Assembly (NCBI GenBank): GCA_944340905.1
Contig: CALVLT010000009.1
Span: 1-61,937, forward strand
Origin: an uncultured Clostridia bacterium
Lineage (GTDB): Bacteria > Bacillota > Clostridia > Christensenellales > Borkfalkiaceae
Direction of reading: 5' to 3'
DNA length: 61,937 nucleotides
Shown: positions 1 to 61,937 of the stretch, piece after piece
How the letters are laid out: each line of letters starts with the position of its first letter
Numbering within the stretch: position 1 is the first letter of the stretch
Made by a program: the position numbers and the translations under genes
Notes under the pieces: model-generated
The model's database searches: none
The model's input: the letters and a program-made list of their open reading frames with translations, nothing else
Told to the model about the DNA's origin: nothing

Positions 1-1
1 G

Positions 2-1894
<1,893 letters not shown>

Positions 1895-1911
1895 GTGTTT
1901 TGACGGCACAT

Positions 1912-1942
1912 AAAAGCCCGTTCCCGTGCGGAACGGGCTTTT
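1912..1942 (+). terminator. Intrinsic terminator after the collagen-like gene
   Basis: Perfect 13-bp stem (aaaagcccgttcc / ggaacgggctttt) with a 5-nt loop, ending in T residues. Confidence 0.9.
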
Positions 1943-1976
1943 GATGTGCAAAACTCGATAAAAATCCGAAAAACGC

Positions 1977-2005
1977 TTGAAATATGCGCCGCCGCGTGGT
2001 ATAAT
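1977..2005 (+). promoter_or_regulatory. SigA-type promoter for yicC-gmk-rpoZ
   Basis: TTGAAA at 1977, 17-bp spacer, TATAAT at 2000. It lies 85 bp upstream of the yicC start. Confidence 0.85.
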
Positions 2006-2089
2006 GAGATGATCGTGTAAGGGAACATGCGGCCCATGCTTTGGATTTGCCCGTATCGCCCCCTTGCATATACAGGGGAGGCTGTGCGC

Positions 2090-2962
2090 ATGAAGAGCAT
2101 GACGGGTTACGGCAGGGGCGTGTGCAGCGAGGGCGGCGTGGAACTGACCGTCGAGGTCAAGTCGGTCAACAACCGCTTTCTCGACCTTGCGATCAAGTGC
2201 CCGCGCATCTTTCTTGCGCAGGAGGAGCACATCCGCTCCATCGTGCGTAGCCGCATCACCCGCGGGCACGTGGACGTGTTCGTCAGCTATACCGACAGGC
2301 GGGAGAGGGAAAAGACCTATTCGGTGGACGCCGGCATCGTGCGCGCCTACCACGGCGCGGCGCAGGCGCTGAAACAGCTCTTGCCCGATGTGGCGGACGA
2401 TACTTCGCTCACCTTTTACCTGCGCCTGCCCGACGCGGTGCGGACGGAGGAGAACGTCTGCGCGGACGAGGTGCTCGTGCATGCGCTCGAGTGTGCGCTG
2501 GAGGAGGCGCTCGGTGCGCTGACCGCCATGCGCGAACGGGAGGGAGCAAGGCTGGAGGCAGACCTTCTCTCCCGCATGCAGACCATCGAATCGCTCACCG
2601 AACGCATTGCCCTGCGCGCGCCGCTCGTGGCGCAGGAGTACCGCGCCAAACTCACCGAGCGCATCAACGAATACCTTGCGGGCAAGGTGGACGAGACGCG
2701 CATCCTCACCGAGGCCGCCGTATATGCCGACAAGTGCAATATCGACGAGGAGCTCACCCGCCTGCGCGCACACATCAGAGCGTTCCGCGAGATCTGCGCG
2801 CTCCCCGAGGTGGGCAGGAAACTGGACTTTCTGGTGCAGGAATTCAACCGCGAATGCAACACGGTCTGCTCGAAGTCCAACGACAAAGAGGTGACGTCGC
2901 TCGCCCTTGCCATGAAGAACGAGATCGAGAAGGTCCGCGAACAGATACAGAATTTGGAGTAA
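2090..2962 (+). CDS. yicC: YicC/YloC family endoribonuclease
   Basis: The 290-residue product opens with MKSMTGYGRG, the hallmark N-terminus of the YicC/YloC family, followed by the VEVKSVNNRFLDL segment. The C-terminal third (FLVQEFNRECNT..SKSND) is the conserved DUF1732 part. The family is known to have endoribonuclease activity and to affect RNA stability. An in-frame ATG at 2027 would add 21 residues unrelated to the family; I chose 2090 because of the aggggag Shine-Dalgarno at 2074. First gene of a compact block; gmk follows 3 bp later, as in B. subtilis, where remA lies between them (absent here). Confidence 0.93.
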   Translation: MKSMTGYGRGVCSEGGVELTVEVKSVNNRFLDLAIKCPRIFLAQEEHIRSIVRSRITRGHVDVFVSYTDRREREKTYSVDAGIVRAYHGAAQALKQLLPDVADDTSLTFYLRLPDAVRTEENVCADEVLVHALECALEEALGALTAMREREGARLEADLLSRMQTIESLTERIALRAPLVAQEYRAKLTERINEYLAGKVDETRILTEAAVYADKCNIDEELTRLRAHIRAFREICALPEVGRKLDFLVQEFNRECNTVCSKSNDKEVTSLALAMKNEIEKVREQIQNLE

Positions 2963-2965
2963 CGC

Positions 2966-3532
2966 ATGAGAAACGTCCTTTTTGTCATTTCGGGGCCTTC
3001 CGGCGTGGGCAAGGGGACGATCGTCGACCTGCTCCTCTCGGAAGACAGCGATCTGGTGGAGTCCGTCTCCTGCACGACGCGCGCGCCCCGCGCGGGCGAA
3101 GTCAACGGCAGGGAGTACTTCTTCATCACCGAACACGAATTCCGCGACCGCATTGCCGCGAACGACTTTTTGGAATATGACGAGCATTTCGGCAACTTCT
3201 ACGGCACGCCCCGCTCCTTTGTGGAGCGCTGCCTGAAGGAGAAGTCCGTTCTTCTGGAGATCGACGTGGTGGGCGCGCTCAACGCCAAGCGTCTGATGCC
3301 GGAGCGCACCGTGCTCATCATGGTGACGCCGCCCTCGCTGCAGGAGCTGGAGCGCCGCCTCAGCGCAAGGGGCTCGGAGGGGGAGGAGGCGCTCAAAGAG
3401 CGCATGCGCAGGGTCCGCTATGAACTCGATCAGGCGCCGCTGTACGATTACGTGGTCGTCAACGACGATCTGCAGCGCACCAAACATGAAATTCAGGAAA
3501 TCATCCGCAAAGAAAAGGAGAAAAGCATATGA
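2966..3532 (+). CDS. gmk: Guanylate kinase
   Basis: This 188-residue enzyme phosphorylates GMP to GDP in the cytoplasm. The P-loop GPSGVGKGT is at residues 9-17, the GMP-binding SCTTRAPRAGE..GREYFF segment follows, and the length equals the family norm. It overlaps rpoZ by 4 bp (ATGA), indicating translational coupling. Gmk activity sets GTP/(p)ppGpp balance; its linkage to rpoZ is a standard Firmicute and proteobacterial arrangement. Confidence 0.97.
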   Translation: MRNVLFVISGPSGVGKGTIVDLLLSEDSDLVESVSCTTRAPRAGEVNGREYFFITEHEFRDRIAANDFLEYDEHFGNFYGTPRSFVERCLKEKSVLLEIDVVGALNAKRLMPERTVLIMVTPPSLQELERRLSARGSEGEEALKERMRRVRYELDQAPLYDYVVVNDDLQRTKHEIQEIIRKEKEKSI

Positions 3533-3750
3533 TCAATGAACCCTCGGTGGATGCTCTCATCCGCAAACTGGGAACGGAGGAGGAACCTGCCAGCCGCTAC
3601 GAGCTGTGCGTGGTGGTCGCAAAGCGCACGCGCCAGATCATCGAACAGATGCAGTCCGCGGGCGTGACGGAGCTGCCCGGCAAGCAGAAGGAGATCGTAC
3701 TTGCCTGCCAGGAGATCATGAACGGCAAGGTCACGGCCGTGCGCGACTGA
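3529..3750 (+). CDS. rpoZ: RNA polymerase omega subunit
   Basis: The 73-residue product matches omega in length and in the conserved SRYELCVVVAKRTRQI core. It stabilises beta' in RNA polymerase. It starts inside the gmk stop codon. In most relatives coaBC follows; here an intrinsic terminator and then priA follow, so the coaBC slot is empty. Confidence 0.93.
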   Translation: MINEPSVDALIRKLGTEEEPASRYELCVVVAKRTRQIIEQMQSAGVTELPGKQKEIVLACQEIMNGKVTAVRD

Positions 3751-3767
3751 CGCGCCCTGCCCACACA

Positions 3768-3804
3768 AAAGCGCCCCGTGTTCTTCAAGCGGGGCTTCTT
3801 TTTC
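3768..3804 (+). terminator. Intrinsic terminator between rpoZ and priA
   Basis: GC-rich stem (gccccg / cggggc) flanked by an A tract and followed by cttcttttt. It overlaps the spurious N-terminal extension of the priA frame, which supports the downstream start at 3820. Confidence 0.8.
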
Positions 3805-3819
3805 ATCACGGGAAAGATC

Positions 3820-5982
3820 ATGATTTGCGAGGTCATCGTCGATATCGCGCACAGCGAGGTGGATAAGATCTTCGACTATGTGTGCGACGTGCCCGTTCAG
3901 GCGGGCGCCCGCGTCGCCGTGCCCTTTGGCAGGAGCGCGGCGACGGGCTTTGTCGTGCGCGTGAAGGAGACGAGCGACTATCCCGCCGAAAAGCTGAAAA
4001 AGGTGTACCGCGCGGAGGAGGGCACGCCCGCCGTCAATGCGGAGTGCCTTGCGCTCGCCCGCGCGATCGCGCGGCGCTACCGCGTTCCGCTCGCGCTGTG
4101 CCTTCGGTTGTTCATCCCGCCCGAGATGCGCACGGGGAAGGTGAGCGAGACCTACCGCACGTTTGCACGGTTTTTGCAGGACGTCCCCACAAAAAATGCA
4201 CCGCAGCAGGCGGCATGCCTCGCCTTTTTGAAGGAGAACGGCGAGACGGACGCGGCGAAACTTCGCGCGCAGTTCGGCGGGGCGGTGAACGCGCTCGAAA
4301 AAAAGGGCGGCATCATTCTGGAAAAGCGGCGCGTCCTGCGCGACCCGTACAAGGGCGTGGAGGGGGACAAAAGCGAGCACACGCTCACGTCCGCCCAGCG
4401 GCGCGCGGTGGAGGCGATCGGCACGACGGACAAGACGGTCACGCTGCTGCATGGGGTGACGGGCAGCGGCAAGACGGAGGTGTATCTCACCCTCATTGCC
4501 GATGCGCTCTCGCAGGGAAGGACGGCGATCTTCCTCGTGCCCGAAATTTCCCTGACGCCCCAGATGCTCTCCCAGCTGCGCGCGCGGTTCGGCTCCGCCG
4601 CCGCCATCTTGCACAGCGGTCTGTCGGCGGGGGAGCGCTTTGACGAATGGCAGCGCCTGCGCGAGGGCGCCGCGCGCATCGCCATCGGCGCGCGTTCGGC
4701 GGTGTTCGCACCCGTGGAGAACGTGGGCGTCATCGTGCTCGACGAGGAGCACGACGGCAGTTACTCCTCCGAGAGCGCGCCCCGCTACAACACCTTCGAC
4801 ATCGCGCTCATGCGCGCAAAACACAACGGCTGCAAGCTGGTGCTCGGCAGCGCCACGCCTTCGGTGGAGACGTACCGCCGCGCGCTGGAGGGGGAATTTG
4901 CGCTCGTGCGCATGCCCGAGCGCATCAACGCGCGGCCGCTGCCCGACGTGCAGATCGTGGATATGCGCCGCGAGGTCAAGCGGGGGAACCCCTCGCCCTT
5001 TTCGGCGGCGCTCAGGGAGCGGCTCAAGGGCTGCCTCGATACGGGGCAGCAGGCCATTCTCTTCCTCAACCGCAGGGGGTATTCGCAGACCGTTCTGTGC
5101 CGCGACTGCGGCTATGTTGCCAAGTGCGAACAGTGCGACGTCTCCCTCACCTATCACAGCGAGGAAAACTGCCTGAAGTGCCACTACTGCGGCGCGCGCT
5201 ACAAGATGCTCGAGGCCTGCCCCTCGTGCGGTGGAAAGCATATTTACTATGCGGGAACGGGCACGCAGCGCGTGGTGGGGGAGCTGAAAAAACTCTACCC
5301 GTCCGCAAGAATTCTGCGCATGGACAACGATACGACGAACGGAAAAGAGGGACACTACCGCATTCTCAGACAGTTTTCCGAGCGGCAGGCGGATATTCTG
5401 GTCGGCACGCAGATGGTCGCCAAGGGGCACGACTTTCCGCTCGTCACGCTCGTGGGCATCCTCGATGCGGACATGAGCCTGCACTTTCCCGACTACCGCA
5501 GCAACGAGCGCACCTTTCAGCTCGTGACGCAGGTGGCGGGCAGGAGCGGGCGGGGGAGCGAGAAGGGGGACGTGGTGCTGCAGACCTATGACCCCGACAA
5601 CCCCATTCTGCGCTTTGCCGCGGCATACGACTACGAGGGGTTCTACCGCCACGAAGTCAACATGCGCGCCGCCACCATGTTCCCGCCCTTTGCGCTCATC
5701 GTGCGCGTCATGGTCTCGTCGGGGGAGGATCGCGCCGCGCTCGGGGCGCTGCGCGAGGTGTACGAAAAGCTGCAGGCGGTATACCTCTCCGCACAGGAGC
5801 AGTTTCTCTTCTTCAACCGCATGCATGCGCCCATCAAGCGCATCCAGGGCAAATACCGCTATCAGGTGCTCATGCGCCTGACTTCCAAAAAGTTACTCTC
5901 GGCAATTTACGACGCCGCGTCCGGCGTAAAGCATCGGGACGTGCTCGTGTGGGTGGAGGAAAATCCCTCCAATCTCAATTGA
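3820..5982 (+). CDS. priA: Primosomal replication restart helicase PriA
   Basis: The 720-residue product is a 3'-5' DNA helicase that reloads the replisome at stalled forks. It has an N-terminal DNA-binding domain (MICEVIVDIAHSEVDKIFDYV), Walker A GVTGSGKTEVY near residue 215, Walker B LDEEHDGSY, and the zinc-binding Cys cluster CRDCGYVAKCEQC...CHYCG...CPSCG near residue 430. I prefer ATG 3820 (gggaaag ribosome site) because the upstream ATG at 3778 lies inside the rpoZ terminator. No promoter is obvious between terminator and start, so it may depend on read-through. Confidence 0.96.
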   Translation: MICEVIVDIAHSEVDKIFDYVCDVPVQAGARVAVPFGRSAATGFVVRVKETSDYPAEKLKKVYRAEEGTPAVNAECLALARAIARRYRVPLALCLRLFIPPEMRTGKVSETYRTFARFLQDVPTKNAPQQAACLAFLKENGETDAAKLRAQFGGAVNALEKKGGIILEKRRVLRDPYKGVEGDKSEHTLTSAQRRAVEAIGTTDKTVTLLHGVTGSGKTEVYLTLIADALSQGRTAIFLVPEISLTPQMLSQLRARFGSAAAILHSGLSAGERFDEWQRLREGAARIAIGARSAVFAPVENVGVIVLDEEHDGSYSSESAPRYNTFDIALMRAKHNGCKLVLGSATPSVETYRRALEGEFALVRMPERINARPLPDVQIVDMRREVKRGNPSPFSAALRERLKGCLDTGQQAILFLNRRGYSQTVLCRDCGYVAKCEQCDVSLTYHSEENCLKCHYCGARYKMLEACPSCGGKHIYYAGTGTQRVVGELKKLYPSARILRMDNDTTNGKEGHYRILRQFSERQADILVGTQMVAKGHDFPLVTLVGILDADMSLHFPDYRSNERTFQLVTQVAGRSGRGSEKGDVVLQTYDPDNPILRFAAAYDYEGFYRHEVNMRAATMFPPFALIVRVMVSSGEDRAALGALREVYEKLQAVYLSAQEQFLFFNRMHAPIKRIQGKYRYQVLMRLTSKKLLSAIYDAASGVKHRDVLVWVEENPSNLN

Positions 5983-5996
5983 ATGACAGGTGAATT

Positions 5997-6452
5997 ATGA
6001 TCCGTGAAATTGTACAGGTAGGCGACCCCGTTCTGCGTGAGACGTGCAAACCCGTCACGCGCTTTGACAAGGAACTCTGGACGCTGCTCGACGACATGCG
6101 CGAGACGCTCAAGGCCGCCGAGGGCGCGGGGCTTGCCGCGCCGCAGGTGGGCGTTCCCGTGCGCGCCGTGCAGGTGGACGTGGAGGAGGGGTTCTTTGAA
6201 CTTATCAACCCCGTTCTCGTCTCGCAGAAGGGGGAACAGACGGGGCCGGAGGGCTGCCTTTCGGTGCGCGGCAAGGCGGGCACCGTCACCCGCCCCGACA
6301 AGGTGAAGGTGGTCTTTTCGGACAGGAACGGCAACCGCTGTTCGCTGGTGGCGCGCGGCTTTTTCGCGCGCGCCGTCTGCCACGAGCTCGACCATCTGGA
6401 CGGCATTCTCTATACCGATAAGGCGAGCAACGTCCACGACGTGGAAGACTGA
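5997..6452 (+). CDS. def: Peptide deformylase
   Basis: Removes the N-formyl group from nascent proteins. All three family motifs are present in the 151 residues: GAGLAAPQVG, EGCLSV (metal-binding Cys) and CHELDHLDG (HExxH with catalytic Glu). It lies 14 bp after priA and directly before fmt, the enzyme that adds the formyl group it removes. Confidence 0.97.
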   Translation: MIREIVQVGDPVLRETCKPVTRFDKELWTLLDDMRETLKAAEGAGLAAPQVGVPVRAVQVDVEEGFFELINPVLVSQKGEQTGPEGCLSVRGKAGTVTRPDKVKVVFSDRNGNRCSLVARGFFARAVCHELDHLDGILYTDKASNVHDVED

Positions 6453-6464
6453 GGAGAGGGGCGC

Positions 6465-7382
6465 ATGACGATATTATTTGCGGGAACGCCCGCCTTTGCC
6501 GTGCCCGTCTTTGAGGCGGTCGCGCAGCGCTTCGGCGTCGCCGCCGTGCTCACCCGCGCGGACAGCCCGCAGGGAAGAAAACACGTGCTCACGCCCCCGC
6601 CCGTCAAGGCGGCGGCGCTTGCGCGCGGCATTCCCGTGCTGCAGCCCGTGCGCCTGCGCGAGGATCTTGCTTCTTTGCGCGCCGTGGGGGCGGACCTCAT
6701 GGTCACGTGCGCATACGGACAGCTGCTCACGCAGGAGGCGCTCGACATGTTCCCCATGGGCGTGTGGAACGTGCATGCGAGCCTGCTGCCCAAATACCGC
6801 GGCGCCGCGCCCATCGCCGCCGCCATTGCGGCGGGGGAGGAGGAAACGGGCATCACCATCATGCGCACGGACGCGGGCATGGACACGGGGGACATGTTCT
6901 TGCAGGAGCGCCTGCCCATCGGCGGGGAGGATACCTGCGGCACGCTCTCGGAAAAGCTGTCCGCGCTCGGCGCCAGGCTCATCTGCACGGCGCTTGAGCG
7001 CATCTCCCGCGGGGACGTCGTGCTCCGGAAACAGGGGGAGGGGACGGTCTGCCGCAAGACGGTGCGCACGCAGGCGGACTTTACCCGCCCCGCCCGCGAG
7101 GTGAGCGCGCTCATCCGCGCCCTCTCGCCCGAGCCGCTCGCGTATGCGGTGTGCGGGGAACTGACGCTGAACTGCTTGGATGCGCGCGTTGTACAGGGCA
7201 GCGGGCCTGCGGGCGCCGTGCTGGCGGCGTCGCCCAAAGAGGGACTGATCGTTGCCTGCGGCGAGGGCGCCGTGCGCCTTTGCGAAGTGCAGCCCGCGGG
7301 CGGCAAGCGCATGGCGGACACCGCCTTCTGCAACGGCGGCAGGCTGAAAAGGGGGGACATCTTTGACAAACCCGCTCTATGA
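6465..7382 (+). CDS. fmt: Methionyl-tRNA formyltransferase
   Basis: Formylates initiator Met-tRNA using 10-formyl-THF. The 305-residue protein carries the formyltransferase fold with the NVHASLLPKYRGAAPI signature and DTGDMF downstream, plus a C-terminal OB-type domain. The gene overlaps rsmB by 20 bp. Confidence 0.96.
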   Translation: MTILFAGTPAFAVPVFEAVAQRFGVAAVLTRADSPQGRKHVLTPPPVKAAALARGIPVLQPVRLREDLASLRAVGADLMVTCAYGQLLTQEALDMFPMGVWNVHASLLPKYRGAAPIAAAIAAGEEETGITIMRTDAGMDTGDMFLQERLPIGGEDTCGTLSEKLSALGARLICTALERISRGDVVLRKQGEGTVCRKTVRTQADFTRPAREVSALIRALSPEPLAYAVCGELTLNCLDARVVQGSGPAGAVLAASPKEGLIVACGEGAVRLCEVQPAGGKRMADTAFCNGGRLKRGDIFDKPAL

Positions 7383-8586
7383 TCCCTATCGGGTGCTCTG
7401 CGAGGTGTACAGCTCGGGCGCGCACCTCAAGCTCGCGCTCGCCGTCACGCCCATCGAGGAGGCGCACCGTTCCCGCACCGTGCGGGTGTGCTACGGCGTG
7501 CTCGAACACGACGGCTATCTGACGCAGTGCATCCGTTCCGTCGCGCCCAAAAGCCCCAAATTGCGCGCGCGCATTCTGCTCAAAGTCGCGCTCTATTTTC
7601 ATATCTTCCTCGGAAAACCGCGCTATATGGTCACAGATCTCGCGGTGGAGCTGCTCAAAAAGATGGGCAAGGGGGGCATGGCGGGCTTTGTCAACGCCGC
7701 CCTGCGCAGTTTCGATGCGGAAAAAGTCGTCATTCCGGAGGGGGACGAGGGGCTTGCCGTCACCACGCCCTACCCGCTCTTCGCCATCCGCAGGCTGCGC
7801 GCCGAATACGGCGACCGGACGGACGCCATCGTGCACGCGCAAAGCAGCGGCGTGAGCGTGCGTTTCGTGCGCGGCGCGCAGAAGTATCTCTCCCGCCCGC
7901 ACACCGCTACGCCCTTTGAAAACGTGTATCTATTTGAACACTTCGCGCGGGACGCGGGCTTTGCGGCGGGGGACTACACCTTCCAGTCGGTGGGCAGCGT
8001 CGCCATATGCGGGGTTGTTGAGTCGTGCGAAAACCTGCTCGACGCCTGCGCCGCGCCCGGCGGCAAGTCCGTTCTGCTCGCCGAAAAGTGCGCGCACGTG
8101 ACGGCATGCGAGGTGCACGCGCACCGCCTTGCCCTCATTGAGAGTTACTGCGCCCGCATGCGGGCGGAGAACGTGCGCGCGGTCCTTGCAGACAGCAGCG
8201 TGTTCCGCGCGGAATATGAGAGCGCCTTCGACGGCGTTTTGTGCGACGTTCCCTGTTCGGGGTTCGGCACCGTCGCCGAAAATCCCGACCTTCCCCTCAG
8301 CAAAAAGGAGGGGGACTTTGCGCGGCTGCGCGCCGTGCAGTCCGCCATTTTGCAGAACTGCGCGCGCTATGTCAGGCGGGGCGGACACCTGTACTATTCC
8401 ACCTGTTCGCTGTTTGAAGAGGAGAACGACGGCGTGGTGTCCGCGTTCCTTGCGCAGCATCCCGAATTCCAAACGTGTGCGGCGGAAAGCCCGCTCCCCC
8501 ACGAAAAAAAGAGGTGCGGGATCCAGTTTTTGCCCGATACGGCGTTCGGGGCGGGATTCTATGTCGCAAAGATGAGGCGCGTATGA
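7363..8586 (+). CDS. rsmB: 16S rRNA m5C967 methyltransferase RsmB-like
   Basis: The 407-residue product has an N-terminal NusB-like RNA-binding domain (about residues 1-130) and a C-terminal SAM-dependent RNA m5C methyltransferase domain. Seen motifs are the SAM loop CAAPGGKS, the PCSGFG catalytic-base Cys motif and YSTCSLFEEEN with the nucleophilic Cys. Start is TTG at 7363, preceded by a strong aaaagggggg ribosome site inside fmt. It overlaps rlmN by ATGA. Confidence 0.93.
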   Translation: MTNPLYDPYRVLCEVYSSGAHLKLALAVTPIEEAHRSRTVRVCYGVLEHDGYLTQCIRSVAPKSPKLRARILLKVALYFHIFLGKPRYMVTDLAVELLKKMGKGGMAGFVNAALRSFDAEKVVIPEGDEGLAVTTPYPLFAIRRLRAEYGDRTDAIVHAQSSGVSVRFVRGAQKYLSRPHTATPFENVYLFEHFARDAGFAAGDYTFQSVGSVAICGVVESCENLLDACAAPGGKSVLLAEKCAHVTACEVHAHRLALIESYCARMRAENVRAVLADSSVFRAEYESAFDGVLCDVPCSGFGTVAENPDLPLSKKEGDFARLRAVQSAILQNCARYVRRGGHLYYSTCSLFEEENDGVVSAFLAQHPEFQTCAAESPLPHEKKRCGIQFLPDTAFGAGFYVAKMRRV

Positions 8587-9638
8587 AGGCGGTATTGCAG
8601 GATCTGACGTGGGCGGAACTTGCCGCACTCACCGTGCAGGCGGGGGAGCAGCCCTTCCGCGCAAAACAGCTGGCACAGGGGCTGGCACAGGGGAAACGCA
8701 TCTCGGAAATCCCCGTCCCCGCCCCCTTCCGCGCGTGGCTGCTCGAACGCTTTGAGGACGAGCCCGTGCGCATCGAACGCACGTTCACAGCCAAGGACGG
8801 CACGAAAAAATTCCTGTTCGCGCTTGCGGACGGCAACCTTGTCGAGGGCGTGCTCATGCACTACAAGTACGGCAACACGCAGTGCGTCTCCACGCAGGTG
8901 GGGTGCCGCATGGGGTGCAAGTTCTGCGCCTCCACGCTGGGCGGGCTGGTGCGCAATCTCAGCGCGGGGGAAATCTTGGGGCAGGTGCTCGCCGTCAACC
9001 GCGCGGAGGGCGGCGGCGTGCGCGAAAAGCGCGCCGTCACCAATCTCGTGCTGATGGGCAGCGGCGAACCCTTTGACAATTACGACAATGTGGTGCGCTT
9101 TCTGCGCGCCGTCACGGACGGCGAAGGGCTGGGCATCAGCGCCCGCAACATCAGCCTGTCTACCTGCGGGCTAGTCCCGCAGATGCGCGCCTTTGCCAAG
9201 GAGGGCATCCCCCTCAACCTCACCGTGTCGCTGCACGCGGTGACGGACGAGGAGCGCGTCCGCACGATGCCCGTTGCCCGCGCCTATTCCATCCGTGAAA
9301 TTCTCGGCGCCTGCGCCGAATATTTTGAGAAGACGGGGCGGCGGTACATCTTTGAATACAGCCTCATCGCGGGGGAGAATGCCGACCTCGCGCACGCCGA
9401 TGCGCTCGCCGCCCTTCTCAAGGGCATGCCCTGCCACGTCAATCTGATACGGCTCAACGAGGTCAAGGAGCGCGCGCTGCGCGCGGCGGACGAGGCGAAC
9501 GCGCAGGCATTCTTAAAACGGCTGACCGGACACGGCATCTCTGCCACGCTGCGCCGCAGCATGGGCGCCGACATCGGCGGCGCCTGCGGGCAATTGCGGG
9601 CGAGTTACTTGCGCGACGATGAGCCGCCGATGTCGTAA
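8583..9638 (+). CDS. rlmN: 23S rRNA / tRNA adenosine C2-methyltransferase RlmN
   Basis: Radical SAM enzyme that methylates A2503 of 23S rRNA and A37 of some tRNAs. The 4Fe-4S motif CRMGCKFC is near residue 108, followed by LMGSGEPFDNYD and the C-terminal SMGADIGGACGQL segment bearing the methyl-carrying Cys. I start at ATG 8583, overlapping the rsmB stop; upstream in-frame extension is rsmB shadow. The last ~20 codons are unusual: their DNA (9576-9607 and 9607-9641) is repeated in the following intergenic region. Confidence 0.95.
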   Translation: MKAVLQDLTWAELAALTVQAGEQPFRAKQLAQGLAQGKRISEIPVPAPFRAWLLERFEDEPVRIERTFTAKDGTKKFLFALADGNLVEGVLMHYKYGNTQCVSTQVGCRMGCKFCASTLGGLVRNLSAGEILGQVLAVNRAEGGGVREKRAVTNLVLMGSGEPFDNYDNVVRFLRAVTDGEGLGISARNISLSTCGLVPQMRAFAKEGIPLNLTVSLHAVTDEERVRTMPVARAYSIREILGACAEYFEKTGRRYIFEYSLIAGENADLAHADALAALLKGMPCHVNLIRLNEVKERALRAADEANAQAFLKRLTGHGISATLRRSMGADIGGACGQLRASYLRDDEPPMS

Positions 9639-10052
9639 GGGTTCCCGAAAATATTTGCAAGGCAAAGATTTTTGGGAAGAGGAGCGGCAACAAAGCGACG
9701 AATCGCTTTTGCTTTTGCGGAAGCGATCGGGTTGCGGAGTTTGCCGCGACGAGGCGGCGCCTGCGGGCAATTAAGAGCGAGTTATATCAATGATAATCAA
9801 TAAAAAATCTGCAAAAAGACGCAGTATTTTTGCAGATAGAGGAGCAATAGGCGCAAAAGGCGTGATATTCGGCTGTGCCGGATATCCGGACACGGCGCCT
9901 TGTTGCGACGACATGGCGACGTGCCGCCCAAGACAACGTAAAAGGGGATTCTTCGTCGCGTCTTGCGCCGCTCCTCTGAATGACGTGAGCGGGGCAACTT
10001 GCGCGACGAGCCGCCGGTGTCGTAAGGGACCAAATCCGATAAGGGGTGAACT
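9639..10052. repeat. Repeat-filled gap between rlmN and rpe (no gene seen)
   Basis: About 410 bp without a credible gene. It holds two copies of a two-hairpin element. Copy 1: hairpin 9644-9676, then AGAGGA, then a stem gcggcaa/ttgccgc (9684-9747) followed by GACGA. Copy 2: 11-bp hairpin 9807-9837, AGAGGA, then a stem from 9844 to 9906 followed by GACGA. It also contains a 20-bp exact repeat of rlmN bases 9576-9595 at 9753-9772, and near-copies of rlmN bases 9607-9641 at 9997-10028. In B. subtilis this position holds prpC, prkC and rsgA. Confidence 0.8.
9807..9837. repeat. Inverted repeat (hairpin) of the AGAGGA element, copy 2
   Basis: atctgcaaaaa pairs perfectly with tttttgcagat across a 9-nt loop. 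Confidence 0.8.
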
Positions 10053-10712
10053 ATGCTTGAGATCAAAGTAGCGCCGTCCATTCTCGCGGGCGATTTCGCG
10101 CGCATGGGCGAGACGGTCAGAATGCTGGAGCAAAACGGCGCGGACTATATCCACTGCGACGTGATGGACGGAAATTTCGTGCCTCCCATCACGTTCGGCG
10201 CGCAGATGGTGGAGCAGATTCGTCCGTATACCAAACTGCCGCTCGACTGTCATCTCATGGTGCTGCGCCCCGATACCCGTCTGGAGGCATTCGCGCAGGC
10301 GGGGGCGGATATCGTCAGCGTCCATGTGGAGGAGTGCCGCGATCGCATCGTTCAGACGCTGCGCGCCATCAGAAACCACGGCATGAAGGCGGGCGCGGTC
10401 ATCAATCCGGATACGCCCGTCGAGCAGCTGTATGACTGCGCCGAGGCGGCGGACATGCTGCTTTTGATGAGCGTGCATCCCGGCTGGGGCGGGCAGAAGT
10501 TCATTCCCTCCACCCTTGAAAAGATCGAAAAACTGCGCTCTTTCCTTGTGCGCAGCGGGCGGGGCGAGCTGGATATCGAGGTGGACGGCGGCATCACCGA
10601 GGAAAATGTCAGGGACGTCATCTCGGCGGGTGCCAACGTCATCGTGGCGGGCAGCGCGGTGTTCCGTTCTGCCGACATGCGGGCGACCATTCAAAGGCTG
10701 CGCGGCGTATGA
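10053..10712 (+). CDS. rpe: Ribulose-phosphate 3-epimerase
   Basis: Interconverts ribulose-5-P and xylulose-5-P in the pentose phosphate pathway. The 219-residue TIM barrel shows PSILAGDFARM, HCDVMDGNFVPPITFG, CHLMV, MSVHPGWGGQKF and DGGI, covering the metal and phosphate sites. Ribosome site aaggggtg precedes the ATG. It overlaps thiN by 4 bp. Confidence 0.97.
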   Translation: MLEIKVAPSILAGDFARMGETVRMLEQNGADYIHCDVMDGNFVPPITFGAQMVEQIRPYTKLPLDCHLMVLRPDTRLEAFAQAGADIVSVHVEECRDRIVQTLRAIRNHGMKAGAVINPDTPVEQLYDCAEAADMLLLMSVHPGWGGQKFIPSTLEKIEKLRSFLVRSGRGELDIEVDGGITEENVRDVISAGANVIVAGSAVFRSADMRATIQRLRGV

Positions 10713-11311
10713 GGGCGGTCATCCTTCTCAACGGCGAACCGTACAGGGGCGCCATCGACGACAACGCGCTCGTCCTGTGCTGTGACGGCGCCTATGACTG
10801 GGCGAAGGGCAGGCTGCGCATCGACGTCAACCTCGGCGACTACGATTCGCTCGGCTATCAGCCCGATCCGCCTCCCGCCGAGGTGTATCCTTCCGAAAAG
10901 AACTATACGGACGGGGAGCTTGCACTCATGCGCGCGATGGACGCGGGTGCGGACGACATCGAATTTTACGGCGGCGGCGGGGGAAGGGAGGATCACTTCC
11001 TCGGCAACCTCCACCTGCTGTATGCCGCGTGCAGGCGGGGCGTGCGCGCCGTCATGGTCACCAACCATGCGCGCATCTTTGCGGCGGAAGGGCTTGTCGA
11101 ACTCAGGGGTCTGCAGGGAAAGACGCTCTCCATTGTCCCCTTCGGGGGCGAGGTGCATATACTGGAGAGCGGAGGGCTGTATTACCCCCTGCCCGATACC
11201 TTTGTCTACGGCTCCACGCGCGGCATCTCCAACGTCGTCACGGCGGAGCGGGCATACTTTCGGACGCAGGGGGTGGCGCTCGTGTTTGTCGATATGGAGG
11301 TGGAGGCATGA
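10709..11311 (+). CDS. thiN: Thiamine diphosphokinase
   Basis: Transfers pyrophosphate from ATP to thiamine, giving TPP. The 200-residue protein has the DGAYDWAKG and NLGDYDSLGY (substrate/Mg2+ Asp cluster) motifs, then GGGGGREDHFLGNLHLL, typical of ThiN/YloS. The order rpe-thiN-spoVM is that of B. subtilis. It ends in an ATGA overlap with the spoVM start. Confidence 0.93.
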   Translation: MRAVILLNGEPYRGAIDDNALVLCCDGAYDWAKGRLRIDVNLGDYDSLGYQPDPPPAEVYPSEKNYTDGELALMRAMDAGADDIEFYGGGGGREDHFLGNLHLLYAACRRGVRAVMVTNHARIFAAEGLVELRGLQGKTLSIVPFGGEVHILESGGLYYPLPDTFVYGSTRGISNVVTAERAYFRTQGVALVFVDMEVEA

Positions 11312-11382
11312 ACGTGATCGTCTGCATCAAACTCCCGGGGGTGTTCGCGCGCCTCGCGCGCCTGTTCGGGAAGAGGAAATGA
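11308..11382 (+). CDS. spoVM: Small sporulation protein SpoVM-like (24 aa)
   Basis: A 24-codon gene starting in the thiN stop and ending in the start of the next gene (both ATGA overlaps), so it sits inside a coupled operon. The peptide begins MNVIVCIKLPGVF and ends in a basic GKRK tail. B. subtilis SpoVM is 26 residues, has the same IKLP core with a Pro needed for recognising the curved forespore membrane, an amphipathic helix and a basic tail, and is encoded next to thiN. Size, motif and position agree. SpoVM anchors SpoIVA and spore coat assembly; no other reading of this frame makes sense. Confidence 0.85.
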   Translation: MNVIVCIKLPGVFARLARLFGKRK

Positions 11383-12290
11383 AGTACTGCGACCTGCACT
11401 GCGATGCGCTCACGGCACACGGCGCGCCGCAGGTGACGGGCGCACGGCTCGCGGCGGGCGGCTGCCTAGTGCAGTGCTTTGCCGCGTTTGTGGAAGGGGG
11501 CGGCTTCGCCCGCTTTTCCCTTCTTGCGGACAAGTTCGATGCACTGTGCGCGCGGGAGGGGTTTCACAAGGCATTGCGCGCCTCGGATATCCGCGGGGAC
11601 GCCGTCAACGCCGTGCTCACAAGCGAGGGCGGCGCCTTTTCCACCCTTGCGGAACTGGACGCCATGTACGCGCGCGGCGTGCGCATGGCGGGCTTTGTGT
11701 GGAACACGCCCACGGCGGCGGGCTTTCCCAACTATCCCGACTATGAAGGGGTGTGCGCGGGGCGGGTACCGCCCGCCGTCCGCGAGGGGGAGCACGGGTT
11801 GACGGCACTCGGGCGGGAGGCGGCTGAGAGGATGGCACAGCTGGGCATCATTGCGGACGTCTCCCACGGCAGCGACGCGCTCTTTGCGCAGATTGCCGCC
11901 CTTCACAGACCCTTCGTCGCCAGCCATTCCAACGCCGCCTCCGTCTGCAACAACGCGCGAAACCTGACCGACGCACAGCTCCGCCTGCTGGCATCGTGCG
12001 GCGGCGTGGCGGGGCTGAATTTCTGTGCCGACTTTTTGTCGGAGGACGCGGGGGCGCAGGCGCAGCGTGCGGCGCTCCTTGCCCATGCGCGCGCCGTCAT
12101 CAACGCGGGCGGCGAAGATGTTCTTGCCATCGGCTCGGACTTCGACGGCATTCCCGCCAATGCGTATCTGCCCGATCCCTCCCGCATGCCGCGCTTTTTA
12201 CAGCTGCTTGCGGACGCATTTGGCGCGCGCATCGCAGAAAAAATCGCGCAGGGCAACTTCCTGCGCGTTTTCAAAGAGGTCTGCGGATAG
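11379..12290 (+). CDS. Membrane dipeptidase, peptidase M19 family
   Basis: The 303-residue zinc dipeptidase of the renal-dipeptidase (M19) fold shows DLHCDAL (first metal-binding DxHxD), LTSEGG, DVSHGSDALF, ASHSNAASVCNNARNL and IGSDFDGI. Substrate is probably L-D or D-amino-acid dipeptides from peptidoglycan or diet; this is family knowledge only. No signal peptide is visible, so it appears cytoplasmic. Start ATG 11379 overlaps the spoVM stop. Confidence 0.92.
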   Translation: MKYCDLHCDALTAHGAPQVTGARLAAGGCLVQCFAAFVEGGGFARFSLLADKFDALCAREGFHKALRASDIRGDAVNAVLTSEGGAFSTLAELDAMYARGVRMAGFVWNTPTAAGFPNYPDYEGVCAGRVPPAVREGEHGLTALGREAAERMAQLGIIADVSHGSDALFAQIAALHRPFVASHSNAASVCNNARNLTDAQLRLLASCGGVAGLNFCADFLSEDAGAQAQRAALLAHARAVINAGGEDVLAIGSDFDGIPANAYLPDPSRMPRFLQLLADAFGARIAEKIAQGNFLRVFKEVCG

Positions 12291-12292
12291 CG

Positions 12293-12364
12293 ATGCTGAG
12301 CGAACTGGGAAACACCCTGCGCTCCATCATCGACGCCATGCAGGACTGGGGCATTTGCAAGTAA
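12293..12364 (+). CDS. Very small ORF of unknown nature (23 aa)
   Basis: ATG 12293 lies 2 bp after the dipeptidase stop and runs 23 codons (MLSELGNTLRSIIDAMQDWG...). An inverted repeat follows. It could be the N-terminal remnant of a longer gene or a chance frame. I do not recognise it. Confidence 0.3.
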   Translation: MLSELGNTLRSIIDAMQDWGICK

Positions 12365-12369
12365 GCCTT

Positions 12370-12406
12370 GGTTACTTTTTTATTACCGACGAATAGAAAA
12401 GTAACC
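12370..12406. terminator. Inverted repeat, probable terminator of the thiN-spoVM-dipeptidase block
   Basis: ggttactttt pairs with aaaagtaacc (10 bp) around a 17-nt loop, with T residues in the left arm region; only moderate as an intrinsic terminator. Confidence 0.5.
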
Positions 12407-12409
12407 CTC

Positions 12410-12438
12410 TTGCATGCCGCCGCGCCGTGTGGTATCCT
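12410..12438 (+). promoter_or_regulatory. Promoter upstream of the decayed radical SAM locus
   Basis: TTGCAT at 12410, 17-bp spacer, TATCCT at 12433, followed by a strong aaagagga ribosome site before ATG 12471. Confidence 0.75.
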
Positions 12439-12470
12439 GTTGCCGACAACATAAAGAGGAGGATACGGCA

Positions 12471-12554
12471 ATGACGGAAAACATGTTTGCACCCGCCTGC
12501 GGCACGCAGGACAAACGAGAACGGGGACGCCCGTCGGGGCGTCCCGCAGGATGA
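12471..12554 (+). CDS. Short peptide with an ACG motif, possible relic RiPP precursor
   Basis: A well-initiated 27-codon frame (promoter 12410, agaggaggat ribosome site) begins MTENMFAPACGTQDKRE and ends RGRPSGRPAG. It lies 19 bp before a broken radical SAM/SPASM gene whose N-terminus resembles maturases paired with ACGX-repeat peptides. One ACG-T unit remains, so I read it as a truncated precursor. This is inference; a chance short ORF is possible. Confidence 0.35.
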   Translation: MTENMFAPACGTQDKRERGRPSGRPAG

Positions 12555-12573
12555 CATTGCAAGAGGGGAACAG

Positions 12574-12903
12574 ATGCAACCTTATTTCAGCATACAGTGG
12601 CACATTACAGATACGTGCGATCAGCGCTGCAAGCACTGCTATATCTTTTCAGAGGGGCACCCGCGGCTATCAGGCGCATCGGGACTGCTCAACGACCTTT
12701 CAGCTCAAAGATCATCTGTGGACGCTCTTTCTCTATGAAAAGGGGCTGTACCGTCTGCCCGCAGGCCATGTCGTACAGGGCTGCAACTGCGCCCGCAATC
12801 ATCTTACCATTCTGCCCGACGGCGACATCTACGCCTGCCGCCGCATGGAGAGCAGGGTGGGCAACGTGAATACGGACGATCTGTATGCCGTCTGGACGGG
12901 CGC
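12574..12903 (+). pseudogene. Broken radical SAM/SPASM peptide maturase
   Basis: The 5' part (ATG 12574) encodes MQPYFSIQWHITDTCDQRCK and on to HCYIF, i.e. an intact CxxxCxxC radical SAM motif. After about base 12650 the coding similarity moves to another frame, where FLYEKGLYRL, VQGCNCARNH and LPDGDIYACRRMES form a SPASM-like auxiliary-cluster tail. Roughly 250 residues of the normal barrel are missing. At 12904 the frame runs into a Sir2-like fragment. Thus an internal deletion plus frameshift has destroyed the gene. Confidence 0.75.
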
Positions 12904-13107
12904 GGCCGCATCCTCTATCTGGAACTCGGCGTCGGCATGAACACGCCCGGCATCATCAAATATCCCTTCTGGCAGAGGACGGCGCGCAATCCGAAGGCGC
13001 GGTACGTGTGCATCAATCTGGAGATGGCGTATGCGCCCGCCGAGATCGCAGGCCACTCGCTGTGCATTTCCTCCGATCTAAGTATTCTCGAAGAACTCAC
13101 CCGTTGA
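12904..13107 (+). pseudogene. 3' fragment of a Sir2-family NAD-dependent deacetylase-like gene
   Basis: The frame ending at TGA 13107 reads GRILYLELGVGMNTPGIIKY, then PFWQRTARNPKARYVCINLE..EIAGHSLCISSDLS..LEELTR. This matches the C-terminal part of gut-Firmicute Sir2-like proteins (LELGVG..TPVIIKYPFW as I recall it). There is no N-terminal Rossmann region upstream; it abuts the radical SAM remnant. The stop codon region carries the -35 of the next promoter. Confidence 0.65.
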
Positions 13108-13132
13108 CAAATCTCCCAAAAGAGGGTATACT
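13104..13132 (+). promoter_or_regulatory. Near-consensus SigA promoter for the MIF-like gene
   Basis: TTGACA at 13104, 17-bp spacer, TATACT at 13127. Confidence 0.9.
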
Positions 13133-13153
13133 GTTGCCGAAGGAGGAAACAAT

Positions 13154-13495
13154 ATGCCGTTTATCGATTGCAGAACATCTCAGAAACTCTCCCCGCAGGT
13201 GCGCGAACGCATCAAGGCGCGCTTCGGGCAGGCGATCTCCGCGCTGAAAAAGCCGGAGAGCTACCTCATGGTGGGCTTTACGGACGGGTATGAACTGTGG
13301 TTCGCGGGCAAACGCGCCGAGCAGGGGGCATACGTCGGGATCAGCCTGTTCGGCAACGCCTCTCCCGCCGACTGCGAGCGGATGACGGCGCTCGTGTGCA
13401 CCATTTTGCAGGAGGAGGCGGGCGTTGCGCCCGCGCAGACCTACGTCACCTATCATTCCGTTGCCAATTGGGGCTGGAACGGAGCAAATTTCTGA
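13154..13495 (+). CDS. MIF-like tautomerase
   Basis: The 113-residue product starts Met-Pro-Phe; removal of Met would expose the catalytic N-terminal Pro of the tautomerase superfamily. The C-terminus SVANWGWNGANF resembles the VGWN-STF end of macrophage migration inhibitory factor, and length (113-115) matches. Family members have phenylpyruvate/dopachrome tautomerase activity; gut-bacterial MIF homologues can act on host signalling, but no secretion signal is visible here. Own promoter and terminator: monocistronic. Confidence 0.82.
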   Translation: MPFIDCRTSQKLSPQVRERIKARFGQAISALKKPESYLMVGFTDGYELWFAGKRAEQGAYVGISLFGNASPADCERMTALVCTILQEEAGVAPAQTYVTYHSVANWGWNGANF

Positions 13496-13502
13496 ACAGG
13501 AA

Positions 13503-13543
13503 GGGGCGCCGCCGTGCGATGCACGGCGGCGCCCCGTTGTTTT
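13503..13543. terminator. Bidirectional terminator between convergent genes
   Basis: Perfect 15-bp GC-rich stem (ggggcgccgccgtgc / gcacggcggcgcccc) with a 3-nt loop, followed by gttgtttt on the plus strand. Confidence 0.9.
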
Positions 13544-13545
13544 CG

Positions 13546-14610
13546 TTATCCCGCGGCGCCCGTCCGGACGCGGCGCTTGCAGCGTTTGGGCGCGGGGGAG
13601 GGCGCTTTGGGAATTTCGCCCGCCTCCTCCAGCCACGCCACGGTGTCCTCCAGCGTCTCGTACAACCCGCGGGGACGGTAGCCCAGCTCCGCCGTCGCCT
13701 TGTCGTGCGAAAAGCGGGCGTTTTCCAGCACCACGCGCAGCGCGTAGGGGGTGAACAGCGGCTTTTTGCCCCTGCGCGCCGCCAGTCTCTGCGCGAGGGG
13801 CGCGGCAAGGCGCGCCATCCACATGGGCACGGCGCCCACCTTCCGCCTGCCCGTGATCTGCGCGAGCATGGCAATCGTCTCCTTCAGGGAATGATAGTTG
13901 CCCGTCAGCAGATAGCTCTCGCCGACTGTTCCCCTGTCGGCGGCGGCGAGTACGCCGTTCGCCACGTCGCGCACGTCCACAAAGTCATAGCCGCCCTTCA
14001 CGACAGCGGGCAGTTTGCCGCGGCAGTAGTCCTTGACGAGCTGCACAAGGTGGTTGCCTTTTCCGCTGTACGGCCCGATGATGCCGGAGGGCAGCACGAT
14101 GACGGCGGGAAGATGCTCCTCTCGGGCCATGTTCAGAACGAGCGCGGCGGCTCTCGCCTTGCTGCGCGCATATGCCCCGTCGAGCGGGGCGGGGTCGTAG
14201 CGGCCGATCTCGCGCTTGACCATGCCCTTCGGCAGGTCGGGCATGGCGTGCACCGAGCACACGTATACGACCTTTTGCACCTTTTTTTCAAGGCACAGCC
14301 GCATCACATTTCGCGTGCCTTCCACGTTGACGGCGCCCACGGCGGGATTTTCTCGGCTTGCAATGTCTACCACGCCCGCACAGTGAAGAACGACCGTCTG
14401 CACGTCCTCGGGGGCGTCAAAGAACGGGGTGAGCGTCTCGGGCTTTGTCACGTCCCCGAAGAACACGTCCGCACCCATGGTGCGCAGAAAAGTCGTGTCC
14501 TCCCCGCGCATGATAAGTGCGCGTATGCATTCGCCCCGTTCGTGCAGTGCGGCGCACAGGGCGCTGCCCAAATGCCCCGCTGCTCCCGTGATAAGATAGA
14601 GTTTCTTCAT
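13546..14610 (-). CDS. NAD-dependent epimerase/dehydratase (extended SDR)
   Basis: The 354-residue protein has an N-terminal Rossmann nucleotide site (GAAGHLGSAL), a conserved SVH segment and the catalytic YARSK (YxxxK) motif near residue 165. This is the extended short-chain dehydrogenase fold, as in sugar-nucleotide epimerases, dihydroflavonol-type reductases and 3beta-HSD-like enzymes; the substrate cannot be told. The C-terminal ~15 residues are Arg/Lys-rich. It is divergent from the TetR gene, which may control it. Ribosome site ggaggtga. Confidence 0.85.
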   Translation of the reverse strand: MKKLYLITGAAGHLGSALCAALHERGECIRALIMRGEDTTFLRTMGADVFFGDVTKPETLTPFFDAPEDVQTVVLHCAGVVDIASRENPAVGAVNVEGTRNVMRLCLEKKVQKVVYVCSVHAMPDLPKGMVKREIGRYDPAPLDGAYARSKARAAALVLNMAREEHLPAVIVLPSGIIGPYSGKGNHLVQLVKDYCRGKLPAVVKGGYDFVDVRDVANGVLAAADRGTVGESYLLTGNYHSLKETIAMLAQITGRRKVGAVPMWMARLAAPLAQRLAARRGKKPLFTPYALRVVLENARFSHDKATAELGYRPRGLYETLEDTVAWLEEAGEIPKAPSPAPKRCKRRVRTGAAG

Positions 14611-14626
14611 GGCGTTTCACCTCCTG

Positions 14627-14655
14627 TTGCAAATTTCGCCCGATCGTGGTATAAT
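14627..14655 (+). promoter_or_regulatory. Promoter for the TetR-acetyltransferase pair
   Basis: TTGCAA at 14627, 17-bp spacer, TATAAT at 14650, leaving a ~120-nt leader. A 7-bp inverted pair (gtggtat 14646 / ataccac 14688) spans the start region and could serve as an operator for both divergent genes. Confidence 0.75.
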
Positions 14656-14782
14656 CGTGTTCGGAAGATTCTTATTTCACTTACAGTATACCACGGAACC
14701 GAGATTTTTCGTCCAATCAGATATTGCACAGATGTACGTTTCGGAACACTGTGTGTGAAAACGTTCGGAAGGAGACAAAATC

Positions 14783-15358
14783 ATGAACATTGAAGGCGGC
14801 GATATGCGGGTGCGGATGACCAAAAAAATGCTCATCGGAGCGTTTTTGCAGCTGCGGCGGGAAAAACCGCTGCGCAGGATCACGGTGAGTGAACTGTGCC
14901 AGTGCGCGGGCGTGGGGCGGGGGACGTTCTATGCGCACTATGAGGATGTGTACGATCTGAACGAAAAACTGGAGACGCAGTTTCTGGAAGAATTTTCCGG
15001 GGCGCTGCGGGGCGCGCTCGAACAGCAGGAGAACGTGCAGTCGGCGCGCAGGGTGTGCCGCACGGTGTTTGCCCTGCTTGAAGAAAACGAGCAACTCTGT
15101 CAGCTCATTCTCTCCTCGGACAACGCGGGCGGCGCGGAGCGCTTTGTCGAACTGGGCGGAGAGCTGTGTACCGAATACTATCAGAAGCTGTTCGGCAACG
15201 TGCTGCCCAAAAAGCTGCGCGATTTCTACCGTTTTGTCTCGTCGGGATGCATCGCCTGTATGAAAGAGCGCCTGCGTTCTGAGGAGCGCCTGCCCGTCGA
15301 ACAGTTCGCTGACGAGATGGGTGAATTTATCACGCGTGGCGTGCGCTGTCTTCTGTGA
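14783..15358 (+). CDS. TetR/AcrR-family transcriptional regulator
   Basis: The 191-residue product has an N-terminal TetR DNA-binding domain: TKKMLIGAFLQLRREKPLRR, then ITVSELCQCAGVGRGTFYAH with the classic GxGTFYxHY signature, and a ligand-binding C-terminal half with TetR_C-like helices. It is divergent from an epimerase and coupled to an acetyltransferase, which are its likely targets. Ribosome site ggaggag-like sequence precedes ATG. Confidence 0.88.
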   Translation: MNIEGGDMRVRMTKKMLIGAFLQLRREKPLRRITVSELCQCAGVGRGTFYAHYEDVYDLNEKLETQFLEEFSGALRGALEQQENVQSARRVCRTVFALLEENEQLCQLILSSDNAGGAERFVELGGELCTEYYQKLFGNVLPKKLRDFYRFVSSGCIACMKERLRSEERLPVEQFADEMGEFITRGVRCLL

Positions 15359-15924
15359 ACGTCGTTCTTCAGACGCCGCGCTTGCGGATCAGACCGTTTA
15401 CGCGCAAAGATACGGATGCGATCTTTGCGATCTATTCCGATGAGAACACAAATACGTTTCTGCCATGGTTTCCCGTCCGGACGAGGGGGGAGGCAGAACG
15501 CGTCTATGAGGAGCGTTATGCCGCATCAGGCAAAGATGCGGGGTTTGCGCTTGCCGTCTGCATCGGCGGCCGGCCCGTCGGATATGTACATCTGGAGGGG
15601 AAGCCGCCCTACGACCTTGGATATGCTCTGCTGCCCGGCTACCGGGGGCAGGGACTGGCCGTCGAAGCGTGTGCCGCGCTGCTCGGTCATGCCCGGAAGG
15701 AGGGCTTTCCATTCGTGACGGCAACGCATGACGTGAACAATCCCGCAAGCGGGCGGGTGATGCAGAAACTGGGTATGAAGTACTGTTATTCCTATGAAGA
15801 GTTCTGGCGCCCGAAAAATTTCCCTGTGCTGTTCCGCCTGTATCAGATCTCGTTTGGGGATACTTCCGTCTGGCGTGGTTATTGGGAAACGGCGCACCGG
15901 CGGTTTGTGGAAAGTCTGCCGTAA
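15355..15924 (+). CDS. GNAT-family N-acetyltransferase (RimJ/RimL type)
   Basis: The 189-residue protein begins VLQTPRLRIRPFTRKDTDAI, typical of the RimJ/RimL subgroup, and has the acetyl-CoA loop LLPGYRGQGLAVEA (Q/RxxGxG/A). The GTG start overlaps the TetR stop codon, so the two genes form an operon. Substrate unknown; candidates are antibiotics, small amines or protein N-termini. Confidence 0.85.
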   Translation: MNVVLQTPRLRIRPFTRKDTDAIFAIYSDENTNTFLPWFPVRTRGEAERVYEERYAASGKDAGFALAVCIGGRPVGYVHLEGKPPYDLGYALLPGYRGQGLAVEACAALLGHARKEGFPFVTATHDVNNPASGRVMQKLGMKYCYSYEEFWRPKNFPVLFRLYQISFGDTSVWRGYWETAHRRFVESLP

Positions 15925-15952
15925 TCGCCGCATGAAAGCATGTGCGTTTAAC

Positions 15953-15981
15953 TTGCTTTTTTTGCGCAAATATGCTATACT
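15953..15981 (+). promoter_or_regulatory. Promoter for the flavodiiron protein gene
   Basis: TTGCTT at 15953, 17-bp spacer, TATACT at 15976. Confidence 0.85.
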
Positions 15982-16009
15982 GTCCCCGAAAAACAACACG
16001 GAGAAATGT

Positions 16010-17209
16010 ATGTACAATTGTCAGGAACTTGCTGCAGGGCTTTGGTACCTGGGCGGGAACGACAGGCGGATCGCGCTCTTTGAGAGTGCCTACCCCGTTC
16101 CGCGCGGCGTATCGTACAATTCCTACCTGCTCAAGGACGAAAAAAATGTCTTGTTCGACACGGTGGATAACGCCGTGGGCGATGTGTTCTTTGAAAATCT
16201 TGCGCATGCGCTGGGCACAGAGGCGCTCGACTATGTGGTCGTACACCACATGGAACCCGACCATTCGGCAACGTTTGCCCGCCTTGTCGAGCGCTATCCG
16301 CACGTCACGGTCGTCACGTCGCAGAAATCTGCCGCGATGCTGAAGAATTACTTCGGCTTTGCGGGGAACGTGCACATCGTCAAGGAGGGGGATACGCTCT
16401 CCATCGGCAGGCGCACGCTCACCTTTGTCGCCGCGCCCATGGTGCACTGGCCTGAAGTCATCTTCACCTATGTGCCCGAGGACGGCATCCTGTTCTCGGC
16501 GGACGCCTTCGGCACCTTCGGCGCGCTGTCGGGCAGCCTCATTGCGGATAAGGACGTGTTCGCGCACGAGTATCTGGACGAGGCGCGCAGGTACTACTTC
16601 AACATTGTCGGCAAGTACGGCGTGCAGGTGCAGTCCGTCCTCAAAAAGGCGGCGGGGCTGCACATTTCCCTCGTCTGCCCGCTGCACGGCCCCGTCTGGC
16701 GGGAGGGGTTTGACTGGTATCTCAATAAATATCTCACCTGGAGCGCCTACGAGCCGGAGGAGAAGTGCGTTGCCGTGTTCTATGCGTCCGTATACGGACA
16801 CACGCAGAACGCAGCCGAGATCGTCGCCTCCGCCATCGCCGAACAGGGCGTGCGCGTCAGGGTGTTCGACGTGTCCGTCACGCACGGCAGCGAGCTGCTC
16901 GCGCAGGCGTTCTGCTGCTCGCACGCGGTGTTCGCCGCCACGACGTACAACAACGGCATCTTCATCACCATGGAAAATTTCCTCTCCGACCTGAAGGCGC
17001 ACAACTTCCAGAACCGCGCCTATGCCGTCGTGGAAAACGGTTCCTGGGCGCCCCAGGCGGGCGCGCTGATGGACGGCATGCTCTCCTCTCTCAAAAACAT
17101 GCGGCGCATCGGGGAAAAGACGACGGTGCTCTCCGCGGTCAGCGAGGACAGCGCGCAGGCGCTGCGCGCACTCGGCAGAGCGGTTGCCGAGGATGTAAAA
17201 GCAAACTGA
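16010..17209 (+). CDS. Flavodiiron protein (A-type flavoprotein, FprA-like)
   Basis: The 399-residue enzyme reduces O2 to water and/or NO to N2O. The N-terminal metallo-beta-lactamase-like domain carries the diiron motif HHMEPDH (H-x-E-x-D-H) near residue 80; the C-terminal flavodoxin domain starts at about residue 255 ([14 protein letters not shown]) and has the ATTYNNG FMN loop. I start at ATG 16010 (ggag ribosome site); the upstream extension is not family-like. The adjacent rubredoxin is the usual electron donor. Confidence 0.95.
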
Positions 17210-17246
17210 AAACACGGCCTTCGGGCTGATAATCGGAGGTAATAAA

Positions 17247-17408
17247 ATGGCAAAGTATGTGTGCACGGTGTGCGGCTATGTGTACGACGAGGCGGCGGGC
17301 GACCCCGACAACGGGATCGCGCCCGGCACCAAGTGGGAGGACGTTCCCGAGGACTTCACCTGCCCGCTCTGCGGCGTAGGCAAGGAAGATTTCGAGGAAG
17401 AGGCCTGA
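17247..17408 (+). CDS. Rubredoxin
   Basis: A 53-codon gene too small for many gene finders. The peptide starts [20 protein letters not shown] and has the second CPLCG motif, so the two CxxC pairs that bind one Fe are complete. Length and spacing match clostridial rubredoxins. It lies 37 bp after the flavodiiron gene with a good cggaggt ribosome site and should pass electrons to it. Confidence 0.96.
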
Positions 17409-17420
17409 ACTTGTCCGACG

Positions 17421-17447
17421 GTGCCCCCCGCGCGTTTGCGGGGGGCA
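17421..17447 (+). terminator. Terminator after rubredoxin
   Basis: 11-bp stem gtgccccccgc / gcggggggcac, with a T-rich stretch a few bases downstream. Confidence 0.8.
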
Positions 17448-17573
17448 CTGCGGTTTCTTTCGGGCATCGGGTGAAAAACGTGCGAAATTTCCGCCGGCAT
17501 GATTGAAAGCCGCCGTTGTGTGTGATAAATGTAGCGTAAACAGGATAAACATTTTTTTCAGTGAGGTAACGGC

Positions 17574-19898
17574 ATGGATACGAACAGAGTGATGATATTG
17601 TCCGTCATTCCCATGCGGACGCAGGTCGTGTTTCCCGATACGACGGTCGCGTTCGACGTCGGGCGCGGCGTCTCGCTCGCTGCCGTCGAGCGCGCCGACG
17701 CAAATGATAAATACGTCTTTGTGACAAGGCAGACCGATCCCGAGAAGGAATTCCCCGAGGGGGAGGATCTTTGCAAGGTGGGAACGGTGTGCGTCATCCG
17801 CCAGGCGACCCGCCTGCCCGGGGACAGGGTGCGCGTGTTCGTTGCGGGGCAGTACCGCGCCGTCGCGCGCAATTTCCGCCTGGAGAACGGGTATATCTAC
17901 GCCGTCACCGAAGAGCTTTCCGCCATTCACGGCGACCCTTCGCTGGAGGAGGCGTTCTTCCGCACGGCAAAGGAACTGGTCAAAGAGATCGTCGGCAGCG
18001 AATCCAAGTCCGCCAAGGAGCTGGACGCCGCGCTGACGGGCATCTCCGATCCCGACACCTATATCAACGTCTGTGCGCATCATCTGCGCCTGCGCGACCC
18101 CGTCAAACAGGAACTTCTGGAGGAGACGGTGCTCGTGCGCAGGCTGCGGCTGTTCGAGCAGTGCCTGAATACCGAGGTGGAGATCGAAAAGCTCGAGCGC
18201 AAGATCGCGCAGGACGTGCGCCGCAGCATCGAAAAATCGCAGAAGGAGTACTTCCTGCGCGAGCAGCTCAAGGCGATCCACGCCGAACTGGGCGACGATG
18301 TGGAGGAAAACGAGCGCCTGCGTGAAAAGCTGCTTGCCAAGGGGCTGCCGCAGGCGGTGGAGGAGAAGGCGCTTGCCGAACTCAGACGCATGGACAAGAT
18401 GCCGCCCTCTTCCCCCGAATACACGGTGCTCAGGAATTATGCGGACTGGCTCATCGACCTTCCCTGGCGGGAGCAGACGACGGACACCGAGCGGCTCTCC
18501 GACGTGGAAAAGGTGCTCAATGCCGACCACTACGGGCTGGAAAAGATCAAGGAGCGCGTTGTGGAATATCTCGCCGTCCTCAAGCTGACGGGCGAGCTGA
18601 AGGCGCCCATTCTCTGCCTTGTCGGGCCGCCCGGCGTGGGCAAAACGAGCGTCGCCATGTCCATCGCCCGCGCGCTGGGCAGAAAGTTCGTGCGCATGAG
18701 CCTGGGCGGCGTCAAGGACGAGGCGGAGATCAGGGGGCACCGCCGCACTTATATCGGCGCCATGCCGGGGCGCATCATCTATGAAATGAAGAATGCGGGT
18801 TCCGTCAATCCCGTGTTCCTTCTCGACGAGGTGGACAAGATTTCCTCCGACATGCGCGGCGATCCCGCCAGCGCCCTTCTGGAGGTGCTTGACCCCGAAC
18901 AGAACGCCACCTTCCGCGACAGGTATCTGGAAGTTCCCTACGACCTTTCAAAGGTCATGTTCATCGCCACCGCAAACACGCTCGACACCATCCCCGGGCC
19001 GCTGCGCGACCGCATGGAGATCATCGAACTCTCGGGCTACACGCCCGACGAGAAAGAGGAGATCGCCAAGCGCTATCTCGTGCCCAAAAAGCGCAAAGAG
19101 AACGGGCTGGAAGAGGGGCAGCTTCGCTTCACGGACGGCGCCCTTGCGGCGATCATCGACGGCTATACGATGGAGGCGGGCGTGCGTTCGCTCGAGCGCA
19201 CCATCGGCACGGTGTGCAGAAAGGCGGCGGTGCGTATCGCCAAGGGCGAGGAGAGCGCCATCGTCGTCACCAAGACAAATCTTGAAAAATTCCTCGGCGC
19301 AAAGCGCTTTCTCCATGAGGACGAGATGCGCGACGAGGACGAGGTGGGCGCCGCCACGGGACTTGCGTGGACGGCGGTCGGCGGCATGCCGCTCACCATC
19401 GAAGTCTCCGCCATGCAGGGCAAGGGTGACATCCTTCTGACCGGAAAACTCGGGGACGTCATGAAGGAATCGGCGCGCGCCGCCATCAGCTATATCCGCG
19501 CCCATGCCGAAAAGTACGGCATTTCGGACGAGGCGTTCGAGCACAAGGATATTCACATCCACGTGCCCGAGGGCGCAACGCCCAAGGACGGGCCGTCTGC
19601 GGGCATCACGATGGCGACTGCCATTTTGTCCGCGTTCACTGGCCAGCCCGTGCGCCGCGACGTCGCCATGACGGGCGAGATCACGCTGCGCGGCAAGGTG
19701 CTGCCCATCGGCGGTCTCAAGGAAAAGGCGCTCGCCGCAAACCGCATCGGCATCCACGACATCATCATTCCCGAGGAAAACAAGAAGGACGTGGAGGATA
19801 TTCCCGAGAACGTGCGCAAGCACCTCAACTTTATCTGCGTGAGCGACGTCGATCAGGTGTTCCGCAACGCTGTCACGGGGATCCACTATGCAGGTTAA
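17574..19898 (+). CDS. lon: ATP-dependent protease Lon
   Basis: The 774-residue protease degrades misfolded and regulatory proteins. It has an N-terminal substrate-binding LON domain, an AAA+ module with Walker [10 protein letters not shown] near residue 352, Walker [10 protein letters not shown], and the Ser-Lys protease domain with catalytic Ser in PKDGPSAGI (about residue 673) and Lys in [10 protein letters not shown] (about 716). It overlaps engB by 11 bp, the same pairing as in B. subtilis (lonA-ysxC). A weak TTGAAA/TAAATG promoter is visible 70 bp upstream; no CIRCE element was seen. Confidence 0.97.
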
Positions 19899-20523
19899 AA
19901 ACGCAACATTTCTGACGAGTGCGGCGCGGGCGGAGCAGTTCCTCCGCCCGCAAAAGCCCATGATCGCCGTGTGCGGCAAGTCGAACGCGGGCAAGAGCAC
20001 CCTCATCAACATGCTGGCGGGCAGAAAGAACCTGGCAAAGACGAGCGCCGCGCCCGGCAGAACGCGCCTCGTCAACTACTTCGATTTCGGCGAATTCTGG
20101 CTTGCCGATCTCCCGGGCTACGGCTATGCCGCCGTCTCCAAGGCGGAACAGGCAAAGTGGGCAAAGACGCTCGACGCGTTCTTCGCCAACAGGGAGGACG
20201 TGCGCCACGTCTTTCTGCTCTCCGACATCCGCCGCGATCCCTCGGCGGACGACAGGCAGATGGTGGAGTTCCTCACCTATCACGGCATGCCCTTTACGGT
20301 CATCGCCACCAAGAGCGATAAGCTCTCGCGCATGAAGTGCAAGGAGCGCGTGCGCGCCGTTGCCAACGCCTTCGGGCTGGGGGCGGACAACGTGATCGCC
20401 GCCTCGGGCGTGACGGGGGAGGGCAGGGACGCCCTTCTTGCACGCATCGGGCAGGTCTGCACGGCTGCCGCCATGCCGTCTGCGGAAGAGGGATCGGAAC
20501 AGGACGGAATGCGGAAAATCTGA
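19888..20523 (+). CDS. engB: Ribosome biogenesis GTPase EngB/YsxC
   Basis: The 211-residue GTPase assists 50S assembly. Motifs: G1 GKSNAGKSTL near residue 30, G2 in AAPGRTRLVNYF, G3 DLPGYGYA, G4 TKSDKL and G5 ASGVTGEG. The start lies within the last codons of lon, implying coupling. Confidence 0.95.
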   Translation: MQVKNATFLTSAARAEQFLRPQKPMIAVCGKSNAGKSTLINMLAGRKNLAKTSAAPGRTRLVNYFDFGEFWLADLPGYGYAAVSKAEQAKWAKTLDAFFANREDVRHVFLLSDIRRDPSADDRQMVEFLTYHGMPFTVIATKSDKLSRMKCKERVRAVANAFGLGADNVIAASGVTGEGRDALLARIGQVCTAAAMPSAEEGSEQDGMRKI

Positions 20524-20625
20524 TATTCGGGAAAGCGGCGGGCAGGCGTCCGCCGCTTTGCAGTCCGTCCGCGCAGCTCCCGCGCCGCCCTCCGCATGAA
20601 TAATTTCATGCGGATATGACATACA

Positions 20626-21513
20626 ATGAATGTGAACGAAACGTCGTTTTCAAGGAAGTATCGCCGCACAATGGTCGTTCTCATCGTAATCGCGGCAGTT
20701 CTCGTCGCGTTTGCCGCCGTCTGTCTGTGGGGCGCATGGGAAAACACTGCCGTCCAGCTCCACCGCATTTCCGCTGCCGACGAGCGCCTGCCGTCCGCCT
20801 TTGACGGCTTTACGTTTGCGCACGTGTCCGATCTGCACAACACGCAGTTCGGGCAGGATCAGTCGCAGCTGTGCGCACTCATCGCCGAGGCGAAGCCGGA
20901 CGCCATTGTCGTGACGGGGGACGTCATCGACAAGCGCCGCCCGGGGACCGAACATGCCCTCGATTTCTTTGAGCGCGCCGTCCGTATCGCGCCTGTCTAC
21001 TATGTGACGGGCAATCACGAGGCGGTTTCCAAGGAATACCCTGCCCTGCGCGCGGCGATCGGGGCGATGGGGGTGACGGTGCTGGATGATTGCGCGCTTG
21101 CCTTGGAGCGCGGCGGGGAGCGCATCACGCTCGCGGGAGTCGATGACCCCATCTTCACGACGGCGGAGGCGGAAAAGAACGCGCAGCTTATGCGCACAAA
21201 ACTTGCGGACGTACTCAAAGAACGTGAACATTTCACCGTTCTTTTGACGCACCGCCCCGAATTGTTTGCAGTGTACCGCGAGATGGGCGCCGACCTGATC
21301 TTCGCGGGGCATGCGCACGGCGGACAGTTCCGCCTTCCGTGGGGACAGGGCGTGATCGCGCCCAACCAGGGGCTGTTTCCCAAGTATACGCAGGGCATGT
21401 ACGAGGAAGAGGGCGCAAAGATGGTGGTCAGCCGCGGGCTGGGCAACAGTTCCATTCCCATCCGCCTGAACAACCGCCCCGAGGTCGTGGCGGTGACGCT
21501 GAAAAAAATATAA
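20626..21513 (+). CDS. Membrane-anchored metallophosphoesterase
   Basis: The 295-residue protein has one N-terminal membrane helix (about residues 16-37) and then an extracytoplasmic calcineurin-like phosphoesterase domain: DLHNTQF (DxH), GDVID, GNHE, THRPE and GHAHGGQ, all five metal-binding blocks. Homologues include YkuE-type phosphodiesterases/phosphatases. Physiological substrate unknown. It follows engB after 102 bp and ends at a terminator. Confidence 0.9.
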   Translation: MNVNETSFSRKYRRTMVVLIVIAAVLVAFAAVCLWGAWENTAVQLHRISAADERLPSAFDGFTFAHVSDLHNTQFGQDQSQLCALIAEAKPDAIVVTGDVIDKRRPGTEHALDFFERAVRIAPVYYVTGNHEAVSKEYPALRAAIGAMGVTVLDDCALALERGGERITLAGVDDPIFTTAEAEKNAQLMRTKLADVLKEREHFTVLLTHRPELFAVYREMGADLIFAGHAHGGQFRLPWGQGVIAPNQGLFPKYTQGMYEEEGAKMVVSRGLGNSSIPIRLNNRPEVVAVTLKKI

Positions 21514-21516
21514 AAA

Positions 21517-21545
21517 GACGGCGCGCGGAGTGTGCGCCGTTTGAT
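21517..21545 (+). terminator. Terminator after the phosphoesterase gene
   Basis: Stem acggcgc / gcgccgt directly after the stop codon, followed by ttgatttt. Confidence 0.75.
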
Positions 21546-21591
21546 TTTGCGGGGAATGCCGGCACGGCTGCGCCGTGCAACGTTTGGTCGC

Positions 21592-21620
21592 GTGACATTT
21601 TCCCGCCCGTATGCTATCAT
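21592..21620 (+). promoter_or_regulatory. Promoter for the membrane XRE regulator
   Basis: GTGACA at 21592, 17-bp spacer, TATCAT at 21615; then ggaggtgagg ribosome site. Confidence 0.7.
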
Positions 21621-21640
21621 TTTGGGCGGAGGTGAGGATT

Positions 21641-22120
21641 ATGACCTTAGGGGAAAAGTTGAAACAGTACCGCGCACAGGCAGGCCTGACGCAGCAGGAA
21701 CTTGCCGACAGGCTGTTCGTGACGCGCGCCGCCGTCTCCAAATGGGAGCGCGATCTCGGCTATCCGGGCATCGACAGCCTGAGGCTGCTCGCTGCGCAGA
21801 TGGGCTGCACGCTCGATGAGCTTGTCTCGGAGGACGACGTAGAAAATCAGCGCAGGCTGGAAAACAGGGCGGCAAAGCGCATGTATGTGTGCGCGATCGC
21901 CTGTTTTGCCGTGGCGGTCGTATTTGCGCTGCTGGCTTATTTTCTCGAAGAACCGCTCTGGCTGATCGGGGCGGGGTGTTTTTGTGCGGGCTATCTTGTG
22001 TTCGCGTTCTTTGCGCGCCCGCGCTGGAAACGGCTGGCGGGGAACGGCATCTACCGCGCGGCCGTGTTCGTCATCATGCTGCTCGTCGTTCTTGCCATCA
22101 CGCTCGCGGGATTGGTGTAG
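21641..22120 (+). CDS. XRE-family regulator with membrane segments
   Basis: The 159-residue protein has an N-terminal helix-turn-helix (LGEKLKQYRAQAGLTQQELA then RLFVTRAAVSKWERDLGYP) and three hydrophobic helices in the C-terminal half (about residues 80-98, 103-120 and 135-158). Membrane-tethered XRE regulators of this layout are common in Clostridia; signal and target are unknown. ATG 21641 is chosen over an upstream frame because of the perfect ribosome site. Confidence 0.85.
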   Translation: MTLGEKLKQYRAQAGLTQQELADRLFVTRAAVSKWERDLGYPGIDSLRLLAAQMGCTLDELVSEDDVENQRRLENRAAKRMYVCAIACFAVAVVFALLAYFLEEPLWLIGAGCFCAGYLVFAFFARPRWKRLAGNGIYRAAVFVIMLLVVLAITLAGLV

Positions 22121-22227
22121 TACAATTTTAAGGGGCAGCGAGATAATGGCTGCGCTCCGTTCTGTATGACTGTCCCCGAAGGTGACTGAAGGAGCAGTAC
22201 CGCGGCGGAAAAAGTTTTTTCAGGCGG

Positions 22228-22256
22228 TTGCTATTTTCTGCGCGTTCTGTTATAAT
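22228..22256 (+). promoter_or_regulatory. Promoter for glyA
   Basis: TTGCTA at 22228, 17-bp spacer, TATAAT at 22251. The preceding ~100 bp after the regulator hold no clear gene. Confidence 0.88.
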
Positions 22257-22281
22257 GGGAAAAAAGCAAACGGAGCGCATT

Positions 22282-23532
22282 ATGATCGATCTTACCACTG
22301 TCAGGAACACCGACCCCGAAGTCTGCCAGGCCATGGAGCGCGAACTTTCCCGCCAGCGCGGCAATCTCGAACTCATCGCCAGCGAAAATATCGTCTCGCC
22401 CGCCGTCATGGCGGCGATGGGCAGCCACCTTACCAACAAGTATGCGGAGGGCTATCCCGCAAAGCGCTACTACGGCGGCTGCGAGTTCGTCGATGTGGTG
22501 GAGGACCTCGCGCGCGACCGGCTGAAGGAGCTGTTCGGCTGCGAGCACGCCAACGTGCAGCCCCATTCGGGCGCGCAGGCGAACTTTGCCGTATACTTTG
22601 CCATGCTCAAGCCGGGCGATACCGTCATGGGCATGAACCTCTCGCACGGCGGACACCTGACGCACGGCTCGCCCGTCAACTTCTCGGGAACCTTCTTCAA
22701 CATTGTTCCCTACGGCGTATCCGAACGCACGGAGACCATCGACTATGACGAGATGGAGCGCATCGCCCTCGAATGCAGTCCCAGGATGATCGTGGCGGGC
22801 GCAAGCGCCTATCCGCGCACCATCGATTTCGCCCGCATCCGCGCCATCTGCGACAGGGTGGGGGCGCTCATGATGGTGGATATTGCCCACATTGCGGGGT
22901 TGGTGGCGGCAGGGCTGCACCCCTCGCCCGTGCCCTACGCCGATTTTGTGACGACCACCACCCACAAGACGCTGCGCGGGCCGCGCGGCGGCGCCATCAT
23001 GTGCAAGGAGCAGTACGCAAAGGCCATCGACAAGGCGGTGTTCCCCGGCACGCAGGGTGGACCGCTGATGCACGTCATTGCGGCGAAGGCGGTCGCCTTC
23101 AAGGAGGCGCTCACGCCCGAATTCAGGGTTTATCAGCAGCAGATCGTCAGGAACGCGGCGGCGATGGCGGCACGGTTCACCCAAAACGGCGTGCGCCTTG
23201 TTTCGGGCGGAACGGACAACCACCTCATGCTGCTCGACTTGCGCGGGGAAAACCTGACGGGCAAAGAGCTGGAGGCGTTGCTCGACAGGGCGCATATCAC
23301 GGCGAACAAGAACACCATTCCCTTTGAAACGACGTCGCCGTTCATCACCAGCGGCGTGCGCATCGGCACGCCCGCCATCACCTCGCGCGGCATGAAGGAG
23401 GGGGAGGCTGCTGAGATCGCCGACCTCGTGACCGAAGTCATCCGCGGCCGCGAAGGGGCGATCGCCGATGTTTCGCGCAAAGTCGCGCAGCTGTGCGACA
23501 GGTTCCCGATCTATCAAGGGGATATTTTGTAA
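22282..23532 (+). CDS. glyA: Serine hydroxymethyltransferase
   Basis: PLP enzyme converting serine plus THF to glycine plus methylene-THF. The 416-residue product shows [38 protein letters not shown] and the PLP-Lys motif [13 protein letters not shown] near residue 225. I start at ATG 22282 (ggagcg ribosome site); the longer frame begins with a TTG inside the promoter. It has its own promoter and terminator. Confidence 0.97.
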
Positions 23533-23541
23533 TATCTGCAA

Positions 23542-23584
23542 AAAACACTCCGCCCGCTGTCATCTGACAGCGGGCGGAGTGTTT
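23542..23584. terminator. Bidirectional terminator between glyA and the XRE pair
   Basis: About 20-bp near-perfect stem (aaaacactccgcccgctgtc pairing with gacagcgggcggagtgtttt) with A/T tracts on both sides. Confidence 0.92.
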
Positions 23585-23787
23585 TATTGAATGAGTTCAT
23601 CCAAGGATACTTCAAAAAATTTGGCAAGCTGAATAAAGTGTTTCAATGACGGAACATTCACTCCCCACTCATATGCTTGGTAGGATTGACAGCTAATGCC
23701 AATTTCATCGGCTACGTTTTGCTGCGTAAGATGATATTTTTTCCGCAGACGTTTTAAGTTGCCTGCCAAATTATATAATTCTTCCAT
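23584..23787 (-). CDS. Small XRE-family regulator, paralogue 2
   Basis: The 67-residue, single-domain helix-turn-helix protein (MEELYNLAGNLKRLRKKYHL..) ends at SLDELIQ. It is a paralogue of the gene immediately upstream (6-bp gap), sharing the N-GNLK-LR, SYQAYE and VPSL-FI-LAK blocks. DNA here is AT-richer than flanking genes. It lacks a clear ribosome site, so it is probably coupled to its partner. Confidence 0.85.
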   Translation of the reverse strand: MEELYNLAGNLKRLRKKYHLTQQNVADEIGISCQSYQAYEWGVNVPSLKHFIQLAKFFEVSLDELIQ

Positions 23788-23793
23788 AATATT

Positions 23794-24003
23794 TTATACA
23801 GATTCGATCAGGTCGTCGAGGGAAACATCGTACAGTTTCGCCAATTTGATAAAATTCTCAAGTGTCGGCACGGTGAGTCCCGTTTCATAGGCGTGATAGG
23901 ACTGGTAGCGTATGCCGAGTTGCTGTGCCACATAGGACTGCGTGTAACCGTACTGATTGCGCAATGCCTTTAGATTTTTGGAAATCTGATATAATTCTTG
24001 CAT
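23794..24003 (-). CDS. Small XRE-family regulator, paralogue 1
   Basis: The 69-residue helix-turn-helix protein starts MQELYQISKNLKALRNQYGY. The start at 24003 is favoured over 24015 because the upstream ATG lies in the ggaggg ribosome site and because it aligns with the paralogue. It is divergent from a small gene at 24085 and the shared intergenic region carries two TAGTTTNAAACTA palindromes, the likely binding sites of one or both regulators. Confidence 0.87.
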   Translation of the reverse strand: MQELYQISKNLKALRNQYGYTQSYVAQQLGIRYQSYHAYETGLTVPTLENFIKLAKLYDVSLDDLIESV

Positions 24004-24019
24004 TTGTCCCTCCAAACAC

Positions 24020-24072
24020 TTGACATTTTATAGTTTCAAACTATAAAATTTAAGAAATGTAGTTTGAAACTA
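24020..24072 (+). promoter_or_regulatory. Promoter with twin palindromic operators
   Basis: TTGACA at 24020 and TATAAA at 24042 (16-bp spacer). A perfect 23-bp odd palindrome (24026-24048, centre 24037, core TATAGTTTCAAACTATA) fills the spacer and -10. A second palindrome TAGTTTGAAACTA (24060-24072) covers the start site up to the ribosome site. Centres are 29 bp apart. This design would give tight repression by a dimeric XRE protein. Confidence 0.8.
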
Positions 24073-24084
24073 TAGGAGGAACAG

Positions 24085-24288
24085 ATGAAAGACGTGGAAA
24101 ATAAGCAGTGTGCGGGGCAATCTCTTACCGCGGGGTTATTGCTGGAAGAAATCAGAGTGATTCTGAAGGACAGTTTTGTGGCGCAGATCAGGAAGGCGGG
24201 GGATGAACTTGTGCTGCGCTTTCCGGGCGGCGAGGTATTCCGCCTCACCGTCTGGCGGCTGCAAGAGCGCGGCGCATCCGCTCCTTGA
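24085..24288 (+). CDS. Small protein of unknown function
   Basis: A 67-residue frame with a strong aggagga ribosome site and a promoter under twin palindromes. Residues 14-50 (GLLLEEIRVILKDSFVAQIR..ELVLRFPGGEVFRLTV) look like a small alpha/beta domain; no signal peptide or membrane helix. I do not recognise the family. Its divergent position beside two XRE regulators suggests a small regulated module. Confidence 0.6.
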   Translation: MKDVENKQCAGQSLTAGLLLEEIRVILKDSFVAQIRKAGDELVLRFPGGEVFRLTVWRLQERGASAP

Positions 24289-24295
24289 ATGACGG

Positions 24296-24402
24296 GTGCA
24301 AAGAAGCCCTCCCTGTGCAAGGGGCGAATGTGTGCGTCATGCGCAGCACCACAGTGTGGTGTGCATGACGCACGGCTCACCCCCGAGGGGGAAGGCTCAA
24401 CC
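24296..24402. repeat. Dispersed structured repeat (CCTCCC...GGGGGAAGG type)
   Basis: Starts aagccctccctgtgcaaggg and contains a long hairpin in which gtgcgtcatgc pairs with gcatgacgcac around accaca/tgtggt. A close copy lies at 31861-31940, and looser ones at 48470-48530 and 32190-32263. Confidence 0.75.
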
Positions 24403-24446
24403 GTGTTTACATCATGGTTCCATGTCTGTAAGGAGCATGAAAATGC

Positions 24447-24475
24447 TTGACAGAATGCAGTCCGCGTACTATAAT
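24447..24475 (+). promoter_or_regulatory. Promoter for the FMN riboswitch-ribU transcript
   Basis: TTGACA at 24447, 17-bp spacer, TATAAT at 24470. Confidence 0.92.
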
Positions 24476-24488
24476 ACAGGCAATCGAA

Positions 24489-24600
24489 TATTCTTTGGGG
24501 CGGAGTGAAAGTCTCCACCGGCAGTAAAGTCTGCGAAGGGCGCAAGCCCCCGAACGGGTGCAATTCCCGTACCGACGGTCATAGTCCGGATGAGAAAAGA
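24489..24600 (+). ncRNA. FMN riboswitch (RFN element)
   Basis: Contains the conserved RFN blocks ttctttggggcggagtgaa, ccaccggcagt, gcccccgaac, gcaattcccgtaccgac and tagtccggatgagaa in order. It binds FMN and shuts off the downstream riboflavin transporter. Confidence 0.96.
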
Positions 24601-24617
24601 TGGAAAGGCGATATTTC

Positions 24618-24655
24618 CGCGCGCCCCTTTGCAACGAAGGGGCGCGCGTATTTTC
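24618..24655 (+). terminator. Riboswitch-controlled terminator
   Basis: 12-bp stem cgcgcgcccctt / aaggggcgcgcg followed by tattttctt, between the FMN aptamer and ribU. It should form when FMN is bound. Confidence 0.88.
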
Positions 24656-24699
24656 TTGCGGTCAGAGAATATCCGAAAAACATCAAAAGAGGGTATGTT

Positions 24700-25455
24700 A
24701 TGGCAGCAAAAAAGTACTTTTCTTCCACGCGCATTGCGATGATCGCGCTCTTTTCGGCGCTGGCGGCGATCTTGTATATCTTCAATTTCGCCCTGCCGTT
24801 CGCCTTCCCGAGCTTTCTGGAATTCCGCTTTTCAGATGTGCCCGTGCTCATCGGCACCTTTGCGCTCGGGCCGCTCTCCGGCTGCGTCATCGTCGTCATG
24901 ATGGTGCTCATCAAGCTCGTGTGCGTGTCCACTTCCACGATGTTCGTGGGGGACGTGGCGGACATCCTCGTGGGGATTGCGCTCGTCATTCCCGTGGGCC
25001 TCATCTATCAGCGCCGCCGCACCTTTAAGGGAGCGCTGCTGGGACTTACGGTCGGCTCGCTCATCTCCACCGCGCTGGCGGTGCTTCTCAACCGCTTTAT
25101 GCTCGTGCCCGCCTATATCTATCTCATGTTCGGCGGCAGCTGGGAGCCGCTGCTCGGCATGATGACCCCCCTGTTCCCGAGCTGCACGCAGGAAAACTTT
25201 TACAGCATCTATCTGTGGGCCGCCATACTGCCCTTTAATCTGCTGCGCTGTTTGGTGGCGTCCCTCATCACCTTGCCCGTCTATAAGCACATTTCGCGCG
25301 CCATCAACCGCCTGAATGCCAAGCTCACGCCCAAGAAAAAGGCGTCCGCGGCGGGGGAGCGCTATTCCACGGCGCTCATCATCGTCGGTTTTGCGCTCGC
25401 CGTGCTCATCCTTATCTTCTTCGCCGTGCTGCATTATATGCTGACGCAGGGCTGA
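24700..25455 (+). CDS. ribU: Riboflavin transporter, ECF S component RibU
   Basis: The 251-residue integral membrane protein has about six hydrophobic helices. The N-terminal region IAMIALFSALAAILYIFNF and FLEFRFSDVPVLIGTFALGP are typical of riboflavin-specific S components. It needs the ECF-AAT energising module, not encoded here. Placement directly behind an FMN riboswitch fixes the substrate. The last ~60 residues form a basic loop and a final helix longer than in most RibU. Confidence 0.93.
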   Translation: MAAKKYFSSTRIAMIALFSALAAILYIFNFALPFAFPSFLEFRFSDVPVLIGTFALGPLSGCVIVVMMVLIKLVCVSTSTMFVGDVADILVGIALVIPVGLIYQRRRTFKGALLGLTVGSLISTALAVLLNRFMLVPAYIYLMFGGSWEPLLGMMTPLFPSCTQENFYSIYLWAAILPFNLLRCLVASLITLPVYKHISRAINRLNAKLTPKKKASAAGERYSTALIIVGFALAVLILIFFAVLHYMLTQG

Positions 25456-25469
25456 CCGATGGAAAATTC

Positions 25470-25498
25470 TTGCAAAAAATCGCCGTATGCGGTATAAT
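25470..25498 (+). promoter_or_regulatory. Promoter abutting the tsaE start codon
   Basis: TTGCAA at 25470, 17-bp spacer, TATAAT at 25493. The expected start of transcription (about 25505) is at most a few bases from ATG 25508, so the mRNA should be leaderless. Confidence 0.85.
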
Positions 25499-25507
25499 AG
25501 CCGTGAT

Positions 25508-25906
25508 ATGGCGATTTTTCTTTCCCGCTCACCCGAGGAGACCCGGGCGTGGGCGGAAACCTATGCAAAGACGCTCTCGGCGGGCGACGTCGTTCTGCTG
25601 GACGGCGAGATGGGCGCGGGCAAGACGGTGCTCGCGCAGGGCATCGCGCGCGGGCTGGGCGTGGAAGAGGACGTCTTAAGCCCCACCTACGCCTATGTCA
25701 ACAGCTATGCGCCCCTGTTCCACTTTGACTGCTATCGCATCGGGAGCGTGCGGCAGGCGGAGGAGCTTGGATTTTCCGACTACTTCGACGCGGGCAAGGT
25801 CTGCCTTGTGGAGTGGAGCGAGAACATCGCCCCGCTCTTGCCCGCGCACTGCAAGCGCATCGTCATCCGCAAGACGGGGGAGAACGAACGGGAGATTGAA
25901 ACATGA
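25508..25906 (+). CDS. tsaE: tRNA t6A biosynthesis ATPase TsaE
   Basis: The 132-residue ATPase works with TsaB and TsaD in making N6-threonylcarbamoyl-A37 in tRNA. Walker A is GEMGAGKTVL near residue 35; SPTYAYVN and HFDCYRI follow as in the family. No ribosome site precedes ATG 25508. It overlaps tsaB by ATGA. Confidence 0.93.
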   Translation: MAIFLSRSPEETRAWAETYAKTLSAGDVVLLDGEMGAGKTVLAQGIARGLGVEEDVLSPTYAYVNSYAPLFHFDCYRIGSVRQAEELGFSDYFDAGKVCLVEWSENIAPLLPAHCKRIVIRKTGENEREIET

Positions 25907-26508
25907 AATTTCTTGCCATCGATACGAGCGGAAAGCAGCTCAACGTCGTTGCGGTGAACGGGGAACAGCAGATCGTTTCCCGCCATACCGACTGTGCCAT
26001 GCAGCACTCCGTCCTGCTGATGGACGCGGTGGACGCCGCGCTGAACGGGGCGGGGCTGAGGGCGGCGGACTGCGATTTCTTTGCGTGCGTGGTTGGCCCC
26101 GGGTCGTTTACGGGCATCCGCATCGGCATTGCCACAATCAAGGGGCTTTGCCTCGCGTGCGGAAAGCCCGCGCTTTCGCTCACCTCTTTCGATGCGCTCG
26201 CATACGCTGATAAGAGCGGAAAAAAGCTCTGCCTGGTGGATGCGGGGCACGGCAACTACTACGCCTGCGGCTATTGCGGCGTGCAGGTGTGTGTGCCTCC
26301 CGCCTTTCTTGCGCGCGCGGACGCGGATACGCTCATCCGGGAGGGGTATGCGCCCGTCGGGTATGCGCCCCTGTTTGAGGGGGTGAAGGAGGCAGACGCG
26401 GCGCAGGGGCTGCTGTTTGCCTCCGCTGCAAAGGCGCAGGAGGCGTGCGGCGCGCACGCGCTCGAGGCGGTGTACCTGCGCAAGTCCTCTGCGGAGGAGA
26501 TGCGGTGA
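25903..26508 (+). CDS. tsaB: tRNA t6A biosynthesis protein TsaB
   Basis: The 201-residue protein has the actin-like/ASKHA fold shown by LAIDTSGKQLNVV and GPGSFTGIRIGIATIKGL. It is the TsaD partner. TsaD itself is not in this window. The gene lies in the tsaE-tsaB-rimI operon with 4-bp overlaps. Confidence 0.93.
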   Translation: MKFLAIDTSGKQLNVVAVNGEQQIVSRHTDCAMQHSVLLMDAVDAALNGAGLRAADCDFFACVVGPGSFTGIRIGIATIKGLCLACGKPALSLTSFDALAYADKSGKKLCLVDAGHGNYYACGYCGVQVCVPPAFLARADADTLIREGYAPVGYAPLFEGVKEADAAQGLLFASAAKAQEACGAHALEAVYLRKSSAEEMR

Positions 26509-26939
26509 ACGGGCGCGCCTGGGAATATGCCGACCTGTCCGCGATCGCCGCGCTCGAAAAGGAGTGTTTTTCCGATCCGTGGAACCACCGCATGCTGGCG
26601 GAGTCCTTTCTCTCGGGCCATTTTTACGGCTCTCTGCTCGAGGAGGAGGGCGCCGTCACGGCATACGGCGGCGTGAGCGTGTACGGAGGGGACGCAGAGG
26701 TGCAGCTCATTGGCGTTGCGGAGATGTACCGCCGCTGCGGCAGGGGGAGCCGCGTGCTGGAGGACTTGCTTGAAATTGCGCGGGAGAAGGGGGCGAGGCG
26801 CGTCTTTTTGGAGGTGCGCGTGTCCAATGCTGCCGCGCTCATGCTCTACCTGCGGCACGGATTTTGCGGACTGTATGCCCGTTCGCGCTACTATGCGGAC
26901 GGCGAGGACGCCATCGTCATGGTGAAGGAGCTTGCTTGA
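26505..26939 (+). CDS. rimI: Ribosomal protein S18-alanine N-acetyltransferase RimI
   Basis: The 144-residue GNAT enzyme shows IAALEKECFSDPWN at the N-terminus and an acetyl-CoA loop MYRRCGRGSRVLEDLL, then LEVRVSNAAALMLYLRHGF. The GTG start at 26505 overlaps the tsaB stop. Linkage of rimI to tsaB/tsaE is standard in Firmicutes. Confidence 0.92.
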   Translation: MNGRAWEYADLSAIAALEKECFSDPWNHRMLAESFLSGHFYGSLLEEEGAVTAYGGVSVYGGDAEVQLIGVAEMYRRCGRGSRVLEDLLEIAREKGARRVFLEVRVSNAAALMLYLRHGFCGLYARSRYYADGEDAIVMVKELA

Positions 26940-27634
26940 ATCTGTCCTGTTTGCAGAAGGGGGAGGGCAGGGATATCGTGTTTCTGCACGGCTATCTCGC
27001 CTCCAAGGAATGTTTTGCGCCCCAGATCGCCTATTTTTCACGGCGGTTCCGCGTGACGGCGCTCGACTTTCCCGGATTCGGACAGGCGGGGGCGCTGCCC
27101 GCGCCGTGGTCGGTTGCAGACTATGCTGACTGGCTGACGGAGGCGCTCGCCGCGCTGGGCATCGTTCGTCCGTGCGTCGTGGCGCACTCCTTCGGCGGAA
27201 GGGTCGCCGTCAAGTGCCTCTCGCGGGGGAACCTGTTCGACAGGGCGGTGCTGGCGGGCTGCGCGGGCATCCGTCCGCGGCGCACGTTTTCTTACTACGT
27301 CCGCGTAAAAACGTACCGCATCGTCAGAACATTCGCGCCCCGCTATGCGCAGCGGCACTTCGGCAGCGAGGAGTACCGCACGCTCCCGCCCGTCATGCGC
27401 GAGAGCTATAAAAAGATCGTCAACGAGGACCTTCGGGAGGACGCGCGGCGCATTGCCCGCCCCGTCCTGTTCGTGAACGGCACACGCGATACCGCCGTGC
27501 CGCCCGCGTCCGTGCGGGTCTATCTCTCCTGCGTGAAGGGGAGCAGCGTCTTCTGGATGGAGGACTGCGGGCACTTCGCGTTTCTCGACAATCCGCTCGC
27601 GTTCAACGCGGCAACGGAGGAATTTTTCTCATGA
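26936..27634 (+). CDS. Alpha/beta-hydrolase family protein
   Basis: The 232-residue hydrolase has the oxyanion region FLHGYLASKE, nucleophile elbow AHSFGGR, acid in GTRDTAVPP and catalytic His in DCGHFAF. The TTG start overlaps the rimI stop, and its own stop overlaps the MurF-like start, so it belongs to a tightly coupled operon. Substrate unknown; context suggests an ester or amide of the cell envelope, but that is inference. Confidence 0.87.
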   Translation: MNLSCLQKGEGRDIVFLHGYLASKECFAPQIAYFSRRFRVTALDFPGFGQAGALPAPWSVADYADWLTEALAALGIVRPCVVAHSFGGRVAVKCLSRGNLFDRAVLAGCAGIRPRRTFSYYVRVKTYRIVRTFAPRYAQRHFGSEEYRTLPPVMRESYKKIVNEDLREDARRIARPVLFVNGTRDTAVPPASVRVYLSCVKGSSVFWMEDCGHFAFLDNPLAFNAATEEFFS

Positions 27635-29214
27635 GCACATCCACCATTCTTGCCATTTGTGTCGGCGGTCTGCTTGCGGGCTACGCCTATTTCATGTGTT
27701 CCGTCCGCCTGATTGCCATCTTACAGCAGCAGGGATACCGCGGGAGCGCCTTTCTCAAGTGGTACTACCGCTCGCGCAATATCGAGCGCAAAAAGGCGTC
27801 GCTGCTCGCGCTCGCCGTCGCGCTGCTGACGGCGCTCTTTTGCGTGTGCTTTTCCTTTGCGGGCTACCGCGTCGCCAACCTCGTCAGCGCCCTGCCTTTT
27901 GCGGGCATCTGTGTGCTGTACTGCTATGCGGAGGGCAGGCACGCCCTTAAAGTGCCGCTGAAGAGTACTATGCGCGCCGTGCGGCTGGGCGTGGCGTATG
28001 CCGCCGTGCTGATCGCCGTCGATATCGGGCTGGGGTTTGCGATGACGGCGATCGCGGACGCGGTAAACGCAGACTGGCTGTATCTTGTCAGGTTCGTTCC
28101 CTTCTGCCTCGTTCCTCTCATTTGCCCGCTGCTGCTCGTATGCGTCAACTTCTGCATGAAGGCGTACGAGGTGCCGCACACGAACAAGTTTGTAAGGCGT
28201 GCCGCGCGCACGCTCGCCGCCTCCCCCTGCATCAAGGCGGGCATTACGGGCAGCTTCGGCAAGACGTGCGTCAAGCACTTCGCCGCTGCCATTCTTTCGG
28301 AAAAGTACAGGGTCATCGCCACGCCCGCCTCCTACAATACGCCCGCCGGCATTGCCAGGACGGTCAACGAAGGGGGACTGGACTGCGATATTTTCCTCGC
28401 CGAAATGGGCGCGCGCAGAAAGGGGGACATTTCCGCTCTGTGCGACATGGTGTGCCCGACGGTGGGGGTGGTGACGGGCGTCACCTGCCAGCACCTTGCC
28501 ACCTTCGGCTCGCCGGAGGCGATCTTTGCGGAAAAGGGCGTGCTCGCCGCGCGCGTGCAGCGCTGCGTTCTCGGGCGCTCCTGCGCGGACATGGGTGCCT
28601 CCGATGCGCTCGTCATGGGGCGGGATTTCGATGCGGAGGACGTGAAGATCGGTCTGGACGGCACACGCTTCACGCTGCGTCTTCCGGACGGCAGCATCCC
28701 CGTACAGCTCCCCGTTCTGGGGCGGCACGCTGCCGAGGATACGGCGCTCGCCGCCGCGCTGTGCTCCCTGCTCGGCATGTCGGCGGAGGAGATCGCGGCG
28801 GGCATCCGAAGGATCGTGCCCGTTCCCCACAGGCTGGAGCGCAGGGATGCGAACGGGCTGATCATTTTGGACGACGGCTACAACTGCAATGCCGAGGGCG
28901 CCAAAAACGCCCTGGAGGTGCTGCGCCTTGCCGCGGGCAGAAAGGCGGTCGTCACGCCCGGCATCGTCGAACTCGGGCAGCTCGAGGAGGAAGTCAACGG
29001 CGCGCTCGGGGCGGCGCTCGCGGGGCTTGACCTCGTCATTCTCGTGGGGGAGACGCTCGTGCTCGATGTGCGCAGCGGCTACCTTGCCGCGGGCGGCGAC
29101 GAATCGCGGCTGCACATCGTCCCCACGCTGGAGGCGGCGCAGACGCTGCTCGCCGAAGAACTCGCGGCGGGGGACTGCGTGTTGTTTTTGAACGACCTGC
29201 CCGACTGTTATTGA
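27631..29214 (+). CDS. MurF-like Mur ligase with N-terminal membrane domain
   Basis: The 527-residue protein starts with four to five hydrophobic helices (about residues 1-180), then a Mur-ligase ATPase domain with P-loop TGSFGKTCVKHF (about residue 210), central ligase domain and C-terminal Rossmann domain. ddl follows, so the natural assignment is the UDP-MurNAc-tripeptide--D-Ala-D-Ala ligase (MurF role). The standard MurF N-terminal UMP-binding domain is replaced by the membrane domain, which would tether peptidoglycan precursor synthesis to the membrane. Confidence 0.82.
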   Translation: MSTSTILAICVGGLLAGYAYFMCSVRLIAILQQQGYRGSAFLKWYYRSRNIERKKASLLALAVALLTALFCVCFSFAGYRVANLVSALPFAGICVLYCYAEGRHALKVPLKSTMRAVRLGVAYAAVLIAVDIGLGFAMTAIADAVNADWLYLVRFVPFCLVPLICPLLLVCVNFCMKAYEVPHTNKFVRRAARTLAASPCIKAGITGSFGKTCVKHFAAAILSEKYRVIATPASYNTPAGIARTVNEGGLDCDIFLAEMGARRKGDISALCDMVCPTVGVVTGVTCQHLATFGSPEAIFAEKGVLAARVQRCVLGRSCADMGASDALVMGRDFDAEDVKIGLDGTRFTLRLPDGSIPVQLPVLGRHAAEDTALAAALCSLLGMSAEEIAAGIRRIVPVPHRLERRDANGLIILDDGYNCNAEGAKNALEVLRLAAGRKAVVTPGIVELGQLEEEVNGALGAALAGLDLVILVGETLVLDVRSGYLAAGGDESRLHIVPTLEAAQTLLAEELAAGDCVLFLNDLPDCY

Positions 29215-29234
29215 CCCGCGCGGCGGACGGATAA

Positions 29235-29303
29235 GAGGGCGGAAAGCCTTCCCCCCTGGGGGAAGGTGGCAGGCGAGCTTGCGAGCCTGACGGATGAGGG
29301 GCA
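29235..29303. repeat. Dispersed hairpin repeat before ddl
   Basis: ccttcccccctgggggaagg hairpin followed by aggcgagcttgcgagcct hairpin and gacggatgagggg. Same general class as repeats at 24296, 31838 and 48285. Confidence 0.7.
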
Positions 29304-29343
29304 GTTTACTCTTTGCTCTTTCCGTCAAGTCAAATCACCAAGG

Positions 29344-29381
29344 AAACACCTTCGGAAGAAAAATACTTCGGAGGTGTTTTT
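29344..29381 (+). promoter_or_regulatory. Terminator-like hairpin that buries the ddl ribosome site
   Basis: aaacacc (29344) pairs with ggtgttt, and adjacent ttcgga-type bases extend the stem; a T tract follows. The right arm contains ggaggtg, the only ribosome site for ddl (ATG 29384). It could act as terminator, as translational lid, or both. Confidence 0.6.
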
Positions 29382-29383
29382 GT

Positions 29384-30514
29384 ATGTCCAAAAGCATGCG
29401 CGGAACGCAGCCAACGGCTGCCGTCTTTTTCGGGGGACGTTCGAGCGAGGCGGAAATCTCCGTCATCACGGGCATGTATGCCGTCAATCTGCTGCGCGGC
29501 ACGCGCTACCGCGTCCTGCCCGTCTATCTGCCGCCCGAGGGCGGTTTTTTGCTCGGGAACTGGCGGGGCGTGGAGGAATTTTCCCGCCCCGTCAAGGGGA
29601 CGCCCGTGCAGCTCTTGCGCGGCGCGCTCGTGCGCGAAGGGAGCAAAAAGCCGCTTGCGCGCGTGGACGTTGCGCTCAACTGCTGCCACGGCGGCATGGG
29701 GGAGAACGGCACGCTCGCGGCGCTGCTTGCGTGGAACAACATCCGCTCCGCCTCGCCTGACCTTCCCGAGAGCGCCCTGTTCATGGATAAGGTGCTCACC
29801 AAGATCGCCGCCCGCGGGCTGGATATTCCCGTTGCGCCTGCCGTCTGCGTCACGGAGGGGGAATGGCGGGAGGCGCCCGAAGGGGTGCAGGGGCGCGCGC
29901 AGGCGCTCGGCTGTCCGCTCGTCGTCAAGCCCGCGCGGCTGGGTTCGAGCATCGGCCTGAGCGTCGCGCACACGCCCGAAGAACTTGCCGACGCGTTCGC
30001 GCTCGCATTCACCCTCGATGACAAGGCGCTTATCGAGCGCTACTTCGCGGGGAAACGGGACATCAACTGCGCCGCCTGCCGCATCGGGGGAGAGGTGAAG
30101 GTGTCCGCCTGCGAGGAGGTGTTCTCGGGCGGCGAGCTGTTGTCCTATGCGGAAAAGTACGAGGAGGGGAAGGACTCCAAACTGCCCGCCGACCTGCCCG
30201 AGGGCGTCGCCGCCCGCATTGCGGCATACACGCGCCGCCTGTACGAGGCGTTCGGTATGCGCGGCGTCGTGCGCGCGGACTTTCTCGCGGCGGGCGAGGA
30301 GGTGTACTTCAACGAGCTGAACACCGTTCCCGGGTCGCTGGCGGGGTATCTGTTCGGCACAACGCTCGCCGAAGTGCGCAGGTTCTTCCTCGCTCTTCTG
30401 GACGAGGCGGTGCGCAGCGCGCCGCCGCCCAAGCGCACGCTCACCACGGGAATTTTGTCGGGAAAGGTTTTTTCGGGCGCAAAAGGTTGCAAACGGCGGG
30501 GAAATTTCGTATAA
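29384..30514 (+). CDS. ddl: D-alanine--D-alanine ligase
   Basis: The 376-residue ATP-grasp ligase makes D-Ala-D-Ala for peptidoglycan. Motifs: FFGGRSSEAEISVITG at the N-terminus, FMDKVLTK, VVKPARLGSSIGLSVA and FNELNTVPGS with the metal ligands. I start at ATG 29384 rather than 29294, because the upstream part lies across the hairpin. The 3' end carries the icd promoter. It follows the MurF-like gene, its biosynthetic successor. Confidence 0.94.
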   Translation: MSKSMRGTQPTAAVFFGGRSSEAEISVITGMYAVNLLRGTRYRVLPVYLPPEGGFLLGNWRGVEEFSRPVKGTPVQLLRGALVREGSKKPLARVDVALNCCHGGMGENGTLAALLAWNNIRSASPDLPESALFMDKVLTKIAARGLDIPVAPAVCVTEGEWREAPEGVQGRAQALGCPLVVKPARLGSSIGLSVAHTPEELADAFALAFTLDDKALIERYFAGKRDINCAACRIGGEVKVSACEEVFSGGELLSYAEKYEEGKDSKLPADLPEGVAARIAAYTRRLYEAFGMRGVVRADFLAAGEEVYFNELNTVPGSLAGYLFGTTLAEVRRFFLALLDEAVRSAPPPKRTLTTGILSGKVFSGAKGCKRRGNFV

Positions 30515-30515
30515 T
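30487..30515 (+). promoter_or_regulatory. Promoter for icd inside the ddl 3' end
   Basis: TTGCAA at 30487, 17-bp spacer, TATAAT at 30510 (overlapping the ddl stop). Confidence 0.87.
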
Positions 30516-30540
30516 AGAAGAAAATCCCGCCGAGGTGAAT

Positions 30541-31749
30541 ATGGCGAAAATTCAGATGACGACCCCCATCGTGGAGATGGACGGCGACGAAATGACCCGC
30601 ATCCTGTGGAAGATGATCAAGGAAGTGCTCATTCTTCCCTATGTGGACTTAAAGACGGAATATTACGACCTGGGGCTGCCCCACCGCGACGAGACGGCGG
30701 ACACCGTCACCGTCGAGAGCGCGCTTGCAACCAAGAGGTACGGCGTTGCCGTCAAGTGCGCCACCATCACGCCCAACGTGCAGCGCATGTCCGAATACCA
30801 CCTGCACGAAATGTGGAAGAGTCCCAACGGCACCATCCGCCGCATTCTGGACGGCACCGTGTTCCGCGCGCCCATCGTGGTGGACGGCATCCGTTCCTAT
30901 GTGCCCACATGGAAAAAGCCCATCGTGCTCGCCCGCCATGCCTACGGCGACGTCTATTCCGCCGTGGACGGCATTGCCGCCGAGGGGAACAAGGTCTACC
31001 TTGTCACCGAGGACAAGGAGGGGCGGGAGATCGCCAGAAAGCTCGTGCACGACTTCAACGGTACGTCGGGCGTGGTGCAGGGCATGCACAACTGCGATGA
31101 TTCGGTGCGCTCCTTTGCGCACTCCTGTTTCCGCTATGCACTCGAGCAGAACCTTCCCATGATGTTCGCCACCAAGGATACCATCTCCAAGGTGTATGAC
31201 GGACAGTTCAAAAAAATCTTTGCCGAGGTGTACGAGGAGTACAAAGAACAGTTCGAGGCAAAGGGGCTGTGGTATCTGTATACGCTCATCGACGACGCCG
31301 TGGCGCGCATCGTGCGCTCGGAGGGGGGCATCCTGTGGGCGTGCAAGAACTATGACGGCGACGTGATGAGCGACATGGTGGCCACCGCCTACGGCTCTCT
31401 TGGCATGATGACCTCCGTGCTCGTCTCGCCCGACGGCAAATATGAGTACGAGGCGGCGCACGGCACCGTCACGCGGCACTACTACAAGCACCTTGCGGGG
31501 GAGGAGACCTCCACCAACTCGGTGGCGACCATCTTTGCCTGGACGGGCGCCCTCAGAAAGCGCGGCGAGCTGGACGGCAACGCGCCGCTTGCGGCATTTG
31601 CCGACCGGCTGGAGCGCGCAACGGTGCAGACGATCGAGGAGGGGGAGATGACGGGCGACCTTGTCCCGCTCTTCCACAAAGAGGGGGTCGTGGCAAGAAA
31701 GCTTAATTCCGAACAGTTCCTGCATGCGATCGCCCGCCGCATGAACTGA
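30541..31749 (+). CDS. icd: NADP-dependent isocitrate dehydrogenase (eukaryote-like subgroup)
   Basis: The 402-residue enzyme oxidises isocitrate to 2-oxoglutarate. The start MAKIQMTTPIVEMDGDEMTR and the later ATITPNVQR, SPNGTIRRILDGTVFR and ETSTNSVATIFAW segments identify subgroup II (homodimeric, mitochondrial/cytosolic type) rather than the E. coli type. Ribosome site gaggtga. Monocistronic, with promoter and terminator. Confidence 0.95.
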   Translation: MAKIQMTTPIVEMDGDEMTRILWKMIKEVLILPYVDLKTEYYDLGLPHRDETADTVTVESALATKRYGVAVKCATITPNVQRMSEYHLHEMWKSPNGTIRRILDGTVFRAPIVVDGIRSYVPTWKKPIVLARHAYGDVYSAVDGIAAEGNKVYLVTEDKEGREIARKLVHDFNGTSGVVQGMHNCDDSVRSFAHSCFRYALEQNLPMMFATKDTISKVYDGQFKKIFAEVYEEYKEQFEAKGLWYLYTLIDDAVARIVRSEGGILWACKNYDGDVMSDMVATAYGSLGMMTSVLVSPDGKYEYEAAHGTVTRHYYKHLAGEETSTNSVATIFAWTGALRKRGELDGNAPLAAFADRLERATVQTIEEGEMTGDLVPLFHKEGVVARKLNSEQFLHAIARRMN

Positions 31750-31769
31750 AATACCGTACACGTATCTTG

Positions 31770-31804
31770 AAAACCCCGCCGAGGTTCCCTCGGCGGGGTT
31801 TTGC
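31770..31804 (+). terminator. Terminator after icd
   Basis: Stem aaaccccgccgagg / cctcggcggggttt with a short loop and T tract. Confidence 0.92.
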
Positions 31805-31837
31805 ACGGTTTTCAAAGGGAGCTGTTTGTGTAGTTTC

Positions 31838-32265
31838 ACCCTTAAGGAGATGTAAGGGGGAAGCCCTCCCTGTGCAAGGGGCGAATGCGTGCGTCATGCG
31901 CATCACCACGGTGTGGTGTGCGCGCACGCATGAGCTGGCAATTTTGCATATGCACGCAAAATTGCTGACCGCCCGACGCGCAGCGGCGCACGAGCGCAGC
32001 CGAAGTTACGCAAGATCTACTTGCGTGAGACGGTGCCGAGCGCGCGAGGCAGGAGGGTTGTTATGCCTGTCTGCGGCAAGCTTTTACAACCCTTCCGTCA
32101 CGGCTTGCGCCGTGCCATTGTCTTGGCAGCACCAAGGAAGAGTGCTGCCGGCGGGCACGAAATCGCCCTTGATATGGCGATTTCTCAGTTCGCGCATACG
32201 CAGAAGCCCCGCAGGGGCTGTCTGCATAACATACGCGCTCACCCTTACACAGGGGAGGCATAGAA
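31838..32265. repeat. Repeat mosaic in the icd / protease intergenic region (no gene seen)
   Basis: About 430 bp of tandemly arranged hairpins. Parts: a copy of the 24296 repeat (31861-31940); a cttccgtcacggcttgcgcc block at 32091 shared with 48363; stem cagcac/gtgctg; stem gaaatcgc/gcgatttc (32159-32184) followed by ctcagttc; and a final cacccttacacaggggaggc. The same order recurs at 48360-48530 with different but still complementary stems. Confidence 0.75.
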
Positions 32266-32323
32266 CCGCGTCGTCTCAGGGGCGGCCTTACACGAACAAG
32301 CCGCAGCCGCATTTCCATGGAAA

Positions 32324-32349
32324 ACGGCGCGCCCGTTCGAGCGCGCCGT
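32324..32349 (-). terminator. Terminator of the zinc peptidase gene
   Basis: Stem acggcgcgc / gcgcgccgt; on the minus strand it is followed by tttt. Confidence 0.82.
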
Positions 32350-32361
32350 AACAGCTTGGAT

Positions 32362-33081
32362 TCAGTCCTTGCGGACAAAGGATAAGAACACGAGGGCGAA
32401 CCGCAAAAAGTACAGCAGGGAGACGAGCAGCGAGGCGACATAGGTCAGCGCCGCGGCGGAGAGCACTTTGCTTGCGGCGGGCACCTCATCTTCGGTAAGA
32501 ATGCCCTCCTCGACGAGCATCTTTTTCGCCCTGTGCGAGGCGTTGAATTCCACGGGCAGCGTCACCAGTATGAACAGGGTGGAAAGCCCGTAGAGCGCGA
32601 TGCCCAGATACACCGCCCACTGGCCGTATGGCTGGGGGGAAGTCACCCAGAACAAATCGAGCAGCAGCCCCACAATGACGACGGGAAGGGCAAGGCGGGA
32701 GCCGATGTTGGCAACGGGCACGAGCACGGTGCGGATTTTATAGGGAATGTACCCCGTGTGTTTTTGCATGACGTGCCCCACCTCGTGCGCGGCGACCGCA
32801 ACGGCTGCCACCGAGGCGCTGCCATAGGTGCTCATGGACAGGTTGACCACGTTCCTGCCCGGGTTGTAGTGGTCGGACAGCCTGCCCTCCACGCGGTTGA
32901 CGGCAATGCCCGTCACGCCGCGGTTGCGCATGAGCCGCGTCGCCGTGTCGTAACCCGTCATGCACGAGCGCGTCTGCACGCGGTCGTATTTGGCATACGT
33001 CGTGTTGACGCGCGCCGACGCCCATGCCGAAAAAGCAAGGCAGGGGATCAGCAGCAATAAAAACAACAGATAGTCGAACAT
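32362..33081 (-). CDS. Membrane zinc metallopeptidase, YugP family
   Basis: The 239-residue protein has an N-terminal hydrophobic helix, the zinc motif AAHEVGHVMQ (HExxH) near residue 118 and two to three further hydrophobic segments (about 150-170, 175-195, 215-235). This is the neutral zinc metallopeptidase 2 (YugP-like) family. Its physiological role is poorly known; membrane proteostasis is likely. Monocistronic, divergent from obg. Confidence 0.88.
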   Translation of the reverse strand: MFDYLLFLLLLIPCLAFSAWASARVNTTYAKYDRVQTRSCMTGYDTATRLMRNRGVTGIAVNRVEGRLSDHYNPGRNVVNLSMSTYGSASVAAVAVAAHEVGHVMQKHTGYIPYKIRTVLVPVANIGSRLALPVVIVGLLLDLFWVTSPQPYGQWAVYLGIALYGLSTLFILVTLPVEFNASHRAKKMLVEEGILTEDEVPAASKVLSAAALTYVASLLVSLLYFLRFALVFLSFVRKD

Positions 33082-33218
33082 GGCGCACTCCTTTTCCTGT
33101 CTATAACCTGTCTATAACTTATTATACCGCAAGTGGGGCGGTTTCTAACGAAAAAAGCGGTATTTTCACAAAAGTCGGGCAAAAAATTTTAGACGGCGCA
33201 TTCCCCTTGTCAAAACTA

Positions 33219-33247
33219 TTGCGTTTTGCGGCAAAACTTGGTATACT
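33219..33247 (+). promoter_or_regulatory. Promoter abutting the obg start codon
   Basis: TTGCGT at 33219, 17-bp spacer, TATACT at 33242. Only 6 bases separate the -10 from ATG 33254, so transcription should start at or next to the A of ATG (leaderless). Confidence 0.87.
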
Positions 33248-33253
33248 TTGGGC

Positions 33254-34528
33254 ATGGATAACAAGATATTCACCGACAAAGTGCGCGTCACGCTCAAGGC
33301 GGGTGACGGCGGCGACGGCATGAATTCCTTCAAGGCGTACAAGGGCAAGCCCGCCTGCGGGCCGGACGGCGGCGACGGCGGCGACGGCGGGAACGTGTAC
33401 GTCATGGCGGACGAGAACGTGCACGACCTGCTCGCCTACCGCTATACGGGCAAATACTGCGCGGGCAACGGCGAGCGCGGCGGCTCCAATCAGTGCTCGG
33501 GCAAGCGGGGGGCGGACGTCGTGCTCAAGGTCCCCTGCGGCACGCTCGTGCGGGACGCCGAGAGCGGGAAGATTATCTGCGACGCCTACGAAAGCGGCGA
33601 AAAGATATTGCTGCTCGCGGGCGGCAGAGGGGGCAAGGGCAACGTGCGCTTTACCACCGCCCGCCGCCATGCGCCCAACTTTGCGCAGAAGGGGGTGCGC
33701 GTCAGGCCGCATGCCGTCGTTCTCGAAATGAAGGTGATCGCCGATGTGGGGCTGGTGGGCTTTCCCAATGTGGGCAAGTCAACGCTGCTCTCCAAAATTT
33801 CGGCGGCGCGGCCCAAGATCGCGGACTACCATTTCACCACGCTCTCGCCCAATCTCGGCGTGGTGCGCTACTATGAACATTCCTTCGTCGTTGCCGACAT
33901 CCCCGGGCTGATCGAGGGGGCGGCGCAGGGCGCGGGGCTGGGGCATGACTTTCTGCGCCATATCGAGCGCACGCGCATGATCTGCCACGTTCTCGACATT
34001 GCGGGCACGGAGGGGCGCGACCCTCTGGAGGATTTTGACAAGATCAACGCCGAACTTGCCGCCTACTCCGAAAAGCTCGCTGCCCTGCCGCAGATCGCCG
34101 TGCTCAACAAGTGCGACTGCGCGGGCGCCCAAGAAAACGCCGCGCGCTTTGCGGCGGCGCACCCCGACCTTCCCGCCTGCACCATTTCCGCCGTGAACGG
34201 CGAAGGGGTCAGGGAGCTGCTCGATGCCGTGTGGCGCATGCTCGAAACGCTGCCGCCCGCCGAAAAGATCCCGTCCGATGAATTTGCGTTCGAGGAAGAG
34301 GACACCTGGCAGTTTGAAATCTTCAAAGACGAGAACGGCGCATACGTCGTGACGGGCGGGCTGGTCGATCTGTTGTGCCGCAACGTCGTGCTCAACAATC
34401 CCGATTCCATGGCGTATTTCCACCGCATGCTCAAGACGCGCGGCGTGTTCCGCGCGCTGGAGGCACAGGGCTGCGCGCAGGGCGACACCGTCATTGTCGG
34501 AGACGTGGAATTTGAATACGTTCCGTAA
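33254..34528 (+). CDS. obg: GTPase Obg/CgtA
   Basis: The 424-residue essential GTPase acts in 50S assembly and stress/sporulation signalling. It has the Gly-rich Obg domain (residues 1-157, KAGDGGDGMNSFKAYKGKP and GGDGGDGGNVYV), G domain with GFPNVGKST, DIPGLIEGA and NKCD, and a C-terminal OCT domain. No ribosome site precedes ATG 33254. yhbY follows 33 bp downstream. Confidence 0.96.
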   Translation: MDNKIFTDKVRVTLKAGDGGDGMNSFKAYKGKPACGPDGGDGGDGGNVYVMADENVHDLLAYRYTGKYCAGNGERGGSNQCSGKRGADVVLKVPCGTLVRDAESGKIICDAYESGEKILLLAGGRGGKGNVRFTTARRHAPNFAQKGVRVRPHAVVLEMKVIADVGLVGFPNVGKSTLLSKISAARPKIADYHFTTLSPNLGVVRYYEHSFVVADIPGLIEGAAQGAGLGHDFLRHIERTRMICHVLDIAGTEGRDPLEDFDKINAELAAYSEKLAALPQIAVLNKCDCAGAQENAARFAAAHPDLPACTISAVNGEGVRELLDAVWRMLETLPPAEKIPSDEFAFEEEDTWQFEIFKDENGAYVVTGGLVDLLCRNVVLNNPDSMAYFHRMLKTRGVFRALEAQGCAQGDTVIVGDVEFEYVP

Positions 34529-34561
34529 TTTTCGGGACATTTTACCCAAGGAGAGAAGATC

Positions 34562-34852
34562 ATGACAAGCAAACAGAGGAGCAAACTCAAGTCCATTGCG
34601 GCGAACCTTTCGCCCGTCACGCAGATCGGCAAGGGGGGCATTACGGATAACCTTTTGAAAACGCTCTCCGAATGCCTCGAGGCGCGCGAGATCATCAAAG
34701 TCAACGTGCTGCCCAACGCCGAGGCGGACGCCGATACGATGGCGCAGAACGTCGCCGACCTTCTGGGTGCGGAGGTGGTGTACGTCATCGGCAGGAAGGC
34801 GGTGTTCTACCGCCGTTCGCAGCGCGACGACGTGGAGCACATCGAACTGTAA
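34562..34852 (+). CDS. yhbY: YhbY-type RNA-binding protein (CRM domain)
   Basis: The 96-residue protein is a single CRM/YhbY domain: SKQRSKLKSIAANLSPVTQI, GKGGITDNLLKTL (GxxG loop) and REIIKVNVL. Homologues bind pre-50S particles. It is the second gene of the obg operon, a functional match with ribosome assembly. Confidence 0.93.
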   Translation: MTSKQRSKLKSIAANLSPVTQIGKGGITDNLLKTLSECLEAREIIKVNVLPNAEADADTMAQNVADLLGAEVVYVIGRKAVFYRRSQRDDVEHIEL

Positions 34853-34872
34853 AAAAATTTTTGCCGAAAGGG

Positions 34873-34901
34873 TTGACAAATCTTTTTGGATGAAGTAAAA
34901 T
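34873..34901 (+). promoter_or_regulatory. Promoter for the M-box-mgtA transcript
   Basis: TTGACA at 34873, 17-bp spacer, TAAAAT at 34896. Confidence 0.88.
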
Positions 34902-34914
34902 AAAGACACAAAAG

Positions 34915-35086
34915 AATATCCGGTAGGTAAGGCTACTACGGGGATACGGGCTGTTGCCGCAAAACGATGGAGACATCGTGCGCAGGTTTGAACAGGCGGC
35001 GTCGAACACAAGGCGCAGCATAACACAGCTTCATTGCCCCGCGAAGTCAAAGCTCGAACGGTGGACTCTTTGCGGACAGTCGTCAT
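34915..35086 (+). ncRNA. M-box (ykoK) magnesium riboswitch
   Basis: The conserved 5' core is visible as gtaggtaaggctactacgg, then ggatacgggctgttgccgc, and the aagctcgaacggtgg segment near 35050. The RNA senses Mg2+ and controls the Mg2+ transporter gene downstream. Confidence 0.88.
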
Positions 35087-35089
35087 TTT

Positions 35090-35121
35090 CCGCGCGCCGT
35101 CGGGCGCGCGGTTATTTTTTT
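35090..35121 (+). terminator. M-box terminator hairpin
   Basis: Stem ccgcgcgcc / ggcgcgcgg followed by ttattttttt. Expected to form at high Mg2+. Confidence 0.88.
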
Positions 35122-35145
35122 GAAAAAAACAAGGAGGCATGCAGG

Positions 35146-35229
35146 ATGAACGAAGGCAGTCGAAGCCGAAGTGCGTCGGGCGGGCGATCGCGTGCCGTTT
35201 GTCCGCATGCCCGCACATTGACGCGCTGA
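35146..35229 (+). CDS. Possible 27-codon leader peptide between M-box and mgtA
   Basis: ATG 35146 is 8 bp after a perfect aaggagg site at 35131 and encodes MNEGSRSRSASGGRSRAVC, ending HARTLTR. It lies after the M-box terminator and before mgtA. Bases 35164-35170 (agccgaa) can pair with 35233-35239 (ttcggct), while 35238-35244 (ctacctc) can pair with 35262-35268 (gaggtag, part of the mgtA ribosome site). A regulatory role is inference. Confidence 0.55.
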   Translation: MNEGSRSRSASGGRSRAVCPHARTLTR

Positions 35230-35272
35230 CGGTTCGGCTACCTCATCGATGCAGATCGAAGGAGGTAGTATC

Positions 35273-37951
35273 ATGAAAAACATCAGGAAGGAAGTTTCGG
35301 CACTGAGGCTTGCCCGCCCCGCCGCGCAGGAGCGCCTGCGCAAGGCGGCGCGCATGCCCGCGGAGCGCGTGTGCTCCTGGCTGGGAACGGGCGACGGCGG
35401 ACTGAACGCGCAGGAGGTCGCCGACCGCCGTGCACGCTACGGCAGCAACGTCCTTGCCGTCAGGCGCGGCGCGGGCGCGCTGCGCAGGCTGGCGGGCGCG
35501 TTCTTTGACCCGTTTACCCTCATTCTCGTCGTGCTGGCGGCCGTCTCGTTTGTGACGGACGTCGTCTTCGCCGCCCCCTCCGAGCGCAGCTGGTTCACCG
35601 TTGCGGTCATCGCCGTGATGGTCGCCGTCTCATGCGGGATGCGTTTCGTGCAGAAGACCAAGAGCGGCAACGCGGCGCACAAACTGTCCGCCATGATCGC
35701 CCCGACGGCGTGCGTCGTGCGCGGCGGGGTCGCTGCCGAGCTGCCCGTCGCGGACATGGTGGTGGGCGATCTCGTCCGGCTGAGCGCGGGCGACATGCTC
35801 CCCGCCGACGTGCGCATTCTCGCGGCGAAGGACCTGTTCGTTGCCGAGTCCGCCCTCACGGGTGAGAGCGCGCCCGTGGAAAAGAATTCCGCGCAGAGCG
35901 AGGGGGCGCTGCTTGGCTGTGCCTGCCTCGCCTTTGCGGGAACGAACGTGCTGAGCGGCAGCGGCACGGGCGTCGTTGTGGCGGTCGGCAGGGATACGCA
36001 GCTCGGGCAGACGGCAGGCTCGCTCGAGGAAAAGCCCGCGCGGACGGCATTCGACGAGGGCGTGAACGCCGTGTCCCGCCTGCTCATCCGCCTCATGCTC
36101 ATCATGGTGCCCGTCGTCTTTTTGCTCAACGGGCTGACGAAGGGGGATTGGCTGTCGGCGGGGCTGTTTGCGGTGAGTGTCGCCGTAGGGCTCACGCCCG
36201 AAATGCTGCCCATGATCGTGACGACCTGCCTTGCAAAGGGCGCCGTTGCGATGTCAAAGAAAAAGGTCATCGTCAAAAATCTCAACTCCATTCAGAACCT
36301 GGGCGCCATGGACGTGCTCTGCACGGACAAGACGGGCACGCTCACGCAGGACAAGGTCGTGCTCGAACTGCACCTGAACGTGGAGGGGGAGGAGGACGCG
36401 CGCGTGCTGCGCTACGCCTATCTCAACAGCAGCCATCAGACGGGGCTGAAAAATCTCATGGACGCCGCCGTCATCGAGCGCGCCGAGGCGCTGTGCGCGC
36501 AGGGCAGGCTGGACGCGGCGCTCCTGCACGCCTACCGCAAGACGGACGAGATCCCCTTCGATTTCGAGCGGCGCAGAATGAGCGTCGTGGTGGCGGATGC
36601 GTCGGGGCGGGAGATGCTCGTCACCAAGGGGGCGGTGGAGGAGATGCTCGGCGTCTGTGCCTTCGCCGAACTCGGCGCGCAGGCGCTGCCCCTGACGGAC
36701 GAGGTGCGCGGCAGAGTGATCGCCCTTGCCGACAGCCTGAACGCAAAGGGGATGCGGGTGCTCGCGCTCGCGCGCCGCCTTGATCCGCCCGCGCAGCTCA
36801 CGGCGGCGGATGAACGGGACATGACGCTCGTGGGACTGCTCGCCTTTCTCGACCCGCCCAAGCCCACGGCGGCAGCCGCCGTGCGCAGGCTGACGGACGC
36901 GGGCGTTGCCGTCAAAGTGCTCACGGGCGACAACGAAAAGGTCGCGGCGTATATCTGCGCGCGGGTGGGCATCTGTGCGGACAGCGTGCTGCTCGGCAGC
37001 GACGTGGACGGCATGACGGACGACGAACTTGCCGCGGCGGCGGAGCATACGTCGGTGTTTGCCAAGCTCTCCCCCGCCCAGAAAGCGCGCGTCGTGGGGC
37101 TGTTGCGCCGCGGCGGGCACGTCGTCGGATACATGGGGGACGGCATCAACGATGCCCCCGCCATGCGCGCCGCCGATGTGGGCATCTCGGTGGATACCGC
37201 CGCGGACGTCGCCAAGGATGCGGCGGGGGTCATTTTGCTTGAAAAGGACCTCACCGTCGTGGCGGACGGCGCACAGGAGGGGCGCAGGACGTACTTCAAC
37301 ATGATGAAGTATATCAAGATCACGGCGTCGTCCAATTTCGGGAACATGTTCTCCGTGCTTGCGGCAAGCGCGTTCCTGCCCTTTCTGCCCATGCTCGCGC
37401 TGCAGCTCATGATCCTGAATTTTGTGTACGACATCTCCTGCACCGCCATTCCGTGGGACAGGGTGGATGCCAAATACCTTGCCCGTCCCGCCGCGTGGGA
37501 CGCCCGATCGGTGCTGCGGTTCATGCTGTGGTTCGGGCCGGTCAGTTCCGTGTTCGATATTCTCACATACGTCCTGCTCTTTTTTGCCATCTGCCCCAAT
37601 GCATGCGGCGCGCCCTATTCCGCTCTGGACGCGGCGGGGCAGGAGACGTTCGCTGCGCTCTTCCGCACGGGCTGGTTTCTCGAATCGGCCCTCACGCAGA
37701 TGCTCGTCCTGCACCTGCTGCGCACCGAACGCTTTACATGGAGCAGCCGCGCCTCGCTGCCCGTCTGTGCTCTGACGGCGGGCGGCGTCGCCGTGCTGAC
37801 GGCGCTCCCGCTCGCCCTCGGGGAGGCGGCGGGGTTTGCCCATCCCCCCGCGGCATACTTCGTCATGCTGGCGGGCATTGTCATCCTGTACATCATTGCG
37901 GCGTGGGCGTGCAAAAAGCTGTTCGTGCGCCGCTGCGGGCAATTGATATGA
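35273..37951 (+). CDS. mgtA: Mg2+-importing P-type ATPase MgtA
   Basis: The 892-residue P3B-type ATPase has about ten membrane helices, the actuator TGES motif (SALTGESAPV), phosphorylation site DKTGTLT near residue 355, KVLTGDN and GDGINDAPAM. The start at 35273 follows a gaaggagg site; an ATG at 35249 would lie in the possible regulatory hairpin. With the upstream M-box this is a dedicated Mg2+ uptake unit induced at low Mg2+. Confidence 0.96.
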   Translation: MKNIRKEVSALRLARPAAQERLRKAARMPAERVCSWLGTGDGGLNAQEVADRRARYGSNVLAVRRGAGALRRLAGAFFDPFTLILVVLAAVSFVTDVVFAAPSERSWFTVAVIAVMVAVSCGMRFVQKTKSGNAAHKLSAMIAPTACVVRGGVAAELPVADMVVGDLVRLSAGDMLPADVRILAAKDLFVAESALTGESAPVEKNSAQSEGALLGCACLAFAGTNVLSGSGTGVVVAVGRDTQLGQTAGSLEEKPARTAFDEGVNAVSRLLIRLMLIMVPVVFLLNGLTKGDWLSAGLFAVSVAVGLTPEMLPMIVTTCLAKGAVAMSKKKVIVKNLNSIQNLGAMDVLCTDKTGTLTQDKVVLELHLNVEGEEDARVLRYAYLNSSHQTGLKNLMDAAVIERAEALCAQGRLDAALLHAYRKTDEIPFDFERRRMSVVVADASGREMLVTKGAVEEMLGVCAFAELGAQALPLTDEVRGRVIALADSLNAKGMRVLALARRLDPPAQLTAADERDMTLVGLLAFLDPPKPTAAAAVRRLTDAGVAVKVLTGDNEKVAAYICARVGICADSVLLGSDVDGMTDDELAAAAEHTSVFAKLSPAQKARVVGLLRRGGHVVGYMGDGINDAPAMRAADVGISVDTAADVAKDAAGVILLEKDLTVVADGAQEGRRTYFNMMKYIKITASSNFGNMFSVLAASAFLPFLPMLALQLMILNFVYDISCTAIPWDRVDAKYLARPAAWDARSVLRFMLWFGPVSSVFDILTYVLLFFAICPNACGAPYSALDAAGQETFAALFRTGWFLESALTQMLVLHLLRTERFTWSSRASLPVCALTAGGVAVLTALPLALGEAAGFAHPPAAYFVMLAGIVILYIIAAWACKKLFVRRCGQLI

Positions 37952-37967
37952 CGGCGAAAAACGCTGC

Positions 37968-37999
37968 GGCGGCGGGCATTTTGCCCGCCGCCTTTCATT
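37968..37999 (+). terminator. Terminator after mgtA
   Basis: Stem ggcggcgggca / tgcccgccgcc with a short loop and T-rich tail. Confidence 0.88.
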
Positions 38000-38051
38000 A
38001 TTTATTTTGAAAAGCGTCATTCATATCATTTGATTTTTTTCTGCATAGTGC

Positions 38052-38080
38052 TTGCACTTTTTCTTCGCTTGTGCTATACT
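38052..38080 (+). promoter_or_regulatory. Promoter at the left edge of the peptide island
   Basis: TTGCAC at 38052, 17-bp spacer, TATACT at 38075. Predicted start lies at the first base of the hairpin RNA (about 38086). Confidence 0.87.
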
Positions 38081-38085
38081 GAGGC

Positions 38086-38237
38086 TACCACACAAATTTC
38101 ATAGTCACTATATAGGGTTACGAATCGGCAATTTCGTATCTCTTAACTCTATATACTCTATATAGTGGAAATTTGTGTGGTAACAATCGGAGATACTTAT
38201 TGCAGGGCGTGTCTTCGGTTGAAGCCACGCTTTTTTT
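38086..38237 (+). ncRNA. Candidate structured small RNA or leader, with its own terminator
   Basis: The transcript would open with a 97-nt hairpin: taccacacaaatttc (38086-38100) pairs perfectly with gaaatttgtgtggta (38168-38182); after a 5-nt bulge cactatatag (38106-38115) pairs with ctatatagtg (38158-38167); an inner stem tacgaa/ttcgta follows. About 20 nt later an intrinsic terminator (gcgtg..cttc ggtt gaag..cacgc, then seven T) ends at 38237. It is either a ~150-nt small RNA or an attenuated leader of the peptide operon. No known family recognised. Confidence 0.65.
38201..38237 (+). terminator. Terminator of the hairpin RNA
   Basis: gcgtg-cttc / gaag-cacgc stem with a ggtt loop and ttttttt tail (stem 38207-38230). 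Confidence 0.88.
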
Positions 38238-38305
38238 GTTTGCTGTAAAAGCGTGACTTGGGGGCAATATGTCAAAGAAGAATATGCATGTGGAGAAAAT
38301 TTTTT

Positions 38306-38833
38306 ATGAATCTTGATTATTCTGTTGCGAAAAAAGCGGAGATCGATCATGCACAGACAATGTGCGAGGAATATCCGAACGCCAGCTACAGTTGGTATCT
38401 GTTATACACTGCCTTGAGAGGGACGTCAGGCCAATGGACACAAAAAAGATTTTTGAAAAAGGTCAAAACATGCGCGGATTTTTCTTATTACTTTCAAATT
38501 GCGGAAGAAGAATTGGGGAAGGAAATCAAAGACGATAAAAAAAGATTTCTGAAAGAGGCACTTCATAAATTTGGCGGCTTTATAGCAGGTTTTCTGACTT
38601 TGATGTTTTCGCTGGTCGGAATTTTTCTTTTTGCGGTTATGCCGGAATTGATCTGGATTCCGGTAGCTGTAGCGGGTTGCTTTATATTTGCATTCTGGAT
38701 TTATAGCTGTGTGCTTGATCATAGGGGACGGGCTAAGTTGACTGTGCGTATCATTCAATTGATACGGGAAGGCGGATACTCGCTGATGATCAACCAAAGT
38801 GCGATTTATCAGAACACAAATCAAGGGAAATGA
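38306..38833 (+). CDS. Small membrane protein of the peptide island
   Basis: The 175-residue protein has a soluble N-terminal ~85 residues and two membrane helices (about residues 93-115 and 118-140). Segment AQTMCEEYPNASYSWYLLYT matches AKSMCQRYPQSTISWTTLFD in the next gene, and both are followed by a membrane hairpin, so this is a shortened paralogue of the partner's middle domain. The start is uncertain: a 15-codon frame at 38269 (gggggcaat site) overlaps it. Family not recognised. Base composition is AT-richer than flanking DNA. Confidence 0.65.
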   Translation: MNLDYSVAKKAEIDHAQTMCEEYPNASYSWYLLYTALRGTSGQWTQKRFLKKVKTCADFSYYFQIAEEELGKEIKDDKKRFLKEALHKFGGFIAGFLTLMFSLVGIFLFAVMPELIWIPVAVAGCFIFAFWIYSCVLDHRGRAKLTVRIIQLIREGGYSLMINQSAIYQNTNQGK

Positions 38834-38847
38834 GGGAAGACAGAGCC

Positions 38848-40455
38848 ATGGCGATTGTACAAATGAAATGCCCGAATTGTGGCGGGAATATGCTTTTTCA
38901 TAACAATCAGTTTGAGTGTCCGTATTGCTATACAATTCTTTTGAACATTGTGGATGCCACGATCGACGGGGATGTTACGATCATGGATGTCGATGAGTTT
39001 TCACAGAAGTTGGAGGCGAGCAAGCGGCAGTTCGTTGTCAACATCAACGATCGTTTGAAGGTCGGAGATGTTGATACGATGGTTATTAACAAAAAATTGA
39101 AAGATGCAAAATTATTTTTGGATTCCGGACAATTTGACAAGGTGCCAACAGCGCTAAAAGATATTCCATATACCACTCTTAATTCGATTCTTGCTGCCCA
39201 GCGTCTTCTGTTTTTGTCCGAATTGAAAGTACATAGCGAGGCGGAGTTGATGTTTTATGACGGCTTGATCGATCGGTCAGGCTATTATCAGCGCATTTTG
39301 CAATTAGCGGACGAGCCGACCAAACAGACGTACCTGAAACTGGCGGAGCTTTGCACGCTGAGAGAAAATATCAAGAAAGAGGTCGCACGGGTCGAGGAAT
39401 TGTGGAAAGTTGACCTGAAACAGGAATCGGTGGCTTACGCAAAATCTATGTGCCAAAGATACCCGCAATCGACCATAAGCTGGACGACGTTGTTTGATAT
39501 CAAGAGCCGTATTGATCCGAATTATGTCGGCGATATGGAATATGAACGTATGATTTCATGTCCCGATTATAAGGGAGAGCTGCCGAAGATCATGCAACAG
39601 CGGTTTGATTCTTGCAGATCGTGTGCCTTTACGGGTGTTAATGAAAGTCTGCGTTGGATGATTTTCAGTGCGTTATGTTGCATTGTGTTGACCGCTTTGG
39701 TAATATTTTTTATAGGCATGGTGGTCTCTTTATGGACTTATGCCGATCATTTGATGGAGAGCGCCCTGCTGAGCATCCTGATTCAAGTCGGCATTCCTTT
39801 GCTGGCGTTGGCGGCATTGATCGCCATGATCATCTTTTTTGTGCATGCGCAAAAAACATATTTGAATCCACTTACGCGCAAAAGAGTTTTTCGGCGGATA
39901 CTTCCTTTTGTCCCGAAGACAGCGCGCGCAGAGGCTGTCAGGCATTTCAATGCGATCAGACGAGGCGAACTTCTGCCTACGATCGGGCGTTCGGCTGCAT
40001 TCCTTATAATGATCGGATGTATCGTCGGAGCATGTTTTTTCGTTCCGTATATTCTGCACCCAACAGTAGACGGGATAACATATTCCAGCGCAGGGCAATT
40101 GAAAGGCGGATATGAGATCGCGGAGATACATACAGCGGATAGCACATTGATCGTACCCGAGACAGTGCTTTTTTCCAATGTAACGGATATTGCTTGGGAC
40201 GTTGCGATCGATTCGGATGTTTCTATCAAAGAAATCGTGCTGCCCTATGAAGTAGGAAAATGGACTACGACATTGAGCCGATTCCATTCCTTGGAAAGGA
40301 TATTTCTCTATGCGCCGTATCCATCGGAGGATGATGAAGAGTACAGATTTTGGTCAGATGTGCTGGAAGACAATTATTCTTCTTCTGCAACGATCTATTG
40401 GGAAGGAGAATGGGAAATGACGGACGGGAAACCCGTCGTATTGGAAAATGCGTAG
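38848..40455 (+). CDS. Zinc-ribbon membrane protein of the peptide island
   Basis: The 535-residue protein opens with a zinc ribbon (MKCPNCGGNM then ECPYC), then a ~230-residue helical cytoplasmic region, two membrane helices near residues 275-330, a third near 378-398, and a C-terminal ~140-residue domain that would face outside. ATG 38848 is 8 bp after gagggaag; ATG 38830 overlaps the previous stop and is less well placed. The family is not recognised. Context suggests export, immunity or scaffolding for the modified peptide. Confidence 0.7.
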   Translation: MAIVQMKCPNCGGNMLFHNNQFECPYCYTILLNIVDATIDGDVTIMDVDEFSQKLEASKRQFVVNINDRLKVGDVDTMVINKKLKDAKLFLDSGQFDKVPTALKDIPYTTLNSILAAQRLLFLSELKVHSEAELMFYDGLIDRSGYYQRILQLADEPTKQTYLKLAELCTLRENIKKEVARVEELWKVDLKQESVAYAKSMCQRYPQSTISWTTLFDIKSRIDPNYVGDMEYERMISCPDYKGELPKIMQQRFDSCRSCAFTGVNESLRWMIFSALCCIVLTALVIFFIGMVVSLWTYADHLMESALLSILIQVGIPLLALAALIAMIIFFVHAQKTYLNPLTRKRVFRRILPFVPKTARAEAVRHFNAIRRGELLPTIGRSAAFLIMIGCIVGACFFVPYILHPTVDGITYSSAGQLKGGYEIAEIHTADSTLIVPETVLFSNVTDIAWDVAIDSDVSIKEIVLPYEVGKWTTTLSRFHSLERIFLYAPYPSEDDEEYRFWSDVLEDNYSSSATIYWEGEWEMTDGKPVVLENA

Positions 40456-40467
40456 ACAGAGGCTGAT

Positions 40468-41562
40468 ATGGAAACGAGAGATAATCGTGCAAAATCAATT
40501 ACATTGACGGTCACTGAAAAATGCGATCTTGCCTGTATATATTGCTATGAACATAAGAAGACGGCGCGGGACATGGATCTTATGACGGCGCAATCCATTA
40601 TCGATCGGGAATTTTCCGATCATAGTGCGGATAGTTTTATGATCGAGTTTTTCGGGGGAGAACCGTTTTTGAATTTTCCGCTGATCAAAGCGGTTGTTGA
40701 CTACATAGGTAAAACGTATAGTGAGATTCCCGTTCACTATTTTATCAGCAGCAACGGAACGCATGTTCACGGAGAAATCCAACAATGGCTGATTACGCAT
40801 TCGGACAGCGTCACAGTCGGGTTGAGCTTTGACGGGACAAAGCGCGTTCAGGATATGAATCGCTCCGGAAGTTTTGATAAAATAGATTTATTGTTTTTCC
40901 GGAAAATGTATCCCATGCAACCGGTGAAAATGACGGTGTCAAAGAATTCATTGCCATATTTATCTGAGAGCATAGCGTTTCTGCACGAACAGGGATTCAG
41001 GATTGCCTGCAATCTTGCCTATATGGTTGATTGGACGTCGGCAGAGTGTGTGCATATTTTGCAAGAGCAACTTGAATTGCTGATTCAATATTATATCGAT
41101 CATCCTCAGCTTGAAAAGTGTTCCATGTTGAATTACGACATATCGATATTAGGGCATCCCAAAGCAAATCAGGAATATGTAAAAAAATTTTGTGGATGCG
41201 GTACGGACATGCATGTATACAGCGTCGATGGGATTTGTTATCCATGTCAATTATTTTCTCCCATTTCCGCCTCGGAGAAAGCGATCAAATCCTGTGACTT
41301 TCATTTAAAAAGAGAGATTCCGCGGGAATGCTATCCCGCAATGTGTAATGACTGCTATTACGAGAGGCTCTGTGCTTTTTGTTTGGGCAGCAACTATCTG
41401 AGTACCGGCAATATGTTTATGCCGGACGCAAAAAGATGTGAACTCAATAAGGTGATCTTCCGCGCAAATGCAAAATTACAGGCAATGGAGTGGGGGAACG
41501 GTGTTGCATTTGAAGATGAACAGGGATTGTTGAAATCCGTAACAGACATCTTGGGGTTATAA
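40468..41562 (+). CDS. Radical SAM/SPASM peptide maturase
   Basis: The 364-residue enzyme has the radical SAM motif CDLACIYC at residues 19-26, IEFFGGEPFL near 60, GLSFDGTKRVQDMNRSGSF, and a complete SPASM domain for auxiliary 4Fe-4S clusters: FCGCGTDMHVYSVDGICYPC, then CNDCYYERLCAFCLG (C-x2-C-x5-C-x2-C) and a last Cys in AKRCELN. This is the layout of enzymes that make thioether (sactipeptide/ranthipeptide) or other bonds in ribosomal peptides. A Cys-rich peptide gene follows 55 bp downstream. Bond type unknown. Confidence 0.9.
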   Translation: METRDNRAKSITLTVTEKCDLACIYCYEHKKTARDMDLMTAQSIIDREFSDHSADSFMIEFFGGEPFLNFPLIKAVVDYIGKTYSEIPVHYFISSNGTHVHGEIQQWLITHSDSVTVGLSFDGTKRVQDMNRSGSFDKIDLLFFRKMYPMQPVKMTVSKNSLPYLSESIAFLHEQGFRIACNLAYMVDWTSAECVHILQEQLELLIQYYIDHPQLEKCSMLNYDISILGHPKANQEYVKKFCGCGTDMHVYSVDGICYPCQLFSPISASEKAIKSCDFHLKREIPRECYPAMCNDCYYERLCAFCLGSNYLSTGNMFMPDAKRCELNKVIFRANAKLQAMEWGNGVAFEDEQGLLKSVTDILGL

Positions 41563-41617
41563 ATTCGGATAGTCAATGTTTTTACATTAACTAAATATAA
41601 AAAAGGAGGGAAAGGAT

Positions 41618-41797
41618 ATGTTTGTATTGCCGGATGCATTGGTGGCAAGAATCAAGGCTGCGCTCATGCCCGCCGAGTTGGCTCCTGCTGCAGGATATTA
41701 CACAAGCAGTTGTGACTATACCTGCGGCAGTAGCTGTGACAACAACTGCTGTAACGGCTGCCGTGGTTCATGTTCAACGGTTGCGGCACATTTTTGA
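41618..41797 (+). CDS. Cys-rich RiPP precursor peptide (59 aa)
   Basis: A strong aaaggaggg ribosome site precedes ATG 41618. The first ~28 residues (MFVLPDALVARIKAALMPAE..) form an amphipathic leader without Cys; the rest, CDYTCGSSCDNNCCNGCRGS then C, has seven Cys at 32, 36, 40, 44, 45, 48 and 52, i.e. mostly C-x3-C spacing with Ser, Thr, Asp and Asn between. No other Cys-rich protein is near. Immediately downstream of a SPASM maturase and followed by a terminator, it is best read as the substrate. Confidence 0.82.
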   Translation: MFVLPDALVARIKAALMPAELAPAAGYYTSSCDYTCGSSCDNNCCNGCRGSCSTVAAHF

Positions 41798-41815
41798 TCC
41801 GTTGAAACAAAATCA

Positions 41816-41849
41816 AAAAGAACGCTTGCATGCAAGCGTTCTTTTTGAT
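41816..41849 (+). terminator. Terminator closing the peptide operon
   Basis: Perfect palindrome aaaaagaacgcttgca / tgcaagcgttctttttga; long T tract. Confidence 0.94.
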
Positions 41850-41923
41850 AGAGGAAGGAGCGATCAACAAAAGCAATCAGTAAAATATAGAATAATTCTC
41901 TTGTAAAAATTGCGGACAAGCTC

Positions 41924-41952
41924 TTGTATTTTTTGGGCAAATATGGTAGAAT
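41924..41952 (+). promoter_or_regulatory. Promoter for the NifU-like/GGGtGRT pair
   Basis: TTGTAT at 41924, 17-bp spacer, TAGAAT at 41947; DNA returns to high GC just after it. Confidence 0.82.
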
Positions 41953-42003
41953 ATCAAGGAACGGTTCCCAAAAGGGTCGAACAATTTTTATGGAGGATAT
42001 CAG

Positions 42004-42705
42004 ATGCAATATTCACGCGAAGTGGAAGAGATGATCTGTGTCGCCAAGGGTCCCAGGCATGACCCCGCTCCCATTCCCGAAGAGGGCAAGTGGGTGTGCG
42101 CCAAGCAGATCACGGACATCAGCGGGTTCACGCACGGCGTGGGCTGGTGCGCGCCGCAGCAGGGCGCCTGCAAACTGACGCTCAACGTCAAGGAGGGCGT
42201 CATTCAGGAGGCGCTCGTCGAGACGATCGGCTGCTCGGGCATGACGCATTCGGCTGCCATGGCGGCGGAGGTCCTGCCCCACAAGACCATTCTCGAGGCG
42301 CTCAACACGGACCTGGTGTGCGACGCCATCAACACCGCCATGCGCGAACTGTTCCTGCAGATCGTGTACGGCAGAACGCAGTCGGCATTCTCGGACGACG
42401 GCCTTACCGTCGGCGCGGGTCTGGAGGACCTGGGCAAGGGGCTGCGTTCGCAGGTCGGCACGATGTACGGAACGGCGCTCAAGGGCGTGCGCTATCTCGA
42501 GATGGCGGAGGGCTATGTCACCCGCCTCGCGCTGGACAAGGATAACCAGGTCATCGGTTATGAGTTCGTGTCCCTGGGAAAAATGACCGACTTCATCAAG
42601 AAGGGTCTGGAGCCCAACGAGGCATGGACGAAGTCGATGGGCCACTACGGAAGATTTTCCGAAGAACAGGGTGCGGTGAAGTACATCGACCCTCGCAAAG
42701 AGTAA
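42004..42705 (+). CDS. NifU/IscU-like iron-sulfur scaffold family protein
   Basis: The 233-residue protein contains an IscU-N-like core: GVGWCAPQQGACKLTLNVKE, then TIGCSGMTHSAAMAAEVL and a downstream helix, with three conserved Cys. It is longer than true IscU and is the usual neighbour of GGGtGRT proteins. The pair is widespread in Clostridia and anaerobes but its role is not settled. Ribosome site ggagga precedes ATG; the partner starts 14 bp after the stop. Confidence 0.83.
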   Translation: MQYSREVEEMICVAKGPRHDPAPIPEEGKWVCAKQITDISGFTHGVGWCAPQQGACKLTLNVKEGVIQEALVETIGCSGMTHSAAMAAEVLPHKTILEALNTDLVCDAINTAMRELFLQIVYGRTQSAFSDDGLTVGAGLEDLGKGLRSQVGTMYGTALKGVRYLEMAEGYVTRLALDKDNQVIGYEFVSLGKMTDFIKKGLEPNEAWTKSMGHYGRFSEEQGAVKYIDPRKE

Positions 42706-42718
42706 GGAGGTGAGCGGT

Positions 42719-43720
42719 ATGGCTTTGTTTGAAGGATATGAGAGAAGAATCGATAAGATCAACGGCGTCTTCAAAGAGTACGGCATTTCCTCCGTCGAAG
42801 AGTGCAGGGACATCTGCCTTGCAAAGGGCGTGGACTGCGACAAGATCGTGCGCGGCACCCAGCCCATCTGCTTTGAGAATGCGGTCTGGGCGTATACCGT
42901 CGGCGCGGCGATCGCCATCAAAAAGGGCTGCAAGAAGGCAGCGGACGCGGCGGCTGCCATCGGCATCGGCCTGCAGTCCTTCTGCATTCCCGGCTCGGTC
43001 GCGGAAAACCGCAAGGTGGGTCTCGGTCACGGGAATCTGGGCAAGATGCTGCTCTCCGAGGAGACGGATTGCTTCTGCTTCCTTGCGGGGCACGAATCCT
43101 TTGCTGCGGCGGAGGGCGCCATCTCCATCGCGATGAACGCGAACAAGGTGCGCAAAAAGCCGCTGCGCGTCATCCTCAACGGTCTGGGCAAGGACGCGGC
43201 GTTCATCATCTCCCGCATCAACGGGTTCACCTATGTGGAGACGGTGTTCGATCCGTATACCGAGACGGTCACGGTCACGAACGAGGTCGCCTATTCAGAC
43301 GGCCCCCGCGCGAAGGTCAAGTGCTATGGCGTTGACAACGTGCCGGAGGGCGTTGCGGTCATGAAACTCGAGAAGGTGGGCGTGTCCATCACAGGCAACT
43401 CCACCAACCCGACCAGATTCCAGCACCCCGTTGCGGGCACCTATAAAAAGTGGTGCGTGGAGAACGGCGTCAAGTACTTCTCCGTGGCATCGGGCGGCGG
43501 TACGGGCAGAACGCTGCACCCCGACAACATGGCGGCAGGACCTTCTTCCTACGGGATGACGGACACGATGGGCAGAATGCACTCGGATGCGCAGTTCGCG
43601 GGCAGCTCGTCCGTTCCCGCGCACGTCGAGATGATGGGCCTGATCGGTATGGGCAACAACCCCATGGTCGGCGCAACGGTTGCCGTTGCGGTCGCCGTTC
43701 AGGAAGGCATGAGCAAGTAA
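42719..43720 (+). CDS. GGGtGRT family protein
   Basis: The 333-residue protein has the family-defining GGGTGRTLHPDNMAAGPSSY segment near residue 260, and is otherwise highly conserved (GIGLQSFCIPGSVAENRKVG). The function is unknown. Linkage to a NifU-like protein suggests handling of Fe-S or another sulfur/selenium-related cofactor, which is inference. ATG 42719 follows aaggagg at ideal spacing; GTG 42710 is inside that site. Confidence 0.9.
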   Translation: MALFEGYERRIDKINGVFKEYGISSVEECRDICLAKGVDCDKIVRGTQPICFENAVWAYTVGAAIAIKKGCKKAADAAAAIGIGLQSFCIPGSVAENRKVGLGHGNLGKMLLSEETDCFCFLAGHESFAAAEGAISIAMNANKVRKKPLRVILNGLGKDAAFIISRINGFTYVETVFDPYTETVTVTNEVAYSDGPRAKVKCYGVDNVPEGVAVMKLEKVGVSITGNSTNPTRFQHPVAGTYKKWCVENGVKYFSVASGGGTGRTLHPDNMAAGPSSYGMTDTMGRMHSDAQFAGSSSVPAHVEMMGLIGMGNNPMVGATVAVAVAVQEGMSK

Positions 43721-43738
43721 CAAAAAACCAGATACGTC

Positions 43739-43771
43739 AAGGGGTTTTTGCAACCGCTGCAAGAACCCCTT
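43739..43771 (+). terminator. Stem-loop after the GGGtGRT gene
   Basis: 14-bp stem (aaggggtttttgca / tgcaagaacccctt, one wobble). The T tract is short, so termination efficiency is uncertain; a TATAAT lies just after at 43775. Confidence 0.7.
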
Positions 43772-43798
43772 GTACTATAATATGCAGAGGGTATAGAC

Positions 43799-45949
43799 AT
43801 GAACGTGGATATGAAGGGGAAGTTTATCGGTGTTTCGCAGGAAGTGAGCGTCTTTACCGTGCGCAGGCGCTTTCAGGCGCATGCGGGAAGGGCGCGGCTG
43901 CGCGCCACGGCGCTCGGCGTATACTTTGCCGAACTCAACGGCGAGCGTGTGGGGGATGCGTACCTTGCGCCCGGCTGGACGTCCTACCGCCATACGCTGC
44001 AGGTGCAGGAGTACGAGGTGCAGCTGCGCGAAGGGGAAAACGAACTGGCGCTCACCGTGGGCGAGGGGTGGTTTTGCGGACCGCTCACGTGGAACCGCAG
44101 GGCGAAGGTATACGGCGACCGCCCCGCCGTGTGCTGTGAACTGACGGGGGAGGGCGTTTCGGTGGCGACAGATACCGACTGGACGGCAAGCGAAAGCCAT
44201 ATCCGCGCGTCCGGACTGTATGACGGCGAGCGCGTCGATCTGACGGCGCCGCTGCGTCCCCTGCAGGTAATACAGGTCGCCTGTGACAAGGCGTGCCTCG
44301 TCATGCAGGAGTGCGAACCCGTGCGCGACATCTGCCGCGTTCCCGTCCGGCAGGTGCTGCGCACCCCGAAGGGGGAGCTGGTCTACGATTTCGGTCAAAA
44401 TCTGGTCGGCGTTGCCGAGGTGCGCACGCCCGAGACGTTTGACGGGACGCTCACGCTGCGCTTTGCGGAAATCCTCGTGGACGGCAATTTTTATACGGAC
44501 AACCTGCGCAGCGCCAGGGCGACGGACACATTCACCGCAAGGGGCGCGCACACCTTTCGCTCCGAGTTCACCTTCCACGGGTTTCGCTATATGAAACTGG
44601 AGGGTGACGAGCTGCCCGCACAGTGTGTGACGGCGATCGTCCGCCATACCGATATGCGCCGCACGGGGCACATCGGGACGAGCGATGCGCAGCTTGCGCG
44701 GCTGCTCGAGAACGTCGTGTGGGGTCAGCGCGGCAACTTTGTAGACGTTCCCACCGACTGCCCGCAGCGGGATGAGCGGCTGGGCTGGACGGGGGACATC
44801 AATGTGTTCGGGCGGACGGCGGCATACAACTACGACGTGCGCGGCATTCTGAAAAAATGGCTGCGCGACGTGTGCAGCGACCAGACGCCCGAAGGGGACA
44901 TTCCCTCCGTCGTGCCCGACTGCCTCGGCGAACAGCGCACCGCCGCCATGTGGGCGGACGTCGTGACGATGCTGCCCCATACGCTGTATGAGATGTACGG
45001 GGACGTGTCCTTCCTCGCCATGTGCTATCCCGCCATGCGCAAATTCGTTCTTGCGCGGGAGAGGACGATGGAGAACGGACTGATCGCGCGCGGGTTCGAG
45101 TGGGGCGACTGGCTCGCGCTTGACAAGGAGGTGCTGCTGGAGGAGGGGCCGTTCGGCAGAACGGATGTCTATTTCATCGCGAACGTTTTGCATGCGCATT
45201 CCCTCGGCATCGTCTCCGAGACAGCGCGCATTCTCGGGGAGGCGGCGCAGGCGAAGGAATACCGCCTGAAACGGGAAGCGCTCGTGCGCCGCATCCGCCG
45301 GGAATATTTCACGGCGGGCGGAAGGCTTGCCTTCGATACGGTGACGGCGCAGGTGCTTGCGCTGCACTTCGGCATCGCGGCGCCCGAGGCGCGCGCCCGC
45401 CTTGCCGCGCAGCTCAATGATAACGTTCTGCGCCACGGCTGCCGCATCAGCACAGGCTTTATCGGTACGCCCTATCTTTTGTTTGCGCTCGCCGACAACG
45501 GGTATTTCGATACAGCGGAAAAGGTGCTCTTCAACCCCGATTTTCCCGGCTGGATGTACGAAGTTTCCATGGGCGCCACCACGGTGTGGGAGCGCTGGAA
45601 TTCCCTGCTGCCCGACGGCACGCCCAATCCGGACGGCATGAACAGCTATAATCACTATGCCTACGGCAGCGTGATGGAGTTCGTCTACCGCCGCATTGCG
45701 GGCATCGAGGCGGCGGCGCCCGGCTTTTCCGCCGTGCGCATCGCGCCCATGCCGCTCGCCCGCGTCGACCGCGTGCATGCAGAGTACGAGAGCGTCTCGG
45801 GCAGGATCGCGGCGGGCTATGAGCGTACGGGGGAGGCGATCGTCTATACGGCGGAGATTCCCGAGGGCGTGCGCGCGGAACTTGCGCTGCCAGGAGAGCC
45901 TCCCGTGCCCATATGTGCAGGAAAGCACACCTGGAAACGAAACACATAA
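43799..45949 (+). CDS. Alpha-L-rhamnosidase, glycoside hydrolase family 78-like
   Basis: The 716-residue protein shows the GH78 order: N-terminal beta-sandwich (NGERVGDAYLAPGWTSYRHT), then a domain with VYDFGQNLVG, then the (alpha/alpha)6 catalytic barrel with FVDVPTDCPQRDERLGWTGD holding the expected acidic catalytic residues, and a C-terminal beta domain. No signal peptide, so it acts on imported rhamnosides such as plant glycoside fragments. No transporter is adjacent. Single gene between two hairpins. Confidence 0.9.
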   Translation: MNVDMKGKFIGVSQEVSVFTVRRRFQAHAGRARLRATALGVYFAELNGERVGDAYLAPGWTSYRHTLQVQEYEVQLREGENELALTVGEGWFCGPLTWNRRAKVYGDRPAVCCELTGEGVSVATDTDWTASESHIRASGLYDGERVDLTAPLRPLQVIQVACDKACLVMQECEPVRDICRVPVRQVLRTPKGELVYDFGQNLVGVAEVRTPETFDGTLTLRFAEILVDGNFYTDNLRSARATDTFTARGAHTFRSEFTFHGFRYMKLEGDELPAQCVTAIVRHTDMRRTGHIGTSDAQLARLLENVVWGQRGNFVDVPTDCPQRDERLGWTGDINVFGRTAAYNYDVRGILKKWLRDVCSDQTPEGDIPSVVPDCLGEQRTAAMWADVVTMLPHTLYEMYGDVSFLAMCYPAMRKFVLARERTMENGLIARGFEWGDWLALDKEVLLEEGPFGRTDVYFIANVLHAHSLGIVSETARILGEAAQAKEYRLKREALVRRIRREYFTAGGRLAFDTVTAQVLALHFGIAAPEARARLAAQLNDNVLRHGCRISTGFIGTPYLLFALADNGYFDTAEKVLFNPDFPGWMYEVSMGATTVWERWNSLLPDGTPNPDGMNSYNHYAYGSVMEFVYRRIAGIEAAAPGFSAVRIAPMPLARVDRVHAEYESVSGRIAAGYERTGEAIVYTAEIPEGVRAELALPGEPPVPICAGKHTWKRNT

Positions 45950-45982
45950 CAAGAACCCGCGCTCAGGCGCGGGTTCTTGTTA
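45947..45982 (+). terminator. Terminator overlapping the rhamnosidase stop codon
   Basis: Perfect 16-bp stem (taacaagaacccgcgc / gcgcgggttcttgtta) with a 4-nt loop; the stop codon is the first triplet of the left arm. Confidence 0.85.
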
Positions 45983-45991
45983 TAAGAAATA

Positions 45992-46017
45992 AATGACGGC
46001 GTGAGCCGTCATTTTTA
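45992..46017. terminator. Second terminator between convergent rhamnosidase and ilvD
   Basis: 9-bp stem aatgacggc / gccgtcatt, gtga loop, followed by ttt. May serve both strands. Confidence 0.8.
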
Positions 46018-46057
46018 TAGCCGTTTCAATGATGCGTTGCCGGAAACCGCCGTCGGG

Positions 46058-47722
46058 TCAAAATTTTTTGAACACCGCGCCGTCGGAGGCGGACGTGACC
46101 AGCGCACGGTAGCGCTTCAGGTATCCCTCCACGGGCTTCTCGAGCGGCGTGAACGCGGCCAGCCGCGCCGCGATCTCCTGTTCGGGAACGCGCAGATCGA
46201 TGGTGCCCTTTTCAATGTCGATATCGATGATGTCGCCCTCCTGCACGACGCCGATCACGCCGCCTGCCGCCGCCTCGGGGCAGACGTGCCCGATCGCCGC
46301 GCCGCGCGTCGCGCCCGAAAAGCGGCCGTCCGTGATGAGCGCCACGGTGTCGCCCAGTCCTGCGCCCACGATGGAGGAGGTGGGGGAGAGCATCTCGCGC
46401 ATGCCCGGCCCGCCCTTGGGGCCTTCATAGCGGATGACGACCACGTCGCCCGCGCGGATTTTGTTGGAGGAGATGGCCTCCATCGCCGCCTCTTCCGAAT
46501 CGAATACGCGCGCGGGACCGGAATGGCGGTACATTTTTGGATCGACCGCGCTCTTTTTGACCACCGCGCCCTCGCGCGCCAGGTTGCCCTTGAGAATGGC
46601 AAGCCCGCCGTAGGGGGAATACGGGTCGCTCACGGGGCGGATGATCTGCGCGTCGCGAACGCGCGCGTTCTTGGTGAGTTCGTCCTGCGTGACGAGCGCC
46701 GCAGTCATCGCGCTGCCGTCAAAGAGTCCGGCGTCGATGAGTTCGCGGATGACGGCGGAGATGCCGCCCGCGTCCTCCAGCTCCTCGATGTAGTGCTCGC
46801 CGGCAGGCGCAAGGCGGCACAGGTTGGGGGTCGCCATGCTGATCTCGTTCATCGTATCGACGGAGAGCTGCTGCTTGGAAAAGCCCAGTTCGCTCGCCAG
46901 CGCCAGAAGGTGCAGAACGGAATTGGAGGACGCGCCGATCGCCATGTCCACGCGCTCGGCGTTCTTGAGCGCCGTCGGCGTCAGAATGTCGCGCGGGCGT
47001 ACGCCGCGCGCAAGCAGGCGCATCACCGCTTCGCCCGTCTCTTTGGCGAGCACAAGGCGCTTTGAATGCACGGCGGGAACGGTGCCGTTTCCGGGCAGCG
47101 CCATGCCCAGCGCCTCGAGAAGGCAGTTCATGGAATTTGCCGTGAACATGCCCGAGCACGACCCGCACGAGGGGCAGGCGGCGCATTCAAAGCGGGCGAG
47201 CTCTTCTTCGTCGATTCTGCCCGAGGTATAGGCGCCCACCGCCTCGAACATGGAGGAGAGGGAGAGCTTTTTGCCGTCCTTGTGCCCCGCGAGCATGGGC
47301 CCGCCTGAGCAGAAGAGGGCGGGAACATTGGCGCGCACCGCACCCATCAGCATGCCGGGGATGATCTTGTCGCAGTTGCCCACGAACACGCACGCATCGA
47401 AGGCGTGCGCCGTAATGAGGATCTCGCAGCTGTCCGCAATGACCTCGCGCGAGGGCAGAGAATAGCGCATGCCCTTGTGACCCATCGCAATGCCGTCGCA
47501 CACGCCGATGCAGGGCACGATGACGGGCTTGCCGCCCGCCGCCAGCACGCCGTCCGAAACAGCGCGCGCGATTTGCGTCAGGTGCATGTGCCCCGGGATG
47601 ATGTCGCTCCGCGCGCAGATGATGCCCACGATGGGCTTTTGCATTTCACTGTCTGACCAGCCCAGCGCCCGCAGCAGCGAGCGCTGCGCCGCCATATTGC
47701 TGCCGTTTGTAAAGGTGTTCAT
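46058..47722 (-). CDS. ilvD: Dihydroxy-acid dehydratase
   Basis: The 554-residue Fe-S enzyme makes 2-keto acids in valine/isoleucine synthesis. Cluster-binding Cys motifs GNCDKIIPGM and CPSCGSCSGMFTANSMN are present, and the C-terminus carries GRFSGATRG. I start at 47722, 5 bp after ggagg; the longer frame begins in the ribosome site. It lies downstream of ilvB-ilvN but separated by 1.18 kb of repeats; ilvC is not between them. Confidence 0.96.
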   Translation of the reverse strand: MNTFTNGSNMAAQRSLLRALGWSDSEMQKPIVGIICARSDIIPGHMHLTQIARAVSDGVLAAGGKPVIVPCIGVCDGIAMGHKGMRYSLPSREVIADSCEILITAHAFDACVFVGNCDKIIPGMLMGAVRANVPALFCSGGPMLAGHKDGKKLSLSSMFEAVGAYTSGRIDEEELARFECAACPSCGSCSGMFTANSMNCLLEALGMALPGNGTVPAVHSKRLVLAKETGEAVMRLLARGVRPRDILTPTALKNAERVDMAIGASSNSVLHLLALASELGFSKQQLSVDTMNEISMATPNLCRLAPAGEHYIEELEDAGGISAVIRELIDAGLFDGSAMTAALVTQDELTKNARVRDAQIIRPVSDPYSPYGGLAILKGNLAREGAVVKKSAVDPKMYRHSGPARVFDSEEAAMEAISSNKIRAGDVVVIRYEGPKGGPGMREMLSPTSSIVGAGLGDTVALITDGRFSGATRGAAIGHVCPEAAAGGVIGVVQEGDIIDIDIEKGTIDLRVPEQEIAARLAAFTPLEKPVEGYLKRYRALVTSASDGAVFKKF

Positions 47723-47744
47723 AAAAACCTCCAAAAGAATTCAC

Positions 47745-47776
47745 ACTTTTTCTTTCGAACTGACGAAAGAAAAAGT
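47745..47776. repeat. AACTGA-loop hairpin, ilvD side
   Basis: Perfect 13-bp stem actttttctttcg / cgaaagaaaaagt around the loop aactga. Confidence 0.9.
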
Positions 47777-48362
47777 CGTGAGGGGAAGGAAAACCCAATG
47801 TTCGCTACGCTCTGCATTCGGTTTATCTCACACGGGTAGACCGGAATTCGGTCACGGTTTTTGCCCTACCGATGGCAAAAACCTCAGTTCGGGCGTGCGC
47901 CGAAGCCACACCGTGGCTGTCGGCATAACGCACACCCTCACCCTGCGGCGCGCAATTGGCAACAGTTATAGCGCGCGCCGCTATACCTTTCCGCAAAAGC
48001 TGCGTGAGCAGCTAATAGGGGCGCAAAAGGCATAACGCAGTGACGCCTTTTGCCACATATTTTAACAAACGCCGTTCGTCAACCGTCATAACTTCGCCTC
48101 TTCGAGGCTCGTGTGCCGCCTTACGGCGGCGAGCAGAGCGGAACGAAGTGGAGCGCCCGATGCGAGGAAAAATACCCGCTTGCGGAAGTATTTTGACGAT
48201 GCAGCGCACAAGGTGCAGCCGCAGTAAGAATCCCCTCGCTGAATGTAGAGAGCAAAATCCCCCCTGTCCTTCGGACGTCCCCCCTTAAAACAAATATTAA
48301 GGGGGCAAGGATAGGCTCCCACTTTGAGGGAGCTGTCTGCGGAGCAGACTGAGGGAGTACTC

Positions 48363-48456
48363 CTTCCGTCACGGCTTGCGCCGTGCCACCGTCTTGGCGG
48401 CGCCAAGGGAAAGCGCCGCCTTCGGTCACGGATTTTGCGCTGATAATGCAAAATCC
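48363..48456. repeat. Dispersed hairpin block shared with 32091-32184
   Basis: Both copies read cttccgtcacggcttgcgcc, then a GC stem (cggcgc/gcgccg here, cagcac/gtgctg there), then a stem starting with G and ending in GC (ggattttgc/gcaaaatcc here, gaaatcgc/gcgatttc there), then a CTYAGTTC-like tag. Stems differ but pair in each copy. Confidence 0.78.
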
Positions 48457-48860
48457 TTAGTTCAAAGCGCGCGCACAGCGCACTGCGCTGGTGCGCATGA
48501 CGCGCTTTTCACCCTCTTAGAGGGAGGCTTATTCGTGTTCTCTTGCCCCTAAGACAACGTACGGGGGATTCTCACGCCGTGCGTACGCACGGCTCAGAAT
48601 GACGGTAACAGGCAATAAGTGCCCTTGCTATAATCTTGCCGCAAGGAAAATCACACTTTTCCGCTGCGGGACTCAATTTGCTATAAAATACTCGCGCAAG
48701 CAAAATCGCATTTTGCGCCAGCGCCCCACATTTGCGCATACCTGCGCTCTTGCGAAAAGAGTGAAGGCGGCGATGCTATAACTGTTGCTAATCTTCGCCG
48801 CCGAGAGAAAACCGGCGGTCAGCCGCCTTGCGGCGTGCCCGCGGGTTGTCTCTCAAAATC

Positions 48861-48897
48861 GGAAGATTTTCTTCCGTCAGTTCGGGAGAAAATCTCC
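48861..48897. repeat. AACTGA-loop hairpin, ilvN side
   Basis: gattttcttccg pairs with cgggagaaaatc (one wobble) around tcagtt (aactga on the operon strand). Placed 4 bp after the ilvN stop, so it may terminate transcription. Confidence 0.82.
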
Positions 48898-48901
48898 GAG
48901 G

Positions 48902-49417
48902 TCAGATCCTCTCCTTATAATCCGTCTCGTCTTGGATGGTGGTCTTGCCGCGGGCGATGCTCGTCACGCCTGTGCGCGCCAGCTCCATCACGCCGTACGG
49001 CATGAGCATGGTGACGAACCCGTCCAGTTTCATGGGCTTTCCCGTCAGTTCCAGAATGGTCGCCTCGGGGGAGGCGTCTACCACCTTGGCGCGGAAGATC
49101 TGGCAGATCTCCAGCACCTGCGATCGCGTTCCCGCGTCCGTCCTGACCTTGATGAGCAACAGCTCGCGGCTGACGGCGTCCTCATCGGCGCGCTTGATTT
49201 TTTTCACGTCGATGAGCTTATCCATCTGTTTCATCATCTGCCCGAGGATATATTCGTCGCCGTTCAATACGATGGTCATGCGGGAGAGTTCCTCGTCCTC
49301 CGTCTTGCACACGGAGAGCGATTCAATGTTGTAGCCGCGGCGCGCGAAGAGCGCGGCGACGCGCACAAGAACGCCCGATTTGTTGGAAACAAGCGCGCTG
49401 ATCGTGTAGCGGTTCAT
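48902..49417 (-). CDS. ilvN: Acetolactate synthase small (regulatory) subunit
   Basis: The 171-residue ACT-domain protein starts MNRYTISALVSNKSGVLVRV, then FARRGYNIESLSV, with a C-terminal IlvH-type domain. It confers valine feedback on IlvB. The start at 49417 overlaps the ilvB stop (ATGA), so the longer frame from 49432 is rejected. Confidence 0.95.
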   Translation of the reverse strand: MNRYTISALVSNKSGVLVRVAALFARRGYNIESLSVCKTEDEELSRMTIVLNGDEYILGQMMKQMDKLIDVKKIKRADEDAVSRELLLIKVRTDAGTRSQVLEICQIFRAKVVDASPEATILELTGKPMKLDGFVTMLMPYGVMELARTGVTSIARGKTTIQDETDYKERI

Positions 49418-51072
49418 GCTTTGTCCTCCCATTCCGTCATGATGGTGTCATACGTCTGCCCGGGTTTGATCATGGGCAGCACGTTCTCGTCGTTGCCGAT
49501 CATACAGTCCACAACGACGGGCAAAGGGGTCGCGAACGCCTCTTTCAGCACGCCGTCCACGTCCTCCTCCCGACAAATGCGCAGCCCCTTGGCGCCGAAG
49601 CTCTCGGCGAACTTCACATAGTCCGTCTTTTTGCGCACGTCCGTCTGCGAAAAGCGGTGGCCGTAGAAGAGTTTCTGCCACTGGCGCACCATGCCGAGCG
49701 CATGGTTGTTCATCAGAAGAATGGTGATGGGCAGCTCCTGCGTGACGGCGGTGGATAGTTCGTTCAGGTTCATGTTAAAGCACCCGTCGCCCGTCACAAG
49801 AATGACGTGCTTTCCCGTCGCCTTTGCCGCGCCGATGGCGGCGCCCAGCCCGTAGCCCATCGTGCCGAGGCCTCCGCTCGTGCAGAAGGTGCGCGGCTTT
49901 TCGATGGGGTAGTACTGCGCCGTCCACATCTGGTGCTGCCCCACGTCGGTGACGACGATGGCGTCCTTGGGTGCGAGTTTCGCCGCCTCGATGAGGATGC
50001 GGTGCCCAAGCTCCGGCTGCTTTTGTGCGGCATGTTCCGCCTTTTTCAGCTCCGCCGCCCGCTCGCAGAAGGCGTGCTTTTGCTGGGGGAGAAGGGAAAT
50101 GAGCGTTGTGAGCGCCTCCTTCACGTCCCCTAAAATGGGGTGCGTGACGGGAACGTTCTTGTCCAGTTCGGCATTGTCGATGTCGATCTGCACGACCGTC
50201 TTTCCTGCGGCGAACTTGTCGCGGTTGAGCGCCACGCGGTCGGAAAAGCGCGTGCCGACGGCGATGATGCAGTCGCTCTCCAGGCACAGCTTTGCCGCCG
50301 TCGCCGTTCCGTGCATGCCCATCATGCCCACAAACAGGGGATGGCTCGCGGGGAACGCGCCCAGTCCCATCAGCGTGGAGGCAACGGGCGCATCCAGCCG
50401 TTCGGCGAGCGCGCGCACCTCCTTCGAGGCATCCGCCGCGATCGCGCCGCCGCCCACCATGATGAGCGGGCGCTGCGCCTGCATGATCGCCTGCGCCGCG
50501 CTCTCCATCTCGCGCGCGGGCACCGCCTTGGCGTGCGGGAGAACGGGTTTTTGGGGAACATAGTCCGCCTTTTCGCTCTGTACGTTCTTCAGAATGTCGA
50601 TGAGCACGGGGCCTTTTCTGCCCGAATTGGCAATGCGGAACGCCTCGCGCACGACGGGGGCGAGGTCATTCACGTCCTTGACGATATAGTTGTGCTTGGT
50701 GATGGGCAGGGTGATGCCGAAGATGTCGATCTCCTGAAAGGAATCCCGCCCCAGCATGGCGGCGCCCACGTTGCCCGTGATGGCAACGACGGGCACGGAG
50801 TCCATATAGGCGGTGGCAATGCCCGTGACAAGGTTGGTCGCGCCCGGTCCGCTCGTGGCAATGACGACGCCCGTCTTCCCCGTAACGCGCGCCCAGCCGT
50901 CGGCGGCATGCGCCGCGCCCTGTTCGTGCGAAGTGATGACGTGCTCGATGTTCCCGTCGCGGTAGAGCGCGTCATAGATGTCGAGAACCGTTCCGCCGGG
51001 GTATCCGAATACGGTGGAAACGCCCTGTTCCTTCAGGCACTCGACGAGGATTTCCGCTCCCATCAGTTTCAT
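49414..51072 (-). CDS. ilvB: Acetolactate synthase large subunit
   Basis: The 552-residue TPP enzyme makes acetolactate/acetohydroxybutyrate. It has VFGYPGGTVLDIYDAL at the N-terminus with SHEQGAAHAADGWAR (catalytic Glu), a central FAD-binding domain, and the TPP motif GDGCFNMNLNEL..MNN. ATG 51072 follows caaggaggt; the frame upstream starts in that site. First gene of ilvB-ilvN. Confidence 0.96.
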   Translation of the reverse strand: MKLMGAEILVECLKEQGVSTVFGYPGGTVLDIYDALYRDGNIEHVITSHEQGAAHAADGWARVTGKTGVVIATSGPGATNLVTGIATAYMDSVPVVAITGNVGAAMLGRDSFQEIDIFGITLPITKHNYIVKDVNDLAPVVREAFRIANSGRKGPVLIDILKNVQSEKADYVPQKPVLPHAKAVPAREMESAAQAIMQAQRPLIMVGGGAIAADASKEVRALAERLDAPVASTLMGLGAFPASHPLFVGMMGMHGTATAAKLCLESDCIIAVGTRFSDRVALNRDKFAAGKTVVQIDIDNAELDKNVPVTHPILGDVKEALTTLISLLPQQKHAFCERAAELKKAEHAAQKQPELGHRILIEAAKLAPKDAIVVTDVGQHQMWTAQYYPIEKPRTFCTSGGLGTMGYGLGAAIGAAKATGKHVILVTGDGCFNMNLNELSTAVTQELPITILLMNNHALGMVRQWQKLFYGHRFSQTDVRKKTDYVKFAESFGAKGLRICREEDVDGVLKEAFATPLPVVVDCMIGNDENVLPMIKPGQTYDTIMTEWEDKA

Positions 51073-51116
51073 AGTGCGACCTCCTTGCAAATTTTTTGAG
51101 TAAGGTATTGTTTCCT

Positions 51117-51145
51117 ATTATATGGAATATTGTGCACTTTGTCAA
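51117..51145 (-). promoter_or_regulatory. Promoter for ilvBN
   Basis: On the minus strand TTGACA (51145-51140), 17-bp spacer, TATAAT (51122-51117). The leader is only ~38 nt, leaving no room for a T-box or leader-peptide attenuator. Confidence 0.92.
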
Positions 51146-51218
51146 GCGAATGGGCAACTTTGCGCCCTGCGGGCAGGTTCAATTCCTTGTATTGCCGCAA
51201 TCGCCTTTGTTTATCAAT

Positions 51219-51263
51219 CCCTGCGCCCGTCCGTGCGCCGACGGCGCACGGACGGGCGCAGGG
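51219..51263. repeat. Perfect 21-bp palindrome with 3-nt loop
   Basis: ccctgcgcccgtccgtgcgc(c) pairs with its exact complement at 51243-51263. It lies between the ilvB promoter and the argH terminator, is not followed by a T tract, and matches no gene. Confidence 0.9.
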
Positions 51264-51300
51264 CTGTTAATCATCCCGCTGTCTGTAATAAAACAGGCAC

Positions 51301-51327
51301 AAAAAAAGTGAGCCGTCCGGCCCACTT
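51301..51327 (-). terminator. Terminator of argH
   Basis: Stem aagtgagcc / ggcccactt (one mismatch); on the minus strand it is followed by ttttttt. Confidence 0.88.
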
Positions 51328-51349
51328 GTTGTCTTGTCAGTTGCGGCGC

Positions 51350-52723
<1,374 letters not shown>

Positions 52724-52753
52724 GTCGGGTACCGTCCTTGTTTTCTTTCATGC

Positions 52754-52782
52754 CCATTGTACAATATTTTTCGCGCGAACGC
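52754..52782 (-). promoter_or_regulatory. Promoter for argH
   Basis: Minus strand TTGCGT (52782-52777), 17-bp spacer, TACAAT (52759-52754). Confidence 0.8.
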
Positions 52783-52823
52783 AACCGTTTTCCCCGCAAA
52801 GGGCGGCGCAAGGCGCAAATTTC

Positions 52824-52853
52824 TTGACAGAACGGCAACGTTTGCGGTACAAT
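52824..52853 (+). promoter_or_regulatory. Promoter abutting the ruvC start codon
   Basis: TTGACA at 52824, 18-bp spacer, TACAAT at 52848. Six bases separate it from ATG 52860, predicting a leaderless mRNA. Confidence 0.82.
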
Positions 52854-52859
52854 AAACAC

Positions 52860-53357
52860 ATGGTAATTTTAGGGCTTGACCCGGGCATCGGCACGATGGG
52901 GTACGGCGTCATCGAAAAGGACGCGCGCGGCAACTGCACCGCCGTGGACTACGGCGTCGTCAGAACGCCCCCCGATGAAAACCTTGCCGTCCGGCTGTGC
53001 ATCCTCGAGGACGGCGTGAACGCGCTCTTCGATAAATTTCACCCCGAAGAGGCGGCGATGGAGGAGCTGTTCTTTTCCAAGAATATCACCACGGGCATTG
53101 CGGTGGCGCATGCGCGCGGCGTGATGCTGCTCACCTGCAACAAGCGCTGCGGGCGCATCTTCGAGTATACGCCCAATCAGATCAAACAGGCGCTCACCGG
53201 CTACGGTGCGGCGGACAAGGGGCAGATGCAGCGCGTGGTGGCGGCGCACCTGCGCCTTCCCAAGCCGCCCCGCCCCGACGACGCGGCGGACGCCCTGGGC
53301 GTTGCGCTCTGCCATGCGTTCACCAGCCGTTTCGGGGTGTTGTTCGGAGTGAAATAG
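52860..53357 (+). CDS. ruvC: Holliday junction endonuclease RuvC
   Basis: The 165-residue resolvase shows LGLDPGIGTMGYGVI (first catalytic Asp), EELFFSKNITTGIAVAHARG (Glu), and DDAADALGVALCH (Asp pair). It cuts Holliday junctions migrated by RuvAB. No ribosome site is visible at ATG 52860. A 595-bp repeat element separates it from ruvA, normally its immediate neighbour. Confidence 0.95.
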   Translation: MVILGLDPGIGTMGYGVIEKDARGNCTAVDYGVVRTPPDENLAVRLCILEDGVNALFDKFHPEEAAMEELFFSKNITTGIAVAHARGVMLLTCNKRCGRIFEYTPNQIKQALTGYGAADKGQMQRVVAAHLRLPKPPRPDDAADALGVALCHAFTSRFGVLFGVK

Positions 53358-53940
53358 TTCACACTTTTTTCCGCGAACTGACGCGGAAAAAAGTCGTGAT
53401 TTTGAGAGACAACCCGCGGGTACGCCTACGGCTGACCGCGTGTTTTCTCTCGGCGGTGATAGATAGCAACAGTATAGCATCACCGCCTTCACTCTTTTAA
53501 ATTGTACCGCAGCAATCACGAAAATATTTTTGCAGAAAAGATTTTCGTGAAGAGGAGCGACAGGCGTAAAAAGTGCGGCAGTCGGCGTAGTCGAATGCCT
53601 ACAAAATGCGTCTTGTCGCGACGAGCGCAGGTATGCGCGAATGCAGGGCGCGGGTGCAGGGAAACCCTGCTTGCGCGAGTGATTTTATAGCAGGTTCACG
53701 AAATTCCTGAAAAAGCTATCAATTACAGATACAAGCAAAATCGCTAATTTGCGCAGTATGCCCCTAATTGTTGCGCAAGCAACTTTCAGAAAAAGGTGAA
53801 TGCGCCGTCCGCTGTTATGTAAGCCCTGATGGGACGGTGCAGAGGAAAAACGGCGGTCAGGCACGCAGTGCCGCGCCCGACGGTTTTCCTCAGATCACGA
53901 AAATTTTCCGCCCCTTTGGACGGAAAATTTTGTGAACAAG
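53358..53940 (+). repeat. Composite structured intergenic element I (ruvC to ruvA), no gene seen
   Basis: Starts with the base after the ruvC stop (ttcaca) and ends in tgtgaac just before the ruvA ribosome site, giving short terminal inverted repeats. Parts in order: AACTGA-loop hairpin 53363-53394; gagagacaaccc block; gcaacagt-loop hairpin 53452-53487; AGAGGA two-hairpin unit 53517-53619 (as at 9644 and 9807); gcaagcaaaatcgc-like block; gaggaaaaacggcggtcag block (inverted relative of the gagagac block); and hairpin 53897-53931. Confidence 0.78.
53363..53394 (+). terminator. AACTGA-loop hairpin after ruvC, possible terminator
   Basis: Perfect 13-bp stem acttttttccgcg / cgcggaaaaaagt with loop aactga, 5 bp after the stop. 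The downstream strand lacks a long T tract, so its role is uncertain. Confidence 0.75.
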
Positions 53941-53952
53941 GAAGGAGGTATT

Positions 53953-54558
53953 ATGATCGGATATCTGCGGGGCAGGGTGCTTTCCCTGCTGCCTGAAAGC
54001 GTAATTCTGGACGTGGGCGGCGTCGGCTATGAGGTCATGTGCTCGGGGGCGGCGTTTGCCAACCTCTCGGGCGTGAAACGGGGGGAAGAGGGGGAAGTGT
54101 ACACCTACCTGCAGGTGTCCGAACAGGGCATCGCCCTCTACGGCTTTGCCGACCTCAAGGAGAAGGAGCTGTTCCTGCGGCTGACCAGCGTGCAGGGCGT
54201 GGGGGCGAAACTTGCCATCGCCGCGCTCTCCGCCATGCGGCCCGCCGACCTGACCGAGGCGATCTACACGGCGGACGTCAAGCGGCTGACCGCCGTCAAG
54301 GGACTGGGCAAAAAGACGGCGGAGCGCATCGTTCTCGAGCTGCACGGAAAGATTTCGGCGGACGAGATCATCGGTTCGGAGGGGGGCATGTCCGCGCCCG
54401 CGCCCTCAAAACCTTCTCAGACGGACTCCGACGCCGTTGCCGCGCTCATGAACCTCGGCTTTACGCGGCAGGAGAGCGCGCGCGCCGTCGAGCGCGCAAA
54501 AGAGGCGGGCGCCAAAACCATCGAAGAGATCATCGGCACGGCGCTGAAGGGTATGTGA
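53953..54558 (+). CDS. ruvA: Holliday junction DNA helicase subunit RuvA
   Basis: The 201-residue protein has an N-terminal OB fold ([20 protein letters not shown]), two helix-hairpin-helix motifs ([14 protein letters not shown] and [16 protein letters not shown]) and the C-terminal RuvB-contact domain. Ribosome site gaaggaggt follows the composite element directly. One base separates it from ruvB. Confidence 0.96.
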
Positions 54559-54559
54559 T

Positions 54560-55601
<1,042 letters not shown>

Positions 55602-55609
<8 letters not shown>

Positions 55610-56366
55610 GCTGACGCGCGGGGACATTGTGCGCATTGCGGCGGAACAGTCCGCCGTGGACAGTTCCTGCCACGCCTCCGATTTTTTTAAGGCGGAGCAC
55701 GTGGTCGTCCCCTCCCGTTCCGACAAGGCGGCGCGCAAATATATCGCGCAGCCGTTTGCGTTCGACCTCACTTCCTACGGCAGGAACGCCGTCGCGTCGG
55801 TGCGCGAGGACCTTGTCCCCGTCGCACGGGCATATCTGCGCGGAAAGCAGACGCAGGCATGTTTTGAGACGCCCGCCCTGCACGAACTGGACGGCATGCT
55901 CGCGCCCTTCGGGCTGCGCACCTGTTACCAGGCGGAATATTTTCTGCCCGACCCCGCGCAGATGCGCGAACATGACTGCGCGTATGCGCTGCGCGTTCTG
56001 CGCAAGGAGGACTTTGCCGTGCTCTACCTGCCGCAGTGGAGCAATGCGCTCTGTGCGGCGCGCAGGGAATGCGACATGCTGTGCGTGGGCGCCTATGACG
56101 GCGCGGCGCTGATTGGGCTGGCGGGCTGTTCGGCGGACTGTGAGCGCATGTGGCAGATCGGCATCGACGTTCTGCCGCAATACCGCGGCCGCGGTGTCGC
56201 GTCGGCGCTCGTCTCCCGTCTGGCGCGTGAGACGTTCGCGCGCGGGAAAGTGCCCTTTTACTGCGCGGCGTGGTCCAATCTTCCTTCCAAACGGACGGCG
56301 CTGCGGTGCGGGTTTTTGCCGGCATGGGTGCAGCTTACCGCCATGCCCGCACAGCGCAGGAGATAA
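55602..56366 (+). CDS. GNAT-family acetyltransferase
   Basis: The 254-residue protein has a poorly conserved N-terminal half and a C-terminal GNAT domain with [20 protein letters not shown] (acetyl-CoA loop) and [14 protein letters not shown]. Only its position, embedded between ruvB and queA with overlapping ends, hints at constitutive expression. Substrate unknown. Confidence 0.82.
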
Positions 56367-56375
56367 TTGATTACA

Positions 56376-58561
<2,186 letters not shown>

Positions 58562-58647
58562 GCGACGGATTTCGGCAATTTGCGCGGATTTTTTTCTTGT
58601 TCGGGTTTTGAAAACTGGGTGAAATGGAAAAAAATACCGTAAATCGC

Positions 58648-58676
58648 TTGCCAAAAAGGCGCAAAAAAGGTATGAT
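58648..58676 (+). promoter_or_regulatory. Promoter for yajC
   Basis: TTGCCA at 58648, 17-bp spacer, TATGAT at 58671. Confidence 0.8.
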
Positions 58677-58720
58677 AGATATCGTTCTGAAAGGAATCTG
58701 ATCAAGGAGAGAACAAACGT

Positions 58721-59239
58721 ATGTGGTTTGCATTGCTTGAAAGCACATCCGGTACATCCGGCAACAGCCAGAACGGCGACTGGATCATGTGGGTGCTGAT
58801 CGCCGTCATCGTCGTCGGGTTCATTGCCTATATGCTCTTTTCGGGCAGAAAGAACAAGGCGCGTCAGCAGGAATATGTCGAGCAGCTCGAAGCCATCCGC
58901 CCCGGGCACAAGGTCAAGACGGCGGGCGGCATCTGCGGCATCGTCGTCGAGGTGTGTGACGACAACACCGTTATCATCGAGACGGGCAGCGAAAATTCCG
59001 GCAAGTCCTATGTGAAGATGGACAAGGAACTCATCGCCCAGACGGACGCCAAAGGCCCCACGCAGATCGCCCGCGAGGAGGCTGAGGCAAGGCGCAAGGC
59101 GGAAAAAGAGGCAAAGGCGGCGGCAAAACACGGCGAAACGCCCGCACAGCCGTCCGCAGAAACGCCCGTGCAGCCTGCACAGGAGGGCGGCGAGCAGCCC
59201 GAACAGCCTGTACAGGACACGCAGGACGAACAGCCGTAA
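58721..59239 (+). CDS. yajC: Preprotein translocase subunit YajC
   Basis: The 172-residue accessory Sec protein has one membrane helix (about residues 22-41) followed by a YajC core (RQQEYVEQLEAIRPGHKVKT, AGGICGIVVEV). The tail is unusually long: a Lys/Ala/Glu-rich coiled stretch and a Gln/Pro/Glu-rich end of ~45 residues. In most species secDF follows; here a terminator does. Confidence 0.9.
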   Translation: MWFALLESTSGTSGNSQNGDWIMWVLIAVIVVGFIAYMLFSGRKNKARQQEYVEQLEAIRPGHKVKTAGGICGIVVEVCDDNTVIIETGSENSGKSYVKMDKELIAQTDAKGPTQIAREEAEARRKAEKEAKAAAKHGETPAQPSAETPVQPAQEGGEQPEQPVQDTQDEQP

Positions 59240-59272
59240 GACGCCGGAACAAAAATTTTTCATTTAACGCAA

Positions 59273-59307
59273 TACGCCCCGAAAGCTTTCACGCTTTCGG
59301 GGCGTAT
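59273..59307 (+). terminator. Terminator after yajC
   Basis: 12-bp stem acgccccgaaag / ctttcggggcgt with T-rich tail. Confidence 0.9.
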
Positions 59308-59411
59308 TCTTTGACGCTCATTGAATATCCCTTTTGGCAGGGCAGCAAAATCGTGCAGAAAAAGAGACTTTGGGCGGGGTAAAAAATGATTTTCGTCACG
59401 TCTCCCTATTT

Positions 59412-59497
59412 TTGTACAAAAATCGACGAATTTTGTAAATAAATTTTTGAATTTTGTACAAAAATGAATTTACAAATCCGAATTTGTGTTTTATAAT
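59412..59497 (+). promoter_or_regulatory. spo0A control region with repeated TGTACA palindromes
   Basis: Promoter TTTACA at 59469, 17-bp spacer, TATAAT at 59492. Upstream, ttttgtacaaaaat occurs twice (about 59413 and 59453), each a palindrome centred on TGTACA, with related aattttgta between. The region is strikingly AT-rich and is a likely binding site cluster. Only a weak 0A-box-like sequence (cgacgaa) is seen. Confidence 0.7.
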
Positions 59498-59527
59498 ACG
59501 GTTACAATTCAAAAACGGAGGCGAAAT

Positions 59528-60280
59528 ATGAAAAAAGTCTTAATCTTGGAAAGCAACGAGGCTTTTGCCAAAGAGCTTTCCGAACAGTTTGAAGGGGACG
59601 GATACACGGTGTGCGGTGTGTCCGGTGACGGGACGCAGGGGTTGGCGCTGCTGGAACAGCACGCGCCCAACGTTGTGGTGCTCAGTCTGCTCCTGACGGG
59701 TGCCGATGGGTTCACGGTCATGGAACACGCAAAAAAGGCGGGCATCAAAACGGACTTCATTGTCCTCGGCAATTTTGCGGACGACAAGATCATCAACCGT
59801 GCGATCTCCCTCGGGGCGCGTTACTATCTGATGAAACCGGTCCCGGCGCAGATCGTGGCCGACCGCGTTTCCGAGGTGACGCAGGAGGAGGCACCCTATG
59901 CCAGGGAGAAATTCGAGCGCCGCCGCGCCGGTTCGCTGGAGGAGCGCATCAGCAATATCTTTATCTCCATCGGCATTCCGCCCAACATCAAGGGCTATAA
60001 CTACCTGCGCGAGGGCATCAAAATGGCGGTCGTCGATCCGCACGTCATGAACAATGTGACCAAAGAGTTGTATCCCGTCATTGCCGAGCGCTACGCCACG
60101 ACGGCGAGCAAAGTCGAACGCGCCATCCGCCATGCGATCGAAGTGGCATGGAACAGGGGACGCGTCGAGGCGATCAACGCCATCTTCGGAGCGCGCGTCT
60201 ACATCGGAACGGAAAAGCCCACGAACAGCGAATTTATCGCGCTGGTGGCGGATAAGCTCATCCTGGAAAATATGGTCTGA
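59528..60280 (+). CDS. spo0A: Spo0A-type sporulation regulator with degenerate receiver
   Basis: The 250-residue protein has a REC-like domain (1-115) and a well-conserved Spo0A DNA-binding domain (about 140-250: NIFISIGIPPNIKGYNYLRE, then GIKMAVVDPH and ATTASKVERAIRHAIEVAWN). In the receiver the acidic pocket reads LESN instead of ADDN, and the phospho-acceptor Asp (VLD in B. subtilis) is Ser53 (VVVLSLLLTGADG); the switch Thr is Gly, while the Lys of LMKP is kept. Phosphorylation in the usual way is thus unlikely. Ribosome site ggaggcg. Own promoter and terminator. Confidence 0.9.
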   Translation: MKKVLILESNEAFAKELSEQFEGDGYTVCGVSGDGTQGLALLEQHAPNVVVLSLLLTGADGFTVMEHAKKAGIKTDFIVLGNFADDKIINRAISLGARYYLMKPVPAQIVADRVSEVTQEEAPYAREKFERRRAGSLEERISNIFISIGIPPNIKGYNYLREGIKMAVVDPHVMNNVTKELYPVIAERYATTASKVERAIRHAIEVAWNRGRVEAINAIFGARVYIGTEKPTNSEFIALVADKLILENMV

Positions 60281-60318
60281 CTTTCATACGCACAGACAAC
60301 CGCATAACTCGTTGCAGC

Positions 60319-60350
60319 GGGACGGCCCCGGATACGGCGCGTCCCTTTTT
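60319..60350 (+). terminator. Terminator after spo0A
   Basis: Stem gggacg / cgtccc extended by GC pairs, followed by ttttt. The following ~120 bp up to the next promoter hold a gcggcg/cgccgc hairpin (60421-60437) but no gene. Confidence 0.8.
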
Positions 60351-60473
60351 CACGCCCTGCGCCCGATGGCGGGCGGGGCGTTCAGATTTCCATACGCGGG
60401 GCGCGCAGGGAAGATGGGTTGCGGCGGTGCGCCGCCGCAGCTTGCGATTTTTCCGAAAATATGGCCGAAATCG

Positions 60474-60502
60474 TTGAAAAATCTGCGCGGAAATGATATA
60501 CT
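60474..60502 (+). promoter_or_regulatory. Promoter for ftsK/spoIIIE
   Basis: TTGAAA at 60474, 17-bp spacer, TATACT at 60497. Confidence 0.85.
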
Positions 60503-60567
60503 ATATTTCGATCATTGTGCGATTTTGCAGATCGCTCCCTGCAAGGGAGCGGATTCGGAGGTTGAGT

Positions 60568-61937
60568 TTGAACGGAGTCGGCCGCGGAGAGGAACAACAG
60601 AATAAGAACAAGGGTGCGTTTCTGACGAAGGAGACGGTGGGAATGACGCTGCTCCTGTTCAGCGCGATCATCTTTTTCATTGCAGTCACCGGCCCGTATA
60701 TCTTCGGGGACATCGGGCTTGCGATCACGGCATTTTTTGTGGGACTGACGGGATATTTCGTCTACCCGCTGCTTTTGCTTGCCATCTACGCCTCCGCCGT
60801 GATGGTGTTCGGAAAAAAGCTCGTTTCCGCGCGCTGGATCGCGCGGGTGTATCTGCTGCTTGCCGCCGTCTTTTTCATCGTACATACGGCGACTTCGGAA
60901 CGCTTTTTTGCCGAAGGATTCGGCGGATATTTGGGCGGCTGCTGGTCGGCGGCGGAGCAGAGCCTTTCCGAAGGAACGGGCGGCGGCGTTCTGTTCGGTC
61001 TGATCGCCTATCCCGTGCGCGCCGCGCTCTCGGCGGTGGGGGCATACATTCTGTATTCCCTGCTCATTTTGCTGGCGCTCTGGCTCATCCTCATCGCAAC
61101 GCCGCTGCGCGCCTACCTTCTTCCCTCCGCGAGGATGCGTACTCAGAAACAGCCGCAGCAGGCGGGACAGGCGGGACAGGCGGGACAGGCGGGACAGGCT
61201 GTCTCTTTTTCCGACCTGCCCGAACCCGAACGGACTGCGCAGATGCCTGCGGCGCAGCAGGGCGCGCCTGCCGTTCCGCCGCCCGCGCAGCCCGTCATGC
61301 AGCCTGCTGCCCCCCCTGCGGCGCAGCAGAGCGCCCGCACCAGGGAACAGTCGCTTGACGATGCGCGCGCCATCCTGTTTCAAGGCGATCCCGCAAGCAA
61401 TTACAAGAACAATCTCATTTACGGCAGCGATTCGCGGTTCAATTCTCCCCGCCGTTCGAGCGTGGGGCCGGTGCAGCCGTCGCAGCCTGCCGCGCAGTCA
61501 GATGCCGCCGGCATGAGCTACAGCGCACGCTATGCGGAGGAGACGGCGCAGGCGCGCCCCGCGATGCCCCGCCAGGTGACGCCCGTCCGCGCCGAACCCG
61601 CCGCCATCGAAGAAGATATCAACTACCCGCAGCCTTCCTACCGTGCGCCCGTTGAGCCGGCGGCGGTGGAGCCGGACTATACACACGACGTACCCTATTC
61701 GCCGTATACGTCGCAGCCTTCGGTGTATGACCTCCCGGAGCCTGCCGAACCCGCACCCGCACGCCCGACCTACGAGGCGCCCGCCGAGCCTGCGCCCGCG
61801 CGCCCGACCTACGAGGCGCCCGCCGAGCCTGCGCCCGCACGGCCGACCTACGAGGCGCCCGCAGAATCTGCGCCCGCGCGCCCGACCTACGAAGAGCCCG
61901 TCGAGCCTGCGCCCGCACGCCCGACCTACGCGGAACC
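60568..61937 (+). CDS. DNA translocase FtsK/SpoIIIE, N-terminal part (runs off window)
   Basis: The frame is open to the window end (about 456 codons). It begins at TTG 60568, 6 bp after ggagg (MNGVGRGEEQQNKNKGAFLT). Four membrane helices follow (about residues 25-190), then a long Pro/Ala/Gln/Glu-rich linker with tandem repeats. This is the FtsK/SpoIIIE N-terminal plan; the motor domain lies beyond the window. These proteins pump chromosome through the division or sporulation septum. Confidence 0.82.
   Translation, partial: MNGVGRGEEQQNKNKGAFLTKETVGMTLLLFSAIIFFIAVTGPYIFGDIGLAITAFFVGLTGYFVYPLLLLAIYASAVMVFGKKLVSARWIARVYLLLAAVFFIVHTATSERFFAEGFGGYLGGCWSAAEQSLSEGTGGGVLFGLIAYPVRAALSAVGAYILYSLLILLALWLILIATPLRAYLLPSARMRTQKQPQQAGQAGQAGQAGQAVSFSDLPEPERTAQMPAAQQGAPAVPPPAQPVMQPAAPPAAQQSARTREQSLDDARAILFQGDPASNYKNNLIYGSDSRFNSPRRSSVGPVQPSQPAAQSDAAGMSYSARYAEETAQARPAMPRQVTPVRAEPAAIEEDINYPQPSYRAPVEPAAVEPDYTHDVPYSPYTSQPSVYDLPEPAEPAPARPTYEAPAEPAPARPTYEAPAEPAPARPTYEAPAESAPARPTYEEPVEPAPARPTYAE
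61160..61199 (+). repeat. 9-bp tandem repeat in the ftsK linker
   Basis: Four copies of gcgggacag encode Ala-Gly-Gln. Confidence 0.9.
61741..61937 (+). repeat. 39-bp tandem repeat in the ftsK linker
   Basis: About five copies encode the 13-residue unit EPAPARPTYEAPA with slight variation; the array continues beyond the window. Confidence 0.9.

What the first reader, a model, noticed from the sequence alone, without database searches (positions are those of the whole stretch)
38000..41850. Accessory island: probable undescribed RiPP biosynthetic operon
Between mgtA and the NifU-like gene lies an AT-richer segment with its own promoter, hairpin RNA, two related membrane proteins (one with a zinc ribbon), a radical SAM/SPASM enzyme and a 59-residue Cys-rich peptide, closed by a strong terminator. 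The membrane proteins belong to no family I recognise and no standard ABC exporter or peptidase is present, so the route of export and leader removal would be new. Gene order, coupling and composition are seen; the product is inferred.
Basis: partly seen in the sequence, partly recalled or inferred. Interest (0 to 1): 0.88.

Follow-up and report, generated by a model that had tools for sequence, protein, structure and literature searches.

The report
Cys-repeat peptide operon behind switch-like RNA
An uncultured Clostridia genome carries a small inserted operon that probably makes a chemically cross-linked, cysteine-repeat peptide, and its leader is one copy of an apparently undescribed switch-like RNA that often stands before surface-protein genes in related bacteria.

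Summary
A 3.9-kb AT-rich insertion (about 37950-41904; in relatives L185, L186 and L190 mgtA adjoins the NifU-like gene) carries a promoter, a hairpin RNA, two membrane proteins, a radical SAM/SPASM enzyme, a 59-aa Cys peptide and a terminator. The RiPP core is well supported: all 8 enzymes of one 100/100 clade, including a second locus in this genome, have a neighbouring peptide with a shared leader and a CX3CX3C core. It is a diverged branch of the CXXX-repeat/ranthipeptide group (TIGR04115 and PapB models match full length, far below cut-off): a new variant, not a new kind. A new export or leader-removal route is not supported: the membrane proteins recur at none of the other enzyme loci searched. 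Two things are more novel. (1) The hairpin is an attenuator-like leader RNA with no Rfam match, with covarying stem, pseudoknot and mutually exclusive antiterminator/terminator, found in 51 of 61 genus genomes (own included); the largest class of following genes is LRR_5 surface proteins (18 of 38). (2) Five of the 8 clade loci, including this genome's second, add an unclassified 250-aa protein, twice with an IPP isomerase-like gene: a candidate peptide prenyltransferase.

The parts
38052..38080 (+). Promoter TTGCAC-17 nt-TATACT (extended -10) of the leader RNA and operon
   Evidence: Read; TTGC and TGTG-TATACTG invariant in 4 of 4 aligned genomic copies; missed by the consensus scan
38085..38237 (+). 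Leader RNA: P1 38087-38099/38169-38181; GTATCTC 38136-38142 pairs with GAGATAC 38190-38196 (pseudoknot); antiterminator CAATCGGAGATAC 38184-38196 with 38209-38221; terminator 38207-38216/38221-38230 plus T run
   Evidence: Four close copies in this genome (a fifth, diverged, lies in tandem), model R1, covariation on 29 copies, 51 of 61 genus genomes own included, no Rfam family
38306..38833 (+). P0001, 175 aa, two hydrophobic (putative transmembrane) segments, no family
   Evidence: recurs at no other rSAM locus searched
38848..40455 (+). P0002, 535 aa, N-terminal zinc-ribbon-like CPNC...CPYC, about three putative transmembrane segments; alternative start 38830
   Evidence: relatives, mostly of its first 220-300 residues, in 11 of 396 order genomes incl. 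own, at no other rSAM locus searched
40468..41562 (+). Radical SAM/SPASM peptide maturase, 364 aa, CxxxCxxC at 19-26, SPASM cysteines C242, C260, C293, C296, C302, C305, C324; no domain before the radical SAM domain
   Evidence: these cysteines invariant in nine aligned sequences, P0003 included
41618..41797 (+). Precursor peptide, 59 aa: leader of about 25 aa, core with seven Cys, six of them in strict every-fourth register (C-DYT-C-GSS-C-DNN-C-CNG-C-RGS-C)
   Evidence: six Cys in register in 3 of 200,000 shuffles of the peptide
41812..41849 (.). Perfect inverted repeat with T runs: operon terminator, probably bidirectional
   Evidence: the scan lists it on the - strand; the + strand T run is read
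37950..41904 (.). Extent of the insertion relative to three relatives in which mgtA adjoins the NifU-like gene (borders approximate)
   Evidence: composition

Best explanation
The island is an accessory CXXX-repeat RiPP operon. The 59-aa peptide is the precursor: its conserved N-terminal leader (MFxLxxxLxxKIKxxxxxxxLxPA) is recognised by the radical SAM/SPASM enzyme, which has no separate N-terminal recognition domain. Using its SAM cluster and the SPASM clusters, the enzyme cross-links the every-fourth-residue cysteines to nearby residues, most likely as thioethers as in ranthipeptides. The two membrane proteins are locus-specific accessories (immunity, sensing or export), not core enzymes. 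Transcription starts near 38087 and first passes a leader RNA that folds either into an antiterminator or, when a pseudoknot sequesters GAGAUAC, into a terminator, so the operon is probably switched by premature termination, like the surface-protein genes behind other copies. Shown here by comparison: precursor/enzyme linkage, leader and Cys-register conservation, RNA covariation, empty site. Inferred: chemistry, leader role, cluster content, start site, roles of membrane proteins, direction of the RNA switch.
For: Linkage: 9 of 9 rSAM loci (window included) in the 8 of 396 order genomes with a match have the peptide next door; 8 of 8 in the inner clade (100/100 support). Four-Cys CXXX pattern in 16 of 148 small ORFs beside the enzyme against 0 of 3039 elsewhere in the same 26 sources. 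Full-length matches of the enzyme to TIGR04115 (127 bits) and PapB (133 bits); 7 of 8 peptides weakly hit CXXX target models, one (L018) over the TIGR04114 cut-off. PapB makes Cys-to-Asp/Glu thioethers in CX3D motifs (PMC9413430, passages). RNA: P1 has 12 of 13 pairs with changes on both sides, pseudoknot 97.5% of cells paired, 0 of 500 shuffles reach the covariation score; antiterminator 92.7% paired. LRR_5-like proteins follow 18 of 38 copies with a gene picked.
Against: No enzyme or peptide of this branch has been tested. Curated cut-offs for TIGR04115 (350) and PapB (340) are far from met, so the chemistry may differ; four residues after Cys stands another Cys (or Arg, Ala), never Asp or Glu, although PapB also accepts other Cys-Xn-Asp spacings. 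Ten of 26 wider-clade loci lack the strict four-Cys pattern. No exporter or peptidase was identified, nor searched for beyond the operon's own proteins. The RNA copies were picked by a model that already contained P1 and the antiterminator, which favours those helices; the pseudoknot was not in the model but varies little (one pair with changes on both sides); 22 of 500 shuffles reach the count of further pair types. For the antiterminator 3 of 500 shuffles reach the covariation score and 40 of 500 the number of doubly changed pairs. No expression data.
Confidence: 0.75

Rival explanations
1. The modification is not a thioether: the enzyme forms C-C or other links or epimerises residues, and the cysteines remain thiols or disulfides (a metal-binding or disulfide-rich peptide).
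For: Models of several other rSAM maturases match over the radical SAM domain; the CX3C register differs from the CX3D motif read for PapB.
Against: The best full-length models are the PapB and CXXX maturases; Cys positions are the most constant core feature.
Confidence: 0.25
2. The membrane proteins are essential parts of a dedicated new export/immunity route.
For: Tight gene spacing; clade members L013 and L032 also carry membrane proteins (L032 with zinc ribbons) just upstream of the enzyme, and the three loci with them are the three without the 250-aa protein.
Against: P0001 and P0002 are found at no other rSAM locus searched; the L013 and L032 proteins gave no significant match to them; the P0002 relatives viewed are not at rSAM loci.
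Confidence: 0.2
3. The hairpin is a palindromic mobile repeat (MITE-like) or invertible element rather than a regulatory RNA.
For: Long inverted repeat, several copies per genome, sometimes in tandem; the model also hits the antisense strand of some copies.
Against: Stem sequences differ between copies while pairing is kept, with conserved promoter upstream in the own-genome copies and terminator, RBS and gene downstream in most.
Confidence: 0.1

Closest known systems
CXXX-repeat RiPP group of NCBIfam (TIGR04115 maturase; TIGR04114/04117/04118 targets)
   Same: Short single rSAM/SPASM enzyme matched over nearly the whole model, adjacent peptide with cysteines every four residues
   Different: Enzyme scores 127 against a cut-off of 350 and all 10 relatives scanned also fail; P0004 only weakly hits a target model (E 0.019); local membrane genes or a 250-aa protein as neighbours
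Ranthipeptide maturases of the PapB type (NF047865)
   Same: Best-scoring full-length enzyme model; Cys-dense core in fixed spacing
   Different: 133 bits against cut-off 340; no Asp/Glu at +4 from any Cys
Transcription-attenuating riboswitches and leader RNAs
   Same: Conserved domain with pseudoknot, antiterminator/terminator alternative, position before RBS and gene, tandem copies
   Different: Matches no Rfam 15 family; LRR_5 surface proteins are the largest class of following genes; no ligand known

Membership tests
RiPP precursor + radical SAM maturase | Precursor gene adjacent to the enzyme and co-conserved | tested here: met
   8 of 8 inner-clade loci, 16 of 26 wider-clade loci by strict pattern
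RiPP precursor + radical SAM maturase | Conserved leader and variable core at protein level | tested here: met
   Alignment of 8 peptides
RiPP precursor + radical SAM maturase | Demonstrated modification of the core | not testable with these tools
   Needs expression and mass spectrometry
TIGR04115 CXXX-repeat maturase | Score over the curated cut-off of 350 bits | tested here: not met
   127 bits; 10 of 10 relatives also below
TIGR04115 CXXX-repeat maturase | Neighbouring target with Cys every four residues | tested here: met
   model hits weak
PapB-type ranthipeptide maturase (NF047865) | Score over cut-off 340 bits | tested here: not met
   132.6 bits
PapB-type ranthipeptide maturase (NF047865) | CX3D/E acceptor motif in substrate | tested here: not met
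   P0004 has no Asp or Glu four residues after any Cys
SPASM radical SAM enzyme | CxxxCxxC plus SPASM cysteines CX2CX5CX2C and flanking Cys | tested here: met
   Invariant in nine sequences; Pfam radical SAM 33.5 bits over its cut-off of 29.5; the SPASM motif itself is recalled
Known Rfam RNA family | Match to any of 4227 covariance models | tested here: not met
   on the window element only a yeast snoRNA model at 33.8 bits, below its gathering score of 45
Attenuator/riboswitch-like leader RNA | Conserved covarying structure with mutually exclusive terminator upstream of genes | tested here: met
   antiterminator support is thinner than P1
Attenuator/riboswitch-like leader RNA | Ligand- or factor-dependent termination | not testable with these tools
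   Needs in vitro transcription or reporters
ABBA-type peptide prenyltransferase (the 250-aa protein of L012, L014, L015, L016, L033) | Recognisable sequence or fold similarity | tested here: inconclusive
   No significant Pfam or NCBIfam match for the four scanned, no significant PDB sequence match; single-sequence model pLDDT 39 is unusable

The most novel reading that the evidence does not exclude
Two new things meet here. First, an undescribed riboswitch-like leader RNA class of this Clostridia order, which senses an unknown signal and controls LRR_5 surface proteins and this peptide operon by pseudoknot-gated termination. Second, a RiPP clade in which one radical SAM enzyme cross-links a CXXX peptide and, in the branch represented by this genome's second locus, an unrecognised 250-aa enzyme prenylates it (4 of 5 such precursors end in Trp, two loci bring their own IPP isomerase-like gene).
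Probability: 0.45. Interest if true: 0.82.

Novelty: new variant of a known kind. Interest (0 to 1): 0.62.

Why it matters
It adds a compact precursor/maturase pair to the CXXX-repeat peptides, for whose family names a search of the held library found no paper. It also exposes a common, covarying leader RNA without an Rfam family, whose ligand or partner becomes a direct, testable question in a large group of mostly uncultured bacteria. The sister loci suggest radical SAM cross-linking plus prenylation on one peptide; one literature search (listing of 8 papers, mostly reviews, not read) showed no title or abstract start describing that.

Tried and rejected
Considered and dropped. (1) Membrane proteins as conserved core. 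(2) P0002 C-terminus as an LRR_5 cap: resemblance by eye only; no LRR_5 match in Pfam at E up to 1. (3) The membrane genes as kin of other genes behind the leader RNA: no phmmer hit at E up to 1. (4) The 250-aa protein as a known prenyltransferase: no significant family or PDB match; own-genome TIGR04445 search empty, but nothing rang in the 14 control genomes either, so it shows nothing; one single-sequence fold was useless (1 of 2 jobs used); no viral-contig relatives. The K-x-K-x-Y strand motif and the repeat pattern that suggested the ABBA fold are recalled, not from a call. (5) Mobile-element ends of the island: no duplication or long terminal repeat seen. (6) The first alignment of the RNA copies used wrong coordinates and was redone. 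(7) The consensus promoter scan misses the promoter. (8) My first wording, that the leader RNA mostly precedes LRR_5 genes, was too strong: an unselected count gives 18 of 38 (17 distinct genes).

Rows dropped: of 41 R1 matches, 29 went into alignment A8. The 12 left out are 2 repeat reads of the same copies, 1 cut by a locus end, 1 antisense and 8 that I judged close to included ones. The 10 proteins were chosen by me (8 expected LRR, 2 membrane types), so its 8 of 10 is not a rate. One search counts 38 of 39 distinct matches (one had no gene); several of its gene picks, made by script, are doubtful and one belongs to the antisense match. In the tree 29 of the 80 named loci were used plus L012-L019 and L126-L129; left out were duplicates (L035, L038, L042 are the contigs of L017, L019, L018) and others by my choice. 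One search searched L012-L019, L021-L111 and the window; L126-L129 were added.
Full report
What is there. It holds one rightward operon: promoter 38052-38080, hairpin RNA, P0001 (175 aa), P0002 (535 aa), P0003 (364 aa radical SAM/SPASM), P0004 (59 aa), terminator 41812-41849. In three same-genus relatives (L185, L186, L190) the NifU-like gene starts 125-186 bases after the mgtA-like ORF. These are 3 of 17 relatives' loci compared; the other 14 showed no mgtA match there, one being cut by its contig. So the 3.9 kb were gained here or lost there; no target duplication was seen.

RiPP core. P0003 matches NCBIfam PapB (132.6 bits) and the CXXX-repeat maturase TIGR04115 (127 bits) along nearly their full length, but their cut-offs are 340 and 350. 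Ten relatives scanned all fail these cut-offs too. The radical SAM and SPASM cysteines are invariant in nine aligned sequences, P0003 included. P0004 has seven cysteines, six of them exactly four apart; 3 of 200,000 shuffles of its letters do that. A search of 396 genomes of the order found the enzyme (E up to 1e-40) in 8 genomes, 9 loci; all 9 have a Cys-repeat peptide beside it. A profile search of 301 genomes of the family (E up to 1e-60) found it in 8 genomes, adding L126-L129; three of these four have the strict peptide pattern, L129 a looser Cys peptide. A scan of one genome per species gave 80 loci, the best of a truncated list. In a 42-row tree 8 enzymes form a clade with 100/100 support: the window, a second locus of the same genome (L012, about 50% identity), L013, L014, L015, L016, L032 and L033; L014 and L033 are nearly the same. 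All 8 have the peptide downstream of the enzyme, with a shared leader MFxLxxxLxxKIK...LxPA (L016 begins MK and has the isomerase-like gene in between). In the 26-row clade the four-Cys pattern is met in 16 loci; 9 of the other 10 have a small Cys-bearing ORF with an RBS, and L054 has none by that filter. Small ORFs with the pattern: 16 of 148 next to the enzyme, 0 of 3039 elsewhere in the same sources.

Membrane proteins. P0001 and P0002 are only weakly related to each other (22% over 51 residues). Neither recurs in ORFs of any other rSAM locus searched. Relatives, mostly of the first 220-300 residues of P0002, exist in 11 of 396 order genomes including this one. In the seven of eight loci examined where one was located, no rSAM operon is seen; one neighbour is a UvrD-type helicase (L132), and L134 and L138 look the same by eye. 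Only one other genome (G314) has both a P0002 relative and the enzyme, on different contigs. L013 and L032, the nearest enzymes by tree path, have other membrane proteins upstream, in L032 with zinc ribbons. A loosely conserved accessory slot is possible, but a new export or leader-removal route is not shown.

Sister loci with a 250-aa protein. In L012 (this genome), L014, L015, L016 and L033 an unclassified protein of 243-258 aa follows the peptide. In 347 genomes of the order (own included) it occurs in 4, in all 4 beside this enzyme. The four scanned match no Pfam or NCBIfam family significantly, nor does the profile any PDB sequence. L015 and L016 also hold an isopentenyl-diphosphate isomerase-like gene (best models NF002995 and TIGR02150, both below cut-off). 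Four of the five precursors end in Trp, and the fifth (L015) has Trp in its core. Of the three loci without the protein, one precursor (L013) has a Trp. I read this as a candidate peptide prenyltransferase; the structural argument is weak because the single-sequence model has pLDDT 39.

The leader RNA. The hairpin region is one of four close copies in this genome, 75-77% identical (a fifth match there is its own palindrome), each with the same promoter core, hairpin core and terminator, then an RBS and gene. A covariance model from these four hits 51 of 61 genomes of the genus at E up to 0.01 and 35 of 248 of the order at 1e-6, own included in both. The weaker hits were not inspected. On 29 copies aligned by MAFFT, P1 keeps pairing with changes on both sides in 12 of 13 pairs. 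The pseudoknot GUAUCUC:GAGAUAC is 97.5% paired but varies little. For the three-helix structure 0 of 500 shuffles reach the covariation score, 22 of 500 reach the number of pair types, and all slid versions score lower. The antiterminator CGGAGAUAC:GUGUCUUCG is 92.7% paired, with thinner support: 3 of 500 shuffles reach its covariation score, 40 of 500 its doubly changed pairs. It shares bases with both the terminator and the pseudoknot; minimum-energy folds show the antiterminator in some copies and the terminator in others. The copies were found with a model containing P1 and the antiterminator, which favours those two. No Rfam family matches. By an unselected count, 18 of 38 matches with a gene picked (17 distinct genes) precede LRR_5-like proteins (Pfam LRR_5 in 8 of 10 that I chose). 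The rest are other putative lipoproteins, membrane and zinc-ribbon proteins, small ORFs and doubtful picks. Some genes have two copies in tandem (L140, L154). Among the rSAM loci searched with the model (L012-L019, L032-L038, L126-L129), only the window has the RNA directly before the operon; L018 has a copy about 4 kb from the peptide gene. So the RNA belongs to a genus-wide set of leaders, and this operon stands behind one. The simplest mechanism, inferred: pseudoknot formed, GAGAUAC sequestered, terminator forms, operon off; pseudoknot open, antiterminator forms, operon on.

Literature. PapB chemistry was read in passages of PMC9413430. PMC10352776 was seen in passages, PMC8040213 as abstract and outline; other papers only as listings. 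No held paper contains the CXXX-repeat terms searched; no listing pointed to this RNA (15 of 36 papers listed) or to rSAM-plus-prenyltransferase RiPPs (8 papers). Supplements were not searchable, so the RNA could be in published motif lists.

Verdict. The export claim is not supported. The RNA is the most surprising part and the best target for experiment.

Noticed in passing
window 38085-38237; copies in L139-L171: Hairpin RNA is a multi-copy, covarying, attenuator-like leader with no Rfam match; LRR_5-like proteins follow 18 of 38 copies counted.
   Followed up: yes
L012:7228-10235 (same genome, contig 19): Second CXXX RiPP locus: enzyme, Trp-ended precursor, unclassified 245-aa protein, with two Cro/C1-type HTH regulator genes upstream (Pfam).
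   Followed up: partly
L015 (after the 258-aa protein), L016 (between enzyme and peptide): Isopentenyl-diphosphate isomerase-like genes inside the RiPP clusters, suggesting prenylation.
   Followed up: partly
L046, L049, L051, L054: Related rSAM enzymes (36-40% identity) followed by a protein kinase gene (Pfam Pkinase in L046 and L049; L051 and L054 by eye); L046, L049 and L051 also have a two-Cys peptide GCAxGxCxAW upstream, none was seen in L054: a possibly distinct RiPP-kinase set.
   Followed up: partly
L144, L154, L012:6925-7104: Similar 59-64-aa proteins (EYxxGxC...LPxG, by eye) behind the leader RNA in L144 and L154 and near the second RiPP locus in L012.
   Followed up: no
L140:6190-6528, L154:1501-1863, L148:1501-2324: Copies of the leader RNA in tandem or near each other.
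   Followed up: partly
window 23501-24500 and 58501-59500: Other GC dips (0.46 and 0.51) in the window.
   Followed up: no
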